From: Mycobacterium sp. Root265
GTDB lineage: Bacteria > Actinomycetota > Actinomycetes > Mycobacteriales > Mycobacteriaceae
Assembly (NCBI RefSeq): GCF_001428895.1
Contig: NZ_LMJA01000031.1
Location: 501,010 to 565,009, forward strand
Reading direction: 5' to 3'
Length of the DNA: 64,000 nucleotides
The position numbers were made by a program, and so were the translations under genes. Under the pieces are notes generated by a model. That model saw only the letters and a program-made list of their open reading frames with translations, had not been told where the DNA came from and made no database searches. Positions 1 through 64,000 of this stretch are shown here, piece after piece. Position 1 is the stretch's first letter. Every line of letters starts with the position of its first letter.

Positions 1-633
1 CTCGGGGTCGATGCTGTCGTGCGTGTCGTGGTCGCGTTTCCAGTCCGCGACCAACGCATCGCGGTGTGACTGCAGGCCGGCCTCGAACTTCGCGGCCTCC
101 ACCTTGGGCAGGGTGATCCGCCACGTCGTGGAATCGTCGCCCTCGATGGTGGTGATCTTGCGCCTGGGTTCGGGTTTGGACTCGGGCTCAGGCCGGGGTT
201 CCTGCTTGACCGCGGTCCGCAGCTGGCTGACCGTGGCGACCTTCACCAACTCCGCGTAATGCTCATCGCAGCCCTCGCCACCGCCTTCAGCGATCACCCC
301 GATCTGATCCAAGGAGACCCGGCCTTCCCGCAAGCCCTGGGTGCAGCGGGGAAGTTCGTCGATGCGATGTGCGACGGCGACCATGGCTTCGGCCCGGCGC
401 GGGCTGACCCCGGCCTTCCACGCCACCAGCGCTTCGATCGATCGGCATCCGGTGGCCCCCCACAAGGAGTTGCCGTCATCCGTGCCTCTGCCGTCGATCT
501 CGGCAACGATCTCCACCAACCGGCCATCGATCGCATTGCGCTGCCCGGTCAACTCCGCCATCTCATCGAACAACACCTCGATACGCCGCACCGGAGGCAC
601 GTGTTCGGCGTAAACGTTTGCGGGAGGCGACAT
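1..633 (-). CDS. DUF222 / 13E12-repeat family protein (C-terminus cut by window edge)
   Basis: The reading frame is open from an ATG at 633 to the left edge of the window (211 codons) without a stop. The N-terminal part resembles the DUF222 domain of the mycobacterial 13E12 repeat family: an early FDEMAELTGQRNAIDGRLVE helix, a central LWGATGCRSIEALVAWKAG stretch and a later segment with SPRRAEAMVAVA. Family members usually carry a C-terminal HNH nuclease domain, which would lie outside this window, so its presence cannot be judged. These genes are multicopy in mycobacteria and are suspected to be mobile or repeat-like; their cellular role is not established. Confidence 0.75.
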   Translation of the reverse strand, partial: MSPPANVYAEHVPPVRRIEVLFDEMAELTGQRNAIDGRLVEIVAEIDGRGTDDGNSLWGATGCRSIEALVAWKAGVSPRRAEAMVAVAHRIDELPRCTQGLREGRVSLDQIGVIAEGGGEGCDEHYAELVKVATVSQLRTAVKQEPRPEPESKPEPRRKITTIEGDDSTTWRITLPKVEAAKFEAGLQSHRDALVADWKRDHDTHDSIDPE

Positions 634-672
634 ATCACGATTATCGCAGAGGGGTACGACAACAAACTCTGG

Positions 673-1692
673 TCACATCCGGCTGACATCGACCACCGCG
701 GCGGTGAAGTCGGCGGGCGCCTCCTGAGGCACATTGTGCCCGATGCCGTCGAGGACCCGGTGCTCGTACGGCCCGGTGTACTGCTTGCGGTAACCGGTGC
801 CGTCCTTGGCCGGGCCGTCGAAATCGCTGCTGACGGTGATGGTGGGCGCGGCGATGGTGGGGCGGCCGGCGAGCCGCTGTTCGTCGGCGTCGTAGCGGGC
901 TTCACCCGGCGCCAGGCTCTGCCGCCACCGGTAGTTGTGCACGACGATCTCGGCGTGGTCGGGGTTGTCGAAGGACGCGGCGCTCAGGTCGTAGGTGGAG
1001 TCCGCGAACTGCCACAGCGGTGAGGCGTTCTGCCAGATGAGCCGGTTGAAGTCCTTGGTGTTGCGCCGGTAGCCGAGTTCACCTCGCGGAGTGGCGAAGT
1101 AGTACTGGTACCACCAGCCGTACTCGGCCTGCGGCGACAACGGTTCCAGGTTCGCCGCGAGGTTGACGACGATGTAGCCACTGACCGCCACCAGCCCGCT
1201 CACGCGTTGCGGCCACAGTGCGGCAACCACATTGGCTGTCCGGCCACCCCAGTCATACCCGCCGAGGATGGCGCTGGGGATGTTCAGTGCGTCCATCAGA
1301 TCGATCACATCGTGGCCGATCGCCGCCTGTTGCCCGTTGCGGACGGTGCCACCGGACAGGAACCGGGTGGATCCGAACCCGCGGGTGAACGGCACGATCA
1401 CCCGAAAGCCCTGGGCCGCAAGGTCAGCGGTGACATCGGCGTAACTGTGGATGTCATAGGGCCAGCCGTGCAGCAGGATGACCGGCCGCCCGCCCGCCGG
1501 GCCGGCCTCGACATAGCCGACGTCGAGCAGGCCGGCCTTGATCTGCTTCACCGGGCCGAGGGTGTGCGCAGGCGCGGGAGGTGCCGGCGCGGGTGCTCCG
1601 GTGGCCTGCGGCGCGGTCGTGCACGCCGCGAGTGTCAACGCACCCGCCGCCGCGGTGGTGATGCGGGCGAAATTCCGTCTGCTGATATCCAC
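673..1692 (-). CDS. Tat-exported lipoprotein alpha/beta hydrolase, epoxide hydrolase-like
   Basis: Alpha/beta-hydrolase of about 339 residues. The GTG start at 1692 is chosen because it places a twin-arginine motif (SRRNF) directly at the N-terminus, followed by a hydrophobic stretch and a lipobox (LTLAAC); export by Tat and lipid anchoring are inferred. The catalytic core shows the oxyanion HGWP motif, the nucleophile elbow GGYDWGG with Asp as nucleophile, as in epoxide hydrolases and haloalkane dehalogenases rather than Ser esterases, and a C-terminal GIGHNVPQE holding the catalytic His. The gene is divergent from a LysR regulator with 83 bp between the starts, the usual arrangement for LysR control of a target. 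The substrate is unknown. Confidence 0.8.
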   Translation of the reverse strand: MDISRRNFARITTAAAGALTLAACTTAPQATGAPAPAPPAPAHTLGPVKQIKAGLLDVGYVEAGPAGGRPVILLHGWPYDIHSYADVTADLAAQGFRVIVPFTRGFGSTRFLSGGTVRNGQQAAIGHDVIDLMDALNIPSAILGGYDWGGRTANVVAALWPQRVSGLVAVSGYIVVNLAANLEPLSPQAEYGWWYQYYFATPRGELGYRRNTKDFNRLIWQNASPLWQFADSTYDLSAASFDNPDHAEIVVHNYRWRQSLAPGEARYDADEQRLAGRPTIAAPTITVSSDFDGPAKDGTGYRKQYTGPYEHRVLDGIGHNVPQEAPADFTAAVVDVSRM

Positions 1693-1775
1693 CCGCTCAT
1701 CACACCCCCTGAGACCGATCAAGTCCAACGATTGCTTTCGATACGTGTCATCACTGCTGTCGATAGGCTGACGAG

Positions 1776-2702
1776 ATGGAGTTACGCCAGCTCGAGCACT
1801 TCGTCGCGGTGGCCGCCGAGATGAGCTTCTCCCGCGCCGCGACCCGCGCCCACGTCGTGCAGTCCGCACTGTCGGCCTCGGTGGCCAAGCTCGAGCGCGA
1901 ACTCGATGTGCAGCTGTTCGACCGGTCCCGCCAGCAGATCAGCCTGACCGCTGCCGGCGAACGGTTCCGCAGTCACGCCCTGGAGGTACTGAACACGGCC
2001 AGGTCCGCCGCGGAGTCGGTGCAGGAGTTCCGCGGAACCCTCTCGGGTACCGTCGAATTCGGTTCGCTGATCGCTTTCGGTCCGCTGGATGTCGCGGCCG
2101 CTCTCGGGCAGTTCCATCGCGACCATCCGCATGTCCGACTCCGACTGCACCTGAGCCAGAGTGGCGCGTCGGCCTACTTGTCTGCGCTCACCGAGGGCTC
2201 ACTGGACCTGGCACTGGTGTCGGTACCGGAGCGCTTTCCACCGAGTCTGAACATGCGCCTGCTGTTCGAGGAGCCGATGGTCTACGTCTGCCGCCGGGCG
2301 GAGGCGCAGATCGCGGGCGGTGCGATCGATCTCGCGGATCTTGCGGATGCCGAGCTGGTCGGCTTCCCGCCGAACTTCGGCCTGCGGCGCCTGATGGACG
2401 ACGCGTTCCACTCCGCCGGTGTGCAATCGCGCACCCCGTACGAGGTGCCCGCCGGGTTCGCGGCGATCGCCGAGCTGGTCCGCAACGGCCTGGGCACCAC
2501 CTTCATGCCGGCATCGGAGGCCGACCGGTTCCCCGATCTGCAGACACATCCGTTGGCGCAACAGGTCACCTGGCAGGTGTATCTGGCCTCACCGCCGGCG
2601 GCGCGGATGACGCCTGCGGGCACCCGGCTGGCAGACACCCTGATGGCGGCCGCCGCCGCGGCTACCCCAGCGCCACGCCGAGCTCCTGCGCGAAGACCTT
2701 GA
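1776..2702 (+). CDS. LysR-family transcriptional regulator
   Basis: 308 residues, normal for the family. The N-terminal winged helix-turn-helix (MELRQLEHFVAVAAEMSFSR, then AATRAHVVQSALSASV) is canonical, followed by the linker helix and a periplasmic-binding-like co-inducer domain. The C-terminal end is Ala/Pro/Arg rich. It diverges from the epoxide hydrolase-like gene, which is its probable target together with itself. The 3' end overlaps the convergent Rieske oxygenase gene by 41 bp. Confidence 0.9.
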   Translation: MELRQLEHFVAVAAEMSFSRAATRAHVVQSALSASVAKLERELDVQLFDRSRQQISLTAAGERFRSHALEVLNTARSAAESVQEFRGTLSGTVEFGSLIAFGPLDVAAALGQFHRDHPHVRLRLHLSQSGASAYLSALTEGSLDLALVSVPERFPPSLNMRLLFEEPMVYVCRRAEAQIAGGAIDLADLADAELVGFPPNFGLRRLMDDAFHSAGVQSRTPYEVPAGFAAIAELVRNGLGTTFMPASEADRFPDLQTHPLAQQVTWQVYLASPPAARMTPAGTRLADTLMAAAAAATPAPRRAPARRP

Positions 2703-3864
2703 TCATGTGCTGCACTCCGATTTCGTTGCGACCGATGATCATATGGTCATGCTGACCGTGCCGGACGCCCTGTCCGCACTGCGGCAGCATCGCGAAATCC
2801 TCATCGCGCACCGCAGCGTGCACACCCTCGTAGACGGTGTCGTAGAGCGCGCGCATATCGTCATCGGTCGCCGGAATGCGCCCCATCCAGCTGTGCCGGA
2901 CGGTGCAGCGGGTCGGGTCCCCCTCGGGCAGCATGTCGATGATCTCCACGCCGACAGGACTGTTGGCGAGGATGAGATTGGGATACACCCAGTAGATGAC
3001 GCCCATGTTGGCCGATGGATCGAAGGTCGCGGACGGGTCACCCCCTGTCTCACCCGTCGCCCCGGGGGCGAGGTTCTTGATCCAGGTGAACGGGAATCCG
3101 ATGCGGTGGTGCTTGCCGAACTCATCGTAGACACCCGTGTTGGGCAGGGTGTTCTGCCCGATCAGACTCTCGCCGTGCACGAACGGGAAGTGGTAGCCCT
3201 CGGCGAACGCCTCCAGCGCCCCCTTCCAGGACACCTCTGACGAGAATTCGCGTTCGGTGTGATAGCCGTAGGAGCGGTAGTCCCACAGTGCGAGTTCATC
3301 TTTCAGTGGCCCCAGATGGGAATCCAGATCGATGCCGGCGTCCGCGGTGAGCACCGCCCAGATGAATCCGTAGCGTTCCTCCGACGGCAGTTCGACCAGG
3401 CCGTAGTCCTTGACGTCCATCGAGTCGAAGCCCGCCTTGCCGGGCACCATGAAGAGTTCTCCGGTGTTCTTGTATGTCCACGCGTGGTACGGACACACGA
3501 ATCTGGCGGCGTTGCCGGCACCGCAGGCCGGCATGGCACCCCGGTGGCGGCAGTAGTTCAGCAGGACGTGGCTCTTGCCGGTGCGGTCCCGGGTGACCAA
3601 CAACGAATCGCCGAGGACGGTGCGCACCACATAGTCGTTGCGCCCGGGGATCTGCGCCGACGGCACGATGGCCAGCGGCACCCTGCGCAGGATCTGGGAT
3701 TCCTCGATTTCGGTGATCTTCGGATCGCGGTAATAGTGCAGCGGCACTTTCAGTTCGCGGTCGGCCATATCGGTGGTACCGGCGAGGGCATGGCGCAGCG
3801 CGCGGCGGGTCAGCTCTTCGTCGGTGCTCTTCGGTGGGCTGGGGATCATATCCAGACCATACAT
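2662..3864 (-). CDS. Rieske non-heme iron oxygenase, large (alpha) subunit
   Basis: About 400 residues. The Rieske [2Fe-2S] site is visible as CRHRG followed by CPYHAW, and the catalytic domain carries the mononuclear iron ligands in AEGYHFPFVHG, with a later EDFAMLPQCGQG segment typical of ring-hydroxylating and related oxygenases. No small subunit, ferredoxin or reductase gene is adjacent, so it must borrow electron transfer partners or be a homomeric enzyme. A second ATG at 3849 (MIPSPPK) is a credible alternative start, because an imperfect inverted repeat overlaps the first ATG. Divergent from a TetR regulator. The substrate cannot be deduced from sequence. Confidence 0.85.
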   Translation of the reverse strand: MYGLDMIPSPPKSTDEELTRRALRHALAGTTDMADRELKVPLHYYRDPKITEIEESQILRRVPLAIVPSAQIPGRNDYVVRTVLGDSLLVTRDRTGKSHVLLNYCRHRGAMPACGAGNAARFVCPYHAWTYKNTGELFMVPGKAGFDSMDVKDYGLVELPSEERYGFIWAVLTADAGIDLDSHLGPLKDELALWDYRSYGYHTEREFSSEVSWKGALEAFAEGYHFPFVHGESLIGQNTLPNTGVYDEFGKHHRIGFPFTWIKNLAPGATGETGGDPSATFDPSANMGVIYWVYPNLILANSPVGVEIIDMLPEGDPTRCTVRHSWMGRIPATDDDMRALYDTVYEGVHAAVRDEDFAMLPQCGQGVRHGQHDHMIIGRNEIGVQHMIKVFAQELGVALG

Positions 3865-3880
3865 TTACTGTTGATTGTAT
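3859..3880. promoter_or_regulatory. Imperfect inverted repeat between Rieske oxygenase and TetR genes
   Basis: An AT-rich 22-bp segment has ATACA at one end and TGTAT at the other, with additional symmetric positions inside. It stands out in a GC-rich background, lies in the short divergent region and overlaps the upstream candidate start codon of the Rieske gene. It is a plausible operator for the adjacent TetR protein. Confidence 0.4.
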
Positions 3881-3918
3881 TGTCAAGCCTTCCGCGTAGA
3901 TCATGCGACGATCGACTC

Positions 3919-4530
3919 ATGCGCAGGCATGGCTGGTCGGGTGACATCCCGGTCGACGACGACGACGCGGTGAACCGGATCATCGCGACCACCCGCACGG
4001 CGATCGACACCCACGGCACGGTGAGCGTGTCCGAGGTGGCACAGACCCTCGGGGTCACCCGGCAGACCGTCTACCGCTACTTCCCCACCCAGGAGGCCCT
4101 GCTCGCCGCTACTGCCGTGTCCTCGGTGGCGGCGTTTCTCGATCGACTGGCCGATCAGCTGGGTTCGATCACCGACCCGACGGAGGCGGTGATCGAAGGC
4201 CTGGCCTACACGTTCGAGCAACTTCCGCACGACAGGTACCTGAGCCTGGTCCTACAACCCGGCAAGGCCAGCGCCTTCACCGCAGGGGTGACCTCGGATG
4301 TGGCGATCGGCTTCGGCCGGTCGATCCTGGAACGCTTCGATGTCGATTGGGCGGCAGCGGGTTTCGCCGGGGACAAACTCGACGAGCTGGTCGAGTTCAT
4401 GCTGCGGACCCTGCAGTCGTTCATCCTGGATCCGGGCCGGCCGGCACGCACCGGCCGTGACCTGCGGACGTTTTTGAATTCCTGGATCGCCCCCGCGGTC
4501 CGTGCCCACGCGATCGACCGCGCATGGTGA
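3919..4530 (+). CDS. TetR-family transcriptional regulator
   Basis: 203 residues. The start at 3919 (MRRHGW) is chosen because it follows the divergent promoter and gives a normal length. The N-terminal helix-turn-helix reads VSVSEVAQTLGVTRQTVYRYF, a textbook TetR recognition helix; the rest is the variable ligand-binding domain. It diverges from the Rieske oxygenase, its most likely target. The last 7 bases overlap the start of the LacI-family gene, so the two regulators are probably cotranscribed, although they appear to serve different pathways. Confidence 0.85.
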   Translation: MRRHGWSGDIPVDDDDAVNRIIATTRTAIDTHGTVSVSEVAQTLGVTRQTVYRYFPTQEALLAATAVSSVAAFLDRLADQLGSITDPTEAVIEGLAYTFEQLPHDRYLSLVLQPGKASAFTAGVTSDVAIGFGRSILERFDVDWAAAGFAGDKLDELVEFMLRTLQSFILDPGRPARTGRDLRTFLNSWIAPAVRAHAIDRAW

Positions 4531-5525
4531 GCATCCGGGAGGTCGCCGCGGCGGCGGCCGTGTCCGTCGGCACGGTGTCCAACGTGCTCAATTCGCCCGA
4601 CAAGGTGTCCCCGTCCACCGTGGCCCGGGTGCAGGCCGCCATCGACGAACTCGGGTTCGTCCGCAACGACGCCGCCCGCCAGCTCAAGGCGGGCCGCTCC
4701 CGCAGCGTCGGCCTGGTCGTACTGGACGTGGGCAACCCGTTCTTCACCGATATCGCCCGCGGTGCCGGGGCCAGGGCGCTGGAACACAATCTGACCCTGC
4801 TGCTGGGCACCTCCGATGACGACCCGCAGCGCGAACGCTCCTATGTGGACGCCTTCGACGAGCAGCGGGTGTTCGGGCTGCTGGTATCCCCGGTCGGCGA
4901 TGACTTCGACCGCCTCGAGGTGCTGCGCCGGCGCGGCACTCCCGTCGTGTTGGTCGACCGCGACGGGTCCGGAACGGAATTCGATTCGGTCGCGGTCGAC
5001 GACGTGGCCGGCGGCACGCTGGCCGTGGAGCACCTGACGGGGATCGGACGACGCCGGATCGCCTTCGTCGGCGGCCCACCCGAGCTGCGCCAGGTCCGCG
5101 ACCGTCTGCAGGGCGCCCGCAACGCCTTGCAACGGGTACCGGATGCCGAACTGGAGGTCATCACGACACCGGCGCTGACAGTGCTGGCCGGCCGCGCCGT
5201 CGGCGAGCAGATCCGCGACCGTCCCGCACCGCACCGGCCCGATGGCATCTTCTGCGCCAACGATCTGGTGGCCATCGGTGTGCTGCAGGCATTGGCCCTG
5301 ATGGGCGATGTGACGGTGCCCGGGCACATCGCGCTGGTGGGTTACGACGATATCGAGTTCGCCCGTTCCGCGGTCGTCCCGTTGACCTCGGTGCGCCAGC
5401 CCAGCATCGAAATCGGCAGCACCGCAATCGATCTACTGATCAAGGCGACCGAGAATGCAGGCCGCCATCCCCGTCACGTGCTGTTCCAGCCCGAGCTGGT
5501 GACCCGGCTCTCGACAAGGGCCTGA
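4524..5525 (+). CDS. LacI-family regulator, probable repressor of the rhamnose operon
   Basis: 333 residues. The N-terminal LacI helix-turn-helix (SIREVAAAAAVSVGTVSNVLN) and hinge (AARQLKAGRSRSVGLVV) precede a sugar-binding periplasmic-like domain with typical GNPFFTDIA, VDRDG and GYDDIEFA segments. It lies directly upstream of the L-rhamnose genes in the same direction, and a perfect 16-bp palindrome of the LacI-operator type sits between this gene and the first catabolic gene. Repression relieved by rhamnose or a pathway intermediate is the natural inference; the inducer is not visible from sequence. Confidence 0.88.
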   Translation: MVSIREVAAAAAVSVGTVSNVLNSPDKVSPSTVARVQAAIDELGFVRNDAARQLKAGRSRSVGLVVLDVGNPFFTDIARGAGARALEHNLTLLLGTSDDDPQRERSYVDAFDEQRVFGLLVSPVGDDFDRLEVLRRRGTPVVLVDRDGSGTEFDSVAVDDVAGGTLAVEHLTGIGRRRIAFVGGPPELRQVRDRLQGARNALQRVPDAELEVITTPALTVLAGRAVGEQIRDRPAPHRPDGIFCANDLVAIGVLQALALMGDVTVPGHIALVGYDDIEFARSAVVPLTSVRQPSIEIGSTAIDLLIKATENAGRHPRHVLFQPELVTRLSTRA

Positions 5526-5599
5526 ACTGGACCTGAACGGCGGCGCACGAGGGCGCTTGACGTGTCGGCGGTCACGTCCTATTGTTGCCCCAATCACAA

Positions 5600-5615
5600 A
5601 TTGAAACGTTTCAAT
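5600..5615. promoter_or_regulatory. LacI-type operator of the rhamnose operon
   Basis: ATTGAAACGTTTCAAT is a perfect 16-bp palindrome with the central CG typical of LacI-family operators. It lies 75 bp after the LacI gene and 13 bp before the start codon of the mutarotase gene, immediately upstream of its GGGAG ribosome binding site, where bound repressor would block transcription of the operon. Confidence 0.85.
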
Positions 5616-5628
5616 CAGGGAGTGGCGA

Positions 5629-5955
5629 ATGGACGACATCCGACGCGTGTGCTTTGTGATGCACCTGAAGCCCGACCGCGTCGACGACTATCTCGAGGCG
5701 CACACCGAGGTCTGGCCCGAGATGCTCGACGCACTGCGTACCGCCGGCTGGCACAACTACTCGTTGTTCCTGCGCCCCGACGAGGGCATGGTGGTGGGTT
5801 ACCTGGAGACCGATGATTTCGCCCGCGCCACCGCCGAGATGAGCCGGACCGCGATCAACGACAAGTGGCAGGAGCAGATGGCTCAGTACTTCCGCACCGA
5901 GGCCCACCCCGACAGCAGCCTCGAGCTGCTCACCGAATACTTCCACCTCGCTTGA
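5629..5955 (+). CDS. rhaM: L-rhamnose mutarotase
   Basis: 108 residues, close to the usual length of this family. It interconverts the alpha and beta anomers of L-rhamnose. The sequence follows the family pattern: an N-terminal FVMHLKPDRVDDY strand and helix, a conserved EAHTEVWPEM segment whose His25 aligns with the catalytic His of E. coli RhaM, WHNYSLFL in the middle, and a C-terminal aromatic tail (TEYFHLA). A GGGAG ribosome binding site precedes the ATG. It is the first gene of the catabolic operon, directly after the LacI-type operator. Confidence 0.93.
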   Translation: MDDIRRVCFVMHLKPDRVDDYLEAHTEVWPEMLDALRTAGWHNYSLFLRPDEGMVVGYLETDDFARATAEMSRTAINDKWQEQMAQYFRTEAHPDSSLELLTEYFHLA

Positions 5956-5988
5956 TCACCCCCACCTCTGCACACACCTAGGACACCC

Positions 5989-7305
5989 ATGAAAATCGGA
6001 GCGCGCTCCACCACTGGCTGGCGGGCGACAATCTCGGTCGCCATGTCGAACTACATCGAGGCCGGATCGATCATCGCGATCGCCACCAGCCTCGGGTTCT
6101 GGCAGGCCGAATTCGGCATCAGCAATTTCGCCGTCGGCCTGCTGGCCGCCCTGAGTGCCAACGCTTTCGGCGCGGCCATCGGCGCCGCGATCGGCGGGCC
6201 GCTGTGTGACCGCTTCGGGCGCAAGGCGATCTACACCTACGACCTGCTGGTGTACATGGCGGGCGTGCTGCTGGCCGCCTTCGCGATGAACTTCACCATG
6301 CTGCTGGCGGCCTTCATCATCACCGGTATCGCCGTCGGCGCCGGGGTGCCCGCCTCGTGGACCTATATCGCCGAGCAGGCGCCGTCGGGTGAGCGCGCCA
6401 AGCATGTGGGCACCGCCCAGCTCGCCTGGTCGGTCGGGCCGTTCATCGGCTTCGCGCTCGCCGCGGCGCTGGCGCCGCTGGAACTGCTCGGGTCGCGCAT
6501 CATCTTCGTGCACCTGTTCGTGGTCGCCGCCGTCGTCTGGTGGATCCGGCAGGGCCTGCAGGAGTCGCAGATCTGGAAAGAGGAAGCCGTCGACGAAAGC
6601 CGCGAGCTGCAGTCCTCGGTCGGCGCACGTGGTGTGCGCGGCCTGTTCTCCCGCAAGGTGAACATCACCGCCCTGCTGTTCCTCGGTGGCATCTACCTGT
6701 TCTGGAACACCGTGGCAGGCCAGGCAGGCATCTTCATGCCCCGCGTCTATGACACCGCCGGTCTGCACAGCCCCGTGCAGCAGAACCTGCTGCAGGTGCT
6801 GGTGTGGGGGTGCACGGTGGCGGCCACCTACTTCGGCTTCATGCGCTACGCCGACAGGGTCTCCCAGCGCGCCCTCTACATCTTCGGTGCCGCACTGGGC
6901 ATCGTCGGCTGGATCGTGCTGGTCGCCTTCACCGACAGCGGTATTTCCACGATGCTGATCTTCGCTGTGCTGTGGGGCATCTCGGCAGGCATCGGTTGCC
7001 AGGCCTTCTACAGCCTGTGGGCCAGCGAGCTGTTCGCCACCCCGTACCGGGCCAGCGCCCAGGGCATCATGTTCTTCGTGGTGCGCACCGCCACCGGTCT
7101 GCTCAGCTACTTCTTCCCCACCATGCTCGCTGCGACCGGCCTGACCACCGTGGGCATCCTGCTGGTCGGACTGCTCACCGTCGCCCTGATCATCGGCGCT
7201 GTCTGGGCGCCCCGCACGCAGGGTAAGTCGTTGCAGCAGATCGAATCCGAGCGCTACGGCGCACCGGTCAGCGCACCGGCACAAGCCCCCTACACCGCAG
7301 TCTGA
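5989..7305 (+). CDS. MFS transporter, probable L-rhamnose importer
   Basis: 438 residues with about twelve hydrophobic segments, a cytoplasmic membrane major facilitator. The loop between helices 2 and 3 carries the MFS signature (GGPLCDRFGRKAIY), and PASWTYIAEQAPSGERAKHVG resembles the post-helix-4 motif of sugar porters. It lies inside the rhamnose operon, 33 bp after the mutarotase gene and 11 bp before the isomerase gene, and no ABC or PTS transporter is present, so it is the likely rhamnose uptake system. Specificity is inferred from context only. Confidence 0.85.
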   Translation: MKIGARSTTGWRATISVAMSNYIEAGSIIAIATSLGFWQAEFGISNFAVGLLAALSANAFGAAIGAAIGGPLCDRFGRKAIYTYDLLVYMAGVLLAAFAMNFTMLLAAFIITGIAVGAGVPASWTYIAEQAPSGERAKHVGTAQLAWSVGPFIGFALAAALAPLELLGSRIIFVHLFVVAAVVWWIRQGLQESQIWKEEAVDESRELQSSVGARGVRGLFSRKVNITALLFLGGIYLFWNTVAGQAGIFMPRVYDTAGLHSPVQQNLLQVLVWGCTVAATYFGFMRYADRVSQRALYIFGAALGIVGWIVLVAFTDSGISTMLIFAVLWGISAGIGCQAFYSLWASELFATPYRASAQGIMFFVVRTATGLLSYFFPTMLAATGLTTVGILLVGLLTVALIIGAVWAPRTQGKSLQQIESERYGAPVSAPAQAPYTAV

Positions 7306-7316
7306 GGAATCCGCAG

Positions 7317-8465
7317 ATGAATACCGCACTGGACAATCTCGCCATCGAACTGCCCTCCTGGGCATTCGGGAACTCCGGCACCCGCTTCAAGGTGTTCGGC
7401 ACCCCCGGCACGCCGCGCACCATCGAGGAGAAGCTCGCCGACGCCGCCACCGTGCACCGGCTCACCGGGCTGGCACCGGCTGTCGCCCTGCATATTCCGT
7501 GGGACACCGTCGAGAACTACGCCGCTCTCGGGCGCTACGCGGAGGACCTCGGGGTTCGGCTGGGCACCATCAACTCCAACACCTTCCAGGACGACGCCTA
7601 CAAGTTCGGCAGCCTCACCCACACCGACAAGGCGGTGCGGCAGAAGGCCATCGACCATCACCTGGCCTGCATCGAGGTGATGAACGAAACCGGATCCCGC
7701 GATCTGAAGATCTGGCTGGCCGATGGCACCAACTACCCCGGGCAGGGCGACATCCGCGGCCGCCAGGACCGGCTGGCCGAATCGCTGGCTGCCATCTACC
7801 AGCACATCGGCGCCGAGCAGCGACTCGTGCTGGAGTACAAGTTCTTCGAACCCGCCATGTACGCCACCGATGTCCCGGACTGGGGCACGTCCTACGCACA
7901 CGTGACCGCGCTCGGCGCGCGGGCCAAGGTGTGCCTGGACACCGGACACCATGCGCCGGGTACGAACATCGAGTTCATCGTGGCTCAGCTGCTGCGGCTG
8001 GGAAAGCTCGGCTCCTTCGACTTCAACTCGCGCTTCTACGCCGACGATGACCTGATCGTGGGGGCGGCCGATCCGTTCCAGCTGTTCCGGATCATGTTCG
8101 AGGTGATCCGCGGGGGCGGTTTGGACAGCGGCTCCGACCTGGCCCTGATGCTCGATCAGTGTCACAATGTCGAGGAGAAGATCCCCGGCCAGATCCGCTC
8201 GGTGCTCAACGTCCAGGAGATGACGGCACGCGCAGGGTTGGTGGACACCGAGGCACTGACCACCGCGCAGGAATCTGGGGATGTGTTGGGCGCCAACGAG
8301 ATCTTCATGGACGCCTTCTACACCGACGTCCGTCCCATGCTCGCCGAACGCCGCGCCGCCCAGGGTCTCCCGGCCGACCCGATGGCCGCGTTCCGCGACA
8401 GCGGATACCAGGACACCATCAACGCCGCCCGCGTCGGCGGAACCCAATCCTCGTGGGGAGCATAG
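7317..8465 (+). CDS. rhaI: L-rhamnose isomerase (RhaI type)
   Basis: 382 residues. It converts L-rhamnose to L-rhamnulose. The sequence matches the TIM-barrel RhaI subtype known from Pseudomonas stutzeri and many Gram-positive bacteria rather than E. coli RhaA: LALHIPWD-like strand (ALHIPWDTVENY), INSNTFQD, a metal-binding Glu in VLEYKFFEP, CLDTGHHAPGTNIE and FDFNSRFYADDDL with further metal ligands. A GAGGA ribosome binding site lies just before the ATG. Only 2 bp separate it from the next gene, consistent with one transcript. Confidence 0.93.
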   Translation: MNTALDNLAIELPSWAFGNSGTRFKVFGTPGTPRTIEEKLADAATVHRLTGLAPAVALHIPWDTVENYAALGRYAEDLGVRLGTINSNTFQDDAYKFGSLTHTDKAVRQKAIDHHLACIEVMNETGSRDLKIWLADGTNYPGQGDIRGRQDRLAESLAAIYQHIGAEQRLVLEYKFFEPAMYATDVPDWGTSYAHVTALGARAKVCLDTGHHAPGTNIEFIVAQLLRLGKLGSFDFNSRFYADDDLIVGAADPFQLFRIMFEVIRGGGLDSGSDLALMLDQCHNVEEKIPGQIRSVLNVQEMTARAGLVDTEALTTAQESGDVLGANEIFMDAFYTDVRPMLAERRAAQGLPADPMAAFRDSGYQDTINAARVGGTQSSWGA

Positions 8466-8467
8466 GT

Positions 8468-10507
8468 ATGGCCAACAACACCACAGTCGCCGAACTGATC
8501 GCACGCTCCAACGCGCTCGGCTCGGACCCGAAGAACACCAACTACGCCGGCGGCAACACCTCGGCCAAGGGCACCGATACCGACCCGGTGACCGGTGAGA
8601 ATGTCGACCTGTTGTGGGTCAAGGGATCCGGCGGCGACCTCGGCACCCTCACCGAGAGCGGACTGGCCGTGCTGCGGTTGGACCGCATGCGCGCCCTCGT
8701 CGACGTCTACCCCGGCGTGGACCGCGAGGACGAGATGGTCGCGGCATTCGACTACTGCCTGCACGGCAAGGGCGGCGCCGCGCCGTCGATCGACACCGCC
8801 ATGCACGGGCTCGTCGACGCCGCACACGTCGACCATCTGCACCCCGACTCCGGAATTGCCATCGCCACCGCAGCCGACGGAGAAGCGCTGACCCAGAAGA
8901 TCTTCGGCGACCGGGTGGCGTGGGTGCCGTGGCGGCGTCCCGGATTCCAGCTGGGCCTGGACATCTCGGAGATCAAGAAGGCCAACCCGCAGTCGATCGG
9001 CTGCATCCTCGGTGGGCACGGCATCACCGCGTGGGGCGAGACCTCCGATGAGGCGCAGGCCAACTCACTGGAGATCATCCGCGCAGCCGAGGAGTACATC
9101 TCCGCCAACGGTGCGGAGCAACCGTTCGGCGCACCGTTGGACGGGTACGCCGCGCTGCCGGAGACGCAGCGACGCGCGAAGGCCGCCGCACTGGCACCGT
9201 TCATCCGCGGTCTGGCATCAGCCGACCGCCCCCAGGTCGGGCACTTCACCGATGTGGCCCCGGTACTCGAATTCCTGGGCGCCGCCGAGCATCCCCGGCT
9301 GGCCGGGCTGGGTACCAGCTGCCCCGATCACTTCCTGCGCACCAAGGTCAAGCCGCTGGTCCTCGACCTGCCCGCCGACGCAGGCATCGAGGAAAGCAAA
9401 GCCCGGCTGACCGAACTGCACGAGCAGTACCGCGCCGACTACCAGGCCTACTACCAGCGCTACGCCACCGCCGACAGCCCCGCGATGCGCGGCGCCGACC
9501 CGGCCATCGTGCTCATCCCCGGCGTCGGAATGTTCAGCTACGGCAAGGACAAGCAGACCGCCAGGGTCGCCGGCGAGTTCTACCTCAACGCCATCAACGT
9601 GATGCGTGGCGCCGAGGCGATCTCCAGCTACGCGCCCATCGACGAGTCGGAGAAGTTCCGGATCGAGTACTGGGCCCTGGAAGAGGCCAAGTTGGCCCGC
9701 ATGCCCAAGCCGAAGCCACTGGCCACCCGCATCGCGCTGGTCACCGGTGCCGCCTCCGGAATCGGCAAGGCCATCGCCACCCGACTGGCGGCTGAGGGCG
9801 CCTGCGTGGTGATCGCAGACCTCGATGCCGACAAAGCCGCCGAGGCGGCGGCCGAGATCGGCAACGCCGATGTCGCCATCGGCATTGCCGCGGACGTCAC
9901 CGACGAGGCCGCGGTACAGGCCGCGATCGATGCCAGCGCGCTGGCCTTCGGCGGTATCGACATCGTTGTCAACAACGCCGGCCTGTCGCTGTCGAAGTCG
10001 TTGCTGGACACCACCGCGGCCGACTGGGACCTGCAGCACAACGTGATGGCCCGCGGCTCGTTCCTGGTCTCCAAGGCCGCCGCCCGCGCCCTGATCGACC
10101 AGAAGCTGGGCGGGGACATCATCTACATCTCGTCGAAGAACTCGGTGTTCGCCGGACCGAACAACATCGCCTACTCGGCCACCAAAGCAGATCAGGCCCA
10201 CCAGGTTCGGCTGCTCGCCGCCGAACTCGGCGAGCACGGGGTGAAGGTCAACGGCATCAACCCCGACGGTGTGGTGCGCGGTTCCGGGATCTTCGCCGGC
10301 GGCTGGGGCGCCAAGCGCGCCGCGGTGTACGGGGTGCCCGAGGAAGAGCTCGGCGCGTACTACGCCCAGCGCACCCTGCTCAAACGCGAAGTGTTGCCGG
10401 AGAACATCGCCAATGCCGCATTCGCGTTGTGCACCAGCGATTTCTCGCACACCACGGGGCTGCACGTACCGGTCGACGCCGGTGTCGCCGCAGCCTTCCT
10501 CAGGTGA
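8468..10507 (+). CDS. rhaE: Bifunctional rhamnulose-1-phosphate aldolase / lactaldehyde dehydrogenase
   Basis: 679 residues, a two-domain fusion. Residues about 1-400 form a class II aldolase/adducin domain with the Zn-binding HxH motif in DHLHPDSG and a further His in GGHGITAWG; it cleaves L-rhamnulose-1-phosphate to DHAP and L-lactaldehyde. Residues about 420-679 are a short-chain dehydrogenase with the Rossmann motif TGAASGIGKA, NNAG and the catalytic YSATK, which should oxidise lactaldehyde to L-lactate. This domain order is known from the Bacillus YuxG/RhaEW-type enzymes. The ATG at 8468 was chosen because it starts the conserved aldolase domain 2 bp after rhaI. Its stop overlaps the kinase start (TGATG). 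Confidence 0.93.
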   Translation: MANNTTVAELIARSNALGSDPKNTNYAGGNTSAKGTDTDPVTGENVDLLWVKGSGGDLGTLTESGLAVLRLDRMRALVDVYPGVDREDEMVAAFDYCLHGKGGAAPSIDTAMHGLVDAAHVDHLHPDSGIAIATAADGEALTQKIFGDRVAWVPWRRPGFQLGLDISEIKKANPQSIGCILGGHGITAWGETSDEAQANSLEIIRAAEEYISANGAEQPFGAPLDGYAALPETQRRAKAAALAPFIRGLASADRPQVGHFTDVAPVLEFLGAAEHPRLAGLGTSCPDHFLRTKVKPLVLDLPADAGIEESKARLTELHEQYRADYQAYYQRYATADSPAMRGADPAIVLIPGVGMFSYGKDKQTARVAGEFYLNAINVMRGAEAISSYAPIDESEKFRIEYWALEEAKLARMPKPKPLATRIALVTGAASGIGKAIATRLAAEGACVVIADLDADKAAEAAAEIGNADVAIGIAADVTDEAAVQAAIDASALAFGGIDIVVNNAGLSLSKSLLDTTAADWDLQHNVMARGSFLVSKAAARALIDQKLGGDIIYISSKNSVFAGPNNIAYSATKADQAHQVRLLAAELGEHGVKVNGINPDGVVRGSGIFAGGWGAKRAAVYGVPEEELGAYYAQRTLLKREVLPENIANAAFALCTSDFSHTTGLHVPVDAGVAAAFLR

Positions 10508-11985
10508 TGAAGTCCGGTCAGGTCGCCGCCGTCGACCTGGGCGCGACCAGCGGCCGGGTGATGCTCGCCGACATCGGGCCGGGCCGGCTGGAGCTGGAAC
10601 AGGTCGCCCGCTTCGCCAACGATCCGGTGCAGCTGTGGAACGGCCATCGCGCCGCGCTGCACTGGGACGTCCCGGGGCTGTTCCGGGAGGCCTGCGCCGG
10701 GCTGGCCGAGGCGGGCCGGCGGTCGGACAACCTGGTCACCGTGGGTGTCGATTCGTGGGCCGTCGACTACGGTCTGCTGCGTGGCGGGGCACTGGCCTCG
10801 TTGCCCTACCACTACCGGGATTCCCGCTCCGACGGCGGTGTGCGTGCAGTGCACCGCAAGATCGACCCCGCCGAGTTGTACGGCCGCAACGGTCTGCAAT
10901 TCCTCCCGTTCACCACCATCTATCAGCTGGCGGCCGAAAAGGCCCGCGGTCAGATCGATCTCGCGGATCGCGCCCTGCTGATCCCGGATCTCATCGGGTA
11001 CTGGCTCACCGGCCGCCAGGTGACCGAACGCACGAACGCCTCGACAACCGGCCTACTGCGCACCACGGGTGAGTGGGACGACGAGCTGGCCGCCCGGCTG
11101 GGCCTGCGCCCGGATCTGTTCCCCGGCCTGGTCGAACCCGGCTACGAACTGGGCCCGCTGCTCAGCGAGGTGTCCGAGCCCCTCGGCCTGACACCGGCCA
11201 CCACGGTCACCACGGTCGCCTCGCATGACACCGCCTCGGCGGTCGTCGCGGTGCCGATGGATTCCGCCAGCGCGGCCTACATCTCCTGCGGTACCTGGGG
11301 TTTGGTCGGTGTGGAGATTGCCGCTCCGGTGATCACCGAGGCCGGGCGGCAGGCGAACTTCACCAACGAGGTCGGCGCCGACGGCCGGATCCGCTACCTG
11401 CACAACGTGATGGGTCTCTGGCTGCTCAGCGAAACCGTCCGGCAGTACCAGCGTGAGGGCTACCGTGCCGACCTGTCCGAACTGCTGACGCAAGCCGGTG
11501 AGGTGCGCTCCACCTTCGACGTCTTCGACACCGCAGACCCACGCTTCCTGGCCCCGGGCGACATGCCCGGCCGGATACGCGACTGGTACGACGAACGCGG
11601 CCTGCAGGTCCCGATGACCCGGCCCGAGGTGGTCCGGGCCATCGTGGAAAGCCTGGCCGCGGCGTTCGCCGACGGGGTCGGTCGGGCCGCTGAACTATCC
11701 GGCACACCGGTGCGCACCGTGCACATCGTCGGCGGCGGATCGCAGAACAGACTGCTGTGCCAGCTGACCGCCGATCGCGCCGGGTTGCCGGTGCTGGCCG
11801 GCCCTGTCGAGGCCACCGCACTGGGCAACGTGCTGATCAGCGCCCGTGCCCACCACCTGGTCGATGGCGATCTCGAGGCGCTGCGTCATATCGTTGCCAC
11901 CAGGTTCCCACCCCAGCAGTACACACCCCGCACCCGGCGCACCCGCATCCCGCGTACGGTCGGGGCAGGAAAGGTCCCGTCATGA
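10507..11985 (+). CDS. rhaB: L-rhamnulokinase (FGGY family)
   Basis: 492 residues. It phosphorylates L-rhamnulose at C1 with ATP. FGGY hallmarks are present: the N-terminal phosphate loop [24 protein letters not shown], the ATP-binding SCGTWGLVG segment and a C-terminal [12 protein letters not shown] adenosine motif. The start at 10507 shares one base with the stop of the aldolase gene, and its stop overlaps the next start by 4 bp (ATGA), which implies translational coupling. Confidence 0.93.
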
Positions 11986-13217
11986 AACGTCGCATCCCCA
12001 AGGTCGCCGACCTGGCTCCGCTGATGCAGTTCAAGAAGCCCGAGTTGAATGCCCGCACCCGCAGGCTGGCCGCGGCGCTGACCGTGGAGGATCTGCGCGC
12101 GATCGCCAAGCGCCGCACGCCCCGGGCGGCGTTCGACTACACCGACGGCTCCGCGGAGGCCGAGCTGTCCCTGGCGCGGGCCCGGCAGGCGTTCCAGGAC
12201 ATCGAGTTCCATCCGGCGATCCTGCGGGATGTCTCCAAGGTCGACACCAGTTGCACCATTCTGGGCGGCCGCTCGGAGTTGCCGTTCGGGATCGCGCCCA
12301 CCGGGTTCACCCGGATGATGCAGACCGAGGGCGAATACGCGGGTGCACGCGCCGCCGCCCGTGCGGGGATCCCGTTCTCGCTCTCCACCATGGGCACGGC
12401 CTCCATCGAGGATGTCAAGGCCGCCAACCCGCACGGACGCAACTGGTTTCAGCTCTACATGTGGAAGGACCGGGACCGCTCGATGGCGCTCGTCGAGCGC
12501 GCCGCCGCAGCCGGATATGACACCCTGCTGGTCACCGTCGACGTCCCGGTGGCCGGGGCGCGGCTGCGCGACAAGCGCAATGGCATGTCCATCCCGCCCG
12601 CGCTCACGGCGAAGACCGTCCTCAACGCGATACCCCGCCCGCAGTGGTGGATCGACTTCCTGACCACCGAGCCGCTGGCGTTCGCCTCCCTGGACCGCTG
12701 GTCGGGCACCGTCGCCGAGCTGCTGGATACCATGTTCGATCCGACCGTGACCTTCGAGGATCTGGCCTGGATCAAATCGCAGTGGCCGGGCAAGCTCGTG
12801 GTCAAGGGCATCCAGACCGTTGCCGATGCGCAGGCCGTCGCTGATCTCGGTGCAGACGGCATCGTGCTGTCCAATCATGGTGGGCGCCAACTTGACCGGG
12901 CGCCGATTCCGTTCCACCTGCTCCCCCAGGTCGCGCCGGCGGTGGGAGATCGCACCGAGGTCATCCTGGACACCGGCATCATGTCCGGCGCGGACATCGT
13001 CGCCTCCATCGCCCTGGGCGCGCGGTTCACTCTGGTCGGCCGGGCTTATCTGTACGGCCTGATGGCCGGCGGTGAAGCCGGTGTGGACCGGATGATCGAG
13101 ATCCTCTCCGACCAGATCTCGCGCACCATGCGACTGCTCGGCGTCGCCTCGCTCGACGAGCTGGTACCCGAGCACGTGACGCAGTTGCAGCGGCTGGTGC
13201 CGCGCAAGCTTCCCTAG
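11982..13217 (+). CDS. lldD: FMN-dependent L-lactate dehydrogenase
   Basis: 411 residues, normal for the alpha-hydroxy-acid oxidase family. It oxidises L-lactate to pyruvate with FMN and feeds electrons to the membrane quinone pool or oxygen. Visible motifs are [24 protein letters not shown], the FMN-contacting WFQLYMWKD, and the catalytic [10 protein letters not shown] in which His is the active-site base. Being the last gene of the rhamnose operon, it completes the route by consuming the lactate produced by the upstream fusion enzyme. Its TAG stop overlaps the stop of the convergent amiB gene within one CTAG. Confidence 0.93.
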
Positions 13218-14272
13218 ATCACCGGGACTGCGGCCACCGAGACCGATCCGACCGACACTGACGCCCTCAGCACGATGGGCGCCCGTCCGACCGGCCGCGT
13301 GTGAAGGACGCATTCTGCAACCGGTGCGATCAGCTGCCGGCGAATCGTTCGACGCAGCCCACGGGCGCCGTAGACCGGATCGAATCCGCCGTCCTGCAGC
13401 AGTTCCAGGACGGCGTCATCCACCCTGAGCTCCACAGACTCCCGCGCGAGTCTGCGGATGACGATCTCCACTTCGAGCGCGGTCACCTGCCGGGCGGTTG
13501 CGGGCTGGAAGGCATTCATGACGACTGTTTCGTCGATGCGGTTGAAGAACTCGGGATCGAAGAAGTCCTCAACGGCGTTGATGACAGCCTGCCGCGATCG
13601 TCCGCTGTGCGTGCGGCGGACTTTGCGGTACCACCGCCGACCATCGTGACGCAGCTGCTGCGCCGCATCTCTTGAGCCGAGGTTTGACGTGATGAAGACG
13701 TAGCTGTTGCGGAAAGAGATCGTCTCGCGGCCATTGGCCAACCGCAGCCAACCACTGTCCAGGATGTGCAGCAATGCGCGGATCACCGTGGGATCAGCCT
13801 TCTCGATCTCATCGAGCAGGACGATCCCCGGCATGAACGGGTCGCCCTCGATCTTGTTCTTGTCGAACAGCGTGAACGATTCCTTACTTCCCGCGTATCC
13901 GGGTGGCGCCCCGGAGAACGAGGCTGCGTAGTGTTCCTGAGCCAGCGCCGCCATGTCGATACGACAGAGATCGTCCGGGCCGGCACGTAGTTCCGCGGCA
14001 ACCTGGCGAACAAGCTCGGTCTTACCGACCCCGGTCGGCCCGACGAGCAACACACTCGCCAGCGGCCGACCGGGATCGGTGACCCCGGCCCGTCCGATCG
14101 CCACCGCTCGGGTCACCGCTTTGAGTGCATCGGGCTGACCGATTATCCGGCTGCCCAAACGATCGAGGAACTCCTGCTGATCGAACACGGCGGGGCCGGG
14201 CGTCATGGCATCCTCGTCGGCGGACTCCTGCACCGCGTTCTGTTCGTGGTACATATCGGTGAGGAACGGCAT
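13214..14272 (-). CDS. amiB: AmiB-like AAA+ ATPase (Clp/HSP100 D2-type) of the amidase operon
   Basis: 352 residues from an ATG at 14272 that follows the amidase stop by 8 bp. It carries a single ClpB-type AAA+ module: Walker [10 protein letters not shown], Walker [11 protein letters not shown], sensor-1 ITSNLG, the FFNRID arginine finger region and a C-terminal GARGLRR sensor-2. No Clp N-domain, first AAA module or zinc domain is present. The Pseudomonas aeruginosa amidase operon (amiEBCRS) has a similar ClpB-like gene directly after amiE, whose role is poorly understood; a chaperone or uptake-related role is inferred. Confidence 0.87.
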
Positions 14273-14280
14273 GCGGAGCC

Positions 14281-15318
14281 TTACGCCTCGGCGGTCTGCT
14301 CGACCGGCAGGTTGCCCACCCGGCATTCGGCGACGCCCACGGTGTCTCGAGTGATCGATTCGACGACTTCCTGCGCCTTCTGCGCGTCGGTCACCCAGAG
14401 CTTGTAAAACTCGAAGGGGCAGTCGGCCACTCCTTTGTCACCGTCGCCTGCAGCATGCACGCCGGAATAGCCGCGATGCAGCAGTTTGAAGAGGTGGTTC
14501 TGCGACTGATCGTTCTGCCGTGCGTCACGGATCGCCGACAACGACAGCTGCGCAAACTGAATGCCGTATTCCTCCTCACCGGTCTCGCCCAGCGTGCGAC
14601 CGTCGAAACCGATGACCGCCGAGTGACCGAAATACGAGTAGACACCGTCGAATCCAGCCGCGTTGGCCACCGCCACATAGCAATTGTTGGCCCACGCCAT
14701 GGCCTTGGCCATCAAGACCTGCTGGTCCTTTGCCGGGTACATGTAGCCCTGGCACCGGACGATCAGTTCGGCGCCCTTCATCGCGCAGTCGCGCCAGATC
14801 TCCGGGTAATTACCGTCATCGCAGATGATCAGCGAGATCTTCATACCCTTGGGCCCCTGCGTGACATACGTGGTGTCGCCGGGGTACCAACCCTCGATGG
14901 GGCACCACGGCAGGATCTTGCGGTACTTCTGGACGATCTCGCCGCTGTCGTCGATCAGCACCAGGGTGTTGTACGGCGGCTTGTTCGGATGGTCCTCGTG
15001 TCGCTCACCGGTGATGGAGAAGACACCCCAGGTCTTCGCCTTGCGGCACGCGGCGGCGAAGATGTCGGTCTCATCACCGGGAATGCTCGCGGCGGTGGCA
15101 TACATCTCGTCAGGGTCGTACATGATGCCCTGAGTCGAATACTCGGGAAAGACAACCAGATCCATGCCGGGCAACCCGGACTTCATGCCGATGACCATGT
15201 CCGCGATCTTGCGGGCGTTGTCGAGCACTTCTTCCTTGGTGTGGAGTCTGGGCATTTTGTAGTTCACCACTGCCACCCCAACGGTGTCCGGGCTGGATGA
15301 GATGTCACCGTGACGCAT
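14281..15318 (-). CDS. amiE: Aliphatic amidase (nitrilase superfamily)
   Basis: 345 residues; hydrolyses short aliphatic amides such as acetamide to the acid and ammonia in the cytoplasm. From memory it is strikingly close to Pseudomonas aeruginosa AmiE: it begins [20 protein letters not shown] and the nitrilase triad falls at the same numbers, Glu59 (FPEYS), Lys134 (YRKIL) and Cys166 (ICDDG). The start is fixed by an AAGGAG ribosome binding site upstream and by the conserved N-terminus. It lies between amiS upstream and amiB downstream. Such similarity to a proteobacterial enzyme may reflect transfer, but the family is also common in actinobacteria. Confidence 0.95.
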
Positions 15319-15374
15319 GATTTTCTCCTTCTGGTTGGTTTGGAACAGCAAGGGATGCAATGGCTTCGGTTATT

Positions 15375-15998
15375 TCAGCCGTATACGGGCCGGGAGACGG
15401 CGGAGGTCTCCCGGAAGGTGGAGCTGAGGAACTTGGCCAGGACGAGGAGCGCCGCGAGGCCCACAGCCCATGCTGTGGCGATGAGACCCGACGTCCGGTA
15501 GGCCCCGGTGAGCGCCATAAACGCCGGCAGCGCGCACGTAGGCAGGCTGAGAAGTGTGACCGCCCAACCCGTGAAACGGGTCAGATCGTCGCGACGTAGG
15601 CCTAGCACCAGGAAGAACAGGAACCACAGCAAGGCCCATGACAGCCAGATGACGCCGAACACGGGGTCGGCGGACAGCGTGAAGGACAATGCCGAGTACA
15701 CCACTGCAGCGCCGGACACGAACAGCGAGAACCACCCCAGTCCTTCGGGTTCCAGGCCGGCCAGGTTGACGATTCCCACATAGAGATACGTGAATCCGAA
15801 CAGGTACAGACCGGAGGCCGCGAGCACGGCGACCGGGTCCCCCGGGTTCTGGATGAGCATCACGGTGGGCACGACACATTGAAGTGCGCCGACGAACAGG
15901 TTGAGCACAGCCGCCGATCGTGCGGGCACCCGACCCAGGAGCATCAGGCCGTTCACGAAAAGCACCGCGCCGACGTAGAGCAATCCGACGTTGTTCAT
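15375..15998 (-). CDS. amiS: AmiS/UreI-family amide transporter
   Basis: 207 residues with about six hydrophobic helices, located in the cytoplasmic membrane. The pattern starting MNNVGLLYVGAVLFVNGLML and the middle segment GFTYLYVGIVNLAGLEPEGLGW are typical of the AmiS/UreI family, proton-gated or passive amide and urea channels. The ATG at 15998 is preceded by GGGAGG. It is the first gene of the amiS-amiE-amiB unit, and a long inverted repeat lies just upstream of its ribosome binding site. Confidence 0.92.
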   Translation of the reverse strand: MNNVGLLYVGAVLFVNGLMLLGRVPARSAAVLNLFVGALQCVVPTVMLIQNPGDPVAVLAASGLYLFGFTYLYVGIVNLAGLEPEGLGWFSLFVSGAAVVYSALSFTLSADPVFGVIWLSWALLWFLFFLVLGLRRDDLTRFTGWAVTLLSLPTCALPAFMALTGAYRTSGLIATAWAVGLAALLVLAKFLSSTFRETSAVSRPVYG

Positions 15999-16016
15999 CC
16001 GGCACCTCCCAGTTGA

Positions 16017-16043
16017 TTTCATTTGGTTTATCTCCAAATGAAA
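16017..16043. promoter_or_regulatory. Inverted repeat, probable operator of the amiS-amiE-amiB unit
   Basis: TTTCATTTGG and CCAAATGAAA form perfect 10-bp arms around a 7-bp spacer, in an AT-rich patch ending 19 bp upstream of the amiS start codon. The dyad is of the size bound by MarR-type dimers. A related but shorter dyad lies in the promoter between the sensor and MarR genes. Confidence 0.75.
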
Positions 16044-16094
16044 CTAAGTGACGGGCGACACAGTGTCAAGAGCGAAAACGCCTACCTCACAGCG

Positions 16095-17171
16095 TTAGTG
16101 CCGAGCGAGCGTGGTCAGCACGTCGAAATCGAATCCGTCAGCGACGGCCAGATGCACCGGCTGCACCGTCGAGTCCGGATGAAACTCGACCGTGCCGCGA
16201 GGGCTCTCGTATGCCATGCCATCTGCTGCCGGCAGGTCCGTCAGGCGCCCGGTTCGATGAATCAGTTTGGCGAGCAGCTGCGTTCCCTCATAACATGATT
16301 CGGCTATACCACTGAGCGGCGGCGCGCCGGGCCCGTGCAGGTCGAGATAACGGTCGAGAAGCTCCATCGAGCCGGCCCCGATCATCGACCGAAAGTACGA
16401 GGCTGCCACGAACAACCGCCGCGTGGCGCCGTCACCACTGGCCAGCAGCATGCTCTCGTCCATCAGGGGACTGAATCGCACGAACGACTCGTCTGCACCC
16501 TGCGCCGCGCAGGCACGGTTGAACTCCACCGCGTCGTGGCCGACGAGCAGCATCAGCACGGCCTCGCAACCCGAGCCCAGCGCGGCACGTACGACCTCTG
16601 CCATATCGGCGCGACCGAGGTCGACGAACCGCCCCCCGACGATGTCCAGGTTCAGCTCGCCGGCGTATCGGCGTACCGATGCCATCGAGGATCGCGGCCA
16701 CACGTAGTCGTCACCGACGATGAACCACCGCCGGATACCGAGGTTGTCCCGCAGCCAGCGCAGCGCCGGCTCGATCTGACCATCGGGGGTCTCGCCGCAG
16801 CAATAGATGTCGCGACGATGCTCGCCGCCCTCGTACAACGCCGGATATGCATAGGGGACGCGAGCGGCCACCACGGGCGCCAAGGCGTTGCGCACCGACG
16901 AGATGTGCCAGCCGGTGACCGCGTCGATCCGTCCATCGGAGACAAGTTCGTCGACACGGTGCGCGACCGCAGCGGGCTCCGCCCCACCGTCCACGACCTC
17001 TATGTGCACCTCGCGGCCGAGCACCCCACCAGCGGCGTTCAGGTCGTGGGCGGCCAGCTGACCGACCGCCTCGCAGGAGGGGCCGAACACTCCCCCGGGC
17101 CCTTGCAGGGGAACCACCATGGCCAACCGCCACCGTTCGGCGTCGGTACCTGCCGGGTGCGAGCCCGCCAT
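16095..17171 (-). CDS. AmiC-like amide-sensing substrate-binding protein
   Basis: 358 residues, a type I periplasmic-binding-protein fold of the branched-chain amino acid/AmiC group (VVPLQGPGGVFGPSC, LNAAGGVLGREVHIEVVDG, GDDYVWPRSS). No signal peptide is visible, so like AmiC and the nitrile hydratase regulator NhhC it probably acts in the cytoplasm as an amide sensor. The ATG at 17171 follows an AGGA-containing stretch. It lies upstream of amiS in the same direction and diverges from a MarR gene; the AmiC/MarR pairing mirrors NhhC/NhhD of Rhodococcus and regulators of the mycobacterial acetamidase system. Confidence 0.85.
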   Translation of the reverse strand: MAGSHPAGTDAERWRLAMVVPLQGPGGVFGPSCEAVGQLAAHDLNAAGGVLGREVHIEVVDGGAEPAAVAHRVDELVSDGRIDAVTGWHISSVRNALAPVVAARVPYAYPALYEGGEHRRDIYCCGETPDGQIEPALRWLRDNLGIRRWFIVGDDYVWPRSSMASVRRYAGELNLDIVGGRFVDLGRADMAEVVRAALGSGCEAVLMLLVGHDAVEFNRACAAQGADESFVRFSPLMDESMLLASGDGATRRLFVAASYFRSMIGAGSMELLDRYLDLHGPGAPPLSGIAESCYEGTQLLAKLIHRTGRLTDLPAADGMAYESPRGTVEFHPDSTVQPVHLAVADGFDFDVLTTLARH

Positions 17172-17215
17172 CTGCCTGTCCTCACCTGTGCCATCGAGCG
17201 ATCGGCTGCTATCGT

Positions 17216-17227
17216 TTCCAACTGGAA
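17216..17227. promoter_or_regulatory. Short dyad in the divergent amiC-like/marR promoter
   Basis: TTCCAACTGGAA is a 12-bp perfect dyad (TTCCA, 2-bp spacer, TGGAA) midway between the two divergent starts. It is a candidate autoregulatory site for the MarR-family protein. Confidence 0.45.
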
Positions 17228-17276
17228 GTATCGCGCGTTGTGGGCGCGGTCGGCAAGACGCAAGGAGATGTCTGTC

Positions 17277-17705
17277 ATGTCGAGTCCGTCTCCCCGCGGC
17301 CGAGCGGACAGTTCGGTGACGGTCGTGATGCTCCGCGCGGCACGCCGACTCGGCAACGACCTCGAAGCCGAACTGCAACGCGCCGACCTCGGGATCGACC
17401 ACTGGCTCGTCATCGATGTTCTGGCCGGCGCCGACGGCCTCACCATGGCCGAGTTGCAATCGGCGACGATGATCGCGGGCCCCACCCAAACGCGGGTCGT
17501 CGACAAACTGGTGTCCCGTTCACTGATGTATCGCGAGGTCGACAAATTCGACCGCCGCAAGGTGCGGGTGTACATCAGCACGAGAGGACTGGCGCTCCAC
17601 AAGGAGTTGCGGCCCGCTGTGGACGCCGTGGAGCAAGCCTGGCTGGATGACCACGCCGCACAGGTCCTCGGCGGCGTCGCGGATCGACACGCCGGTAGAT
17701 CCTGA
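17277..17705 (+). CDS. MarR-family transcriptional regulator of the amidase locus
   Basis: 142 residues. The start at 17277 is preferred because AAGGAG at 17262-17267 would abut the earlier ATG at 17268 but is well spaced from this one. The winged helix region (LTMAELQSATMIAGPTQTRV, then VDKLVSRSLMYREVDKFDRR) is characteristic. It is divergent from the AmiC-like sensor gene and upstream of a second amidase gene, so it probably controls both units, perhaps through contact with the sensor. Confidence 0.85.
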   Translation: MSSPSPRGRADSSVTVVMLRAARRLGNDLEAELQRADLGIDHWLVIDVLAGADGLTMAELQSATMIAGPTQTRVVDKLVSRSLMYREVDKFDRRKVRVYISTRGLALHKELRPAVDAVEQAWLDDHAAQVLGGVADRHAGRS

Positions 17706-17734
17706 TACCTAACCCGTTGCCCAGCCACGGCTTT

Positions 17735-17770
17735 GGTCGCAGGTGTGGCGGCGACGGCGCGTTGCGACCA
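17735..17770. repeat. Inverted repeat with long loop between MarR and FmdA-type genes
   Basis: TGGTCGCA and TGCGACCA form 8-bp arms around a 20-bp loop in the 75-bp gap between the two genes. No T-run follows, so a classical terminator is unlikely. It may be an mRNA stem-loop or an operator with spaced half-sites. Confidence 0.35.
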
Positions 17771-17780
17771 GGATGACCTG

Positions 17781-18794
17781 ATGGACCACATCACCTTCGT
17801 CCCGTCGCCCGACCAGTTCGCGTTCACCTTCGGCGGCGCCGATCCGGTGCTGCGCATCAAGGCGCCCACGGTGCTCACGTTGTGGGCCGAGGACGCCTAC
17901 GGTGGCCGGATCACCAGCGCAGACGATGTGGCCAGCAGCGCGCTGGACACCGAGGACCTCAATCCGCAGACCGGACCGTTCTGGATCGAAGGTGCCGAAC
18001 CCGGGGACACCCTGGCCGTGCATCTGGTGGATCTGACGCCGGCGCGCAGCTGGGGCGCGTCGACGCTCATCCCGTTCTTCGGCGGGCTGACCAGCGTGCC
18101 GGTGAGCCCGACGCTGCAGGATCCGCTACCCGAACGCACCTGGATCTACGAATACGACTCGGCGGCGCGCACTGTCGGGTTCTCGGCGAAGGGCAGCAAT
18201 TTCGAGGTGGCACTGCCCGCCAACCCGATGCTCGGCACCGTCGGCGTCGCGCCCGCCCGCCGGGAGGTACGCACCTCACTGGTACCCGATGTGTTCGGCG
18301 GCAACATGGACACCCCGGAGATGACCGCGGGCGCCACCTGCTACCTGCGGGTGAACGTGCCGGGTGCGCTGTTCTCCCTCGGCGACGGTCACTACCGCCA
18401 GGGTGAGGGCGAGTCGTGCGGCACCGCAGTGGAGGGTGCGATGAACGTGACCGCGATCGTCGAACTGATCAAGGGCGGCGGACCCGCCTGGCCCCGACTG
18501 GAGACCGACACCCACCTGATGTGCATCGGATCCGGGCGCCCACTGGAGGAGGCGTGGCGCGCGGGGCAGGTCGAGATGATCACCTGGCTGGGCGAGCTGT
18601 ACGGGCTGGACCGGTTCGACGCCTACCAGTTGCTCACCCAGATCTCGTTGGCGCCGATCGCCAACGTGGTGGACACCAACTACAGCGCGGTGACCAAGAT
18701 CGACAAGCGGCTGCTGCCCAACGCCGCCGCGTACGGCGGCGTACACAGCGAACTGCGCTCAGCGGCAAAGTCATTCGGAACCATCACGTACTAG
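17781..18794 (+). CDS. Acetamidase/formamidase family protein (FmdA/AmdA type)
   Basis: 337 residues, unrelated in fold to AmiE. Family features include EPGDTLAVHLVDL, a conserved MLGTVGVAP, the GGNMDTPEMTAGATCYLRV metal-site region, LFSLGDGHYRQGEGESCGTAVEG, and a late TDTHLMCIG. It should hydrolyse formamide or small amides. It is shorter than the roughly 400-residue acetamidases and belongs to the smaller members of the family. It follows the MarR gene on the same strand and is 12 bp upstream of an SDR gene. Confidence 0.88.
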   Translation: MDHITFVPSPDQFAFTFGGADPVLRIKAPTVLTLWAEDAYGGRITSADDVASSALDTEDLNPQTGPFWIEGAEPGDTLAVHLVDLTPARSWGASTLIPFFGGLTSVPVSPTLQDPLPERTWIYEYDSAARTVGFSAKGSNFEVALPANPMLGTVGVAPARREVRTSLVPDVFGGNMDTPEMTAGATCYLRVNVPGALFSLGDGHYRQGEGESCGTAVEGAMNVTAIVELIKGGGPAWPRLETDTHLMCIGSGRPLEEAWRAGQVEMITWLGELYGLDRFDAYQLLTQISLAPIANVVDTNYSAVTKIDKRLLPNAAAYGGVHSELRSAAKSFGTITY

Positions 18795-18806
18795 GGAAGG
18801 CACCTC

Positions 18807-19559
18807 ATGGATCTCGGACTCAACGGCAAGCGCTTCGCGGTCACCGGCGGCACCCGCGGCATCGGACGGGCCGTGGTGGAGGGGCTGATCGCCGAGGGCG
18901 CCAAGGTTGCGTTCTGCGCGCGCACCTCCGAGGACGTGGCGCAGGCACAGAAGGAACTCGGCGGCGACGCCCTCGGCTCGGCGGTCGACGTGGGCGCCAC
19001 CGCGACGTTGGCGGCGTGGGTGGACGCCACCGCCGACGCGTTCGGCGGCCTGGACGGCGTGGTGGCCAACGTCAGCGCGCTGGCCATCCCGGACTCGGCG
19101 GAGAACTGGCGCACCACCTTCGAGGTCGACCTGATGGGCACCGTGGGTCTGGTGGACGCCGCGCTGCCGTATCTGGAGGCGTCCGGCGCCGGATCGATCG
19201 TGACGATCTCCAGCGTGTCCGGACGGGAGGTGGACTTCGCGGCGGGACCGTACGGCACGATGAAGGCCGCGATCATCCACTACACGCAGGGGCTCGCGTA
19301 TCAGCTCGCCGGAAAGGGTGTGCGCGCCAACACCGTCAGCCCGGGTAACACCTACTTTCCCGGCGGGGTGTGGCCGTCCATCGAGCAGAACAACCCGGAA
19401 CTGTTCGCCACCGCACTGGCCCTCAATCCGACCGGCCGGATGGCGACCCCGCAGGAAGTGGCCAACGCGGTGGTGTTCCTGTCGAGTGAGGCGGCGAGCT
19501 TCATCACGGGGACGAATTTGCTCGTCGACGGCGCGCTGACCCGCGGCGTCCAGTTCTGA
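18807..19559 (+). CDS. Short-chain dehydrogenase/reductase
   Basis: 250 residues, classical SDR: cofactor-binding TGGTRGIGRA near the N-terminus, an NVSA segment in place of the usual NNAG, the catalytic Ser region ISSVSG and YGTMK as the YxxxK motif. It follows the FmdA-type gene by 12 bp, so it is presumably cotranscribed, perhaps acting on a substrate linked to amide breakdown. The substrate is unknown. It ends 13 bp from the convergent DapB-like gene. Confidence 0.85.
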   Translation: MDLGLNGKRFAVTGGTRGIGRAVVEGLIAEGAKVAFCARTSEDVAQAQKELGGDALGSAVDVGATATLAAWVDATADAFGGLDGVVANVSALAIPDSAENWRTTFEVDLMGTVGLVDAALPYLEASGAGSIVTISSVSGREVDFAAGPYGTMKAAIIHYTQGLAYQLAGKGVRANTVSPGNTYFPGGVWPSIEQNNPELFATALALNPTGRMATPQEVANAVVFLSSEAASFITGTNLLVDGALTRGVQF

Positions 19560-19572
19560 AAAGGCCAGCGGG

Positions 19573-20634
19573 TCACGCATCTCCAGCCGGCCGGACCAGC
19601 CCACGCGGCCGGACCAGCCCCAGACCCAGATGGGTGACCCAGCCCGGTGCGGCGTCGCATACCGCGGGGATGGTGTTGATGGCACCCATCGCTGTCCAGT
19701 CATAGCCGGGATGGGCCATCGTCCCGTCCGGCCGGTTGACCCCCTTGAGGGTCAGTTCGGTCGGTGGATCTCCGTCGATGACGATCTCGTAGCGGGTCTC
19801 GCCCCAGTCCCACGGCGGATCCAGTTTGTCCGGCCCCGCGGTGACATAGATGGCGTGGAAGACGATCAACGGCCGGCCGTCCACCCATGCCGTCCATTCG
19901 TGTCGCTGCGCGGCGACCGTGCCCACCGCGATCGCTCCCTCGTCGTGCGCAATGGGTTCCCGCGCTGTCGCGACGTCGATCTCGGCGGCGGTCACCTCGT
20001 CGATGGTGACGCCGAGGCCGTCGGCGATCATGTACATCGACTGCGCGAAGAACGGCACTCCGAGGCCGAGAATCGTCGGCTCGGTCAGGAATGCGTCCTT
20101 GTCCTTGCCGAACCCCATCCAGTCGATGTGGTCCAGCGGCGCATCCTTGATGACGTCGACGACTTCGTACACCTGGATGGTGTCGATCCTGCTCATCACC
20201 CGGGCCAGGGTGAGCGGAAGGACGTCACCGGCGTAGCCGGGGTGGATGCCGCCGCCGTGGAAGGAGGTACCACCGTCGGCGCAGGCGGCGCGGATCTGGT
20301 CACCGGCGTCCGCGAAATCCGGTGACGGATAGAAGAACCCGCTGGTAGTGACGACATTCTTGCCGGAACGCAGTATTCGGCAGACGGTGGCGACGTCCAT
20401 GATGATGGGGGTGTAGAACACGCAGTCGGCGTCCAGGGCCAGGACGGCGTCGACATCGTCGGTGGTGGTGACCCCGGTCGCAGCGATGCCGACAATGTCG
20501 CCGGCATCCAGACCCACCTTCTCCGCGGAGTGCACCAGCACTCCGATGAGATCGAACACCGGATTGTCGGCGAAATGCCGAAGACCGACCTGTCCGACGT
20601 CACCGGTCATCCACTGGATCACCCGATAACTCAT
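19573..20634 (-). CDS. DapB-like NAD(P)-dependent oxidoreductase (second of tandem pair)
   Basis: 353 residues. The N-terminus (YRVIQWMTGDVGQVGLRHF) is a Rossmann motif resembling dihydrodipicolinate reductase and 2,4-diaminopentanoate dehydrogenase, followed by a conserved GGIHPGYAGDVLPLTLARVM segment. The ATG at 20634 overlaps the stop of the preceding paralogue by 4 bp. It is the last gene of a long leftward operon led by small membrane proteins and an AAA/VWA pair. The substrate is unknown; lysine biosynthesis is unlikely because there are two diverged copies in an accessory operon. Confidence 0.8.
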   Translation of the reverse strand: MSYRVIQWMTGDVGQVGLRHFADNPVFDLIGVLVHSAEKVGLDAGDIVGIAATGVTTTDDVDAVLALDADCVFYTPIIMDVATVCRILRSGKNVVTTSGFFYPSPDFADAGDQIRAACADGGTSFHGGGIHPGYAGDVLPLTLARVMSRIDTIQVYEVVDVIKDAPLDHIDWMGFGKDKDAFLTEPTILGLGVPFFAQSMYMIADGLGVTIDEVTAAEIDVATAREPIAHDEGAIAVGTVAAQRHEWTAWVDGRPLIVFHAIYVTAGPDKLDPPWDWGETRYEIVIDGDPPTELTLKGVNRPDGTMAHPGYDWTAMGAINTIPAVCDAAPGWVTHLGLGLVRPRGLVRPAGDA

Positions 20635-21704
20635 CGCCTCAAGCCTTTCGACAACACGCCGCGGCCAACGATGGTGGGCAGGTCCAAAAAGGTGCGGATC
20701 CCCGGCACGGCGGCGCAGACCGGAGCGATCGCGTGGACGGCGTGCATCGCAGTGCCCAGACACCCCTGATCGGTGTCATCCTCGTCGTGGATGGCGATCC
20801 GCGATTCCAGCACCATCGACGGCGCCCCCTCGACGGTCACCTTCCAGCCTCGCCCGTTCGGCCAGTCCGGCGCCTGCTCGGCGCCGAGCCGGGTGATGTG
20901 TTCGACGGTCAGTGCCCGCCTGCCCTCGATCACCGCAGTATAGGAGAAGCGCTGCGCCGAAACGGTTCCCGCTTCGATGCGGCCCGCCTTGACATCGATC
21001 GGCGTGTCGGTGACCGCCACCTCGCGCTCCCAGATGTAGTCGTCGATCGTCGCGCCAAGGCCCTCCGCCAGCAGCATGAGCGGCGCCTTGAAGGACAGTC
21101 CGCCGATCGCCGCCTCGTCCATCGGCACCCGCTCATCGGGTGGTTTGCCGAAGCCCATCACCTCGAACAATACGAACGGCACGTTGTAGGTGGAGTAGTC
21201 CATCAGCTCCTGCACCAGCAGCGAGTCGATGTGCCGGAACAGTCCGGACATCGTCAGCGGGAGCACCTCCGCAGCCCAGCCCGGTTGAATTCCGGTGGCG
21301 TGGAAAGAACTTCGGCCCTCCTGGCAGGCCGTCTCCAGCCGCTGCGTCACGTCGTCGCCGGCGCTCTGCGGATAGATCCACGCGGTGACGGCGGTGGACA
21401 CCACGTTCTTGCCGGAGGCCAGCAGCCGGCAGATATCGTCCAGCGCGACAGGTGGATTCCACTCGCCCTCGGCCATGTAGAGCACACAGTCGGCCTCGAG
21501 CGCGAGGATCTCGTCGACATCGGTGGTGGCCAGGATGCCGATCTCACCGATTCCGGCGACGTCGCCGATATCGCGTCCTGCCTTCGCCTCGTTGTACACC
21601 CGGGCACCGACGAGTTCGAGATCGGGATGGTCGTGCACCGCGGCCAATGCATGGGTGCCGACATTGCCGGTGGCCCACTGGATCACCCGCAGTTTCGGGC
21701 CCAT
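20631..21704 (-). CDS. DapB-like NAD(P)-dependent oxidoreductase (first of tandem pair)
   Basis: 357 residues, paralogous to its downstream neighbour: KLRVIQWATGNVGTHALAAV Rossmann start, GKNVVSTAVTAWIYP, and TGIQPGWAAEVLPLTMSGLF. The start at 21704 lies one base from the stop of the upstream 135-residue membrane protein gene, and its stop overlaps the next start by ATGA. This tight coupling ties the reductases to the membrane protein genes. Function is unknown; heterodimer formation by the two paralogues is possible. Confidence 0.8.
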   Translation of the reverse strand: MGPKLRVIQWATGNVGTHALAAVHDHPDLELVGARVYNEAKAGRDIGDVAGIGEIGILATTDVDEILALEADCVLYMAEGEWNPPVALDDICRLLASGKNVVSTAVTAWIYPQSAGDDVTQRLETACQEGRSSFHATGIQPGWAAEVLPLTMSGLFRHIDSLLVQELMDYSTYNVPFVLFEVMGFGKPPDERVPMDEAAIGGLSFKAPLMLLAEGLGATIDDYIWEREVAVTDTPIDVKAGRIEAGTVSAQRFSYTAVIEGRRALTVEHITRLGAEQAPDWPNGRGWKVTVEGAPSMVLESRIAIHDEDDTDQGCLGTAMHAVHAIAPVCAAVPGIRTFLDLPTIVGRGVLSKGLRR

Positions 21705-21705
21705 C

Positions 21706-22113
21706 TCAGCCACCTTGCTCGGCGAGCCGGGCCTGGCGTGCCTCGTACCGGTCGACCAGCTCGCGGAATCCGAGCCGGTCGTACTGCGGGATGGGTTGGA
21801 TGCCCCAGACATCGCGGGCGGTGTCCTTGCCCTCGGCGCCTTCCGGCGGCCCCAGCGGCGGATAGGGGAACTTGCACTCCAGGGCGTCATCGGAGTACCG
21901 CACCTTGAGCAGTTCACTGCAGATCTGGGTGAGGCTCAGCGTCGGGTAGCCGTAGTAGACCGCCATGAACGGCAATGTAAAGGCCCCCTCGATGACGAGC
22001 GCGATCAGGCACACCAGCACCGCGCGTTTGATGTACTTGTGCATCCGTGCGTAGTAGGGCGTGGTGCCCGGCGGCAGATCTTCGGCGGTTGTTTCGGCTT
22101 GCGGTGTTGTCAC
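21706..22113 (-). CDS. Single-span membrane protein of unknown function
   Basis: 135 residues, not recognised. The N-terminus is polar and acidic ([11 protein letters not shown]), followed by a basic stretch (HKYIKR) and one transmembrane segment at about residues 31-53. The remaining 80 residues are outside or inside the membrane with Cys65 and Cys80 and a proline-rich [10 protein letters not shown] segment. It lies 12 bp after the 229-residue membrane protein gene and 1 bp before the first reductase gene. It may be an accessory subunit of a membrane complex. Confidence 0.7.
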
Positions 22114-22125
22114 GGTGTCACTCCT

Positions 22126-22815
22126 TCAGTCCGTGAAGATTTCGCGATTCACCGTGTGCAGGTACGGGATCGCGAGGAACGGGGTGATGTAGAAGATGTC
22201 GTAGAGCCACCAGCCGATGACGGGGAAGATGACGCCCGCGAACCGAACATCGGCGAACATCGTCATGTTGAAGACATAGACGCTCCAGATCACGACACCC
22301 ATCCAGCAGGTGACGATCATCCACTGGTGGCCCCAGCGCTTCATCTGCAGGAATCCGATGGCGGCGGCGCAGCGCATGGCGAAGACGGTGATGATCATGC
22401 CGGCCACCATGGCCTTCTCGCCGGGACCTGCGGCGCCGCCGATCCACAGTTCGTTGTAGTGCCAGAAGTATCCGGCGTCGAACATGTGGCCCCAGCCCAC
22501 CATGAGGACCCGGTTGATCAGGGTGTGGTTGGCGACCAGGTCCAGCGCCCAGCCCAGGCTGTTGAGCATTCCGTCGATCAGCACCAGGTAGCCGATCAGG
22601 GTGACGATCATCGGGCGCACCGACAGTCCGGCGCGCGCCGCCTGCCGCTGCAGCCACACCCCGCGCATGAAGATCGGGAAGCCGATCAGCCCCGGTACCC
22701 ACATGCCCATGAGCGCAGCGCCGACGATCATCCATTTGTCGGCTCGCCGCTGGGCGAGCCGGGACTCCTCGCTGTGGTCCTCCAGGCTGACGGAGCCGCC
22801 GACAGCCAGGCTCAC
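22126..22815 (-). CDS. Polytopic membrane protein of unknown function, copy A
   Basis: 229 residues with about five to six hydrophobic segments. The GTG start at 22815 is chosen because it overlaps the stop of the 43-residue peptide gene (GTGA). A striking polar-aromatic motif in the membrane region, GWGHMFDAGYFWHYNELW, gives His110, Asp113, His119 and Glu122; with His220 near the C-terminus these could bind metal. The C-terminal third (TMFADVRFAG through HTVNREIFTD) is almost identical to that of the paralogue at 26165-26857. A distant relation to AveC-like membrane cyclases is possible but I cannot establish it. Confidence 0.75.
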   Translation of the reverse strand: MSLAVGGSVSLEDHSEESRLAQRRADKWMIVGAALMGMWVPGLIGFPIFMRGVWLQRQAARAGLSVRPMIVTLIGYLVLIDGMLNSLGWALDLVANHTLINRVLMVGWGHMFDAGYFWHYNELWIGGAAGPGEKAMVAGMIITVFAMRCAAAIGFLQMKRWGHQWMIVTCWMGVVIWSVYVFNMTMFADVRFAGVIFPVIGWWLYDIFYITPFLAIPYLHTVNREIFTD

Positions 22816-22943
22816 AGATACCACCAGCCGCGTTCGAATGACATGTAGAGCTGGATGAGGAACATCGTGAGCAGGTAGCCGTAGATGGCGATCTGGAACA
22901 CGATGAGCGCCCGCTTACGCTTCTTCTCTTTCTGGTCGACCAT
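22812..22943 (-). CDS. 43-residue single-span membrane peptide
   Basis: A short gene between the AAA ATPase and the polytopic membrane protein. Translation from the ATG at 22943 gives a basic N-terminus (MVDQKEKKRKR), one hydrophobic helix (residues about 12-35) and an aromatic tail (FERGWWYL). The stop overlaps the GTG of the next gene by 4 bp, and the start is 15 bp from the ATPase stop, so it sits exactly where an operon gene should. Single-helix subunits of this kind are common in membrane oxidoreductase complexes. The function is unknown. Confidence 0.7.
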   Translation of the reverse strand: MVDQKEKKRKRALIVFQIAIYGYLLTMFLIQLYMSFERGWWYL

Positions 22944-22957
22944 GGCGAAATCCCTTC

Positions 22958-23749
22958 TCAGAGTCTGTCGGCGGCGAGGAGGCCTGCTGCCGCGATTTCC
23001 CGGAGCCCCTCACTGATGGCTCCGTCGGTGCTCAATGGTGCGAGGATGCACGCTTCGGCGGCCTCCAACTCGCCGGCACCGGCGGCGATTAGCTGGGCGG
23101 CGGTGACGAGCACCCGCGTCGACGGCGGCTCGAAGTGGAAGGCTTCATCCGCGGTGCGGATGGCGTTGGCGCACTGCACGAGCCGCCGGGCCGCCGCTGG
23201 GTCGATACCCGTTTCGGAGACCACGGCTTGGGCTTCCCGTTCCGGTGGCAGGTAGCTCATCGGCAGCGTCGCGAAACGCTGCCGGAAGGACGGCTTGAGT
23301 TCCTTCAATGAGCTGCGGTAGGCCGGATTGTAGGAGCACACGAGCATGAATTCATCTGGTGCCGAGACGACTTCGTCGGCGCGGTCGAGATAGAGGGTGC
23401 GACGGTGGTCGGTCAGTGAGTGCAGGATGGCCAGCGAGTCGTGGCGCGCCTCGACGACCTCGTCGAGGTAGCAGATGGCCCCGGTCTTGACCGCTCTGGT
23501 CAGGGGTCCGTCGGTCCAGATCACGTCACCACCGGTGACCATGAAGCGGCCGACGAGATCGGAGCTGGTCAGGTCGTCGTGGCAGCTGATGGTCACGACG
23601 GGTCGGCCGAGCAGGGACCCCATGTGTTCGACGAACCGGGTCTTCCCGCAGCCGGTGGGCCCGGTGAGCATGACCGGAATCTTGCGAGTGAAGGCCTGCT
23701 CGAAGAGCTGCACCTCGTTGCCGTTGGAATAGTATGTCTCGCTACTCAT
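22958..23749 (-). CDS. MoxR-type AAA+ ATPase of the CbbQ/NirQ/NorQ group
   Basis: 263 residues, a single AAA+ module: Walker A LTGPTGCGKTRF, Walker B AICYLDEVVEARHD, sensor-1 region LVCSYNPAYRSS and RQRFATLPM. Start at 23749 (MSSETYYSNG). These ATPases pair with VWA proteins to insert metal or remodel client enzymes such as nitric oxide reductase (NorQ/NorD) and Rubisco (CbbQ/CbbO). Here it follows the VWA gene by 13 bp, but no nitric oxide reductase or Rubisco gene is present; the client is probably the adjacent membrane proteins. Confidence 0.87.
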   Translation of the reverse strand: MSSETYYSNGNEVQLFEQAFTRKIPVMLTGPTGCGKTRFVEHMGSLLGRPVVTISCHDDLTSSDLVGRFMVTGGDVIWTDGPLTRAVKTGAICYLDEVVEARHDSLAILHSLTDHRRTLYLDRADEVVSAPDEFMLVCSYNPAYRSSLKELKPSFRQRFATLPMSYLPPEREAQAVVSETGIDPAAARRLVQCANAIRTADEAFHFEPPSTRVLVTAAQLIAAGAGELEAAEACILAPLSTDGAISEGLREIAAAGLLAADRL

Positions 23750-23762
23750 CTGTCTCCCGATG

Positions 23763-25295
23763 TCATGAATTGACCAGCTCCCGGTGGACGTGCGCCAGCA
23801 CACGGGGTAACTCTTCGATCCGCCGGATCCGTTGTGAGCGTTTGGGTCCGAACACCTCGGGAAGCGGGTCGACCCGCGTCGGTCCCACGCCGACGTAGTA
23901 GACGGACACGCCGGCGTCGTTGGCCTCCTCGACCGCATGCGCGGCATCCGACCAGGCGTAGCGGCCCTCGTAACCTTCATCGGAGATCATCCCGTCACCG
24001 ATGATGATGAGCAGTCGGCGCTCCGAGGGCTGTGCGAGCAGCCTGCCGGTCAGGTGACGGATGGGCGCGCCGAGTCGGGTATAGCCGCCGGTGGACAGCC
24101 CCAGACCGCTGGGCGGGACGAACCGTACTTCCGGGAAGTCCTTGAGGCAGCGCACTTCCACGCGATGGCGGGTGTTGCCGGTGAACACGAAGATGCCGTG
24201 CCGTTCCCGCGCCTGGGTCATCGCCCGCGACAGTGCATCGGCGCAGGCCAGTTCCAACCGGAACACCCGGCCCCCGTGGACACCCAGCGATGAGCTGGCG
24301 TCCAGCAGCAGCGCTGTGCTGACATCGCGGTTGCTGGGTAGCAGTTCCCGGAACAGGCGTGGCTCGGCGGCTTCCCCGGTGCGCAGGTCCACGTAATGGC
24401 GTACGTACTGGTCGATGTCGAGATCCGAGCCGTCCTCCAGGCGGCTGATCATGGCGCGATGGGTGTTCTCCTGGAACCACTTGCGCAGATCGGCCGAAGC
24501 CGTCTTCGCGGCATCGACACGGCTGTCGCGGGCCAGTTCCAGAACCGCCACGTGGTCGGGCAGGAAGCGTTTCGTCCAGGCGTTCCACTCCGGGTACGGG
24601 ATGCCCGGCCGGTGCTCGGGGGTGACATCCACATCGTTGTCCTGCGGGCGGCTCGGTGGCGGCAGATTCGGGTTGCGCACGCCGCCGTCACCGCCCACCG
24701 GTACCGAGTAGGGCCGGGGCATCCGCTTTTGCGTCGTGGTCCACGGCATCCTGCCGAATTGGCGCCGCAGCTTGTCGACCAGTCCTGTCGGTGTCGTGTA
24801 GATCGCGGGCAACCGCCCCAACAGCGGGTGGACGGTGAGCCCGTCGGCGCTGCGGGCCAGCGCGATCGCGCGGCTGATCATCGTGTGGGCATCCTGCTGC
24901 GGGTCGGACGGCTTCAGTTCGGGCAGCAGCCGGGCGCATTCGGGCATCAGCCCCGGCCACCTCGAGGCGATCCAGCCCAGCGAGACACCCGCCTCCACGA
25001 GGGTCAGGGCGCGTATCTCGCGTGCCGACAGTTCGTCGATCCGGTATTCGCCGACGCGGTCCTTGGATGACGAACATTGCAGGGCGATACCGCATGTCAG
25101 CGAACGGCGTGTCCAGTCCGCACCGAGCTGCGGGTAGGGCACGTGGATGAACGTGCGCGACGAGTTCAGGCCGAACCCGCGGTGTTCCCCGGTGACCAGC
25201 CGGACACCCGCGCGACGCTCTTCGCTCAGTGCGACCGCGGTGAGCGAGCAACTGCGTTCCAGCGCCATCGCCGAGGTGTCATCGAGATCAGCCAT
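23763..25295 (-). CDS. VWA-domain protein, NorD/CbbO-like
   Basis: 510 residues. The C-terminal von Willebrand A domain begins with an intact MIDAS motif, LLLDASSSLG (DxSxS), followed by HGIFVFTGNTRH, a TGGYTRLGAPIRH threonine loop and LLIIIGDGMISDEGYEG. The N-terminal half is an unassigned helical region with a proline-rich linker around residues 195-225. It is the adaptor partner expected for the MoxR-type ATPase encoded directly downstream. The upstream 34-residue peptide gene is separated by 33 bp. Confidence 0.85.
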   Translation of the reverse strand: MADLDDTSAMALERSCSLTAVALSEERRAGVRLVTGEHRGFGLNSSRTFIHVPYPQLGADWTRRSLTCGIALQCSSSKDRVGEYRIDELSAREIRALTLVEAGVSLGWIASRWPGLMPECARLLPELKPSDPQQDAHTMISRAIALARSADGLTVHPLLGRLPAIYTTPTGLVDKLRRQFGRMPWTTTQKRMPRPYSVPVGGDGGVRNPNLPPPSRPQDNDVDVTPEHRPGIPYPEWNAWTKRFLPDHVAVLELARDSRVDAAKTASADLRKWFQENTHRAMISRLEDGSDLDIDQYVRHYVDLRTGEAAEPRLFRELLPSNRDVSTALLLDASSSLGVHGGRVFRLELACADALSRAMTQARERHGIFVFTGNTRHRVEVRCLKDFPEVRFVPPSGLGLSTGGYTRLGAPIRHLTGRLLAQPSERRLLIIIGDGMISDEGYEGRYAWSDAAHAVEEANDAGVSVYYVGVGPTRVDPLPEVFGPKRSQRIRRIEELPRVLAHVHRELVNS

Positions 25296-25328
25296 GGCCG
25301 GCCCCCGGCGGTCCCACGTGCGCGCGGT

Positions 25329-25433
25329 TCAGAAGGTGCCGATATTGGAGAACATCCAGTACCAGAACCAGATGACCAGGCCGGTACCGCCCCAGGCTGC
25401 GACGTAGCGCAGTACCTCCCACAGATAGTCCAC
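25329..25433 (-). CDS. 34-residue tryptophan-rich single-span membrane peptide
   Basis: A very short gene between the TetR gene and the VWA gene. From a GTG at 25433, preceded by a strong GAGGAGG ribosome binding site, it reads MDYLWEVLRYVAAWGGTGLV and continues with IWFWYWMFSNIGTF. It is essentially one aromatic-rich transmembrane helix. The good ribosome binding site and the operon position support a real gene. Together with the 43-residue peptide it suggests small subunits of a membrane complex. Confidence 0.65.
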   Translation of the reverse strand: MDYLWEVLRYVAAWGGTGLVIWFWYWMFSNIGTF

Positions 25434-25457
25434 GGTCGAACCTCCTCGTTGACGGGT

Positions 25458-26060
25458 TCATCGGATCTCCAGGCCACGAGCCGCGGAGGAGACCAGCTTG
25501 TCGAGCATGGTGTTTCGGGCGGCGACGTCGTCGGTGGTGGTGAGCACCCCGTAGACGCCGAGCAGGAAGAACACGGCGCTGTAGAAGGCGTCGACTTCCG
25601 GGTGCACAGCGCCGTCGCGGCGCGCGCTCTCGATCTCACGGACGAGTTGCACGATCACCGCGTGGTCGGTCCAGTCTTCGGGGTCGGGCCGCGACGGCGA
25701 GAAGTGCAGGGCAAGAATCTCTTTGAACAAGATTGGGCCGAAGCGGCGCTCGATGCCGATCACGAGGGTGATCACCTCGGCCAGTGCGCTCCGCAGATCA
25801 TGCCGGTGATCGAGGAAACGGCCGAAAGCCGTCGCCACCCTGGCTTCTTCGCGACGTACCAACTCCAGCAACACATGTTCTTTGCTCGGGTAGTGGAAGT
25901 AGAAGGTGCCGTGCGCGACCCCGGCCGCAGCCACGATCGTGTTCACCTCGGCGCCGGCCGTGCCCGCCCGCTGGAACTCGGCGATCGCGGCGCCGAGGAT
26001 GCGTTCCCGGGTCTGAAGCCGGCGCGCGTCACGCTGTGTCGGCTTCAGGTGTGGCGTCAT
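25458..26060 (-). CDS. TetR-family regulator heading the MoxR/VWA operon
   Basis: 200 residues. The helix-turn-helix is EVNTIVAAAGVAHGTFYFHY, with a ligand-binding C-terminal domain. It is closely similar to the second TetR protein at 26923-27525 (shared RRLQTRERI, AAAGVAHGTF and GRF or GRY-LG-HDL patterns), so the two are duplicates. A TGACTTGAGTCA palindrome lies 26 bp upstream of its start. It heads the leftward operon that contains the small peptides, VWA protein, ATPase, membrane proteins and reductases. Confidence 0.88.
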   Translation of the reverse strand: MTPHLKPTQRDARRLQTRERILGAAIAEFQRAGTAGAEVNTIVAAAGVAHGTFYFHYPSKEHVLLELVRREEARVATAFGRFLDHRHDLRSALAEVITLVIGIERRFGPILFKEILALHFSPSRPDPEDWTDHAVIVQLVREIESARRDGAVHPEVDAFYSAVFFLLGVYGVLTTTDDVAARNTMLDKLVSSAARGLEIR

Positions 26061-26085
26061 GGTCTTCTGTTTCTAGCTCAGCGAC

Positions 26086-26097
26086 TGACTTGAGTCA
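26086..26097. promoter_or_regulatory. TGACTnnAGTCA palindrome, site 1
   Basis: TGACTTGAGTCA is a dyad with 5-bp arms and TG spacer, 26 bp upstream of the first TetR start and next to the AT-rich stretch CAATAGTATTCAC that could hold a promoter. The same dyad recurs at 26864 and, with one change, at 27640. Confidence 0.75.
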
Positions 26098-26164
26098 ATA
26101 GTATTCACAGCTTCTCGTGCCGAATTGCCTGTTCGGGGCTGATATGGAAACAGGTTGGGTGATA

Positions 26165-26857
26165 TCAGTCAGTGAATATCTCGCGGTTCACCGTATGGAG
26201 ATACGGGATCGCAAGAAACGGCGTGATGTAGAAGATGTCGTAGAGCCACCAGCCCACGACCGGGAAGATGGTGCCCGCGAACCGGACGTCGGCGAACATC
26301 GTCATGTTGAACACGTAAAGCACCCAGATGACCACGCCCATCCAGCAGGTGACGATCATCCACTGCTGGCCCCAGCGCTTCATCTGCAGGAAGCCGATGG
26401 CGGCGGCGATCCGCATGGTGAACACCGTGAGGATCATCCCCACCTCCATGGCCTTCTCGCCCGGCCCGGACGCGCCGCCGACCCAGAGTTCGTTGAAATG
26501 CCAGAAGTATCCGGCGTCGAACATGTGTCCCCAGCCGTTCAACAACACCCTGGCCAGCAGTGTGTGACTGCCGATCAGGTCGAGCGCCCACCCGACCGTG
26601 TTGATCGCCGCGTCGATGATGACCAGGTACCCGAGCAGGGTCACCATCATCGGCCGCACCGACAGTCCGTTCTGCTGGGCACGGCGCAGCAGCCACACGC
26701 CCCGCAGGAACAGCGGCAGGCCGAAGATCCCCAGCGCGGCGGTACCTATCAGGATGCTGCCACTGATCAACCATCGGTCCGCTTGGCGCTGGGCCAGCCG
26801 GGACTCCTCCATGTGTTCATCGAGAGGCAGGGTCGCCGAAGCGGCTGACGGTCGCAT
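26165..26857 (-). CDS. Polytopic membrane protein of unknown function, copy B
   Basis: 230 residues, paralogue of the protein at 22126-22815 and very similar over its full length, with GWGHMFDAGYFWHFNELW and an identical C-terminal end. The residues H, D, H and E of the central motif and the late His are kept, while the His after the QMKRWG segment in copy A is Gln here, so that one is dispensable. The ATG at 26857 is chosen. It stands alone between the two TetR genes, with its own TGACTCTAGTCA palindrome immediately upstream, and ends within a CAGTCAGTGA sequence. Confidence 0.75.
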   Translation of the reverse strand: MRPSAASATLPLDEHMEESRLAQRQADRWLISGSILIGTAALGIFGLPLFLRGVWLLRRAQQNGLSVRPMMVTLLGYLVIIDAAINTVGWALDLIGSHTLLARVLLNGWGHMFDAGYFWHFNELWVGGASGPGEKAMEVGMILTVFTMRIAAAIGFLQMKRWGQQWMIVTCWMGVVIWVLYVFNMTMFADVRFAGTIFPVVGWWLYDIFYITPFLAIPYLHTVNREIFTD

Positions 26858-26863
26858 GTTCAC

Positions 26864-26875
26864 TGACTCTAGTCA
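26864..26875. promoter_or_regulatory. TGACTnnAGTCA palindrome, site 2
   Basis: TGACTCTAGTCA lies 7 bp upstream of the start codon of the membrane protein copy B, where binding by one of the TetR proteins would block expression. The arms are identical to those of site 1. Confidence 0.75.
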
Positions 26876-26922
26876 TGCAAATGACTGCCGAACAAGCACC
26901 GGACGCGGTAGCGTCCGACGAC

Positions 26923-27525
26923 TCAGCCGGCGACGGCGACGCTGCGCATGGTGCGCTTCACCAGATCTTCGAGCAGATCGCGGCGCATCGGGTCGTTGGT
27001 GGTGATCGCCAATGCGTAGAGGCACAACAGGAAGAACACCGCACTGTTGATCGGCTGAACCTCGGGATCCACTTCACCCTCGGACCGGGCCCGCTCGATG
27101 CGCTGGGCCAGCAGCAGCACCAGTGAGTGGTCACCGCCGTCCTCGGAATCCGGCCGGGTCTGTGAGAAATGCAGCGCCAGAAAGTCCTTGAACAGGACGT
27201 CGCCGAGCCGGCGTTCGAGCCCCAGCACCAGGCGCGCGGCCTCGGACAGGGCCGACTCCAGGTCATGACCCCTGCCGAGGTACCGGCCGAACTGCTTGGC
27301 CATTCGGTCTTCCTCGCGCTTCTCCAACTCCAGGAGAACGTGCTCCTTGGTGGGGAAGTGAAAAAAGAAGGTGCCATGAGCCACGCCGGCGGCGGCCACG
27401 ATGGCGGCGACATCGGCCTCGGCCATCCCGGACCGCTTGAACTCGGCGACCGCGGCACCCATGAGGCGCTCCCGGGTCTGCAGACGCTTCGCCTCGCGCG
27501 CCGAGGGGCCGTTCACCACCGCCAT
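26923..27525 (-). CDS. Second TetR-family regulator of the MoxR/VWA locus
   Basis: 200 residues from the ATG at 27525 (MAVVNGPSAREAK). The helix-turn-helix is DVAAIVAAAGVAHGTFFFHF, nearly the same recognition helix as the TetR protein at 25458-26060, which predicts overlapping operator specificity. It is transcribed toward copy B of the membrane protein with a gap of 65 bp, and diverges from a DJ-1/PfpI gene across a region that holds palindrome site 3. Confidence 0.88.
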   Translation of the reverse strand: MAVVNGPSAREAKRLQTRERLMGAAVAEFKRSGMAEADVAAIVAAAGVAHGTFFFHFPTKEHVLLELEKREEDRMAKQFGRYLGRGHDLESALSEAARLVLGLERRLGDVLFKDFLALHFSQTRPDSEDGGDHSLVLLLAQRIERARSEGEVDPEVQPINSAVFFLLCLYALAITTNDPMRRDLLEDLVKRTMRSVAVAG

Positions 27526-27639
27526 GTCCGCTCCGTTCCCTGTCCGCGCTCCGGCGCACCGAGTGGTCCGGAACCGCCGACAATGACAATATCGCCTCGA
27601 CCTGCCGACCGGTCCGACCCGGCGAGGCCGCCGCTGCAA

Positions 27640-27651
27640 TGACCTGAGTCA
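27640..27651. promoter_or_regulatory. TGACTnnAGTCA-like palindrome, site 3
   Basis: TGACCTGAGTCA matches sites 1 and 2 except for one base in the left arm. It lies in the 189-bp divergent region between the second TetR gene and the DJ-1/PfpI gene, so it may control either or both. Confidence 0.6.
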
Positions 27652-27714
27652 GCTTCGTGGACGAGGGTAAGGCCGCCATGTTTGGGCACGCAGACCGCGG
27701 GGCAGCCCATTCTC

Positions 27715-28281
27715 ATGACTGCTACGCCCACAGCCCTGCAGGGCAAGAAGATCGCCATCCTCGCCACCGACGGTGTTGAGCGCCGCGAGCTCGCCGAACC
27801 CCGCGATGCCATCGACAAGGCCGGCGGCGCGATCGAGTTGCTGTCCATACATGACGGCGAGATCGACGCGCGTGACCATGATCTGGAGCCTGCCGGCACT
27901 TTCCAGGTGGATCGCCAGGTCGGTGGTGCCAGCGCAGATGAGTTCGATGCCCTGGTGATCCCCGGCGGCACCGTCAACGCCGACAAGCTGCGCTCCGATG
28001 AGTCCGCGGTGGCTTTCGTACGCCAGTTCGTGGAGTCCGGCCGCCCGGTGGCGGTCATCTGTCACGGACCGTGGACGCTGATCGACGCCGGCGTGGTCGA
28101 GGGTCGCACCGTCACCTCCTATCCCAGCCTTCGCATCGACCTGCGCAACGCCGGAGCGAACACAGTCGACCAGGAAGTGGTGGTCGACGGGAATCTGATC
28201 ACCAGCCGCTCCCCCGACGACCTGCCGGCGTTCTGCGACGCCCTCGTTCAGGCCGTCGCTGCTGTTCCATCCCCGCGCTGA
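27715..28281 (+). CDS. DJ-1/PfpI-family protein
   Basis: 188 residues from the ATG at 27715. The nucleophile elbow AVICHGPW with the conserved Cys-His-Gly, the GKKIAILATDGVE start and DALVIPGGTVNADKL are typical of the PfpI/YhbO subgroup, often annotated as intracellular protease or glyoxalase III/deglycase stress proteins. No ribosome binding site is obvious and a TTG at 27682 is an alternative start. Divergent from the second TetR gene and possibly regulated by it. Confidence 0.85.
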   Translation: MTATPTALQGKKIAILATDGVERRELAEPRDAIDKAGGAIELLSIHDGEIDARDHDLEPAGTFQVDRQVGGASADEFDALVIPGGTVNADKLRSDESAVAFVRQFVESGRPVAVICHGPWTLIDAGVVEGRTVTSYPSLRIDLRNAGANTVDQEVVVDGNLITSRSPDDLPAFCDALVQAVAAVPSPR

Positions 28282-28368
28282 GGCCAGTCGGTCGAAGCGC
28301 GGCGGAGCGGTGCCATTGGTCCTATCCTGTCAGCGGTTGAGACGCAGCCGGCTGGGAGGCACCTTGTC

Positions 28369-30735
28369 ATGTCCGCTGATCAGATTGCGCGAACGGTCCT
28401 GCCCATCCCCGATGTCGCACACGTGGGTCTGACCACCTACGACGCGAAGGATCCCGACACCAGCTACCCGCCGATCAGGGATATCCGCCCACCCGAGGGC
28501 GCGCCGAATGTCGTGGTGATCCTGATTGACGATGTCGGCTACGGCGCCAGCAGTACCTTCGGCGGGCCGTGCCATACGCCGAACTTCGATCGGCTCGCCG
28601 AACGTGGCCTGAAGTACACCCGGTTCCACACCACCGCGCTGTGCTCGCCGACCCGCCAGGCGCTGCTCACCGGTCGCAATCACCACTCGGTGGGGATGGG
28701 CGGGATCACCGAGATCGCCACGGCAGCACCCGGCTACAGTTCTGTGCTGCCGAACACGAAGGCGCCGCTCCCGCTCACCCTGAAGCTAAACGGTTACGCG
28801 ACAGCACAATTCGGCAAGTGCCATGAGGTACCGGTCTGGCAGACCAGTCCCGCGGGACCGTTCACCGCCTGGCCCACCGGCGGAGGCGGGTTCGAGTACT
28901 TCTACGGCTTCATCGGTGGTGAGAACAACCAGTGGGACCCCGCCCTCTATGAGGGCACCACTCCCATCGAGCCGCCGAAGACCGCGGCCGAGGGCTACCA
29001 CCTGACCGAAGACCTGACCGACAAGGCCATCGCGTGGGCGCGGCAGCAGAAGGCGCTGTTGCCGGACAAACCGTTCTTCATGTACTTCGCCCCCGGCGCC
29101 ACCCATGCCCCGCACCAGGTTCCACCAGAATGGATCGAGAAGTACAAGGGCAAGTTCGCACACGGCTGGGATCGGCAGCGCGAGATCACTTTCGAGCGTC
29201 AGAAGGAACTCGGCGTCATCCCGGCCGACGCTGTTCTCACACCACGCCACGCCGAGATTCCCGCTTGGGAGGAGATGGATCCCGCGCTGAAGCCGGTCCT
29301 CGAACGCGAGATGGAGGTATACGCCGCGTTCATGGAACACACCGACCACCACGTCGGCCGGTTGCTCGACGCGCTCGAACCCGTGCGGGACAACACCCTG
29401 GTCTATCTGATCATCGGTGACAACGGGGCGTCCGCAGAGGGCACCCTGCAGGGCGCGTTCAACGAGATGGCCAACTTCAACGGTATGGCGGCCATCGAGA
29501 CACCCGAGTTCATGCTGTCCCAGCTCGACGAGTTCGGCGGCGAGAAGTCGTACGGACATTACGCGGTGGGCTGGGCGTGGGCGATGGACGCGCCGTACCA
29601 GTGGACCAAGCAGGTGGCCTCCCATTGGGGCGGGACCCGCAACGGCACCATCGTGTCGTGGCCGGCGGGTATCGGCGAAACCGACGGCGTACGGAACCAG
29701 TTCAGCCATGTCATCGATCTCGCACCGACCGTGCTGGAGGCTGCCGGCATCCCGGAACCGGTGATGGTCAACGGCGTGCTGCAGAGTCCGTACGAGGGCA
29801 CCAGCATGCTGTACAGCTTCAATGACGCGCAGGCACCGGAGCGGCACGAGACGCAGTACTTCGAGATGTTCTGTAACCGCGGCATTTATCACAAGGGCTG
29901 GAGCGCGGTGACCAAACACCGGACGCCCTGGGAGATGGGCGGGACCGTCATGCCCGCATTCGACGATGATGTCTGGGAGCTCTACGACGGCAGCACCGAC
30001 TGGACACAGTCCGATGATCTCGCCAAACGGCACCCGGAGAAACTGCATGAGCTGCAACGTCTCTGGCTCATCGAAGCGGTGAAGTACAACGTCCTTCCGC
30101 TCGACGATCGCCAGGCCGAGCGGCTGATCCCCGATATCGCCGGTCGGCCGACCCTGATCAAGGGCAACACCCAGCTGCTGCTCGGCGGGATGGGTCGGCT
30201 CACCGAGAACAGCGTCGTGGACATCAAGAACAAGTCCTTCGCCGTCACCTCCGAGCTGGAGGTCCCGGCCGACGGTGCCGAAGGCGTGATCATCGCGCAG
30301 GGCGGACGATTCGGCGGGTGGAGCCTGTACGCCAAGGACGGCCGGGCGAAGTTCTACTACAACGTCCTGGGCATCCACTCCTACGTCATCGATGGCACCG
30401 CCCCCATCCCCACTGGGACGACCCAGGTCCGGATGGAATTCGACTACGACGGTGGAGGTATGGGCAAGGGCGGGACCGTCACCCTTTACCACGACGGCAC
30501 CGAGGTCGGCACCGGCCGGATCGAGCAGACACAGCCCATCGTGTTCTCCGCCGACGAGACCACCGACATCGGCCGCGAAACCGGCACCACCGTCAGCCCC
30601 GACTACACCGCGCACACCAGTGCCTTCACCGGAGCGGTGAACTGGGTTCAGATCGACCTCGGCGAAGACGCCGATGATGCCGATCACTACATCGACGCCG
30701 AGGAACGTTTCCGGGTGGCGATGGCCAGGCAGTAG
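28369..30735 (+). CDS. Type I sulfatase (arylsulfatase AtsA-like)
   Basis: 788 residues, the size of mycobacterial AtsA-type arylsulfatases. Asp54-Asp55 in ILIDDVGYGA are metal ligands, and Cys92 within CSPTRQALLTGR fits the CxPxR motif that is converted to formylglycine; the maturation enzyme is not in this window. HAPHQVPPEW and GDNGASAEG are further active-site strands. The C-terminal 150 residues look like a beta-sandwich extension (GRFGGWSLYAKDGRAKFYYN). No signal peptide is visible, so a cytoplasmic location is likely. It should release sulfate from sulfate esters. It lies 87 bp after the DJ-1 gene. Confidence 0.9.
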   Translation: MSADQIARTVLPIPDVAHVGLTTYDAKDPDTSYPPIRDIRPPEGAPNVVVILIDDVGYGASSTFGGPCHTPNFDRLAERGLKYTRFHTTALCSPTRQALLTGRNHHSVGMGGITEIATAAPGYSSVLPNTKAPLPLTLKLNGYATAQFGKCHEVPVWQTSPAGPFTAWPTGGGGFEYFYGFIGGENNQWDPALYEGTTPIEPPKTAAEGYHLTEDLTDKAIAWARQQKALLPDKPFFMYFAPGATHAPHQVPPEWIEKYKGKFAHGWDRQREITFERQKELGVIPADAVLTPRHAEIPAWEEMDPALKPVLEREMEVYAAFMEHTDHHVGRLLDALEPVRDNTLVYLIIGDNGASAEGTLQGAFNEMANFNGMAAIETPEFMLSQLDEFGGEKSYGHYAVGWAWAMDAPYQWTKQVASHWGGTRNGTIVSWPAGIGETDGVRNQFSHVIDLAPTVLEAAGIPEPVMVNGVLQSPYEGTSMLYSFNDAQAPERHETQYFEMFCNRGIYHKGWSAVTKHRTPWEMGGTVMPAFDDDVWELYDGSTDWTQSDDLAKRHPEKLHELQRLWLIEAVKYNVLPLDDRQAERLIPDIAGRPTLIKGNTQLLLGGMGRLTENSVVDIKNKSFAVTSELEVPADGAEGVIIAQGGRFGGWSLYAKDGRAKFYYNVLGIHSYVIDGTAPIPTGTTQVRMEFDYDGGGMGKGGTVTLYHDGTEVGTGRIEQTQPIVFSADETTDIGRETGTTVSPDYTAHTSAFTGAVNWVQIDLGEDADDADHYIDAEERFRVAMARQ

Positions 30736-30745
30736 GTCCGTCGGG

Positions 30746-31360
30746 TCAGGGCGTCAGTGCAGCACTGAAGAACTCCAGCTCCAGCCGCATCGCGCGCCGG
30801 TAAGCCTGCCGAATCACCGGGCTGTCCTCGCCGTGCTGGTCGAGGAGCCGTTCCAGCAGTGCGGCGATCTCCTCGAAACCCGGGTCGGCATAGGTCTGCA
30901 CCCACTGTGCGTACGGCCCGGCCGCGCCCGCATCCAGGTGTGCCCCGATGTGGGCATAGAGCCGCATGCAGGGGGTCATCGCCGCGCACACCACCCCGAG
31001 CCCTCCGGTCGCCGCGGTCGCCAGCAGAAACTCGGTGTAGGCCAGCGTGGCGGCCGCGGGTTTCACCCCGGCCATGTCGATGCCCCAGGAGGCTGCGTAC
31101 CCGGCGTGCAGGCCCAGTTCTTCGCGCACGCCGGCCAGCAGATCGGCGAAGGTCAGCAGCGTCGCGGTGTCGGCACTGCGCGCCAGCGCCAAAGCGTATG
31201 CACGGGCAAAGGATTCGAGGAAGAACGCGTCCTGCGCGATGTAACCGGCGAACAGTTCCCGTTGCAGAGTGCCGTCCCCGATGCCGCGGACGAACGGGTT
31301 GGCCAGAACCTCGGCGGTGATATCGGCGTTCTCCGACCACAATTGAGCAGACAGCGTCAT
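30746..31360 (-). CDS. TenA-family protein, Cys (TenA_C) class
   Basis: 204 residues from the ATG at 31360. The segment AAMTPCMRLYAHIG contains the catalytic Cys of the TenA_C class (aminopyrimidine aminohydrolase, thiaminase II), and AGYIAQDAFFLESFARAYA is the typical helix with the substrate-binding Asp. The protein hydrolyses aminomethylpyrimidine breakdown products in thiamin salvage. Its start overlaps the stop of the preceding TenA gene by ATGA. No other thiamin genes are nearby. Confidence 0.85.
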   Translation of the reverse strand: MTLSAQLWSENADITAEVLANPFVRGIGDGTLQRELFAGYIAQDAFFLESFARAYALALARSADTATLLTFADLLAGVREELGLHAGYAASWGIDMAGVKPAAATLAYTEFLLATAATGGLGVVCAAMTPCMRLYAHIGAHLDAGAAGPYAQWVQTYADPGFEEIAALLERLLDQHGEDSPVIRQAYRRAMRLELEFFSAALTP

Positions 31361-31914
31361 GCCAGCGCCATATCCCAGAAAGCCACCTCGAGCTTCAGCA
31401 CCGCATCGACCTGTTCGGTGTGCTCGCCCGGTGATGCCAGTGCGCCCAGCTCGTCGACATAGCCGGCGAAGTCCGGGGTCGTCCAGTGCTCGACGAACTC
31501 GTCCAGTGGCGCCGCGGCCGGCGCGGCGGAGGTCCAGCCCAGCAGGTAGACCCGCTCGATGACCCACAGGGCAGTGATGGCGGCGTCATGGGGCTCGTCG
31601 TCGAGACGCTGCAGCAGTTCGCGGTAGGCCAGCGTGGCGGGCAGCGGTGCGGCGGCCAGATCGATACCGCGGCGCACCGCCTGTTCCTCGAACCAGTCCA
31701 GCTCGGCCACCAGGGCGGCGCATCCGCCGACGAGCACCTGCTGGGCGCCGCGCGGTGCCCGGGCCAGCAGCCGGGACTGGAAGATCAGCAGATCGGCGAC
31801 GAACAGCGCGTCCTGGCGCAGCCACTTGTCGAAGGCACCATCGGTGATGGTGCCATCACGCACCGCGTCGAGGAACGGGTGCCTGGTGGCAGCCGTCCAG
31901 AGGTCATCGGACAC
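31357..31914 (-). CDS. TenA-family protein, Glu (TenA_E) class
   Basis: 185 residues. DKWLRQDALFVADLLIFQSRL carries the conserved Asp of TenA proteins and ITALWVIERVYLLGW is typical of the TenA_E class that lacks the catalytic Cys. TenA_E proteins hydrolyse formylaminopyrimidine in salvage pathways in plants. It is coupled to the downstream TenA_C gene and lies 45 bp after the RpiB-type isomerase gene, so it may belong to the sugar operon. Confidence 0.8.
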   Translation of the reverse strand: MSDDLWTAATRHPFLDAVRDGTITDGAFDKWLRQDALFVADLLIFQSRLLARAPRGAQQVLVGGCAALVAELDWFEEQAVRRGIDLAAAPLPATLAYRELLQRLDDEPHDAAITALWVIERVYLLGWTSAAPAAAPLDEFVEHWTTPDFAGYVDELGALASPGEHTEQVDAVLKLEVAFWDMALA

Positions 31915-31959
31915 GGCACAACCCTAGCCGTGCCGTGCGGACCCGACGCCGCTACCCCG

Positions 31960-32421
31960 TCACACGTTCTGCGGTTCGTACCCGCAGATCGCGGCGACCT
32001 TCTCCGCCGATGCGGAGGCCGGATCGAACTGGTAGCCCAGCCATTCGGCTGCCAGCCGACGTGCCAACTCGACACCCACGACCCGCTGCCCGAAGCACAG
32101 CACCTGGGCATTGTTGCTCAGTACCGCGCGTTCGACCGAGAAGCTGTCGTGGGCGGTGACCGCGCGTACGCCGGGCACCTTGTTGGCCGCGATGGCCACT
32201 CCCAGGCCCGTACCGCAGATCAGCAGCGCCCGGTCGGCTTCCCCCTCGGCCACCATGCGGGCCGCGGTGACCGCCACGTGCGGGTAGGCGGTGTGTTCGT
32301 CGGGGCCGACGCCCACATCGACCACGGAATCCACCCGCGGGTCGGACTCCAGGTCACCGCGCAGGATGTCCTTGTACTGCAATCCGGCGTCATCGCAACC
32401 GATCACCACGCGCAGGGTCAT
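31960..32421 (-). CDS. RpiB/LacAB-family sugar-phosphate isomerase
   Basis: 153 residues from the ATG at 32421. Family signatures are [39 protein letters not shown] (with the CGTGxG anion site and active-site Cys) and [12 protein letters not shown]. The normal bacterial enzyme interconverts ribose-5-P and ribulose-5-P, but relatives in polyol pathways isomerise erythrulose-4-phosphate (DerI and EryH/EryI). Its start overlaps the stop of the DhaK-DhaL-type kinase by ATGA, which makes a ketotetrose-phosphate or related substrate likely. Confidence 0.85.
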
Positions 32422-34136
32422 GCCGTCTCCTCGATCAGTTCGGCCACGGTGTGAATACACATGGCCAGTGATGTGGCGCCCGCGTCGGGGGTTCCGACGC
32501 TGCGTTCTGCCAGTGGTCGGGCCCGGCCGACCTTGGGTCGAAGGTCGGCCGTCTCGGCGGCCGCTTTCTGGGCGGTCTCCACGGATTCCAGCCAGGCTGT
32601 GCGCCAACCGGTTCCGCCCTCGACTGCGGCCTCGAACGACTCGATGAAGGGTCCGAGCGCATCGAGCATGGTCTTGTCGCCGCGCTCGGCACGGCCCAGC
32701 GCGACCAGCGCCTCCTGCCCGGCCCGCAGTGCCGAGACGATGTCGCGGCCACCGGGGGCACCCCGGTTGCCCAGCGTCGTCCCGGCGGCGCACAGAGCGG
32801 CACCCCACAGCACGCCGGAGGTGCCGCCGGCCTTCGCCGCCCACGCTTCGCCGGCCGCGGTCAGCACCGATCTGGTACCGCCGCCCGAGTTGACCGCGAC
32901 GGCGGCGGCGCCGGCCGCCGCCGTGGTGCCCTTGACCATGCCGCGTCCGTGGTCACCGTCCCCGGCGACCGCGTCGATGCGCCCGAGTTCGTGCTCGGCA
33001 TTCACCATCTGCGCGGCGATCCTTGAAATTCCCTGAGCGACAATCGCGGCCACCTGCCGGGAATCCGCGTCGCCCTCAACGGTCTGCAGCGCAACAGCAC
33101 CGGCGACGCCATCGGCACGCCGGGTCCCCGCGCCTGCCGTGACCGTGCCCTTGCGATAGGCGGGCGTGTCGGCCGGCGCCGTCCACAACCGCTCCAGTTC
33201 GTCGTCGAGCCACATCACCGTCAACGAGCAGCCCGCCATGTCCAGGCTGGTGACCAGTTCTCCCACCTCGGGTGACACCACGGTGTGTCCCGATTCGGCG
33301 AGCCGCTCCGCCACTGTCTTCCACACCACGAACAACTCTTCGTATTTGGTGCGGCCCAAACCATTGAGGATCACCGCGATTCGCCCGGATGACCCGGCCG
33401 GCTTCTCGGCAAGCACCCCGGCGACCAACAGGTCGGCGAGTTCGGCGGCCGTGGGCATCTCATGACTGGAGACACCCGGTTCACCGTGGATACCCAGGCC
33501 CAGATCCATCTGGCCGTCCGCGACGACGAACAGCGGACGACCCGCACCGGGCATGGTGCACCCCTCGAACGCCACGCCCAGTGTGCGGGTCGCCGCGTTG
33601 GCCTTGACGGCCACCCGCTCGACACCGTCGAGATCGGCACCCTCCTCGGCCGCCGCGCCGGCACACCGGAACACCGTGAAGTCTCCGGCGATACCGCGCC
33701 GCTTGCCGATGTCTTCGACTGCGGCACTGGCGATATCGTCGGTGACCCCCAGGTAGCGGGCGTCGATGCCCTCGGCCCGCAGCGCAGTGACCGCGAGTCC
33801 GAAGTTCATCACATCGCCGGCGTAATTGCCGGTGATGAGCAGCACGCCCGCGTCGCCGTGCGCGGCGCGGGCCACCGAAGCAGCCTCGTGTGCCGACGGG
33901 GAGGTGAAGATGTTGCCCACCACCGCGCCGTCGGCGAAGCCGTGCCCGACCACCCCGCAGAAGGCGGGGTAATGGCCAGAGCCGCCACCGACGACGACTG
34001 CCACCTTTCCTGCCGGTGTCTCGGTGGCACGCACGACGCCGCCGGGCACGCCCACCACGTAATGCGCGTTGGCGTCCAGGAAGCCGGCGAGCATGTCCTC
34101 GGTGAACGTGGCCGGGTCGTTGAACAGACGTGTCAT
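32418..34136 (-). CDS. DhaK-DhaL fused ketose kinase (dihydroxyacetone kinase family)
   Basis: 572 residues, ATP-type fusion. The DhaK domain (about 1-330) has the substrate-binding [10 protein letters not shown] loop and His217 in GLGIHGEPG, which forms the covalent hemiaminal with the ketose. The DhaL domain (about 355-572) has the Mg-ATP motif [10 protein letters not shown] around residues 390-399. Relatives phosphorylate dihydroxyacetone, D-erythrulose (DerK) or D-apulose (AplK). Context with RpiB-type isomerase, SDR, TIM-barrel isomerase and split transketolase favours a tetrulose or apulose over dihydroxyacetone. Confidence 0.9.
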
Positions 34137-34165
34137 GGCACGGACCTCATCCAGGTGAAAGGCGA

Positions 34166-34936
34166 CTAGTGAATGTGGCTGCCGCCGTTGATGTCAACGG
34201 TGGTCCCGGTCAGGTAGCTGGCGTCCTCGCTGGACAGGAAGGTGATCACCGCGGCGATCTCCTCGGTGGTGGCGGTGCGCCCGACGGGGATGGCGGCAGC
34301 CAGCGCGGCCTCCTGTTCATCGGTGGATCCGACCCGGATATTGGTGTCGACCGCGCCCGGGGTGACGGCATTGACGGTGACGCCCTTGTCGGCGACCTCG
34401 CGGGCCAGCGCCTTGGTGAAGCCGAGGATGGCGGCCTTGGCCGAGGAGTAGGGCACCTTGCCGAACACGCCGCCACCGCGCTGCGCGGACACCGAGGACA
34501 TGTTGACGATGCGGCCCCAGCCCTGCTCGATCATCGCGGGCAGGAAGGCGCGGGTGACGAGGTAGGTGCCGGTCGAGTTGACGGCGAACACCTTGTTCCA
34601 CAGTTCCAGGGTGGTTTCCAGGAACGGCACCGGGGAGGTGATGCCCGCGATGTTGGCCAGCGCGCCGATCGGGGGCAGGTTGCCTGCGGTGACCTCAGCG
34701 GCGACGGCGTCATAGGCACTGGTGACCGATTCCTCGGAGGTGACGTCGATGCCGTAACCGAACGCCGGTACCGCGTACTGGTTTCCGATCTCGGCGGCGA
34801 CCTTGGCGCTCTTTTCGCCGTCGAGGTCGAGGATGACGATGGCCCAGCCCTCCCGCGCATAGCGTGCGGCGACGGTCGCGCCGATGCCCTTGTCGGAGGT
34901 TGCGCCGGTGATGACGGCGGTCTTCTCGATACTCAC
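34166..34936 (-). CDS. Short-chain dehydrogenase, probable polyol dehydrogenase
   Basis: 256 residues. SDR motifs are TGATSDKGIGATVA, the NIAG segment and YSSAK. The long loop before the third Gly (ATSDKGIG) is unusual. Position 29 bp upstream of the ketose kinase suggests it oxidises a polyol such as threitol or erythritol to the ketose that the kinase phosphorylates, comparable to DthD of Mycobacterium smegmatis. This role is inferred from context. Confidence 0.82.
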   Translation of the reverse strand: MSIEKTAVITGATSDKGIGATVAARYAREGWAIVILDLDGEKSAKVAAEIGNQYAVPAFGYGIDVTSEESVTSAYDAVAAEVTAGNLPPIGALANIAGITSPVPFLETTLELWNKVFAVNSTGTYLVTRAFLPAMIEQGWGRIVNMSSVSAQRGGGVFGKVPYSSAKAAILGFTKALAREVADKGVTVNAVTPGAVDTNIRVGSTDEQEAALAAAIPVGRTATTEEIAAVITFLSSEDASYLTGTTVDINGGSHIH

Positions 34937-34947
34937 AGTGTCTCCTT

Positions 34948-35778
34948 CTAGATCAGTTCGGAAATCAGTTGGCCGCCGGCGGCTGTCGCCGCGGGTCGTT
35001 CGTCGTGGGTGATATCTCGGGTCTCCAGCTCCAGGGAGAAGTGGCCGGTGTAACCGGCGTCCGCCAGTGCCTTGAGTCCGCGGCCGAAGTCGACGGCCCC
35101 GTTGCCCACCGAGAGGTTGATGTTCCCGGGCACCGCATCGCGGATGTGCACGTGCGCGATACGCGCACCGATCCGTCCGATGTAGTCCACCGGGTCGCCG
35201 CCGGAAGCCACGATGTGGCTGAAATCCATCACGATGCCCACCCCGGCGTCGAGTCGTTCGTGCAACGCCTGAGCCCGGTCGATGTCACAGCACAGCCGAT
35301 GGAAGTGCAGGGATTCGGTCCAGAGCTCGACCCGCCCCCCGGCGGCGATGTGCGCGGCCGCGGTGAGTTCGTCGGCGACCAGGTCCAGGTCCTCGTCGAG
35401 GGTGGACACCGGTTCGTGAGCCAGCGCCCCGCAGGGCAGCACCAGCGCACGCGCGCCGGTGGCCGACGCGAGGGCGACCAGCATGTTCAGGTGGCGCACT
35501 CGCGCTCGCTGCTGATCTGTGTCCAGCGGCGCATTCAGGTCGCCGATATCGCCGTTGATGGATCGGACCGTGAGCCCGGACGCGGCGACCGTCGTGGACA
35601 CCTCGTCGACAGCGGCTTCGTCGAGCACGTACGGCACGTGATCGCAGACGCCGGGCAGCGCGCCCAGATCGATTTCCCTGAAGCCCAGCCCAGCGATCGT
35701 CGCCAGCGCCTGAGCCAGATTCTGGTGCCGAAAGCTGATGGTCGAGCACCCGAGCCTGCTGCTGAAACGGCTTGTCAT
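34948..35778 (-). CDS. Xylose isomerase-like TIM-barrel sugar isomerase/epimerase
   Basis: 276 residues from the ATG at 35778, preceded by GGGAGG. Expected metal ligands of the AP endonuclease 2 fold are visible: Glu in ELWTESLHFH, Asp and His in VMDFSHIV, His in AHVHIRD and Glu in FSLELETRD. Such proteins isomerise or epimerise free or phosphorylated sugars, for example apiose, erythrulose or hydroxypyruvate-type substrates. It is the first gene of the leftward arm and faces the operator-rich divergent promoter. Confidence 0.85.
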   Translation of the reverse strand: MTSRFSSRLGCSTISFRHQNLAQALATIAGLGFREIDLGALPGVCDHVPYVLDEAAVDEVSTTVAASGLTVRSINGDIGDLNAPLDTDQQRARVRHLNMLVALASATGARALVLPCGALAHEPVSTLDEDLDLVADELTAAAHIAAGGRVELWTESLHFHRLCCDIDRAQALHERLDAGVGIVMDFSHIVASGGDPVDYIGRIGARIAHVHIRDAVPGNINLSVGNGAVDFGRGLKALADAGYTGHFSLELETRDITHDERPAATAAGGQLISELI

Positions 35779-35816
35779 GTCACCTCCCGCGTTGTGATGA
35801 CTGACACAGTAACCGA

Positions 35817-35836
35817 GTTGACTGTTAACAGTCAAC
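35817..35836. promoter_or_regulatory. Perfect 20-bp palindrome in the divergent sugar-operon promoter (O1)
   Basis: GTTGACTGTTAACAGTCAAC reads the same on both strands. It contains overlapping copies of the core TTGACnGTyAA and lies 38 bp upstream of the TIM-barrel isomerase start. The neighbouring GntR-family gene, whose own promoter carries the same half-sites, is the likely binder. Confidence 0.85.
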
Positions 35837-35852
35837 GGGCAACATTCGGTTG

Positions 35853-35870
35853 ATGTTGACTGTTGACATT
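35853..35870. promoter_or_regulatory. GTTGAC half-site repeat (O2)
   Basis: ATGTTGACTGTTGACATT holds two direct GTTGAC half-sites 7 bp apart, 17 bp after O1. It may be a weaker secondary site for the same regulator or provide TTGAC-type -35 elements for the rightward promoter. Confidence 0.6.
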
Positions 35871-35904
35871 CACTGTGGGCGTGCTCACACTGGGTGACGC
35901 ACCG

Positions 35905-35925
35905 CACTGTTGACCGTCGACAGTG
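35905..35925. promoter_or_regulatory. Near-perfect dyad close to the MHS transporter (O3)
   Basis: CACTGTTGACCGTCGACAGTG is 21 bp; its halves are symmetric except for one base pair on each side of the TTGACCGTCGA core. It lies 56 bp upstream of the transporter start, the position expected for repression of the rightward arm. Confidence 0.7.
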
Positions 35926-35980
35926 ACCGGAATGGCCAGTCGGAACACCAGGTAGAACTGGATTTGAAAGGATGTCCACC

Positions 35981-37324
35981 ATGAGCGACGACGCTCTGAA
36001 GATGCGGGGTCCGGTGCATGGCACCAAGGACGCCAAGCGGGTAGCGATCGGCTCCGGTGTCGGAGCCGTCATCGAAACCTATGACTTCATCGGGTTCGGC
36101 ACCGCAGCCGCGCTGTACTTTGGCACCGCCTTCTTCCCGAACTCCAGCCCGGTGACGGGGACCCTGCTCGCGTTTGCGACGCTCGGCGTCGGGTTCGTCG
36201 CCAGGCCACTCGGCGGCATCATCGGCGGCCACCTCGGCGACAAGGTGGGCCGCAAGCCGGTCCTGGTCGCCTCGCTGATCCTCATGGGCATTGCGACCTT
36301 CGCGATCGGATTGCTTCCCACCTACGAGACCGTCGGCGTGCTGGCCCCGATCCTGCTGGTGACCGTGCGCATCATCCAAGGTCTCGCGTTCGGTGCCGAG
36401 TGGGGCGGCGCCATCCTGATGAGCTACGAGCACGCCCCGTGGAAGAAGAAGGGCCGCTACACCGGCATCGTCCAGGCCGGCTTCCCGGTCGGGCTGCTCA
36501 TCGCCAACCTGGTGTTCTTCTTCAGCATCCACCTCGGTGGCGACTGGGCGTGGCGGGTGCCGTTCCTGGCCAGCGCCGTCCTGGTCATCGTCGGTCTGGT
36601 CATCCGGGCCAAGGTGCCCGAGTCCCCGGTGTTCGAGGACGTCAAGAGCGAGGGCAACATCATCAAGTCGCCCATCATCGAGGTGGTCAAGACCGACTGG
36701 CGGAACATCTTGCGCGGCATCGGCCTTCGCATTGCCGAAACGGCCGGCTACGCGGTGTCCATCACGTACATGCTGTCCTACCTGAAGAACGCCGAACTCG
36801 CGACCAGGTCCCAGACCATCGGCGCCCTGTGCATCGCATCGGCGGTCGGCATCTTCGCCACCTTCGCCTGGGCAAAACTCACCGACAAGATCGGACGCCG
36901 CCCGCTCTACCTCTGGGTGTGCGCACTGGGCATACCTTTCGGCGTGCTGATGTTCGTCACCGTCAACACCGGTGTCTTCATCCTCATCGTCGCGACGTTC
37001 GTCATCGCCTACGGCGTGTTCCAGAACGCGCTGGCCGGCTCGCAGGGCGGGTGGTTCCCCGAACTGTTCAATGCGAACACCCGCTCCTCGGGTGCCTCCC
37101 TGGCCTACCAGATCTCCGCGATCGCCTCGGGCTTCACGCCCTTCATCACCACGCTCCTGTACGAGGCCTACGGCTGGTGGGGCCCCGCCCTGCTGTTCAG
37201 CGGCTACATGGCCATCGGGCTGATCGCCGCCATTCTCACCCGCGAAACCTGGGGACCTCGGGAGCGCATGCTGGCCGAGGAAGCCTCGATCAGCACTCCC
37301 CTGCCACACGGGGCGAGCGTCTGA
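35981..37324 (+). CDS. MFS transporter of the metabolite:H+ symporter (MHS) type
   Basis: 447 residues with twelve predicted helices. ETYDFIGFGTAAALYFG, RPLGGIIGGHLGDKVGRKPVL and RIIQGLAFGAEWGGAI are typical of the MHS subfamily (ProP, ShiA, citrate and similar). The start at 35981 is preferred over the ATG at 35972 because GAAAGGA at 35966-35972 abuts the earlier codon. It probably imports the sugar or polyol degraded by the surrounding genes. Its stop shares one base with the start of the transketolase N-terminal gene. Confidence 0.88.
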   Translation: MSDDALKMRGPVHGTKDAKRVAIGSGVGAVIETYDFIGFGTAAALYFGTAFFPNSSPVTGTLLAFATLGVGFVARPLGGIIGGHLGDKVGRKPVLVASLILMGIATFAIGLLPTYETVGVLAPILLVTVRIIQGLAFGAEWGGAILMSYEHAPWKKKGRYTGIVQAGFPVGLLIANLVFFFSIHLGGDWAWRVPFLASAVLVIVGLVIRAKVPESPVFEDVKSEGNIIKSPIIEVVKTDWRNILRGIGLRIAETAGYAVSITYMLSYLKNAELATRSQTIGALCIASAVGIFATFAWAKLTDKIGRRPLYLWVCALGIPFGVLMFVTVNTGVFILIVATFVIAYGVFQNALAGSQGGWFPELFNANTRSSGASLAYQISAIASGFTPFITTLLYEAYGWWGPALLFSGYMAIGLIAAILTRETWGPRERMLAEEASISTPLPHGASV

Positions 37325-38172
37325 TGCCCGCCGTGAGCACAGCGACCATCGACCTCCGCAGCCAGAAGGTCACTCAGGCCGCCTACCGGATACGGCACCA
37401 CGCGCTGAACATGGGCGAGGCCCAGGGCCAGGGCTATGTCGGTCAGGCGCTGGGGGCCGCCGACATGCTGGCCGCCGTGTACGTCGACCAGTTGCGTTAC
37501 CGCGCCGACGATCCGCACTGGGCCGGCCGCGACCGGTTCTTGCTTTCGACCGGTCACTACGCCATCGGGTTGTATGCCGCGCTGGCCGAGGCCGGCATCA
37601 TCGACGTCGACGAACTCGAGACCTACGGATCCGATGACTCCAGGCTGCCGATGTCCGGAATGGCAAGCTACACACCGGGTATGGAGATATCCGGCGGTTC
37701 TCTCGGTCACGGTCTGACGGTGGCGGTCGGGATGGCGCTGGGATTGCGGCACCAAGGCTCGGATGCCCGCATCATCAACTTCCTGTCCGACGGTGAGCTC
37801 GATGAGGGTTCCACGTGGGAGGCCGCGATGGGTGCCGCGCACCACGGACTGGGCAATCTCATTGCGATGGTGGACATCAACGCGCTGCAGGCCGACGGAC
37901 CCACCGCTGGTGTGCTGCGCACCGAGCCCGTCGCCGACAAGTGGGCCGCATGCGGGTGGCATGTGGCGCGGGTGGATGGCAACGATGTCGACGCGCTGCT
38001 CGGCGCTTTCGACGCCGTCAGCACCAGCGTGCCGTCGGTCATCCTGTGCGACACCAAGGTCGGCCGCGGTGTGCCGCTGCTGGAGAACCGCGAGAAGGCG
38101 CACTTCATGCGCATCGACGAGGACGAGTGGCAGATCTGCCGCGACCAACTGACTGAGGGATATCAAGCATGA
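37324..38172 (+). CDS. Transketolase N-terminal subunit (split transketolase)
   Basis: 282 residues, the TPP-binding PP domain of a two-subunit transketolase. GHYAIGLYAALAEAG, GGSLGHGLTVAVGMALG and FLSDGELDEGSTWEA then DINALQADG make up the thiamin-Mg site; the usual GDG is SDG here, a substitution worth noting. It overlaps the gene for the C-terminal subunit by ATGA. Split transketolases occur in several sugar pathways, including D-apulose-4-phosphate transketolase AptA/AptB, which fits the adjacent DAK-family kinase and TIM-barrel isomerase. Confidence 0.9.
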   Translation: MPAVSTATIDLRSQKVTQAAYRIRHHALNMGEAQGQGYVGQALGAADMLAAVYVDQLRYRADDPHWAGRDRFLLSTGHYAIGLYAALAEAGIIDVDELETYGSDDSRLPMSGMASYTPGMEISGGSLGHGLTVAVGMALGLRHQGSDARIINFLSDGELDEGSTWEAAMGAAHHGLGNLIAMVDINALQADGPTAGVLRTEPVADKWAACGWHVARVDGNDVDALLGAFDAVSTSVPSVILCDTKVGRGVPLLENREKAHFMRIDEDEWQICRDQLTEGYQA

Positions 38173-39152
38173 GCACGCCCACCAAGCTCAAGACATCGGC
38201 GATGATCGCCTCGTTCGCCGATCCGGGCCAGAAGACCACCCCGGCCCCGTTCGGGCACGCATTGGTCAAGGCCGCCCAGGCCGATGACCGGATCGTCGGT
38301 CTGACCGCCGATCTGGGCAAGTACACCGACATGCACATCTTCGCCAACCGGTTCCCGGACCGGTTCTTCCAGATGGGGATGGCCGAGCAACTGCTCTTCG
38401 GCGCCGCTGCGGGGATGGCCGAAACCGGTCTCGTGCCGTTCGCGTCCACCTATTCGGTGTTCGCGGCGCGGCGCGCGTATGACTTCATCTGTCTGGACAT
38501 CGCCGAGCCGAACCTGAACGTGAACATCATCGGCGGACTGCCGGGCCTGACCACCGGCTACGGACCGTCCCACCAGGCCACCGAGGACATCGCCATCTTC
38601 CGCGGTGTGCCGAACCTGACCATCGTCGACCCCTGCGACTCGGTGGATATCGAGCAGGCCGTCCCGCAGCTCGCCGAACACGCCGGTCCGACCTACCTGC
38701 GGCTGTTGCGCGGAAACGTGCCCACCGTCCTGGACGAGTACGACTACCGTTTCGAGCTCGGCAAAGCCAAGGTGTTGCGCGACGGGGCCGACGTGGTGCT
38801 GATCTCCTCGGGCCTGATGACCATGCGGGCACTGCAGGCCGCCGAACAACTGGCTGCCCACAATGTCGACGTGGCCGTGGTGCACACCCCGACCATCAAG
38901 CCCTTCGACGCTGAAACCGTACTGGCACAGGTGGATACGGATCGATTGGTGGTGACCTGTGAGAATCACACGGTGATCGGCGGCCTGTTCGAGACGGTCG
39001 CATCGGCGGTGGTAACCCGCGGGATCGCCAAGCAGATCACCCCGGTCGCGCTGCCCGACGAGTTCCTGGCCGCCGGCGCGCTGCCGACCCTGCACGACCG
39101 TTACGGGCTCGCGACCGCGCGTCTCGTCGCGACGGTGCTCGAACGGCTGTAA
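38169..39152 (+). CDS. Transketolase C-terminal subunit (split transketolase)
   Basis: 327 residues containing the Pyr domain and the C-terminal domain. RFPDRFFQMGMAEQLLFGAAAGMA includes the catalytic Glu that activates thiamin, and GGLPGLTTGYGPSHQATEDIA is the conserved loop. With the preceding subunit it would transfer two-carbon units between a ketose phosphate and an aldose phosphate, linking the cassette to the pentose phosphate pathway. Confidence 0.9.
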   Translation: MSTPTKLKTSAMIASFADPGQKTTPAPFGHALVKAAQADDRIVGLTADLGKYTDMHIFANRFPDRFFQMGMAEQLLFGAAAGMAETGLVPFASTYSVFAARRAYDFICLDIAEPNLNVNIIGGLPGLTTGYGPSHQATEDIAIFRGVPNLTIVDPCDSVDIEQAVPQLAEHAGPTYLRLLRGNVPTVLDEYDYRFELGKAKVLRDGADVVLISSGLMTMRALQAAEQLAAHNVDVAVVHTPTIKPFDAETVLAQVDTDRLVVTCENHTVIGGLFETVASAVVTRGIAKQITPVALPDEFLAAGALPTLHDRYGLATARLVATVLERL

Positions 39153-39155
39153 AGT

Positions 39156-39181
39156 GTTGACATCTGAATGTTGACAGTCAA
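39156..39181. promoter_or_regulatory. Operator-like half-sites upstream of the GntR gene (O4)
   Basis: GTTGAC at 39156 and TTGACAGTCAA at 39171-39181 repeat the half-sites of the divergent promoter 3.3 kb away. The second is an 11-bp odd dyad that ends at the AAGGAG ribosome binding site of the GntR gene, pointing to autoregulation. Confidence 0.7.
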
Positions 39182-39191
39182 GGAGCGCAGG

Positions 39192-39851
39192 ATGTCCGTG
39201 GATTCCACATCTCTGCTGCGCCTGGAGAAAACCAGCCTGCGCCAGCAGGCACTGACCGCACTGCGCCGGGCCATCACCACTGGCCAGCTCACCCCGGGCA
39301 CCCACCTGGTGGAGACGGATCTGTCCGACGCACTGCAGATCAGCCGGGGCACCCTGCGCGAGGCGATGCGCCAGCTCCAGCAGGAGGGCCTGATCTCGGC
39401 AGGGGCCCGCGGGCGGCTCTCGGTACGGCACCTGGACGCCAAGGAGATTCGCGACATCTTCAACGTCCGCGCCGCGCTGGAGTCGATGGCCGCGCACGAA
39501 CTCGCCTCCCGTCCCGACCGCACCGAGGCCGTCGCGACCCTGCGCCACGCGGTCGACGAGATGGATCGCTGGGCCGAGGCGAACCTGGAGGACCGGATCG
39601 AGGCCGACCTGCGGTTCCATCGCACCATGTGCCAGCTCACCGGAAACGAGACGCTGCTGCACCAGTGGACATCATTGGAGGGCAGCATCCGGATGTCGAT
39701 CATGTTCGCCGGCGTCGACCGTGCCATCAAGAACATGAACGCCAAACGGCATTACGACATCGTCGACGCCATCGAATCCGGGGACGCCGCCTTGGCCGCA
39801 GCCACGGTCGCCGAGCACATGGCGGGCGCGGCGAGCACGCTGGTCGGCTGA
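39192..39851 (+). CDS. GntR-family regulator (FCD type), probable controller of the sugar cassette
   Basis: 219 residues from the ATG at 39192, which follows AAGGAG by 6 bp; an upstream ATG at 39168 would fall in the operator. The N-terminal winged helix (LTPGTHLVETDLSDALQISR, then GTLREAMRQLQQEGLI) is followed by an all-helical FCD ligand-binding domain (DIFNVRAALESMAAHELA, LRFHRTMCQLTGN, EHMAGAAS). Shared half-sites link it to its own promoter and to the divergent promoter of the sugar genes. Confidence 0.88.
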   Translation: MSVDSTSLLRLEKTSLRQQALTALRRAITTGQLTPGTHLVETDLSDALQISRGTLREAMRQLQQEGLISAGARGRLSVRHLDAKEIRDIFNVRAALESMAAHELASRPDRTEAVATLRHAVDEMDRWAEANLEDRIEADLRFHRTMCQLTGNETLLHQWTSLEGSIRMSIMFAGVDRAIKNMNAKRHYDIVDAIESGDAALAAATVAEHMAGAASTLVG

Positions 39852-39856
39852 ACGGG

Positions 39857-39870
39857 CCCCCTTTAGGGGG
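39857..39870. other. Short CCCCC-TTTA-GGGGG hairpin
   Basis: A 5-bp GC stem with a 4-base loop lies 5 bp after the GntR stop and 11 bp before the next start. There is no T-run. It could weakly attenuate readthrough or be chance. Confidence 0.3.
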
Positions 39871-39881
39871 ACAATGGGGTC

Positions 39882-40466
39882 GTGTCGACGCCTGAGTTCG
39901 AAAAAAGCCTACGGGAGCGCAAGAAGATCAGCACCCGTGCCGCGATCCGCCGCGCGGCCCTCGAGCTGTTCGCGACGCGGGGCTACGCCGACACGACCGT
40001 CGAGCAGATCGCCGATGCCGCCGATATCTCGCCGCGCACGTTCTACCGCTACTTCGGGGTCAAGGAAGCCGTGCTGCTCGCCGACGATCAGATCGCGCCG
40101 ATCGTGGCGGCCTTCGCGAAGGCACCCCCGGAACTGTCCATCGTCGCCGCCTACCGGCACGGGGTGGCCGAGGTGTTCGGTGCGCTGACACCCGAGGAAC
40201 GAACGATTTTCGAGGCCGGCCAGCGGTTGACGTTCGACATTCCCGAGGCGCGCGGTCTGCTCTACGCCGAATACATCCGGTTGATCGATCTGATCACCGA
40301 GGCGCTCATCGAACGCCCCGATGCGCCCGCCGACGAACTCGGGCGCCGGGTCATCGCGGGTGCGATCGTCGGGGTGCTGATGGCGGCCTCAGACAACACC
40401 CCGATGCCTGAGGGTTCCCTACTGGCGGCGCTGTCCCAGTTGGACGACAGGTTGTCCGGCGGCTGA
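39882..40466 (+). CDS. TetR-family transcriptional regulator
   Basis: 194 residues from a GTG at 39882. The helix-turn-helix TVEQIADAADISPRTFYRYF is canonical, and the C-terminal part (EERTIFEAGQRLTFDIPEAR) resembles the MftR-like/AcyR C-terminal group. It follows the GntR gene by 30 bp and its stop lies next to the end of the convergent TetR gene. The target is unknown. Confidence 0.85.
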   Translation: MSTPEFEKSLRERKKISTRAAIRRAALELFATRGYADTTVEQIADAADISPRTFYRYFGVKEAVLLADDQIAPIVAAFAKAPPELSIVAAYRHGVAEVFGALTPEERTIFEAGQRLTFDIPEARGLLYAEYIRLIDLITEALIERPDAPADELGRRVIAGAIVGVLMAASDNTPMPEGSLLAALSQLDDRLSGG

Positions 40467-40467
40467 T

Positions 40468-41043
40468 CTATTTTGCTGCAGCTCTTTTCGTCGCTTCATA
40501 GCCCGCCGTGAGCCAGTACACGGTCCGATCCAGCGCGGGCAGGATATCGGTGGTCGCGATCTCACCGGCCACGAACCTGCCCAACAGTCCATAGACCACG
40601 CTGGACAAGACGGTGTTCAGGTCGGCGACGAATTCGTCATCCACATCGGCCATCAGCTCAAGACCTGCCGGCCCGACGATGTCGAGACCCCGCCGAAAAA
40701 GGCGTTGCCCGCTCGCCGATGACCGCGCCCGGAAGTAGGCCGTCAGCATCCCCGGATTGCGCTCCCACGGTTCGAAGATGGTGCGAAACAGCGACATCAT
40801 CGCCTCGTGCAGAGACTCCCCCTCGGCCCGACGATGCGGCGCGACAGCGGAGTACCGATTCTCATCCAGCCACACCTCGAGCGCCGCGAGGATCAGGTCC
40901 TCACGGGTGGTGTACCGCTTGTAGATGGTGGCCAACGACGAGCGGGCGCGGCGGGCCACCTCACGCAACTGCACCGCGTCATAACCCTCGGTTTGCAGGA
41001 TCTCGACCACGACGGCGAGCAGCCGGTCATCGATCTCCGCCAT
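40468..41043 (-). CDS. TetR-family regulator divergent from mycofactocin-type SDR operon
   Basis: 191 residues. The helix-turn-helix reads QLREVARRARSSLATIYKRY, with the Arg-rich AxRARxSLATIYK pattern seen in regulators next to mycofactocin-linked or alkanoyl degradation genes. The start at 41043 faces two near-identical palindromes in the 108-bp divergent promoter, so repression of the SDR-CMD-ALDH operon and of itself is likely. Confidence 0.87.
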   Translation of the reverse strand: MAEIDDRLLAVVVEILQTEGYDAVQLREVARRARSSLATIYKRYTTREDLILAALEVWLDENRYSAVAPHRRAEGESLHEAMMSLFRTIFEPWERNPGMLTAYFRARSSASGQRLFRRGLDIVGPAGLELMADVDDEFVADLNTVLSSVVYGLLGRFVAGEIATTDILPALDRTVYWLTAGYEATKRAAAK

Positions 41044-41067
41044 CGCACACCCCCTTGCCCATCGTCA

Positions 41068-41103
41068 GTAACTTGGTTACCGTACCCCCAGTAACCCGGT
41101 TAC
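41068..41103. promoter_or_regulatory. Two tandem GTAAC-GGTTAC operators
   Basis: GTAACTTGGTTAC (41068-41080) and GTAACCCGGTTAC (41091-41103) are dyads with identical outer arms, spaced 23 bp start to start, about two helical turns. They lie between the TetR gene and the SDR operon, consistent with cooperative TetR binding. Confidence 0.8.
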
Positions 41104-41151
41104 TCCGGAGCGCCGCACACGGAGGCGGCACCCGCAACGAAGCGAGGATTC

Positions 41152-41982
41152 ATGGGCTCATTGGACGGCAGGGTCGCCTTCATCACCGGCGTGGCACGCG
41201 GACAGGGCCGCAGTCACGCCATCAAGCTGGCCGGCGAGGGCGCCGACATCATCGGCATCGACATCTGCGCCGACATTCCCGCCAACGGCTATCCGATGGC
41301 CAGTCGTGACGAATTGGACGAGACGATCGCACTGGTGGAGGCCGCCGGGGCGAAGATGTTGGGTACGGTAGCCGATGTCCGCGACTTCTATGCCGTCCGG
41401 GCAGCGGTCGACGCCGGGGTAGCGCACTTCGGCCGACTCGACATCGTCTGCGCCAATGCAGGAATCGCACCGACGGCTTTCCGCGAGGTCAGTATCGAAG
41501 AGGACCTGGACATGTGGTCCGCAGCCATCGACGTGAATCTTATCGGCTCCTTCCACACCGCGAAAGCCACCATCCCGCACCTGATCGCCGGTGAGCGCGG
41601 CGGCGCCATCGTGTTCACCAGTTCGACGGCCGGGCTCAAGGGTTTCGGCGGCTCGCAGGGCGGCGGCCTCGGTTACGCGGCATCCAAGCACGGTGTCGTC
41701 GGCCTGATGCGTACCCTGGCCAACGCCCTTGCCCCCCACAGCATCCGGGTCAACACCGTGCATCCGACCGGTGTCAACACCATGATGGCGAACAATCCGG
41801 CGATGACCGCCTTCCTGGAGCAGTACCCCGGCGCGGGGCCGCATCTGCAGAACCCGATGCCGGTGTCCATGCTCGAACCCGAAGACATCAGCGCGGCGAT
41901 CGGCTATCTGGTCTCCGACGCCGCCAAGTACGTCACCGGGGTCACGTTCCCGGTCGACGCCGGCTTCTGCAACAAGCTATGA
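41152..41982 (+). CDS. Mycofactocin-coupled type SDR oxidoreductase
   Basis: 276 residues. Features of the mycofactocin-coupled SDR group (carveol dehydrogenase-like) are ITGVARGQGRSHA at the nucleotide site, DELDETIALVEAAG, VCANAGI, catalytic YAASK and the tail YLVSDAAKYVTGVTFPVDAG. In this group NAD is thought to be held non-exchangeably and reoxidised through mycofactocin. It probably oxidises an alcohol or hydroxy group; the downstream ALDH would continue to the acid. First gene of a four-gene operon; its stop overlaps the next start by ATGA. Confidence 0.88.
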   Translation: MGSLDGRVAFITGVARGQGRSHAIKLAGEGADIIGIDICADIPANGYPMASRDELDETIALVEAAGAKMLGTVADVRDFYAVRAAVDAGVAHFGRLDIVCANAGIAPTAFREVSIEEDLDMWSAAIDVNLIGSFHTAKATIPHLIAGERGGAIVFTSSTAGLKGFGGSQGGGLGYAASKHGVVGLMRTLANALAPHSIRVNTVHPTGVNTMMANNPAMTAFLEQYPGAGPHLQNPMPVSMLEPEDISAAIGYLVSDAAKYVTGVTFPVDAGFCNKL

Positions 41983-42782
41983 ACGGCCGGGTCGAGGGCA
42001 AGCGCGTCCTGATCACCGGCGCGGCGCGCGGTATGGGCCGCAGCCACGCCGTCCGACTGGCGCAGGAGGGTGCCGATCTGATCCTGATCGACATCTGCAC
42101 TTCGCTTCCCGAGGTGGAGTACCCGCTGTCCACCGAGGACGATCTGGCCGAAACTGCGCGACAAGTAACAGAACTAGGCCGTCGAGCGGTGTCCCACGTC
42201 GTCGATGTCCGCGACGCGGAGGCGCTCGCAGCCGCGGTAGATGCGGGGGTTGCCGAACTCGGCGGTCTGGACGCCTCGGTGGCCAACGCCGGGGTGCTGA
42301 CCGCGGGCACCTGGGACACCACCACATCGGCGCAGTGGCGCACCGTCGTGGATGTCAATCTGATCGGCACCTGGAACACCTGCGCCGCTGCGTTGCCGCA
42401 CCTGGTCGAGCGCGGCGGAAGTTTGATCAACATCAGCTCGGCGGCGGGGATCAAGGGCAGCCCGCTGCACACCCCCTACACAGCGTCCAAGCACGGCGTC
42501 GTCGGCATGAGCAAGGCACTGGCCAATGAGCTTGCGGCGGTGAATGTCCGCGTCAACACCGTGCATCCCACCGGTGTCGAGACTGGCATGCAACCCGCTT
42601 CGCTGCACACCCTACTGGTGGAGAAGCGGCCCGATCTTGGTCCGATCTTCCAGAACGCACTGCCCATCGTGATGGCCGAGGCCATCGACATCAGCAATGC
42701 GGTGCTGTTCCTGGTCTCCGACGAAGCCCGCTACGTGACCGGCCTTGAGTTCAAAGTCGATGCCGGCGTCACCATCAGATGA
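41979..42782 (+). CDS. Mycofactocin-coupled type SDR oxidoreductase
   Basis: 267 residues, paralogous to the preceding gene: ITGAARGMGRSHAVRLA, SVANAGVL, catalytic YTASK and FLVSDEARYVTGLEFKVDAG. The long insertion between the first two strands that characterises this group (TSLPEVEYPLSTEDDLAETA) is present. Two such enzymes side by side may act on successive or stereoisomeric alcohols. Confidence 0.87.
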   Translation: MNGRVEGKRVLITGAARGMGRSHAVRLAQEGADLILIDICTSLPEVEYPLSTEDDLAETARQVTELGRRAVSHVVDVRDAEALAAAVDAGVAELGGLDASVANAGVLTAGTWDTTTSAQWRTVVDVNLIGTWNTCAAALPHLVERGGSLINISSAAGIKGSPLHTPYTASKHGVVGMSKALANELAAVNVRVNTVHPTGVETGMQPASLHTLLVEKRPDLGPIFQNALPIVMAEAIDISNAVLFLVSDEARYVTGLEFKVDAGVTIR

Positions 42783-42807
42783 CCGGCCACCAAGAAGGAA
42801 AACGATT

Positions 42808-43605
42808 GTGACGCTGATCGATACAGATCGTCTCGAACGAGGCCGGCAAGCCTTCGCCGAGGTGATGACATTCCCGGCCCCGGCCGATACCGCGCCCTCC
42901 ACCACGAGCATGCTGGACTTCGTGTTCGCTGAGGTGTGGCAACGGCCTGGCCTCAGCCGCCGCGACCGCCGGTTCGTCACGCTCGCCTGCGTGGCAGACG
43001 CCGATGCCGAAGCTCCGCTCCGCGATCACGTATACGCGGCGCTGAACAGCGGAGACGTGAGCATCGTCGAAATGCAGGAAACGGTACTGCATTTCGCGGT
43101 GTATGCCGGCTGGCCGAAGGCATCCCGCTTCAACATGATCGTCGACGAACAGTGGGCCCGTATTCACCGTGAACGCGGCGAGCAGGTACCGCCTCCGCTG
43201 CCGCTGCTGCCGCTGCCGACGCCCAGTGATCCGGAGGCCCGCCTTGCTGTCGGCGCGCAGTCTTTCAAGGACATCAATTGTCTGGAGTTCGCGCCGAATC
43301 AGGACAATCCGTTCCAGGGCGCGGGGATCCTGAACTTCGTGTTCGGCGAGATGTGGTTGCGACCTGGGCTCGGCATGAAGGAACGCCGCCTGATCACCGT
43401 GGCGTGCGTGGCGTTTCAGGACGCCCCCTACCCGATCCTCAGCCACGTCTACGCCGCGTTGAAGAGCCGTGAGGTCTCCTTCGACGAGATGGACGAGTTG
43501 GCACTGCAGTTCGCGGCCTACTACGGCTGGCCGAAGGGATCTCACCTCAATCAGGTGATCGGGGAACAGAAGCAACGGGTTACCCAGGAGTGGGGATCGG
43601 AATGA
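42808..43605 (+). CDS. Carboxymuconolactone decarboxylase-like protein with two repeated domains
   Basis: 265 residues from a GTG at 42808 with an AAGGAA ribosome binding site. Two similar halves (about 1-125 and 140-265) each have a CMD-like pattern, with LACVADADAEAPLRDHVYAA and VACVAFQDAPYPILSHVYAA as matching helices and FAVYAGWPK/FAAYYGWPK at the ends. The AhpD redox pair CxxC is absent, so a decarboxylase/hydrolase-like or structural role is more likely than peroxidase activity. It lies between SDR and ALDH genes in one operon. Confidence 0.8.
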   Translation: MTLIDTDRLERGRQAFAEVMTFPAPADTAPSTTSMLDFVFAEVWQRPGLSRRDRRFVTLACVADADAEAPLRDHVYAALNSGDVSIVEMQETVLHFAVYAGWPKASRFNMIVDEQWARIHRERGEQVPPPLPLLPLPTPSDPEARLAVGAQSFKDINCLEFAPNQDNPFQGAGILNFVFGEMWLRPGLGMKERRLITVACVAFQDAPYPILSHVYAALKSREVSFDEMDELALQFAAYYGWPKGSHLNQVIGEQKQRVTQEWGSE

Positions 43606-45044
43606 CCGGTGCACCAGTCGGATTGTTGATCGGCGGGGACCGGATCACCTCGACGGAGACCTTTCACGAGCACATCTTTCCGGCGACGGGGCGTCCCAAT
43701 GCGACCGTCGCGTTGGCCGGCGCCGCGGACGTCGACCGTGCGGTCGTCGCCGCACGCGAAGCCCAACGGGAGTGGGCGGCGCAGACCGTCGATGTGCGTC
43801 GTGACCGGCTGATCGACCTCGCCGACGCCGTCCACCAACACCTGGACGAACTGGCCACGCTGAACGTGCAGGACTACGCGGTACCGATATCGTTCGCGGG
43901 CACCGCGCACATGCTGGAGGGCTTCCTGCGCCATTTCGCCGGCTACGCCGACAAGATCTCCGGATCGAGCACGCCGGTGAGCGGATCGTTCGACGTCAAC
44001 CTCGTCGAGCGGGAACCCTACGGTGTGGTTGCGGTGATCGCACCGTGGAACGGGTCGCTGGCGGTCGCCGGTTCCTGTGTCGCACCGGCCCTTGCCGCCG
44101 GGAACGCCGTCATCTTCAAACCATCCGAGCTCGCGCCGCTGGCCGCACTCCGCTTCGGCGAACTGTGCATCGAAGCCGGGCTGCCCCCGGGTTTGGTGAA
44201 CGTCCTGCCCGCCGCGGCCGAAGGCGGCGACGCCCTGGTCCGCCATCCCGGTGTGCGCAAGGTGCACTTCACCGGGGGCGGCATCACCGCGCGCGCGGTG
44301 ATCCGCGCGGCGGCCGAGAACCTGACGCCCGTGGTCGCCGAGCTGGGTGGAAAGTCGGCCAACATCATCTTCGGCGATGCCGATCTGGATCAGGCTGCGA
44401 TGCTGTCCGCGCACCAGGGGCCGCTGATGCAGTCCGGGCAGAGCTGCGCATGCGCGAGTCGGTTGCTCGTGCACGCCTCGGTGTACGACACCTTCGTGGA
44501 GAAGTTCCTGGCAGTGGTCGGCTCCGCCACGGTGGGCGACCCGTTCGATCCGAACGTCAGGTTCGGTCCGGTCATCTCCGAGGGCTCGCTCACCCGCATC
44601 CTCGAAACTGTCGATACCGCGGTGCGCACCGGCGGCGGGGAGCTGCTCACCGGCGGCAAGCGGATAGGCGGCGAACTGGCGCAGGGCTTTTACGTCGAGC
44701 CCACGGTGTTCGCCGACGTGGACAACGCGTCACCGCTGGCGCAGACCGAGACCTTCGGTCCGGTCGTCTCCATCATCAGGTTCACCGATGACGACGAGGC
44801 TGTCCGAATCGCCAACGACACGGCCTACGGACTGAACGCGTTCGTGCACACCCGAGATCTGCGGCGTGCGCACCGGGTGGCCCAGGCACTGGAATCCGGC
44901 TCGGTGTGGATCAATTCGACGAGCAGGATCTCACCGCAGGGGCCTTACGGCGGATACAAGCAGAGCGGCTTCGGGCGCACCGGCGGGTGGGAAGGTCTGC
45001 AGGAATTCCTGCAAATCAAGAACATACGGATCGGGCTGGGCTGA
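43602..45044 (+). CDS. Aldehyde dehydrogenase
   Basis: 480 residues from an ATG that overlaps the previous stop by ATGA. The NAD-dependent ALDH core is intact: VIAPWNGSLAV, FKPSELAP, FTGGG, catalytic Glu in AELGGKSANI and catalytic Cys in SGQSCACASRL, then ETFGPVVSI and PYGGYKQSGFGR. It should oxidise the aldehyde made by the mycofactocin-type SDRs. The final residues (FLQIKNIRIGLG) resemble a short fossil at 49088-49129. Confidence 0.9.
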   Translation: MTGAPVGLLIGGDRITSTETFHEHIFPATGRPNATVALAGAADVDRAVVAAREAQREWAAQTVDVRRDRLIDLADAVHQHLDELATLNVQDYAVPISFAGTAHMLEGFLRHFAGYADKISGSSTPVSGSFDVNLVEREPYGVVAVIAPWNGSLAVAGSCVAPALAAGNAVIFKPSELAPLAALRFGELCIEAGLPPGLVNVLPAAAEGGDALVRHPGVRKVHFTGGGITARAVIRAAAENLTPVVAELGGKSANIIFGDADLDQAAMLSAHQGPLMQSGQSCACASRLLVHASVYDTFVEKFLAVVGSATVGDPFDPNVRFGPVISEGSLTRILETVDTAVRTGGGELLTGGKRIGGELAQGFYVEPTVFADVDNASPLAQTETFGPVVSIIRFTDDDEAVRIANDTAYGLNAFVHTRDLRRAHRVAQALESGSVWINSTSRISPQGPYGGYKQSGFGRTGGWEGLQEFLQIKNIRIGLG

Positions 45045-45097
45045 AAGCTCAATCGTTCCGCTGGTCGAGCGACGAGCCTGCATGGTTGGCCTAGCGC

Positions 45098-45508
45098 TCA
45101 GTCAAGAAGGGCGTCGGCAAGTTCTTCCAGCGCTGCGAGCGCCCGCCGCGCCGCGGCTTCACTGCCCAGTTCCTCTGTGAAGATGGTCAGCAGGGGTGGC
45201 GTGCGACGTCGGCTGGCGCCCTGCAGCATCGGACTTGGGCCGATGATCGTCCGCCTCCGGTCGGACTCGTCGGCAGCTGTGACAAGGAGACCCCGCCCCA
45301 CCAGTCCCGCGACACATTTGGACACGTAACTCTGGGCGAATCCGGTCCGCGTGACGACGTCGCCGATGGTGCTGCTCGGATGGAACATGACGTCGCCGAT
45401 GATCAATTCTTCTGCAGGATCGGGACGCACATCACCGGGCGCAAGCTCCACCTGCCGGGAGAGTTCGACCAAACGCCGCCCGAGGCGGTGCAGTCGCTGG
45501 CGTTCCAT
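45098..45508 (-). CDS. MarR-like winged helix regulator
   Basis: 136 residues. The winged-helix part (STIGDVVTRTGFAQSYVSKC, then VAGLVGRGLLVTAADESDRR) is clear; the C-terminal dimerisation helices are short. It diverges from the lipoprotein gene, and nested palindromes lie in the 64-bp region between them, so it probably controls that gene and itself. Confidence 0.8.
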   Translation of the reverse strand: MERQRLHRLGRRLVELSRQVELAPGDVRPDPAEELIIGDVMFHPSSTIGDVVTRTGFAQSYVSKCVAGLVGRGLLVTAADESDRRRTIIGPSPMLQGASRRRTPPLLTIFTEELGSEAAARRALAALEELADALLD

Positions 45509-45526
45509 GGTTGCTAATCTAGCACC

Positions 45527-45550
45527 AGAGATGTATCTCTAGAGATGTAT
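45527..45550. promoter_or_regulatory. Nested AGAGATGTATCTCT dyads
   Basis: AGAGATGTATCTCT (45527-45540) is a perfect 14-bp dyad and is followed directly by another AGAGATGTAT, which creates a second dyad, ATCTCTAGAGAT, across the junction. The direct repeat of 14 bp suggests two adjacent sites for the MarR-like protein. Confidence 0.75.
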
Positions 45551-45572
45551 TAAAGATTCCGAAGGAGCCCGC

Positions 45573-47456
45573 ATGCACTCGGCACGTACCGCCGGCGTCC
45601 GCCTGGGCGCAGCCCTCCTGGTGGTTGCCATGCTGGGCGGCTGCACGATGGGAACTGGCGAGAATCCCTCTCCAACAGGTTCTTCGGAGGTCGAACCGGT
45701 CGCTGTACGCGAGCTGCCCTTGCCCCCCACCGCCCCATCGGCCGAGGTCGGGTCGTGTAGCCACCCGACAGGGTGTATCGATGGCGGGGACCGCGGTATC
45801 GCGGAAGGACCTAGCTATACCCCGGATGGCAACCACATCCTGCTGCCGATTCGTTACGCAGGCGCTCCGGGCGCAACCGATCCCCGCCATATCTTCACCG
45901 GGGACCAGGTCATCGCCATCAAGACCGATGGAACCACTTTCAGCGACGGGGAGGCGTGGCGATGCCTGACATGCGGTGTGTCCAATTCTGTCGGCGCAAA
46001 TCGTCAACCTTCCGGTGCCGGGGACATTCTGGTCGACCACCCCCAGATATTTCGCGACGGCACGCGAATGCTGCTCGGCACCAATGTGTTCGACTGCGGG
46101 TCGCATCGAATACTAGACGACGCATGCACACCGGCTGAGGCCACGATCTACCCGATCACTCCCAACCGACCGGGCATGAGCATGCGCGAACTCCGGTTGC
46201 ACCCCGACAACGAGCATCTCGGGTTCAGCGAGCCGAGTCTCGTCAACGGTGTTTTTGTCGATCAGCTCGCGGTGGTGAGTGGGCTGAACTTCAACCGCCC
46301 GAAAGCCCGATACGAACTGAGTGATGTCACCTACCTGGTCCCGCACGATTCGAACTTTCGCGGGATGGTCGATGCCACCCCCGGTGACCCGACTCGTCTG
46401 CAGCTGAACGAACCCGCCGCGATGATCGGCGAGTTTCGCGGCTTCACCCGTGACGGTAAGGCGGCGCTGGGAATAGGGACCTACGACTCGTGGAACTTCG
46501 ATCTCTTTATCACAGATCTCAAGAGTGCTGCTTCCCAACGCATTTCGTATGATGCGGCGTACACCGACCCATCGATAACCTCACCTGACGACGAGTGGGT
46601 CGTATACATGGATGGTCGCGTGAGTGATCGCATGCGCTTTGTCGGCGCACTGCCGGGTGTGCCCCCGATCGTCGATCTGGTGAACACCGGGGCGGTGCAG
46701 TTCTTCTACAACAACGGACACCGCCGATTCTTCCAGCCCTTCATTGCACGAATTGATGACCCCGGTGCCACCCAGCAGTTGAACGCCTGCGATGACGCCA
46801 CTCCGGGCAGTGGAAGCGTCTGCGACCCCCTGTGGAACGGCCGCGCTGATCCGGCATGGTCTCCAGATGGAACAGCGATCGTCTACTGGCAGGCCATGGT
46901 GGTGGCGCCGGCATGCGGTCCGGATCAGCCCACCGCGACGGCGTGCCCGACGTCGAAGGAACCTGGCGGGCGGGCCACCAGACTCATGATTGCCGAACTG
47001 ACCGACAGGCAGCCGCGTGTGGCCCCCCAGCCGCAACCGTTCGACATGGATATTCCTTGGGCAACCCGGGTGAATCCAGGTCAGCGCCTGCCCGCGCGTC
47101 GGCACCTGCCTGCGGGGACCTACACCCTCGACGGGGACGCGTCAGGCAAGGCGACCGTCAGCATCACCGAAAACGCCGACCGGACCGCGATCTCGCGCAT
47201 CGACGTCGACTATGAGAACTTCAGTCGCGATGGCGCGAACATCGTCAACGGCACTGAATCGGCCACCTCTGCGCCGTATACCTGGCACTCAAACGTGACG
47301 CTCAGCGGAAAACACACCGGGTCGAGGTCGACCATCGGACCCACCGGTTTCGTGGTGACCCCTCCCTCGAAACCCGACGGCCGCGCGACGATCACCGGCG
47401 AGTTGGTCACAGTACTCGACGGCGAGAAGTTCACATCCCCACGCACCGGACAATGA
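45573..47456 (+). CDS. Secreted lipoprotein with beta-propeller-like repeats
   Basis: 627 residues. A signal peptide ends in a lipobox (AMLGGC) and a Ser/Pro-rich linker follows. The body has TolB/PD40-like repeats, for instance EGPSYTPDGNHILLPIRY, HPQIFRDGTRMLLGTN, DPSITSPDDEWVVYMDGR and ADPAWSPDGTAIVYW, which suggest a propeller, followed by a C-terminal beta domain after residue 500. Several Cys pairs (GSCSHPTGC, RCLTC, CDDATPGSGSVC) fit disulfides outside the cell. Codon use looks less GC-biased than its neighbours, so recent acquisition is possible. The ligand or substrate is unknown. Confidence 0.8.
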   Translation: MHSARTAGVRLGAALLVVAMLGGCTMGTGENPSPTGSSEVEPVAVRELPLPPTAPSAEVGSCSHPTGCIDGGDRGIAEGPSYTPDGNHILLPIRYAGAPGATDPRHIFTGDQVIAIKTDGTTFSDGEAWRCLTCGVSNSVGANRQPSGAGDILVDHPQIFRDGTRMLLGTNVFDCGSHRILDDACTPAEATIYPITPNRPGMSMRELRLHPDNEHLGFSEPSLVNGVFVDQLAVVSGLNFNRPKARYELSDVTYLVPHDSNFRGMVDATPGDPTRLQLNEPAAMIGEFRGFTRDGKAALGIGTYDSWNFDLFITDLKSAASQRISYDAAYTDPSITSPDDEWVVYMDGRVSDRMRFVGALPGVPPIVDLVNTGAVQFFYNNGHRRFFQPFIARIDDPGATQQLNACDDATPGSGSVCDPLWNGRADPAWSPDGTAIVYWQAMVVAPACGPDQPTATACPTSKEPGGRATRLMIAELTDRQPRVAPQPQPFDMDIPWATRVNPGQRLPARRHLPAGTYTLDGDASGKATVSITENADRTAISRIDVDYENFSRDGANIVNGTESATSAPYTWHSNVTLSGKHTGSRSTIGPTGFVVTPPSKPDGRATITGELVTVLDGEKFTSPRTGQ

Positions 47457-47497
47457 ACAGATCCACAGGATTCAGATGTCGAGACCGCGCACGGGTG

Positions 47498-48388
47498 TCA
47501 GCGACGTCCTCCGACCGTCACACCGGCCGCTTCTTCGATCGGCTTGATCACCGAGGTGAAATCGGAGTCCGCACCGGTCTCACGGAGTACCACCTCCCAG
47601 AGTCGCTCCACGGCCTCGGCGATCTCCAGTGACAGTCCTGCGGCCTTGGCCTCCTCCAAACACAAGCGAATGTCTTTGACCATCAGTCCGGTGGCGAAGC
47701 CGTAGTCAAAACTTCGCGGCAGGATGGCCTGCGGGAACTTGTCGCGACTGGCGTGGGTGGCGCCCGAACCGGCGTTGAACACCTCGATCATCACTGCAGG
47801 ATCCAGACCCGCCTTGACACCCATCACCACCGCCTCCGAGGTCGCCGCCAACGTGGTCGCTGCCAGCAAGTTGTTGGCCAACTTCATTGTTTGTGCCGAT
47901 CCGGCCTGTTCGCCCACGACGAATACCCGGCCCAGAGTCTCCAGCACGGAACGCACCGACTCGACCTCGGCAATCGGGCCCGAGACCATCATGGCCAGCG
48001 TGCCGTTGCGGGCGCCGGTAACTCCGCCACTGACCGGACTATCGATCTGAGCGATTCCCCGCTCTGCCAGCGCGCCGGCGATGCGCACCGCCATTCGCGC
48101 TCCCACGGTCGACAGATCGATGAATCTCTTCACCCGTGAACCGTGAATGAGCCCGTCCACACCAGTGGCCACATCCAGGGATGCCTGTGGCGAAGGCAGG
48201 CTGGCCAGGACGGTGTCAGCCCGGTCGGCAACATCGTGGGGTGAGGACGCGACCTGCGCGCCGAGGGACGCCAGCTGACCGATCACCTCCGGGCGGGCAT
48301 CGAAGGCCACAAGGGCGTGGCCGGCTTCTATGAGGCGCAGCGCCATCGGAAAGCCCATGTGGCCCAAGCCGATGAATCCAACGTCCAC
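47498..48388 (-). CDS. Beta-hydroxyacid dehydrogenase (3-hydroxyisobutyrate dehydrogenase family)
   Basis: 296 residues. The N-terminal Rossmann motif GFIGLGHMGFPMALRL, substrate loop DSPVSGGVTGA and catalytic Lys in TMKLANNLLAA place it with 3-hydroxyisobutyrate dehydrogenase, tartronate semialdehyde reductase and relatives. It follows a CMD-family gene by 9 bp in the same direction. The exact substrate is not determinable. Confidence 0.88.
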   Translation of the reverse strand: MDVGFIGLGHMGFPMALRLIEAGHALVAFDARPEVIGQLASLGAQVASSPHDVADRADTVLASLPSPQASLDVATGVDGLIHGSRVKRFIDLSTVGARMAVRIAGALAERGIAQIDSPVSGGVTGARNGTLAMMVSGPIAEVESVRSVLETLGRVFVVGEQAGSAQTMKLANNLLAATTLAATSEAVVMGVKAGLDPAVMIEVFNAGSGATHASRDKFPQAILPRSFDYGFATGLMVKDIRLCLEEAKAAGLSLEIAEAVERLWEVVLRETGADSDFTSVIKPIEEAAGVTVGGRR

Positions 48389-48397
48389 ATCGATCCC

Positions 48398-48790
48398 CTA
48401 TTTCTCGGCACTCGGGTCGAGGTCGGCGAAAACCTCGCCGGCAATACGGAAGCTGTCGACGGCGGCGGGCACGCCGGCGTAGATCGCCACCTGTAAGAAG
48501 ACCTCCCGGATCTCAGCACGGGTGACGCCGTTCGTGAGCGCACCCTTGATGTGGGTACGCAACTCGTTAGGCCGGTTGAGGATTGGAAGCATAGCCAGAT
48601 TGAGCATGCTGCGCGTCTTCAGGGACAGCTCCTCACGACCCCATACCGCACCCCAGCAGTACTCGGTCACAAGGTCCTGCAGCGGGCCGCTGAAGTCGTC
48701 GGCTGCGGCCAGCGCCTTATCGACATAGTCCTCACCGACGACGGCTCTGCGGATCTGCAAGCCCCTGTCATAGGTGCCGCCGTCGGTCAT
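48398..48790 (-). CDS. Carboxymuconolactone decarboxylase family protein (PcaC-like)
   Basis: 130 residues from the ATG at 48790. The pattern EYCWGAVWGREELSLKTRSM, then LRTHIKGALTNGVTRAEIREVF and LQVAIYAGVPAAVDSFR is typical of gamma-carboxymuconolactone decarboxylase and close relatives. It is upstream of the hydroxyacid dehydrogenase gene. Whether it serves protocatechuate breakdown is unclear, since no pca genes are present. Confidence 0.87.
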   Translation of the reverse strand: MTDGGTYDRGLQIRRAVVGEDYVDKALAAADDFSGPLQDLVTEYCWGAVWGREELSLKTRSMLNLAMLPILNRPNELRTHIKGALTNGVTRAEIREVFLQVAIYAGVPAAVDSFRIAGEVFADLDPSAEK

Positions 48791-48933
48791 GCCCAAGGCT
48801 CGTCACCGGCGATGATGGATCGCTGCATGGTCCCTTCCCAGGACGCTACGCAGGGCACCGCCCGAGAAGGCATGCCGGTGTTATCCGTCGGATCAAGGTT
48901 GACCAGTCGCTGGGCGACCTCGAAGCTATGCAC
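48787..48933 (-). pseudogene. Short open frame, probable 3' remnant of a lost upstream operon gene
   Basis: From a GTG at 48933 the frame gives 48 residues (starting MHSFEVAQRLVNLDPTDNTG and ending RSIIAGDEPWA), and its TGA overlaps the start of the CMD gene in an ATGA, as normal operon partners do. An in-frame TAG stops it a few codons upstream of the GTG and no ribosome binding site is visible. This is best explained as the tail of a truncated gene, though a real small protein cannot be excluded. Confidence 0.4.
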
Positions 48934-48980
48934 CACCCGCGGAGGCTATCGCGTTCCAGCGACTATGCATACGGCGACGT

Positions 48981-49085
48981 TTACTTTTCTGCGGTGCGCA
49001 ACCTCCTGCGAGGTTCGTTGGCCGAGGGAAGTATGCCCCGCACGAAGAGTGCCACTGCATGATCGAGGTGTTCTTCTTCCACGTC
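48981..49085 (-). pseudogene. Fragment resembling a TetR C-terminus
   Basis: The frame ends HLDHAVALFVRGILPSANEP and RRRLRTAEK before a TAA. The LDHAVALFVRGIL helix is the usual end of TetR ligand-binding domains. No helix-turn-helix remains upstream in any frame, so only the 3' end of a regulator gene survives. Confidence 0.4.
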
Positions 49086-49087
49086 GG

Positions 49088-49129
49088 GACTACCCGCAGA
49101 CCAAGAACACCCGTATCGGTCTGGGCTGA
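49088..49129 (+). pseudogene. Fragment resembling an aldehyde dehydrogenase C-terminus
   Basis: DYPQTKNTRIGLG followed by TGA matches the end of the intact ALDH in this window (FLQIKNIRIGLG and stop). Only about 12 residues match and the upstream sequence does not resemble an ALDH, so this is a suggestion, not proof, of a deleted gene. Confidence 0.3.
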
Positions 49130-49145
49130 GCTGCCGCGTCAGTAC

Positions 49146-49160
49146 TGATCGATCGATCGG
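49146..49160. promoter_or_regulatory. GATCGATCGATC operator upstream of TetR gene
   Basis: TGATCGATCGATCGG contains the 12-bp palindrome GATCGATCGATC at 49147-49158, about 80 bp upstream of the TetR start. The same core occurs twice in the P450/SDR divergent promoter at 53.8-54.0 kb. Confidence 0.7.
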
Positions 49161-49237
49161 TCGCACTGTTACAATTCGCCATGCTCTACACGCTGCACGG
49201 CGGGCGTCAGCGCGGCCTATCGGCGCGGGGCGACTGA

Positions 49238-49867
49238 GTGGCGACCGCCCGCACACCAAAGACATCAGATACCGGCGCCCGGTTCAGGCTCATCGAGGCC
49301 ACCGCGAAACTCATGCGAACCGAGGGTTACGCGGCCGCCACTTCCCGGCGGGTGGCCGCTGAAGCCGGCGTGAAACAGGCGCTGGTCTACTACTACTTCC
49401 CCACGATGGACGATCTGTTCGTAGAGGTACTACGGGCCGGCGCCGACGCCTCGCTCGAACGGATGCGTGCCGCGCTGGCCGACGCGGATCCGTTGCGCAC
49501 GCTGTGGGAGATGAACAGCGACTCCCGGCTGACCGGCCTCAATACCGAGTTCATGGCACTTGCCAACCATCGCAAAACAATCCGCACCGAGCTTCGTGCC
49601 TACGCGGAACGGGTCCGCGATATCGAGACCGCCGCCGTCGCCGTCGCGCTGCGCGCCAGGGGCGTGGACCTCGACAGGTTTCCGCCGGTGGCCGTGTCGA
49701 TGCTCATCGCGCAGACCGCACGCAGCCTGTGTAACGAGGACGCGGTCGGCGTCACACTCGGGCACGCCGAAATGCGTGCCTTCGTCGATGCCCAGCTCGC
49801 GCTGTTCGCCGAGGCGTCGAAAGCCGCGCCATCCGACGGTGCGCCACACGCCGGCGGCGGCGGATAG
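49238..49867 (+). CDS. TetR-family regulator, probable controller of the P450 cluster
   Basis: 209 residues from a GTG at 49238. The helix-turn-helix reads TSRRVAAEAGVKQALVYYYF; the C-terminal domain is variable with a Gly-rich end. A GATCGATCGATC palindrome precedes it and two more flank the P450-ferredoxin/SDR promoter, so this protein is the likely regulator of those genes. It is convergent with the esterase gene, 9 bp away. Confidence 0.87.
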   Translation: MATARTPKTSDTGARFRLIEATAKLMRTEGYAAATSRRVAAEAGVKQALVYYYFPTMDDLFVEVLRAGADASLERMRAALADADPLRTLWEMNSDSRLTGLNTEFMALANHRKTIRTELRAYAERVRDIETAAVAVALRARGVDLDRFPPVAVSMLIAQTARSLCNEDAVGVTLGHAEMRAFVDAQLALFAEASKAAPSDGAPHAGGGG

Positions 49868-49876
49868 CACGCGCGA

Positions 49877-50776
49877 CTACGCCGCCAACCGCTCACGCAA
49901 CCAGATGCTCTGTGCGCGAATGAAGTTCCGCGCGACCTCCGTCTGCCGCGCGACAGCGTCGAAGCCGTGGAAGGCGCCTGGGACGGTGCGCAATTCGGTG
50001 TGCACGCCTGCGGCTTTCAGCCGATCGGCGTAGCGCACCGCCTCGTCGTGGAGCACATCGAGAGTTCCCACCCCGATCCAGGACGGTGCAAGGCCGTGTA
50101 GATCTGCCTGCCGGGCCGGCGCGACCCTGTCCGGGTCTGCGTCGCCGAGATAGGCAGACCAGCCCAGCCGGTTGCTCGCCGCGTTCCACAGCCGACGGGT
50201 GCCGGAATCCGGATCTGGACGGCACCCGGTCCGGTCGTCGAGCATCGGGTAGATGAGAACTTGTGCAGCCAAGCTGATCTCACCGCGATCCCGGATACGA
50301 AGCGCCAATGCGGCGGCGAGTCCTCCGCCCGCGCTGGCGCCGGCCACGGCAATCCTCGTAGGATCCACATCGGCATGGTCTGCCAGCCAGGACAACGCCT
50401 CGTCACAGTCGTCCAGTGCCGCCGGATACGGGTGTGCCGGAGCCAGCCGGTAGTCCACCGCAGCCACCGTCGCCTCGGTGTCGGCGGCCAGACGTGCGCA
50501 CAACGCGTCGTCCATCCGCGCGTCGCCGAGCATGAAGCCACCACCGTGAATCCACAGCACCGCGCTGCCGTTGTCGCCGTACGGCGGCCGGTGCACGCGC
50601 ACCGCGACACCGGAATCCAAGGTGGCGGTGTGTAGCCCAGCGGGTGCACGACGCGCCCGGATCGCGGGAATGCGCCGGAACAGCGACAGTGTCCGTGGCG
50701 TCACCAGCGTCCGGGGCAGCACCCTGGCGTATCTCCGGAGTTCGGGGTGGAACACCGCCTCGGAGTTCCCGGGCAT
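49877..50776 (-). CDS. Alpha/beta hydrolase, hormone-sensitive lipase (HSL) family esterase
   Basis: 299 residues from the ATG at 50776. The HSL signature HGGGF (oxyanion hole), nucleophile elbow AGASAGGG with catalytic Ser, Asp in GTLDVLHDE and His in GAFHGFD are all present. No signal peptide is visible. It is 12 bp after the ALDH stop and is the last gene of the P450-ALDH operon; it may hydrolyse an ester or lactone in that pathway. Confidence 0.9.
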   Translation of the reverse strand: MPGNSEAVFHPELRRYARVLPRTLVTPRTLSLFRRIPAIRARRAPAGLHTATLDSGVAVRVHRPPYGDNGSAVLWIHGGGFMLGDARMDDALCARLAADTEATVAAVDYRLAPAHPYPAALDDCDEALSWLADHADVDPTRIAVAGASAGGGLAAALALRIRDRGEISLAAQVLIYPMLDDRTGCRPDPDSGTRRLWNAASNRLGWSAYLGDADPDRVAPARQADLHGLAPSWIGVGTLDVLHDEAVRYADRLKAAGVHTELRTVPGAFHGFDAVARQTEVARNFIRAQSIWLRERLAA

Positions 50777-50788
50777 CAAAAGACCGCC

Positions 50789-52243
50789 CTACAGCTGGGT
50801 GTAGACGGCCTTGGTCTGCAAATAGCTCTCGATTCCTTCCCTGCCCCACTCGTAGCCCCACCCCGACTGCTTGTAGCCACCGAAGGGCATGACGGGGTCG
50901 AAGACCATCTGACAGTTCAGCGACACCGTGCCGGACTGCAGCCTCTTCGCCAACTGGTGGGCCCGGCTGATGTCGCGGGTCCAGACGGTCGCCGCCAGGC
51001 CGTAATCCGAGTTGTTCGCCAGCGCCACCGCCTCGTCGTCATCGTCGAAGGGGAGAACGGTGACGACAGGTCCGAAGATCTCTTCCTGATACAGCCGCAT
51101 CTGCGGATCGACATCGGCCAGCACGGTGGGGTGCACGAAGTATCCCCGTCGGTCCAGGCGGTGGCCGCCTGTCACAACCTCGACGCCGTCCCGCTTGCCC
51201 TCATCGATGTACCCCAGTACCCGATCGAGCTGCTTGCCGCTGATCAGGGGGCCGATCATGGCGTTGTCGTCCTTGGGCCCACCGAGTTGCAGTGAATTGG
51301 CAATGCCGGCAATCCCTTCCACCACCTGCTCATAGACGCCTCGTTGGACGAAAATGCGGGATCCGGAGATGCAGCCCTGCCCCGAGTGGATGAAAATCCC
51401 CATCGCCGCCATGGTTATCGCCATGCTCAGATCGGCATCGTCATAGATGAGTACCGGCGATTTGCCACCCAGTTCCAAGGTGACGCGCTTGAGGTTGCCC
51501 GTCGACGCGGCCACGATGCGCTTGCCGATCTCGGTCGACCCGGTGAAGGCGATCTTCTCGACATCGGGGTGCTCGGTCAACGCCGCCCCGGCGGTGTGGC
51601 CGTAGCCCGTCACCAAGTTCACCACACCCTCCGGCACTCCCGCCTCAGCGAGGATGCGCATCAGGAGCAATGCCGACAGCGGCGTCTCCTCGGCCGGTTT
51701 GACCACGCTGCTGCACCCCGCCGCCAACGCAGGGGCCAACTTCGTGCACGCGTTGAAAACCGGTCCATTCCAGGGGAATATGAGACCGACGACGCCGTAG
51801 GGTTCCTTGAGGGTGTACCCGTGCATCGTCGAGTAGGCGCCGGTGATGCCACCGGTCATCTGGATGTTGTGCGCTATTCCATTGACCTTGGTGCACCATC
51901 CGGCGTAGTACCGGAAGATTTCGGCACCCGTGGCCATGATCATGTGCGCCTGGTTGTACGGCATGCCGGTGTTGAGCGAATCGATCTGCGCGAGATCCTC
52001 GGCGTGCTCGTCGATCAGATCCGCGATCCGCCACATCACCTTGGCACGCTCGCTGCCCGGTTTGCCCTTCCAGACCTCCGATTCGAAGGACGCCCGGGCG
52101 CGGGCGACTGCGACTTCCACGGCTTCAGCGCCGCCGTCGGTGAACTCGACAATGTGCTCTTCGGTGGCCGGATCGATCACGGGGATCAGATCTCCCGCGC
52201 CCGGTCGCTCACGGAGCTCGTCGAGCAATGCCTGCATGGTCAT
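50789..52243 (-). CDS. Aldehyde dehydrogenase
   Basis: 484 residues. PWNGPVFNACTKLAPALAAG, KPAEETP, FTGSTEIGK, catalytic Glu in LELGGKSPVLI, catalytic Cys in SGQGCISGSR and the end PFGGYKQSGWGYEWGREG identify an NAD(P)-dependent ALDH. A GAGGAGA ribosome binding site precedes the ATG at 52243; a second ATG lies two codons on. It follows the P450 gene by 30 bp and may oxidise an aldehyde that arises from the P450 and SDR steps. Confidence 0.9.
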   Translation of the reverse strand: MTMQALLDELRERPGAGDLIPVIDPATEEHIVEFTDGGAEAVEVAVARARASFESEVWKGKPGSERAKVMWRIADLIDEHAEDLAQIDSLNTGMPYNQAHMIMATGAEIFRYYAGWCTKVNGIAHNIQMTGGITGAYSTMHGYTLKEPYGVVGLIFPWNGPVFNACTKLAPALAAGCSSVVKPAEETPLSALLLMRILAEAGVPEGVVNLVTGYGHTAGAALTEHPDVEKIAFTGSTEIGKRIVAASTGNLKRVTLELGGKSPVLIYDDADLSMAITMAAMGIFIHSGQGCISGSRIFVQRGVYEQVVEGIAGIANSLQLGGPKDDNAMIGPLISGKQLDRVLGYIDEGKRDGVEVVTGGHRLDRRGYFVHPTVLADVDPQMRLYQEEIFGPVVTVLPFDDDDEAVALANNSDYGLAATVWTRDISRAHQLAKRLQSGTVSLNCQMVFDPVMPFGGYKQSGWGYEWGREGIESYLQTKAVYTQL

Positions 52244-52273
52244 GCGTGTCTTCTCCTCGTGACGGCGTACTTG

Positions 52274-53554
52274 TCAGGCCGACGGTGTGTACTCGATGCG
52301 CAACTGCGTCAGCCCGCGCAGCAGGAAGGTGGGTTCGTAGGTGTAGTCACGACGGTCGGCCGGGCCGTGCACCGACTCGTCGATCCGGATGTCGCTCATG
52401 CGATCCAACATTCGCCGCACGGTGATCTGTCCTTCGACACGGGCGAGCGGAGCGCCGGCGCAGGTGTGGATGCCCCGCCCGAACGCGATGTGCTCGCGCA
52501 CGTTTTTCCGGTCGGGCCGGAACTCGTGCGGATCTTCGAATTTCCGGGGGTCCCGGTTGGCCGCGCCCAGGCAGAGCATGACGATCGAGCCGGCCGGCAG
52601 ATGCACACCGCCGAGCGTGGTGGTCTTGCGGACCAGCCGGAAGTCGATCTTCGTCGGGGAATGCATCCGCAGGGCTTCCTCGATGAACGTCGGAATGCCA
52701 CCTGGGTTGTCGCGAAGCGTCTGCTGGTACTCCGGCCGGTCGCCGAGGGTCTGCACCGCGGCGCTGAGCAGTTTGGTCACGGTCTCCTGGCCGGCGGCGA
52801 AAAGGAACGTCGCAGGTTTGGCCACTTCGATCAGTTCCGGCGTCGACCCGTCCGGGTAGACCGCGGTGGCCATTCCCGACAGCACGTCATCCTGCGGCGC
52901 CCGGCGGCGTTCGGCGAGGTACCCGACGAACTTGTCGTCGAGGTATTGCAGCGGGTCCAGCCCGACCGGCTCGCCGTCGAGCGCGCCCACCCGATTACCC
53001 TCGGGCCGTTCGGCACCGAGCGCTGCCAGGAACTCCGGACGGTCCTCGGCAGGGACACCGAGCAGGTCGATGATCGCCGACGTGGCAAACGGCTTGGCGT
53101 ACTCGGTGAGGAACTCGCACCGACCGTTGTCGATGATGGCGTCGATGGAGTTGTCCACCAACTTCCACATGTACTCTTCGTTCTCTTTTAGCCGCCGGGG
53201 TGTCAGCAGCTTGCTGAGCAACGATCGCGCCTTCTCATGCGCCGGCGGGTCCATGACCACCATGTGCTCATAGATCGGAAACAGGTGCCGGTGGGCCTCG
53301 ATCTGTTCACTGATGTCGTCGCCCTCGGGCGTGAACGGCAATGGCGGGAACGGGCCGCCGATGGCATTGACCGCCGAGAACGATTCGTGGTCCTTGAACG
53401 CCGCCATCACTTCCTGATAGCCCGTCACCGCGTAGACACCGAAGTGCGGCTCGCGGGTCACCGGGCCTTGCTCACGCAGGAAATCCCAATATTCGTATGG
53501 GTTCTGGCTGACGTCCGGGTCGGCGAAGAAGTTGACGGTTGCGAGATCGGTCAT
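52274..53554 (-). CDS. Cytochrome P450
   Basis: 426 residues, a soluble class I bacterial P450. The heme-binding loop AFGRGIHTCAGAPLAR holds the axial Cys, the ExxR pair is in EEALR, and the I-helix reads FAAGQET with the oxygen-activating acid and Thr. The ATG at 53554 overlaps the stop of the ferredoxin gene by ATGA, so the electron donor is translationally coupled. The substrate may be a terpenoid, alkyl or steroid compound given the adjacent mycofactocin-type SDR; the CYP family cannot be assigned here. Confidence 0.92.
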   Translation of the reverse strand: MTDLATVNFFADPDVSQNPYEYWDFLREQGPVTREPHFGVYAVTGYQEVMAAFKDHESFSAVNAIGGPFPPLPFTPEGDDISEQIEAHRHLFPIYEHMVVMDPPAHEKARSLLSKLLTPRRLKENEEYMWKLVDNSIDAIIDNGRCEFLTEYAKPFATSAIIDLLGVPAEDRPEFLAALGAERPEGNRVGALDGEPVGLDPLQYLDDKFVGYLAERRRAPQDDVLSGMATAVYPDGSTPELIEVAKPATFLFAAGQETVTKLLSAAVQTLGDRPEYQQTLRDNPGGIPTFIEEALRMHSPTKIDFRLVRKTTTLGGVHLPAGSIVMLCLGAANRDPRKFEDPHEFRPDRKNVREHIAFGRGIHTCAGAPLARVEGQITVRRMLDRMSDIRIDESVHGPADRRDYTYEPTFLLRGLTQLRIEYTPSA

Positions 53555-53775
53555 GGGACGGGTTGTCCTTTCGGGTCGTCGATGAGGCTGATCGCCCCGC
53601 GGGGGCAGGCGTCGATGGCTGCGCTGACCTGATCCCACATGTCGGCAGTGGGCTGCTTGACGCACTCGGCGACATCGTCGTCGGAGAGGTCGAACACCTC
53701 GGGAGCCGATTCGAGGCAGAGGGCATGCCCCTCGCAAAGACGCGGATCGACCCACAGTCGCTTTCGCACGGTCAT
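53551..53775 (-). CDS. P450-associated ferredoxin, CxxHxxC type
   Basis: 74 residues from the ATG at 53775. Cluster ligands are Cys14, Cys20 and Cys57 (CEGHALC ... ACPRG); the place of the usual fourth ligand is His17. Such variants are common among mycobacterial P450 redox partners and carry [3Fe-4S] or atypical [4Fe-4S] clusters. It is the first gene of the leftward operon and should donate electrons to the P450 encoded next. Confidence 0.92.
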   Translation of the reverse strand: MTVRKRLWVDPRLCEGHALCLESAPEVFDLSDDDVAECVKQPTADMWDQVSAAIDACPRGAISLIDDPKGQPVP

Positions 53776-53811
53776 GCCTTGCCGCCTCCCATCACCGGAT
53801 CCACCATCCCT

Positions 53812-53825
53812 TGATCGATCGATCA
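53812..53825. promoter_or_regulatory. TGATCGATCGATCA palindrome near ferredoxin gene
   Basis: A perfect 14-bp palindrome 36 bp upstream of the ferredoxin start, with the core GATCGATCGATC also found before the TetR gene at 49238. Likely TetR operator for the leftward P450 operon. Confidence 0.8.
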
Positions 53826-53936
53826 GTTTTGTTGAGTGCGCCATACTTATCACGATGATCGGACGGTGGTCAATCAGGCAAACAAAGCCGCGGCGCACAC
53901 TGGTTGACAGTCTCCCAGATCGATGCCACGCTTCCT

Positions 53937-53968
53937 GATCGATCGACAAAATTGGTCGATCGATCGAC
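53937..53968. promoter_or_regulatory. Paired GATCGATCGA sites near mycofactocin-type SDR gene
   Basis: TGATCGATCGACA (53937-53949) and the perfect palindrome GTCGATCGATCGAC (53955-53968) lie side by side, 22 bp upstream of the SDR start. They probably serve as operators for the rightward gene. Confidence 0.75.
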
Positions 53969-53989
53969 GCACAGAATCGAGGTGGCCAC

Positions 53990-54832
53990 ATGGGTACAGG
54001 CCGAGTCGAAGGCAAGGTCGCCTTCATCACCGGCGCCGCGCGCGGTCAGGGTCGCAGTCATGCGGTCCGACTGGCCGAGGAGGGCGCCGACATCATCGCG
54101 GTGGATGTCTGCGGTCCGATCAGTGCCGACAGCCAGATCGCACCGTCGAGCCCCGACGATCTGGCGCAGACCGCCGACCTCGTCAAGGGACTGAATCGCC
54201 GAATCGTCACCGCCCAGGTCGACGTCCGCGACTTCGATGCCCTGCAGTCCGCGGTGGACAGTGGCGTGGAACAGTTGGGCCGTCTCGATATCATCGTTGC
54301 CAATGCCGGCATCGGCAACGGCGGTCAGACGCTGGACAAGACCAGCGAAGCCGACTGGGACGATATGATCGGCGTCAACCTCTCCGGGGTCTGGAAATCG
54401 GTCAAAGCCGCTGTACCGCATCTGATCTCCGGCGGCCACGGCGGATCGATCGTGCTGACCAGCTCGGTCGGCGGCCTCAAGGCCTACCCGAACACCGGTC
54501 ACTACATCGCGGCCAAGCACGGTGTCATCGGCCTGATGCGCACCTTCGCCGTGGAGCTCGGCCAGCATTCCATCCGGGTCAACGCCGTCTGCCCCACCAA
54601 CGTGAACACACCGATGTTCATGAACGAAGGGACGATGAAGCTGTTCCGCCCCGATCTGGAGAACCCGGGCCCCGACGATCTCGCCGTCGCGGCGCAGTTC
54701 ATGCACGTTCTGCCGGTCGGCTGGGTGGAACCGGTCGACATCAGCAATGCCGTGCTGTTCCTTGCATCCGATGAATCACGCTACGTGACAGGACTTCCCG
54801 TGACGGTCGATGCCGGGAGCATGCTCAAGTAG
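53990..54832 (+). CDS. Mycofactocin-coupled type SDR oxidoreductase
   Basis: 280 residues. ITGAARGQGRSHAVRLAEEG, the long acidic insertion after the second strand, VANAGIGNGG, catalytic YIAAK and FLASDESRYVTGLPVTVDAG match the mycofactocin-coupled SDR group, as in the two SDRs at 41-43 kb. Divergent from the P450-ferredoxin operon and sharing its operators, it probably oxidises the alcohol formed by the P450. Its 3' end overlaps the convergent dehydrogenase gene by 8 bp. Confidence 0.9.
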   Translation: MGTGRVEGKVAFITGAARGQGRSHAVRLAEEGADIIAVDVCGPISADSQIAPSSPDDLAQTADLVKGLNRRIVTAQVDVRDFDALQSAVDSGVEQLGRLDIIVANAGIGNGGQTLDKTSEADWDDMIGVNLSGVWKSVKAAVPHLISGGHGGSIVLTSSVGGLKAYPNTGHYIAAKHGVIGLMRTFAVELGQHSIRVNAVCPTNVNTPMFMNEGTMKLFRPDLENPGPDDLAVAAQFMHVLPVGWVEPVDISNAVLFLASDESRYVTGLPVTVDAGSMLK

Positions 54833-55886
54833 AAGAGGGCAGCGCGGCGATCAGCGCAGCGGTCACCTCGGCGGTCGACGCCGTACCTCCGAGATCTGCT
54901 GTGCGCATGCCTGGCTCAGCGAGGGTCGCGGCCATGGCGGTCATCACGTCATCGGCCGCGGCGGCGTGCCCGAGATGTTCGAGCATCAGCGCCGCCGACC
55001 ACACCGCACCGATGGGGTTGGCGATACCCCGTCCGGCGATGTCCGGCGCAGATCCGTGGACGGGTTCGAACATCGAGGGGTTCTGCTTCGTCGGATCCAG
55101 GTTGGCCGACGGTGCAATGCCGATCGAACCCGCCACGGCGGCGGCCAGGTCGGAGAGGATGTCGCCGAACAGGTTTGACGCGACCACCACATCAAAACGC
55201 TGCGGCTGCAGGACGAACTTCGCCGCCAACGCGTCGATGTGCTCGCTGTCGAGCCGGACCTCCGGGTAGCGCGCCCCGCGCTCGGCAACGACCTCATCCC
55301 AGAACGGCAGGGTGTGCACGATGCCGTTCGATTTCGTCGCCGACGTCACGTACTTACCGCGTGTCATCGCGAGCTCGAAGGCGAAGTCGGCGATCCGACT
55401 GACCCCGACCCGAGTGAAAACCGATTCCTGGACCGCCATCTCGTCGGGGAACCCGCGGTTCAGCCGACCACCGACCTCGCTGTACTCCCCCTCGACATTC
55501 TCGCGGACGACGACGAAGTCGACGTCGTCGGCGCCGCGCAGTGGGCTCTGCACACCGGTGAAGACCTTGATCGGCCGCAGGTTGACGTACTGCCGAAAGG
55601 CCCGGCGGATCGGGATCAGCAGCCCCCACAGCGAGACGTGGTCGGGTACCCCGGCCCAGCCGACCGCACCCAGGAAGATCGCGTCGAACTCGCGGAGTGT
55701 CTCGATGCCGTCGGCGGGCATCATCGATCCCTCGCGCTCGAACCGCCGGCAGGACCAGTCGAACTCGCGGTATTCCAACGAGATTGCATGCCGCGCGGTG
55801 ACCGCGTCCAGCACTTCGCGGGCGGCGTCGATCACTTCGCCACCGATGCCGTCGCCCGGGATGACGGCGATGCGCTGCGCGTTCAC
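54825..55886 (-). CDS. Tartrate/D-malate dehydrogenase-type oxidoreductase
   Basis: 353 residues, isocitrate/isopropylmalate dehydrogenase fold: IAVIPGDGIGGEVI, LRPIKVFTGVQSPLRG, VVVRENVEGEYSEVGG, catalytic Lys in TSATKSNG and Asp ligands in VVASNLFGDILSDL. The RENVEGEYSEVGG segment is typical of the tartrate dehydrogenase/D-malate dehydrogenase (TtuC, DmlA) group, which decarboxylates D-malate to pyruvate. Its start overlaps the stop of a DASS transporter gene by ATGA, which supports a dicarboxylate substrate. Confidence 0.9.
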   Translation of the reverse strand: MNAQRIAVIPGDGIGGEVIDAAREVLDAVTARHAISLEYREFDWSCRRFEREGSMMPADGIETLREFDAIFLGAVGWAGVPDHVSLWGLLIPIRRAFRQYVNLRPIKVFTGVQSPLRGADDVDFVVVRENVEGEYSEVGGRLNRGFPDEMAVQESVFTRVGVSRIADFAFELAMTRGKYVTSATKSNGIVHTLPFWDEVVAERGARYPEVRLDSEHIDALAAKFVLQPQRFDVVVASNLFGDILSDLAAAVAGSIGIAPSANLDPTKQNPSMFEPVHGSAPDIAGRGIANPIGAVWSAALMLEHLGHAAAADDVMTAMAATLAEPGMRTADLGGTASTAEVTAALIAALPSST

Positions 55887-57487
55887 GCGCCGAGTCCCAG
55901 CACCGCGACCATCGCCGGCAGGAGCAGCACGATGAGGATGGCTCCGGCGATGTCGAAGGTCACCCCGGAACGGATCATGGTCGTGATCGGCACCGCGCCG
56001 GAGCCGTAGACGATGGCGTTCTGCGGCGTGGAGACCGGCAGCATGAACCCGAACGATGCTGCGAAGGTGGCGGCCAGGGCGGGCACGAAGGGGTTGACGC
56101 CGGCGGCGACCGCGATCGGGATGATGATCGGCACCACCACCGCGGCCGAGGCGGTGTTGCTGGTCGTCTCGGAGACCACGATGGCCAGCAAGACGGCGAA
56201 GATCGTGATGGCCACGACGCTCGTCAGGCCCAACGATTCTGCCACCGAGTTACCGATGGTCTCGGCGAGCCCGGTGTCGGCCAGCAGTGAACCGAAGATG
56301 ATGCCGGTACCGAACAGCACGATCGTGCCCCAGTCGATGGCTGCGGCATCCTTCCACCGAAGGGTGAACTCGCGCTGTTCCCAATCGGTGGGCAGCAGGA
56401 AGAGCAGTGCCGCGCCGAACACCGCGACCGTTCCTTCGTCCAAACGGTCGCTGACCGCCGTGTAGACGTCGGAATCGTTGCCGAAGATCAGTGCGATGAT
56501 GCCGGGCAGGATCCACAGCGACACCGTGATGCCGAACGCGACCAGGGTGTTCTTCTCGGCGCGGGACAGATCGCCCATCTCGGCGCGTTGTTCGGCGATG
56601 TAGTCCGACACCCCTTCGATGCGTTTGAGCTCGGGCTTGTTCAACGTGATCAACACGATGGCCAGCACCACGAACATCGCCAGGCAGATGGGTGCCGCCA
56701 TGACCATCCACTGACCGAAACTGATCTTCTCGCCGGTGGCCTCTTCGATGAGTCCACGCCCGATCAGGTTGGGCGGGCTGCCGACGGGAGTCAGCAGCCC
56801 ACCGACACTGGCCGAGTAGGCGAGCATGAGCATCAGCGCGGCGCCGACCCTCAGGCGCAGCGGGTCAAAGTCGTCGGCGACCTTTCCCTGCACCTGAAGG
56901 ATTTTCGCGATGACCCCGAGGATTCCGATGGCCGTGGGCAGCAGCATCGCGACCGTCGCGGTGTTGGACACGAACGCCGACAGCAGACATGTGATGGCGC
57001 CGAACGCGACGATCACACCGGTGGTGGACTGTCCGACGCGCGGCAGCGCGAGGATCTTGAACGCGAACCGACGAGCCAGGCCGTGCTTGAGCATCGCCTG
57101 GGCGAGGATGAACGCGCCGATGAAGGTGAAGACGGTCGAAGAGCCGAAGGGCCCGAGCACGTCGTCGGCCGGTGCGACGCCCAGGAAGACGATGACGGCG
57201 ACGCCCAGCAGCCCGCCGATCGGGATGGGGACGGCTTCGGTCACCCACAGCACGATGACGCCCAGCAGCACGCCCGCGAGCGTCTGCTGCTGAGGCGGGA
57301 TGTTCATGGGCAGCACCAGGAAAGCGACCGCCACCACCGGCGCGAGGAACAGGCCGACCGTGCGCCGTCCCTTCTCGAAGCGCTCCTCGCCCGGGCTGAG
57401 CCGCTGTTCACCGAGACTGCGGTAGGTGGATCCGCCCATCAGGGCAGCGTCGACGTCGGTCTTTTTCGCAGAGTGCTCTGTGGTCAT
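55883..57487 (-). CDS. DASS/SLC13-family dicarboxylate transporter
   Basis: 534 residues with about eleven to twelve helices. The two Ser-Asn-Thr substrate and sodium motifs are present (SNTATVAML and TTSNTASAA), with LTPVGSPPNLIGRG and LPVSTPQNAIVYGSG as the helix hairpin regions. The ATG at 57487 follows a GGGGAGAGG ribosome binding site. Likely imports D-malate or tartrate, with or without sodium, for the coupled dehydrogenase. Confidence 0.9.
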   Translation of the reverse strand: MTTEHSAKKTDVDAALMGGSTYRSLGEQRLSPGEERFEKGRRTVGLFLAPVVAVAFLVLPMNIPPQQQTLAGVLLGVIVLWVTEAVPIPIGGLLGVAVIVFLGVAPADDVLGPFGSSTVFTFIGAFILAQAMLKHGLARRFAFKILALPRVGQSTTGVIVAFGAITCLLSAFVSNTATVAMLLPTAIGILGVIAKILQVQGKVADDFDPLRLRVGAALMLMLAYSASVGGLLTPVGSPPNLIGRGLIEEATGEKISFGQWMVMAAPICLAMFVVLAIVLITLNKPELKRIEGVSDYIAEQRAEMGDLSRAEKNTLVAFGITVSLWILPGIIALIFGNDSDVYTAVSDRLDEGTVAVFGAALLFLLPTDWEQREFTLRWKDAAAIDWGTIVLFGTGIIFGSLLADTGLAETIGNSVAESLGLTSVVAITIFAVLLAIVVSETTSNTASAAVVVPIIIPIAVAAGVNPFVPALAATFAASFGFMLPVSTPQNAIVYGSGAVPITTMIRSGVTFDIAGAILIVLLLPAMVAVLGLGA

Positions 57488-57596
57488 GGCCTCTCCCCGC
57501 ATCGAGCCCACGCCATGTGACGCAGGTCACCAAACCTGATTACTCAGTGGTGCCCGTTCTGGACGCGGGGTAATCGTGAAAGCGGGCCGCGTCTGC

Positions 57597-58169
57597 TCAG
57601 CGCTTCCGGGTATGGGCGCGCCGGCGCACGAGCTTGCCGAACTCGACAGTGGATTTACGCACCGACTCGAACTCCAGCGAGACCAACAGGGTGTCCACCA
57701 TGGCGAACGGCAGGGTGGTGGCGACCGCGCCGCGGCCGTACTCGATATGCCAGGAGCCAGGGTGGATCGTCAGGCCGCGGGCGTGGCCGCGCTCCAGGCA
57801 GGCGCCGTGGCCCGGCAGCAGGGGCGGCAGCGGTGCGGTGTCATCGGAGTCCAGGTCATAAGAGTCGATCTGGCCGGCGAGCAGGAACTTGTGGATGTCG
57901 ACGTGCTTGTATCGACCCGAAAAGCCCTGTGTGCCAGTGGGTGAACCGAAGATGACGACGTACTCGCGCGGACTGAAGTACAGGAAGCGGACCTTGCCGA
58001 GCACCCCGCCGGCCTTGCTGCCGACCCATCGGCCCGGCAGCGGGTCGATCAGATCCGGGTACGCCCGCGAAAGCTGCCGCAGGGCTTCGGGAATGAGATC
58101 CGCGCTGCTCCTTCCGGCGACCTGTGCGGCGACGCCGGCCAGCGCGGCGGGATCGATCTTGTACTTCAT
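57597..58169 (-). CDS. ERG2/sigma-1 receptor-like protein
   Basis: 190 residues from the ATG at 58169. The C-terminal half, PGSWHIEYGRGAVATTLPFA followed by MVDTLLVSLEFESVRKS, closely follows the conserved end of fungal C-8 sterol isomerase ERG2 and of the sigma-1 receptor, including the Glu of the VEYGRG-type motif used by ERG2 and ligand binding. FSGRYKHVDIHKFLLAG matches the receptor SGRYWAEISDTIISG region, but the key Asp appears to be replaced by Lys in the simplest alignment. No N-terminal membrane helix is evident. A role in sterol or steroid double-bond chemistry is possible; none is proven. Confidence 0.8.
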   Translation of the reverse strand: MKYKIDPAALAGVAAQVAGRSSADLIPEALRQLSRAYPDLIDPLPGRWVGSKAGGVLGKVRFLYFSPREYVVIFGSPTGTQGFSGRYKHVDIHKFLLAGQIDSYDLDSDDTAPLPPLLPGHGACLERGHARGLTIHPGSWHIEYGRGAVATTLPFAMVDTLLVSLEFESVRKSTVEFGKLVRRRAHTRKR

Positions 58170-58198
58170 CACCCGGACTGTAGGCGCAGATGACCGGG

Positions 58199-59098
58199 TC
58201 AGGAACGGATATCCGAGACGATGCGTTCCAGGGTGCGCCGACACCCCGCGCTCATCGCCGGGCTGCTCTGCACGTAGTACCAGACCACCCCCATCGCCTG
58301 TTCGAAAGCCCAGGCCCGCCCGCGCTCCCACTCGGCGTCGTCACTGCCCAGACGATCCCGCAGGACTCGACGCGGCGCAGCCTCGAAGAGGTGCCAGGCA
58401 CTCACCAGGTCGAGGGCCGGGTCGGCCGCCCCCAGACCGCCGACGTCCAGCACACCGATCAGACGTTCCTCCGCAAACAGCAGATTGGGCGGGATGAGGT
58501 CGCAATGGCTCATCACATCGGGAGTGTCGCCGCGCGGCAGATCACGCATCTCCGCCCAGACCGCGCGCAGCGTGGCGACATCGAGCAGCCCCTCACTGTG
58601 GGCCAGGCATTCCTGCATCCACTCGTCGTGGGACAGCAGATCGCCGCCGCGCCCGTCCCCGTCATAGGTCCGCCCGCGAGCATCCAGGGTTCGGACGGCG
58701 TCGATGAAATCGCCGAGGTCCTCGGCGAACCTCGCCGAATCCCGGTGACTGTCCGCGGTGGCCGGCACACCCGGTACCCAGGTGTTGACCAACCAGGGCA
58801 ACGGATAGCCGGCTCCGGGGACACCGAGCGCGACGGGCCGCGGCGTGGCGAACCGGGTGCGGCCGGCCAGTTCTTCGGCCGCAGACACCTCGGCGTTCAG
58901 GTGCCCGCGCACCGCTTCGGCACCATCGTCGGCCAGCAGCGGGAAGCGCGCGACGAAGTCGTCGCCGATCCGGAAGATGGCATTGACGGTGCCGGGACTC
59001 GGTACCGGCCGGACCGGCAGATGCTGCCACTGCGGGAACTGCTCGGCGACGAGACGCCGCACCGTGGCCGGCGGCACCGACAGCTGGCCCGGGTGCAT
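58199..59098 (-). CDS. Aminoglycoside phosphotransferase (APH)-family kinase
   Basis: 299 residues from the ATG at 59098, chosen because the conserved start MHPGQLSVPPATVRRLVAEQ begins there. Kinase features are PSPGTVNAIFRIGDDFVARF in the N-lobe, the catalytic loop SHCDLIPPNLLF (HxDxxxxN) and VLDVGGLGAADPALDL as the metal-binding D(F/V)G. Enzymes of this type phosphorylate macrolides, aminoglycosides or small metabolites; most environmental copies have no proven role in resistance. Confidence 0.85.
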   Translation of the reverse strand: MHPGQLSVPPATVRRLVAEQFPQWQHLPVRPVPSPGTVNAIFRIGDDFVARFPLLADDGAEAVRGHLNAEVSAAEELAGRTRFATPRPVALGVPGAGYPLPWLVNTWVPGVPATADSHRDSARFAEDLGDFIDAVRTLDARGRTYDGDGRGGDLLSHDEWMQECLAHSEGLLDVATLRAVWAEMRDLPRGDTPDVMSHCDLIPPNLLFAEERLIGVLDVGGLGAADPALDLVSAWHLFEAAPRRVLRDRLGSDDAEWERGRAWAFEQAMGVVWYYVQSSPAMSAGCRRTLERIVSDIRS

Positions 59099-59277
59099 GT
59101 CCACGGTCGCAGCGTCGCATGCCCGACGGGGCGCCGGCGAGCGATTTTCGACGAGTGCGGTCCGCCGGCCCGGACTCCCAGACATCGTTTTGATGTCCGG
59201 ACATTCCAGTGCTCGACTAGGCTGCGGACGGTGGGGATGAGCACGGAGGGGGCGGTCGGCGTTTCTGTGCCTGTTCC

Positions 59278-60399
59278 ATGTCGGCCGTCCTCATGACGGC
59301 CCCCAGCTGGCAAGACCCCCGCCACCCCGATCACTACCACTGGATGACCTCGCGCCTCGACGCCCGCGGCGCCCGTGTCGCGACGTCCCGATTCATCGCC
59401 GCGTGGATGATGATCGGCGGCCTGGCCCCGGCTCTCATCCTGTTCGGCTCCACCAACTCCTCACAGTGGCCGCTGCGCGCAGCCGGTGCCGCGATCACCG
59501 TCGTCAGCATCCTGCTCGGCCTGTTCTGGTTGCGCGGCGTCTGGCCGACCAAACGCCAGTCGACGGCCTGCGTGATCGTCGGGACGGCGCTGGGGGTCGC
59601 CACGTGTCTGCTGATGCCGCACCCACTGCTCGGGCTGATGGGCGCTGCGGTGTTCTCCGCCGTCGCGACGTACGCCACGGTGTTCCATACCGGGCAGTTC
59701 GTCGCCTACGTACTGGCCGCCGCGGGAACCGTCATCGGCGTCACCGGGTACTGGCTCGGGCGCACCGACCCGGCGGTGGCGCTCGGCCTGAGCCTCACCA
59801 TCGCCCTGAGCATCGTGTTCATGACCTTCGTGGTGCGCGCCCTCATCGGCCTCATCGACGCGGACATGTTCACCGGCGCCATCGAACCCATCACCGGGCT
59901 GCTCAGCCGGGAAGGCTTCGACGACGGCGTGGCCATCACCATCGCGGCGCGCGGCCGCACCGATGACCGCTATCTGGTGATCGTCGCGATCGAGCTGGAC
60001 AGTTTCGGCGCCGTCACCGAGATGGCCGGCGACGGCAGGGCCCGGCAACTGCGGGTGCTGATCGCGCAGATGCTGCGGGAGACGGCGCGCCGCGACACCG
60101 TGCTGGCCCATACCGCCGATGCCGAATTCGTGCTGGCCGACGTCTTCAACACCCGCGCCCCCGATCCGTTGTGCGAACGGATCAATGCCGGCGTGCCCGC
60201 CACCGCCCGCGAGCTCACGGCCAGTGTGGGGGCCGTGGTCACGCCGCTGGGACCGCTGTCCGCGATGGCGCCCACCGACGTCACCGCCGCGCTGCTGAAG
60301 ATCGCCGGCGAGGCCGTGCAGACGGCTCGGAAGAACGGCGGGAACCAGCACCGCATCGTCTACCTACAGGAACTGCCCGAGACCGCGACGCCGGAATGA
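59278..60399 (+). CDS. Membrane protein with degenerate GGDEF domain
   Basis: 373 residues. Six hydrophobic helices (about 37-195) are followed by a cytoplasmic domain starting EPITGLLSREGFDDGV, the normal opening of GGDEF domains. The signature itself is degraded: ADAEF at residues 280-284 replaces GG(D/E)EF, so cyclase activity is improbable. It may act as a c-di-GMP-independent sensor or be decaying. An in-frame ATG at 59293 is an alternative start. Confidence 0.8.
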   Translation: MSAVLMTAPSWQDPRHPDHYHWMTSRLDARGARVATSRFIAAWMMIGGLAPALILFGSTNSSQWPLRAAGAAITVVSILLGLFWLRGVWPTKRQSTACVIVGTALGVATCLLMPHPLLGLMGAAVFSAVATYATVFHTGQFVAYVLAAAGTVIGVTGYWLGRTDPAVALGLSLTIALSIVFMTFVVRALIGLIDADMFTGAIEPITGLLSREGFDDGVAITIAARGRTDDRYLVIVAIELDSFGAVTEMAGDGRARQLRVLIAQMLRETARRDTVLAHTADAEFVLADVFNTRAPDPLCERINAGVPATARELTASVGAVVTPLGPLSAMAPTDVTAALLKIAGEAVQTARKNGGNQHRIVYLQELPETATPE

Positions 60400-60479
60400 A
60401 AGGCTCACATTAATGCCGCTAATGCTGGGTAAGAATCCTTAGCTGTACTTGATCTGGTCGGCGACCTACCGTCAATCGC

Positions 60480-61079
60480 ATGGCTTCACCTGTCTTCATC
60501 GGTTTCCTCACCACCATGGCGTTGATCGCCGCGATCGGCGCGCAGAACGCGTTCGTGCTCCGTCAGGGCATCCGCGGCGAGCATGTGGTGCCGGTGATCG
60601 CGCTGTGCACAGTGTCAGACCTGATCCTGATCGCCGCCGGGATCGCCGGCGTGGGCGCATTGATCACCGCGCATCCGACCGCGATGACGATCGCCAAGAT
60701 CGGTGGGGCCACCTTCCTGCTCGGCTACGGGGCGCTGGCCGCCCGCCGCGCGCTCCGGCCGGGTGTGTTGGACCCATCGGACGAGACCCCGGCCCGGTTG
60801 GTGGAGGTGCTGCTCACCGCGGCAGCGCTGACCTGGCTGAACCCGCATGTCTACCTCGACACGGTCGTGCTGCTCGGGTCACTGGCCAACGAACATCAGG
60901 AGCAGCGTTGGCTTTTCGGTGCCGGAGCGGTCGCAGCCAGCGCGCTGTGGTTCACCGGTCTGGGTCTCGGTGCGCGCAAACTGGCCGGGCTGTTCGCGAA
61001 TCCGTCCACCTGGCGTGTCCTGGACGGGATCATCGCGGTGGTGATGGTGGCACTCGGTGTGTGGATGGCGGTCTCTTGA
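60480..61079 (+). CDS. LysE/ArgO-family amino acid exporter
   Basis: 199 residues with five to six helices. The N-terminal [20 protein letters not shown] then [14 protein letters not shown] and [17 protein letters not shown] are characteristic of LysE/ArgO exporters of lysine and arginine. The expected LysG/ArgP-type regulator is not adjacent. The 80-bp upstream gap is AT-richer than average (CACATTAATGCCGCTAATG). Confidence 0.92.
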
Positions 61080-61162
61080 CCGCTGGACCTCGGCTACCGG
61101 ATGCTGACCGCCTACCTCTGAGGTAATTGAACCGCGACGCGGCCCGCATGATCATGGGGACC

Positions 61163-61918
61163 ATGACCAAGCCACCAGTTCTACTGCTGCACGGCGTGTT
61201 CGGAAGTCCCGGCCTGCTCGAACCATGGGCGCGTTTCCTGGGCGAGGCGGGCTACCACTGCCATGTACCCGCCTTCCCCGGCCGCGATCCTTCCGATGAC
61301 CGCATCCTGGCTAAAACCGGTGTCGCAGAATGCGTGGACGTCGCCCTGCGCGCCTACGACGCGATCGGGGAGCCGGCCGTCGTGATCGGGCACAGCTTCG
61401 GTGGTTTCGTAGCGCAGAAGGTGGCCGCGGCCCGCGACTGTGTCGCCCTGATCATGCTCGCGTCGGTCCCGTCCGGTGTGCTGTGGCCGCAACTGCGCTC
61501 GATTCCCCACCTGTTCCCGGTGCTTCCGGCGATCCTGGCGGGGCGACCGTTCCGGCCCTCGACCGCCACCATGCATGCCGTCCCGCTCAACACCTTGCCG
61601 GTGGCGGAGCGAGACATGGTGATTCCCAGACTGGTTCGCGACTCCGGGCGGGTGTTCCGGACCATGTCGCTCGGATTGCCCATCATGCATGTCGACCCGG
61701 CGGACGTGACGTGTCCCGTGCTGTGCGCCAGTGCCGGCGCCGACCGAAACGTCGCCCCCTGGATGTCCCGCCGCCTCGCGGCGCGCTACCGCGCCGAGCA
61801 CCACGTGTATCCCGGCCTGCCGCACTGGATCATCGCCGAATCGGCACTTCCGCAGGTCGGACCGCCGACGGTGGCGTGGCTGGAGCGGGTGGTGCGGACT
61901 CAGAGCAACGAGGCGTGA
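61163..61918 (+). CDS. Alpha/beta hydrolase
   Basis: 251 residues from the ATG at 61163 (in-frame ATGs at 61148 and 61154 are alternatives). LLLHGVFGSPGLLEPWARFL, the nucleophile elbow VIGHSFGGF with Ser, and a C-terminal GLPHWI His are present. Function is not predictable; the short form resembles small esterases or acyl hydrolases. It overlaps the convergent luciferase-like gene by 19 bp. Confidence 0.83.
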   Translation: MTKPPVLLLHGVFGSPGLLEPWARFLGEAGYHCHVPAFPGRDPSDDRILAKTGVAECVDVALRAYDAIGEPAVVIGHSFGGFVAQKVAAARDCVALIMLASVPSGVLWPQLRSIPHLFPVLPAILAGRPFRPSTATMHAVPLNTLPVAERDMVIPRLVRDSGRVFRTMSLGLPIMHVDPADVTCPVLCASAGADRNVAPWMSRRLAARYRAEHHVYPGLPHWIIAESALPQVGPPTVAWLERVVRTQSNEA

Positions 61919-62733
61919 CTGTCCAGGAGGCGCAGCGCCGCACCGTGGTCGGGCGTCGGCATCGCCGCGAGCAGTGTCCGTGAGACACCTGCTTCGGCAT
62001 ACTGGTCGAGTTGCGCTGCCGACGGGTCGTTGGTGAGTGCGACGACGGTGACCGGGGACCGACCGTTGTGGGCGGCAAGGTCCTGCAGTTCGCGGATGGC
62101 TCCGGCGAGCCGGATGGCCGGCACGTCTGGTGGTGCCAGCCACCCATCGGCTTCTGCGACCACCCGGGTAAAGGTGCTCGGTCCCCAACCCCCGAGCAGC
62201 AGCGGTGGCCGCGGGAGCTGAACCGGCTTCGGCCAGGACAGAATCCTGTCGAAATCGACGTGTTCGCCGTGAAACTCGGCTTCGTCGTTGTTCCAGATCT
62301 GCTGTGCCGCCCGTAGCCGTTCGGAGACCAGCCGTACCCGAATTCGCGGGTCGGTGCCGTGGTTGCGCATCTCCTCCCGCAGCCACCCCGCTCCGACGCC
62401 CAGTTCCACCCGGCCCGCGGACAGTACGTCCAGGCTGGCCACTTCCTTGGCGAACAGGATCGGATCACGTTGTGCCAGAAGGGTGACGGCCGTACCGAGT
62501 CGCAGCGACGAAGTGACCGCCGCGGCGGCAGCCAGCAGCACGAACGGATCGAAGTTTCGTGCATACTCCGCAGGCAGCGGGTCACCCGTCGGCGTCGGCG
62601 TCTCGAACTCGACCGGTATGTGCGTGTGTTCGGGCACGAACATCGACTCGAAACCGCGCTGTTCGATCTCGCGGGCCAGCGTCGTGGGAGCCAGACTGTC
62701 AGCATTGGCCGCGGTGAAGATTCCGATATCCAT
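61900..62733 (-). CDS. LLM-class (luciferase-like, probably F420-dependent) oxidoreductase
   Basis: 277 residues from the ATG at 62733. MDIGIFTAANADSLAPTTLA, FVPEHTHIPVEFETP, LRLGTAVTLLAQRDPILFAK, GRVELGVGAGWLREEM and PPLLLGGWGPST form the TIM-barrel fingerprint of actinobacterial luciferase-like monooxygenases, most of which use F420 in mycobacteria. It diverges from a MerR gene, which may regulate it. The substrate is unknown. Confidence 0.88.
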   Translation of the reverse strand: MDIGIFTAANADSLAPTTLAREIEQRGFESMFVPEHTHIPVEFETPTPTGDPLPAEYARNFDPFVLLAAAAAVTSSLRLGTAVTLLAQRDPILFAKEVASLDVLSAGRVELGVGAGWLREEMRNHGTDPRIRVRLVSERLRAAQQIWNNDEAEFHGEHVDFDRILSWPKPVQLPRPPLLLGGWGPSTFTRVVAEADGWLAPPDVPAIRLAGAIRELQDLAAHNGRSPVTVVALTNDPSAAQLDQYAEAGVSRTLLAAMPTPDHGAALRLLDSHASLL

Positions 62734-62791
62734 GGCACTATGGTCAACGTTGCCATCAGTGTGAGGGTCAAGAGCCTGTGGAGGATTCGAC

Positions 62792-63157
62792 GTGCTGATC
62801 GGGGGACTCGCCGCGCTCACCGGCGCCAGCCGGCGCTCGTTGCGTCACTACGAGGATGAAGGCCTTCTGATATCGGCGCGCGCCGCGAACGGCTACCGCA
62901 CCTACGATGCTGCCGCCGTCGCGACCGTGCACAAGATCAAGGCACTGCTGGGCGCCGGAATGACGCTGGACCTCGTCCGGCAGGTGCTGCCCTGCACCGT
63001 GGACGCCACCCCCCGGGTGGAGCCATGTGCCCGGCTACTGACGGCGCTGCGCGGAGAAATGGCGCGCCTGGACGAGAGCGCCGCCGCTATTCAGTTGAGC
63101 CGCAACCAGATCGCCGCAATCGTGGAACGCAGCACCACCTCGGCTCCGAGCCGGTGA
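62792..63157 (+). CDS. MerR-family transcriptional regulator
   Basis: 121 residues from a GTG at 62792 with GGAGG upstream. The N-terminal MerR helix-turn-helix (LIGGLAALTGASRRSLRHYE, then DEGLLISARAANGYRTYD) and a following dimerisation helix are clear. Only scattered Cys residues follow, so metal sensing is unlikely. Divergent from the luciferase-like gene by 58 bp. Confidence 0.88.
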   Translation: MLIGGLAALTGASRRSLRHYEDEGLLISARAANGYRTYDAAAVATVHKIKALLGAGMTLDLVRQVLPCTVDATPRVEPCARLLTALRGEMARLDESAAAIQLSRNQIAAIVERSTTSAPSR

Positions 63158-63196
63158 GAAGCCGAGTGTCGGTGGCCGTGCGCGTCTGAGCCCAGG

Positions 63197-63568
63197 TCAC
63201 GCCGGTGCCGGGAACATCACCGTGATACAGAACGGGTGACCCGCCGGGTCGATCAGGACGCGCCAGTTGTCCCGATCGGGTTGGACGTCGGCCTTGGTGG
63301 CGCCCAACGCGATGATCCGGGCCTCCTCGGCGTCCAGGTCGTCGACCGCGAGATCGAGGTGCAGTTGCTTCGGCGTCCGCCCGCCCGGCCAGGTCGGGGG
63401 CAGGTGATTCTCGATCCGTTCGAAGGTCAACAGGATGCCCGGTGCGCGTAACACCGCCAGATCCGGTGTCGACCGCACCACCTCAGCTCCCAGGACATCG
63501 CGGTAGAAGTCACCAAGTGCCGCTGGGTCCGGGCAGTCCACCGCGATCGCACCCAACCGAATTCCCAT
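63197..63568 (-). CDS. Glyoxalase/bleomycin resistance (VOC) family protein
   Basis: 123 residues from the ATG at 63568. LGAIAVDCPDPAALGDFYRD, KQLHLDLAVDDLDAEEARII and LIDPAGHPFCI are the paired beta-alpha-beta-beta-beta elements of the vicinal oxygen chelate fold. The metal ligands seem to include the His in LHLDL and in GHPFCI. Substrate unknown. Divergent from the IclR gene at the window end. Confidence 0.88.
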   Translation of the reverse strand: MGIRLGAIAVDCPDPAALGDFYRDVLGAEVVRSTPDLAVLRAPGILLTFERIENHLPPTWPGGRTPKQLHLDLAVDDLDAEEARIIALGATKADVQPDRDNWRVLIDPAGHPFCITVMFPAPA

Positions 63569-63629
63569 ATCGCTTCCAACGGGGCTTTTCGCAGAGATGT
63601 TCCGGGGTTCGCGAATAGGATCGGGCCAA

Positions 63630-64000
63630 ATGGCCCGCAGATCACCGCAAACCGAGCGTCTCGTGGAAATGGTCGAGTACCTGGCGGCGGATCCACATCG
63701 CGAGTACCAGCTCACCGAGTTGGCGCGCCTGGTCAACCTGGACGCCGCCACCTGTCATCCGATGCTCACCGAGCTCACCCGGGTGGGCTGGCTGGTCAAG
63801 GACCGCGTACGCAAGACCTACCGGCTGGGGCCGCGCCTCATTGCCGTCGGCGCGGCGGCGCAGGCGTCCCTGCCGATCGCGACCTACGCCCGACCCGAGA
63901 TGCTCCGGTTGAGCGCGGACACCGGTGTGCCGGCCTGCCTGTTCATCCCGTCCTCGGACGACCTGGTGATTGCCGACCTGACGTACCCGGACGGCACCGA
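63630..64000 (+). CDS. IclR-family regulator (3' end beyond window)
   Basis: Open from the ATG at 63630 to the right edge, 123 full codons. The N-terminal winged helix (TERLVEMVEYLAADPHREYQ, LTELARLVNLDAATCHPMLT) and the linker KDRVRKTYRLGPRLIAVG are typical of IclR proteins; the start of the effector domain (EMLRLSADTGVPACLFIPSS) is included. The target is unknown. Confidence 0.85.
   Translation, partial: MARRSPQTERLVEMVEYLAADPHREYQLTELARLVNLDAATCHPMLTELTRVGWLVKDRVRKTYRLGPRLIAVGAAAQASLPIATYARPEMLRLSADTGVPACLFIPSSDDLVIADLTYPDGT

Follow-up and report, generated by a model that had tools for sequence, protein, structure and literature searches.

The window analysed is a stretch of 64,000 nt from Mycobacterium sp. 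Root265 (contig NZ_LMJA01000031.1, positions 501,010-565,009), and all coordinates below are window positions. The locus under study occupies the minus strand at 19573-27525, where every gene named in the original prediction is present and on that strand, together with two that it had overlooked, M232b and a second TetR gene. Read along this strand, the locus opens with the TetR-family regulator TetRb (26923..27525, 200 aa; ATG at 27525, the start being inferred from likeness to TetRa), whose family assignment rests on relatives that match TetRa at 54-57%. It is followed by the polytopic membrane protein M232b (26165..26863), a paralogue of M232a with 73% identity to it, and the TetR-family regulator TetRa (25458..26060, 200 aa; Pfam TetR_N, 1e-11). 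Next come the 34-residue single-span peptide p34 (25329..25433), a NorD-like VWA protein of 510 aa (23763..25295), a NorQ/CbbQ-type MoxR AAA+ ATPase of 263 aa (22958..23749, start checked), the 43-residue single-span peptide p43 (22812..22943), the polytopic membrane protein M232a (22126..22824; 232 aa from the GTG at 22824 or 229 aa from the GTG at 22815) and SS135 (21706..22113), a 135-residue single-span protein with two cysteines in a Pro-rich tail. Two DapB/2,4-diaminopentanoate-dehydrogenase-like proteins with checked starts, reductase 2 (20631..21704; DAP_DH_C, 3.4e-12) and reductase 1 (19573..20634; DAP_DH_C, 8.2e-11), complete the locus. Start-stop overlaps had been claimed at several junctions; two are genuine, namely p43/M232a (GTGA, or 13 nt if the first GTG is used) and reductase 2/reductase 1 (ATGA), and the remainder are gaps, of 1 nt (SS135/reductase 2), 12 nt (M232a/SS135), 13 nt (VWA/ATPase), 14 nt (ATPase/p43), 24 nt (TetRa/p34) and 33 nt (p34/VWA).

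The ATPase combines Pfam AAA_5 (2.3e-36) and CbbQ_C (3.5e-22) matches with Walker A and B residues that are intact in 93/93 loci (some of these being the same genome counted twice), which identifies it as a NorQ/CbbQ-type MoxR ATPase. Its closest PDB match is NorQ (9qh4_A, E 1.2e-77), and a CbbQ protein (6l1q_C, 1.1e-66) is also among its matches. The Pfam match of the C-terminal VWA domain of its partner (6.8e-4) lies under the Pfam cut-off; phmmer aligns residues 223-509 of 510 with NorD (9qhd_G, E 1.7e-32), leaving the N-terminal 222 residues uncovered. The predicted intact MIDAS is borne out, its DxSxS-T-D residues (D332, S334, S336, T406 and D434) being conserved in 92-93 of the same 93 loci, and domain, MIDAS and homology together mark a NorD-type VWA partner. 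The homology extends to residue 509, and the C-terminus of NorD is one of the points at which it touches NorQ (PMC13036017). The pair is best viewed as a NorQ/NorD-type machine. The 30 window proteins scanned, a few stretches of which are likely in the wrong frame, include no nor, cbb or nif structural protein, in agreement with the expectation that the pair would not adjoin nor or cbb genes.

Neither Pfam nor NCBIfam has a family that M232a, p34, p43 or SS135 matches above cut-off, and no PDB sequence was matched by the M232a profile at E below 0.8. That p34 and p43 are real genes is indicated by differences between loci that fall mostly at third codon positions (0.092/0.050/0.302 at positions 1/2/3 for p34, n=79; 0.172/0.066/0.330 for p43, n=80). 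The tripeptide GTF forms the C-terminus of p34 in 9/9 sequences, and Cys65 and Cys80 of SS135 (numbering of the window protein) are invariant in 10/10. Seven M232 residues are invariant across 58 sequences (D84, N88, D95, D116, N124, E136 and K137), and His100 is conserved in 57. The His/Asp/His/Glu motif originally proposed for this protein survives in part: Asp116 is universal, but the first His occurs in only 8/58, His122 in 56/58 and Glu125 in 55/58, the latter two both being altered in the two most distant relatives, one of them L163, from another class of the phylum. There is no complete cofactor site that all 58 sequences share.

The order p34-VWA-ATPase-p43-M232-SS135 is the same in 79 of 80 named loci, which are the best 80 of 321 and are near relatives, not independent samples; 79 of these 80 also have a second M232 copy upstream, and 77 a tetR match on the same strand, although no separate TetRa gene is seen in some relatives. 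In a 150-genome sample of Mycobacteriales (the even genome samples share some genomes with each other), each of the 10 genomes that yielded M232 has a CbbQ gene adjoining it; two M232 matches, in G262 (E 1.4e-4, internal stop) and G607 (35 residues), were left unused. L163 retains M232, VWA protein and ATPase along with a p34-like peptide ending in GTF and two further small single-span ORFs. The original prediction regarded membrane-protein homologues occurring widely apart from the pair as evidence against it. Such separation occurs locally: at all seven type II loci the M232, p34, p43 and SS135 genes stay together with no chaperone pair beside them, and for the one plasmid homologue no pair lies within the 24.6 kb read. 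However, in 7/7 type II genomes ATPase, VWA protein, p43 and M232 are clustered elsewhere in the genome. The pair is thus tied to the membrane proteins, and comparison of sequences and gene order supports the proposal that this conserved gene set of environmental mycobacteria would encode a dedicated small-subunit membrane complex.

Two of the three CbbQ ATPases in the Root265 genome adjoin AveC-like (PF17198) membrane proteins. Among the 30 strong CbbQ_C rows of the 150 Mycobacteriales (five weak rows, E 1.5e-9 and weaker, being excluded), 18 adjoin AveC-like proteins, 10 adjoin M232 and 2 neither; that AveC-like partners would be commoner than M232 for the CbbQ/VWA pairs of the sampled mycobacteria had not been anticipated. 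The ATPase tree, built from the 47 of 55 loci left after dropping those with no match or with ORFs outside 200-420 aa, divides by client and places the M232-adjoining ATPases in one group (99/97); two of its rows are one gene, and the L163 row is a long branch. Short AveC-like proteins have a companion as well, a small conserved single-span peptide, and in 10/10 loci its stop overlaps the AveC-like start. Alignment of 20 AveC-like proteins reveals no His that is invariant or close to it, suggesting that the pair may not concern metal; each CbbQ-linked subtype taken alone conserves one or two His. AveC itself performs spiroketalisation and dehydration, not redox chemistry (PMC13303154). In the literature searched we found no report linking AveC-like proteins with CbbQ/VWA pairs.

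These neighbours lend some credence to a first alternative, in which the client would be an acid-base enzyme without redox chemistry, akin to AveC-like proteins (a cyclase, dehydratase, isomerase or hydratase with a lipophilic substrate), the pair would insert no metal and would be an activase, as CbbQ/CbbO is for Rubisco, and M232 would perhaps be a split or remote member of the AveC-like group. The invariant residues of M232, which include Asp, Asn, Glu and Lys and no His, are consistent with it, as are its best structural rows, the sterol-binding bundle of sigma-2 receptor/TMEM97, of the EXPERA fold (identity 7-11%, with Z in the range that the tool flags for helical bundles); Foldseek gave no match for M232 below E 0.8, and no CuMMO, NorB or terpene-cyclase chain is among the 50 structural matches listed. 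By eye, a D-x3-N motif and a two-Cys Pro-rich tail are common to the M232 and AveC-like families, a likeness that also fits this alternative. Direct comparison does not place M232 among AveC_like proteins: neither M232a nor M232b matches PF17198 at E up to 10, and the profile-profile probability is at most 25%, although the profiles are shallow (Neff 1.9-3.4) and distant kinship is possible. The profile comparison of SS135 with AveC_like was likewise not significant, and the AveC-like structural model is poor (pLDDT 60.6), which makes fold searches with it uninformative. We regard this alternative as unlikely, though deserving serious consideration.

A second alternative, that of the original prediction, is a metal-dependent membrane oxidoreductase supplied with electrons by the two reductases. 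The precedent of NorQD is FeB insertion (PMC9976466); a candidate site could be assembled from Asp116, His100 and, in mycobacteria, His122 and Glu125; and among the neighbour families of type I loci DAP_DH_C ranks first (13/101 proteins). However, the reductases lie at most 3.2 kb downstream, in the same orientation, in only 58 of the best 80 of 321 loci and are therefore optional parts, DAP_DH_C is found in only 1/76 neighbour proteins at type II loci, and neither Pfam nor NCBIfam detects an electron-transfer domain in them. Reductases 1 and 2 score 88.9 and 117.4 bits, respectively, against the NCBIfam 2,4-diaminopentanoate dehydrogenase equivalog, below its cut-off of 400 bits, and are not assigned to that enzyme despite the DAP_DH_C domain. 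With the motif partly conserved, His122 and Glu125 not universal, and the reductases optional, this oxidoreductase appears improbable. The neighbour families, of which the first 25 of 78 (type I) and the first 25 of 33 (type II) were listed, include several of catabolic kind: SDR, P450, AMP-ligase, acyl-CoA dehydrogenase and DAP_DH_C.

That chance, or no more than shared regulation, has brought the chaperone pair next to the membrane genes could be argued from the seven loci with the membrane set and no local pair, but the preserved gene order, the joint presence of M232, VWA protein and ATPase in another class of the phylum, and ATPase groups that follow the client make this very unlikely. 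A relationship of M232 to copper membrane monooxygenases (PmoC/AmoC), suggested by a catabolic setting, membrane subunits and an apparent PmoC likeness of p43 and of the M232 His/Glu stretch that the searches did not bear out, is scarcely tenable, as the AmoC and AMO models give M232a no match at E up to 10 and the PDB profile search recovers no such chain. As for other origins, the only PADLOC match to a defence system is a weak one (1.6e-4) between IetA and the P-loop region of the ATPase, no phage match was found and no viral-contig stretch fits the peptide patterns, and Rfam gave no match at gathering scores.

With chemistry left aside, the best reading is a machine like NorQD that serves new membrane clients. 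In the specific form of a NorQ/NorD-type machine whose dedicated client is an M232-p34-p43-SS135 membrane enzyme, with the mechanism proposed below, we consider it reasonably likely. It is favoured by the six-gene order, the M232-CbbQ adjacency in 10 genomes, the homology to NorQ and NorD, the intact MIDAS and Walker residues, the gene set retained in L163, the division of ATPases by client, the catabolic neighbours, and the movement of the membrane genes as a set with the pair elsewhere in 7/7 type II genomes; against it stand the plasmid homologue lacking a pair within 24.6 kb, the loss of His122 and Glu125 in both distant relatives, of which L163 retains the pair, and the absence of an invariant His across the 20 aligned AveC-like proteins. 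We infer that ATPase and VWA protein form the machine in the cytosol, and that its client is a membrane enzyme assembled physically from M232 (a and b), p34, p43 and SS135, which is probably lipid-facing. By analogy with NorQD, the ring of the ATPase would be plugged by the VWA protein, whose MIDAS would dock on the membrane complex from the cytosolic side. ATP would then drive an opening of the complex that allows either the insertion of a cofactor, for which a metal ion is the simplest candidate, or the resetting of an inactive form. Once mature, the enzyme would convert a lipophilic substrate as part of a catabolic pathway, and the nearby reductases and SDRs might process the product or, in some species, provide electrons.

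To our knowledge few clients of MoxR ATPases have been established. These ATPases are widespread (PMC3893208). The present analysis connects one subfamily with a well-delimited membrane set of four parts, none of known family, and a second with AveC-like proteins, whose name comes from an avermectin enzyme. More tentatively, and with somewhat less than even chances, lipid-facing membrane enzymes may form a general class in actinobacteria, made up of the AveC-like and M232-p34-p43-SS135 types, each kept functional by its own lineage of NorQ/NorD-type machine. On that reading M232 would represent a new membrane-enzyme family with subunits of 34 and 43 residues, and the clients of MoxR/VWA pairs would reach well past respiratory and Rubisco enzymes. 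Should the client relation hold, an orphan chaperone class becomes testable in harmless mycobacteria; we further speculate that some AveC-like proteins may require such a pair for expression in active form.

Among known systems, CbbQ/CbbO, which acts as an activase on Rubisco, has the CbbQ_C domain in common with the window ATPase, but no Rubisco gene occurs among the scanned window proteins and the conserved partners here are membrane proteins. The AveC-like/CbbQ/VWA loci resemble the present one in the kind of pair, the catabolic surroundings and the polytopic membrane protein, and their short type also in its small single-span peptide, whereas the AveC-like proteins show no significant sequence similarity to M232 and their ATPases fall in another tree group. 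The system of NorQ/NorD and cNOR (norCBQDEF, Paracoccus denitrificans) differs in its client: no norB or norC is found among the 30 window proteins scanned, adjoining the pair or otherwise, the client proteins show no kinship in sequence, and p34 and p43 belong to no family in Pfam or NCBIfam above cut-off. We found no description of a membrane enzyme like the one proposed here in the literature searched. With NorQ/NorD the locus nevertheless shares both a homologous ATPase and a homologous VWA protein, and the NorQ/NorD client is a membrane complex, as proposed here.

The cluster at 19573-27525 on the minus strand of the window, within a genome of 6.67 Mb, is transcribed in the order TetRb, M232b, TetRa, p34, VWA protein, CbbQ-type ATPase, p43, M232a, SS135, DapB-like reductase 2 and DapB-like reductase 1, where M232a and M232b are paralogous polytopic membrane proteins and p34, p43 and SS135 are single-span proteins of 34, 43 and 135 residues. 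From TetRa to reductase 1 each junction is a gap of at most 33 nt or an overlap, given starts that are checked or likely. Pfam assigns AAA_5 and CbbQ_C to the ATPase, DAP_DH_C to the reductases and TetR_N to TetRa; the VWA protein matches Pfam VWA below the cut-off, and the four membrane proteins have no Pfam or NCBIfam match above it. The gene list of the original prediction is correct as far as it goes but misses M232b (26165-26863), a second polytopic copy upstream in the same direction, with 73% identity to M232a; the two copies may form a hetero-oligomer or be isoenzymes.

The cluster is conserved in named relatives, of which the best 80 out of 321 were compared and the closest is Mycolicibacterium frederiksbergense LB 501T (99% identity over M232a). 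The six genes p34-VWA-ATPase-p43-M232a-SS135 keep the same order on one strand in 79/80 of these loci, the single exception (L060) being interrupted by a contig end, and M232b lies upstream in 79/80. A DapB-like reductase is found downstream on the same strand within 3.2 kb in 58/80 and anywhere at the locus in 69/80. The p34 and p43 ORFs are real genes; across the named loci, divergence at third versus second codon positions is 0.302 versus 0.050 for p34 (n=79) and 0.330 versus 0.066 for p43 (n=80). In even samples M232 was recovered from 26/298 genomes of the order, 10/396 of the phylum (including one doubtful case) and 1/299 of the class of its most distant holder, namely that holder, G178, itself; these low counts indicate a patchy, mostly mycobacterial system. 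At locus L040 (genome G031) the ATPase gene is matched as two overlapping pieces, and is thus broken or misassembled there.

The four membrane proteins are one unit. At seven loci (L034-L037, L167-L169) p43, M232 and SS135 occur without a local VWA/ATPase pair, and all seven have a p34-like ORF with the ending GTF upstream; in each of these genomes ATPase, VWA protein, p43 and M232 adjoin one another elsewhere. In G178, from another class, the VWA and ATPase genes come after an M232 gene whose product shares 42% identity with M232b, and three small single-span ORFs lie ahead of it: one is p34-like with the GTF end, and by eye another resembles the SS135 span and the remaining one p43, albeit with a two-Cys tail. 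Two polytopic proteins without a Pfam family, alike by eye, flank this cluster (L163:6449-7216 and 17853-18662). A Mycobacterium branderi plasmid encodes an M232 homologue at 34.6% identity, and the pair is absent from the 24.6 kb read. This homologue (L029:11920-12639) differs at the residues corresponding to H100, H122, E125 and H223, and the ORF preceding it resembles, by eye, a fusion of p34 with the SS135 span.

The window's genome encodes three CbbQ_C ATPases, and its other two CbbQ/VWA pairs (L043 on C1 and L044 on C12) adjoin membrane proteins of the AveC-like family (PF17198; matches of 1.5e-68 to 1.8e-101). Among 150 Mycobacteriales there are 30 strong CbbQ_C rows, of which 18 lie within 1.54 kb of an AveC-like gene, 10 beside M232 and 2 beside neither. 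One of the latter (G380) is apparently a decayed AveC-like cluster, since its ATPase ORF has 114 residues and, by eye, the start of a neighbouring gene nearly matches that of a gene in the AveC-like cluster L223. Near the other (G056) lies, by eye, an acetamidase/formamidase-like ORF (L219:14951-15982); the window has its own acetamidase/formamidase (PF03069) at 17778-18791. Conversely, 12 of the 14 genomes in this sample with AveC-like matches over the cut-off hold CbbQ_C, the remaining two having the short type only (G459) or a borderline match in a 601-residue ORF (G482). In the phylum sample CbbQ_C is present in 7/7 genomes with AveC-like matches over the cut-off and in 30/296 overall, which means that there are further clients. 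In a tree of 47 ATPases, the 15 M232-linked rows cluster together (support 99/97) and the 10 AveC-linked rows, with one further G178 row, make up a separate group (98/93), so that each client has its own ATPase lineage. In G178 itself, M232 is separated by about 9 and 19 kb from AveC-like genes (L216, L217) and by about 36 kb from a second CbbQ gene. Short AveC-like proteins of about 260 residues are directly preceded in 10/10 loci (L174, L186-L190, L195, L196, L203, L204) by a conserved single-span peptide of about 26-40 residues (start uncertain), whose stop overlaps their start in every case; this peptide parallels p34 and p43 of the M232 set.

Neighbours of M232 clusters with a local pair include DAP_DH_C (13/101 proteins), TetR, SDR, AMP-ligase and P450, and those of membrane genes without one SDR, enoyl-CoA hydratase, AMP-ligase, amidohydrolase and acyl-CoA dehydrogenase. 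AveC-like clusters are accompanied by P450, SDR, acyl-CoA dehydrogenase, aldehyde dehydrogenase and Peripla_BP_6. These families are those of lipid and terpene-like catabolism. Peripla_BP_6 ligand-binding proteins occur at 16098-17411 of the window, near the M232 cluster, and in 3/68 members of the AveC-like clusters, with L043:6608-7723 assigned by likeness. AveC itself is reported to catalyse spiroketalisation and dehydration (PMC13303154). Across 20 aligned AveC-like proteins no His is conserved throughout; each of the two CbbQ-linked subtypes keeps one or two, and hence the chemistry may or may not involve a metal. We consider it rather likely that the pair matures a dedicated membrane enzyme, which it may do either by metal insertion or by activase-type resetting. 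In the open-licence literature searched, none of the papers listed describes the M232 set or reports the CbbQ-AveC link; the only one found to contain the phrase "spirocyclase AveC family protein" employs AveC as an indel marker in mycobacteria (PMC5819568).

The predicted nature of the pair, a NorQ/CbbQ-type ATPase and a VWA protein with intact MIDAS, is borne out. The ATPase has the CbbQ_C domain and NorQ as its best solved relative (1.2e-77), and the VWA protein has NorD (1.7e-32, covering residues 223-509 of 510); Walker residues are retained in 93/93 loci and MIDAS residues in 92-93/93. In the NorQD cryo-EM structure the VWA protein inserts a finger into the pore of the ATPase, which is also contacted by the C-terminus of NorD (PMC13036017), and active cNOR is reported to depend both on the MIDAS residues and on carboxylates at the cNOR surface (PMC9976466). 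By homology, the M232-linked pair would act on its client through the same mechanism, both its ATPase and its VWA protein being homologous to their counterparts in NorQ/NorD.
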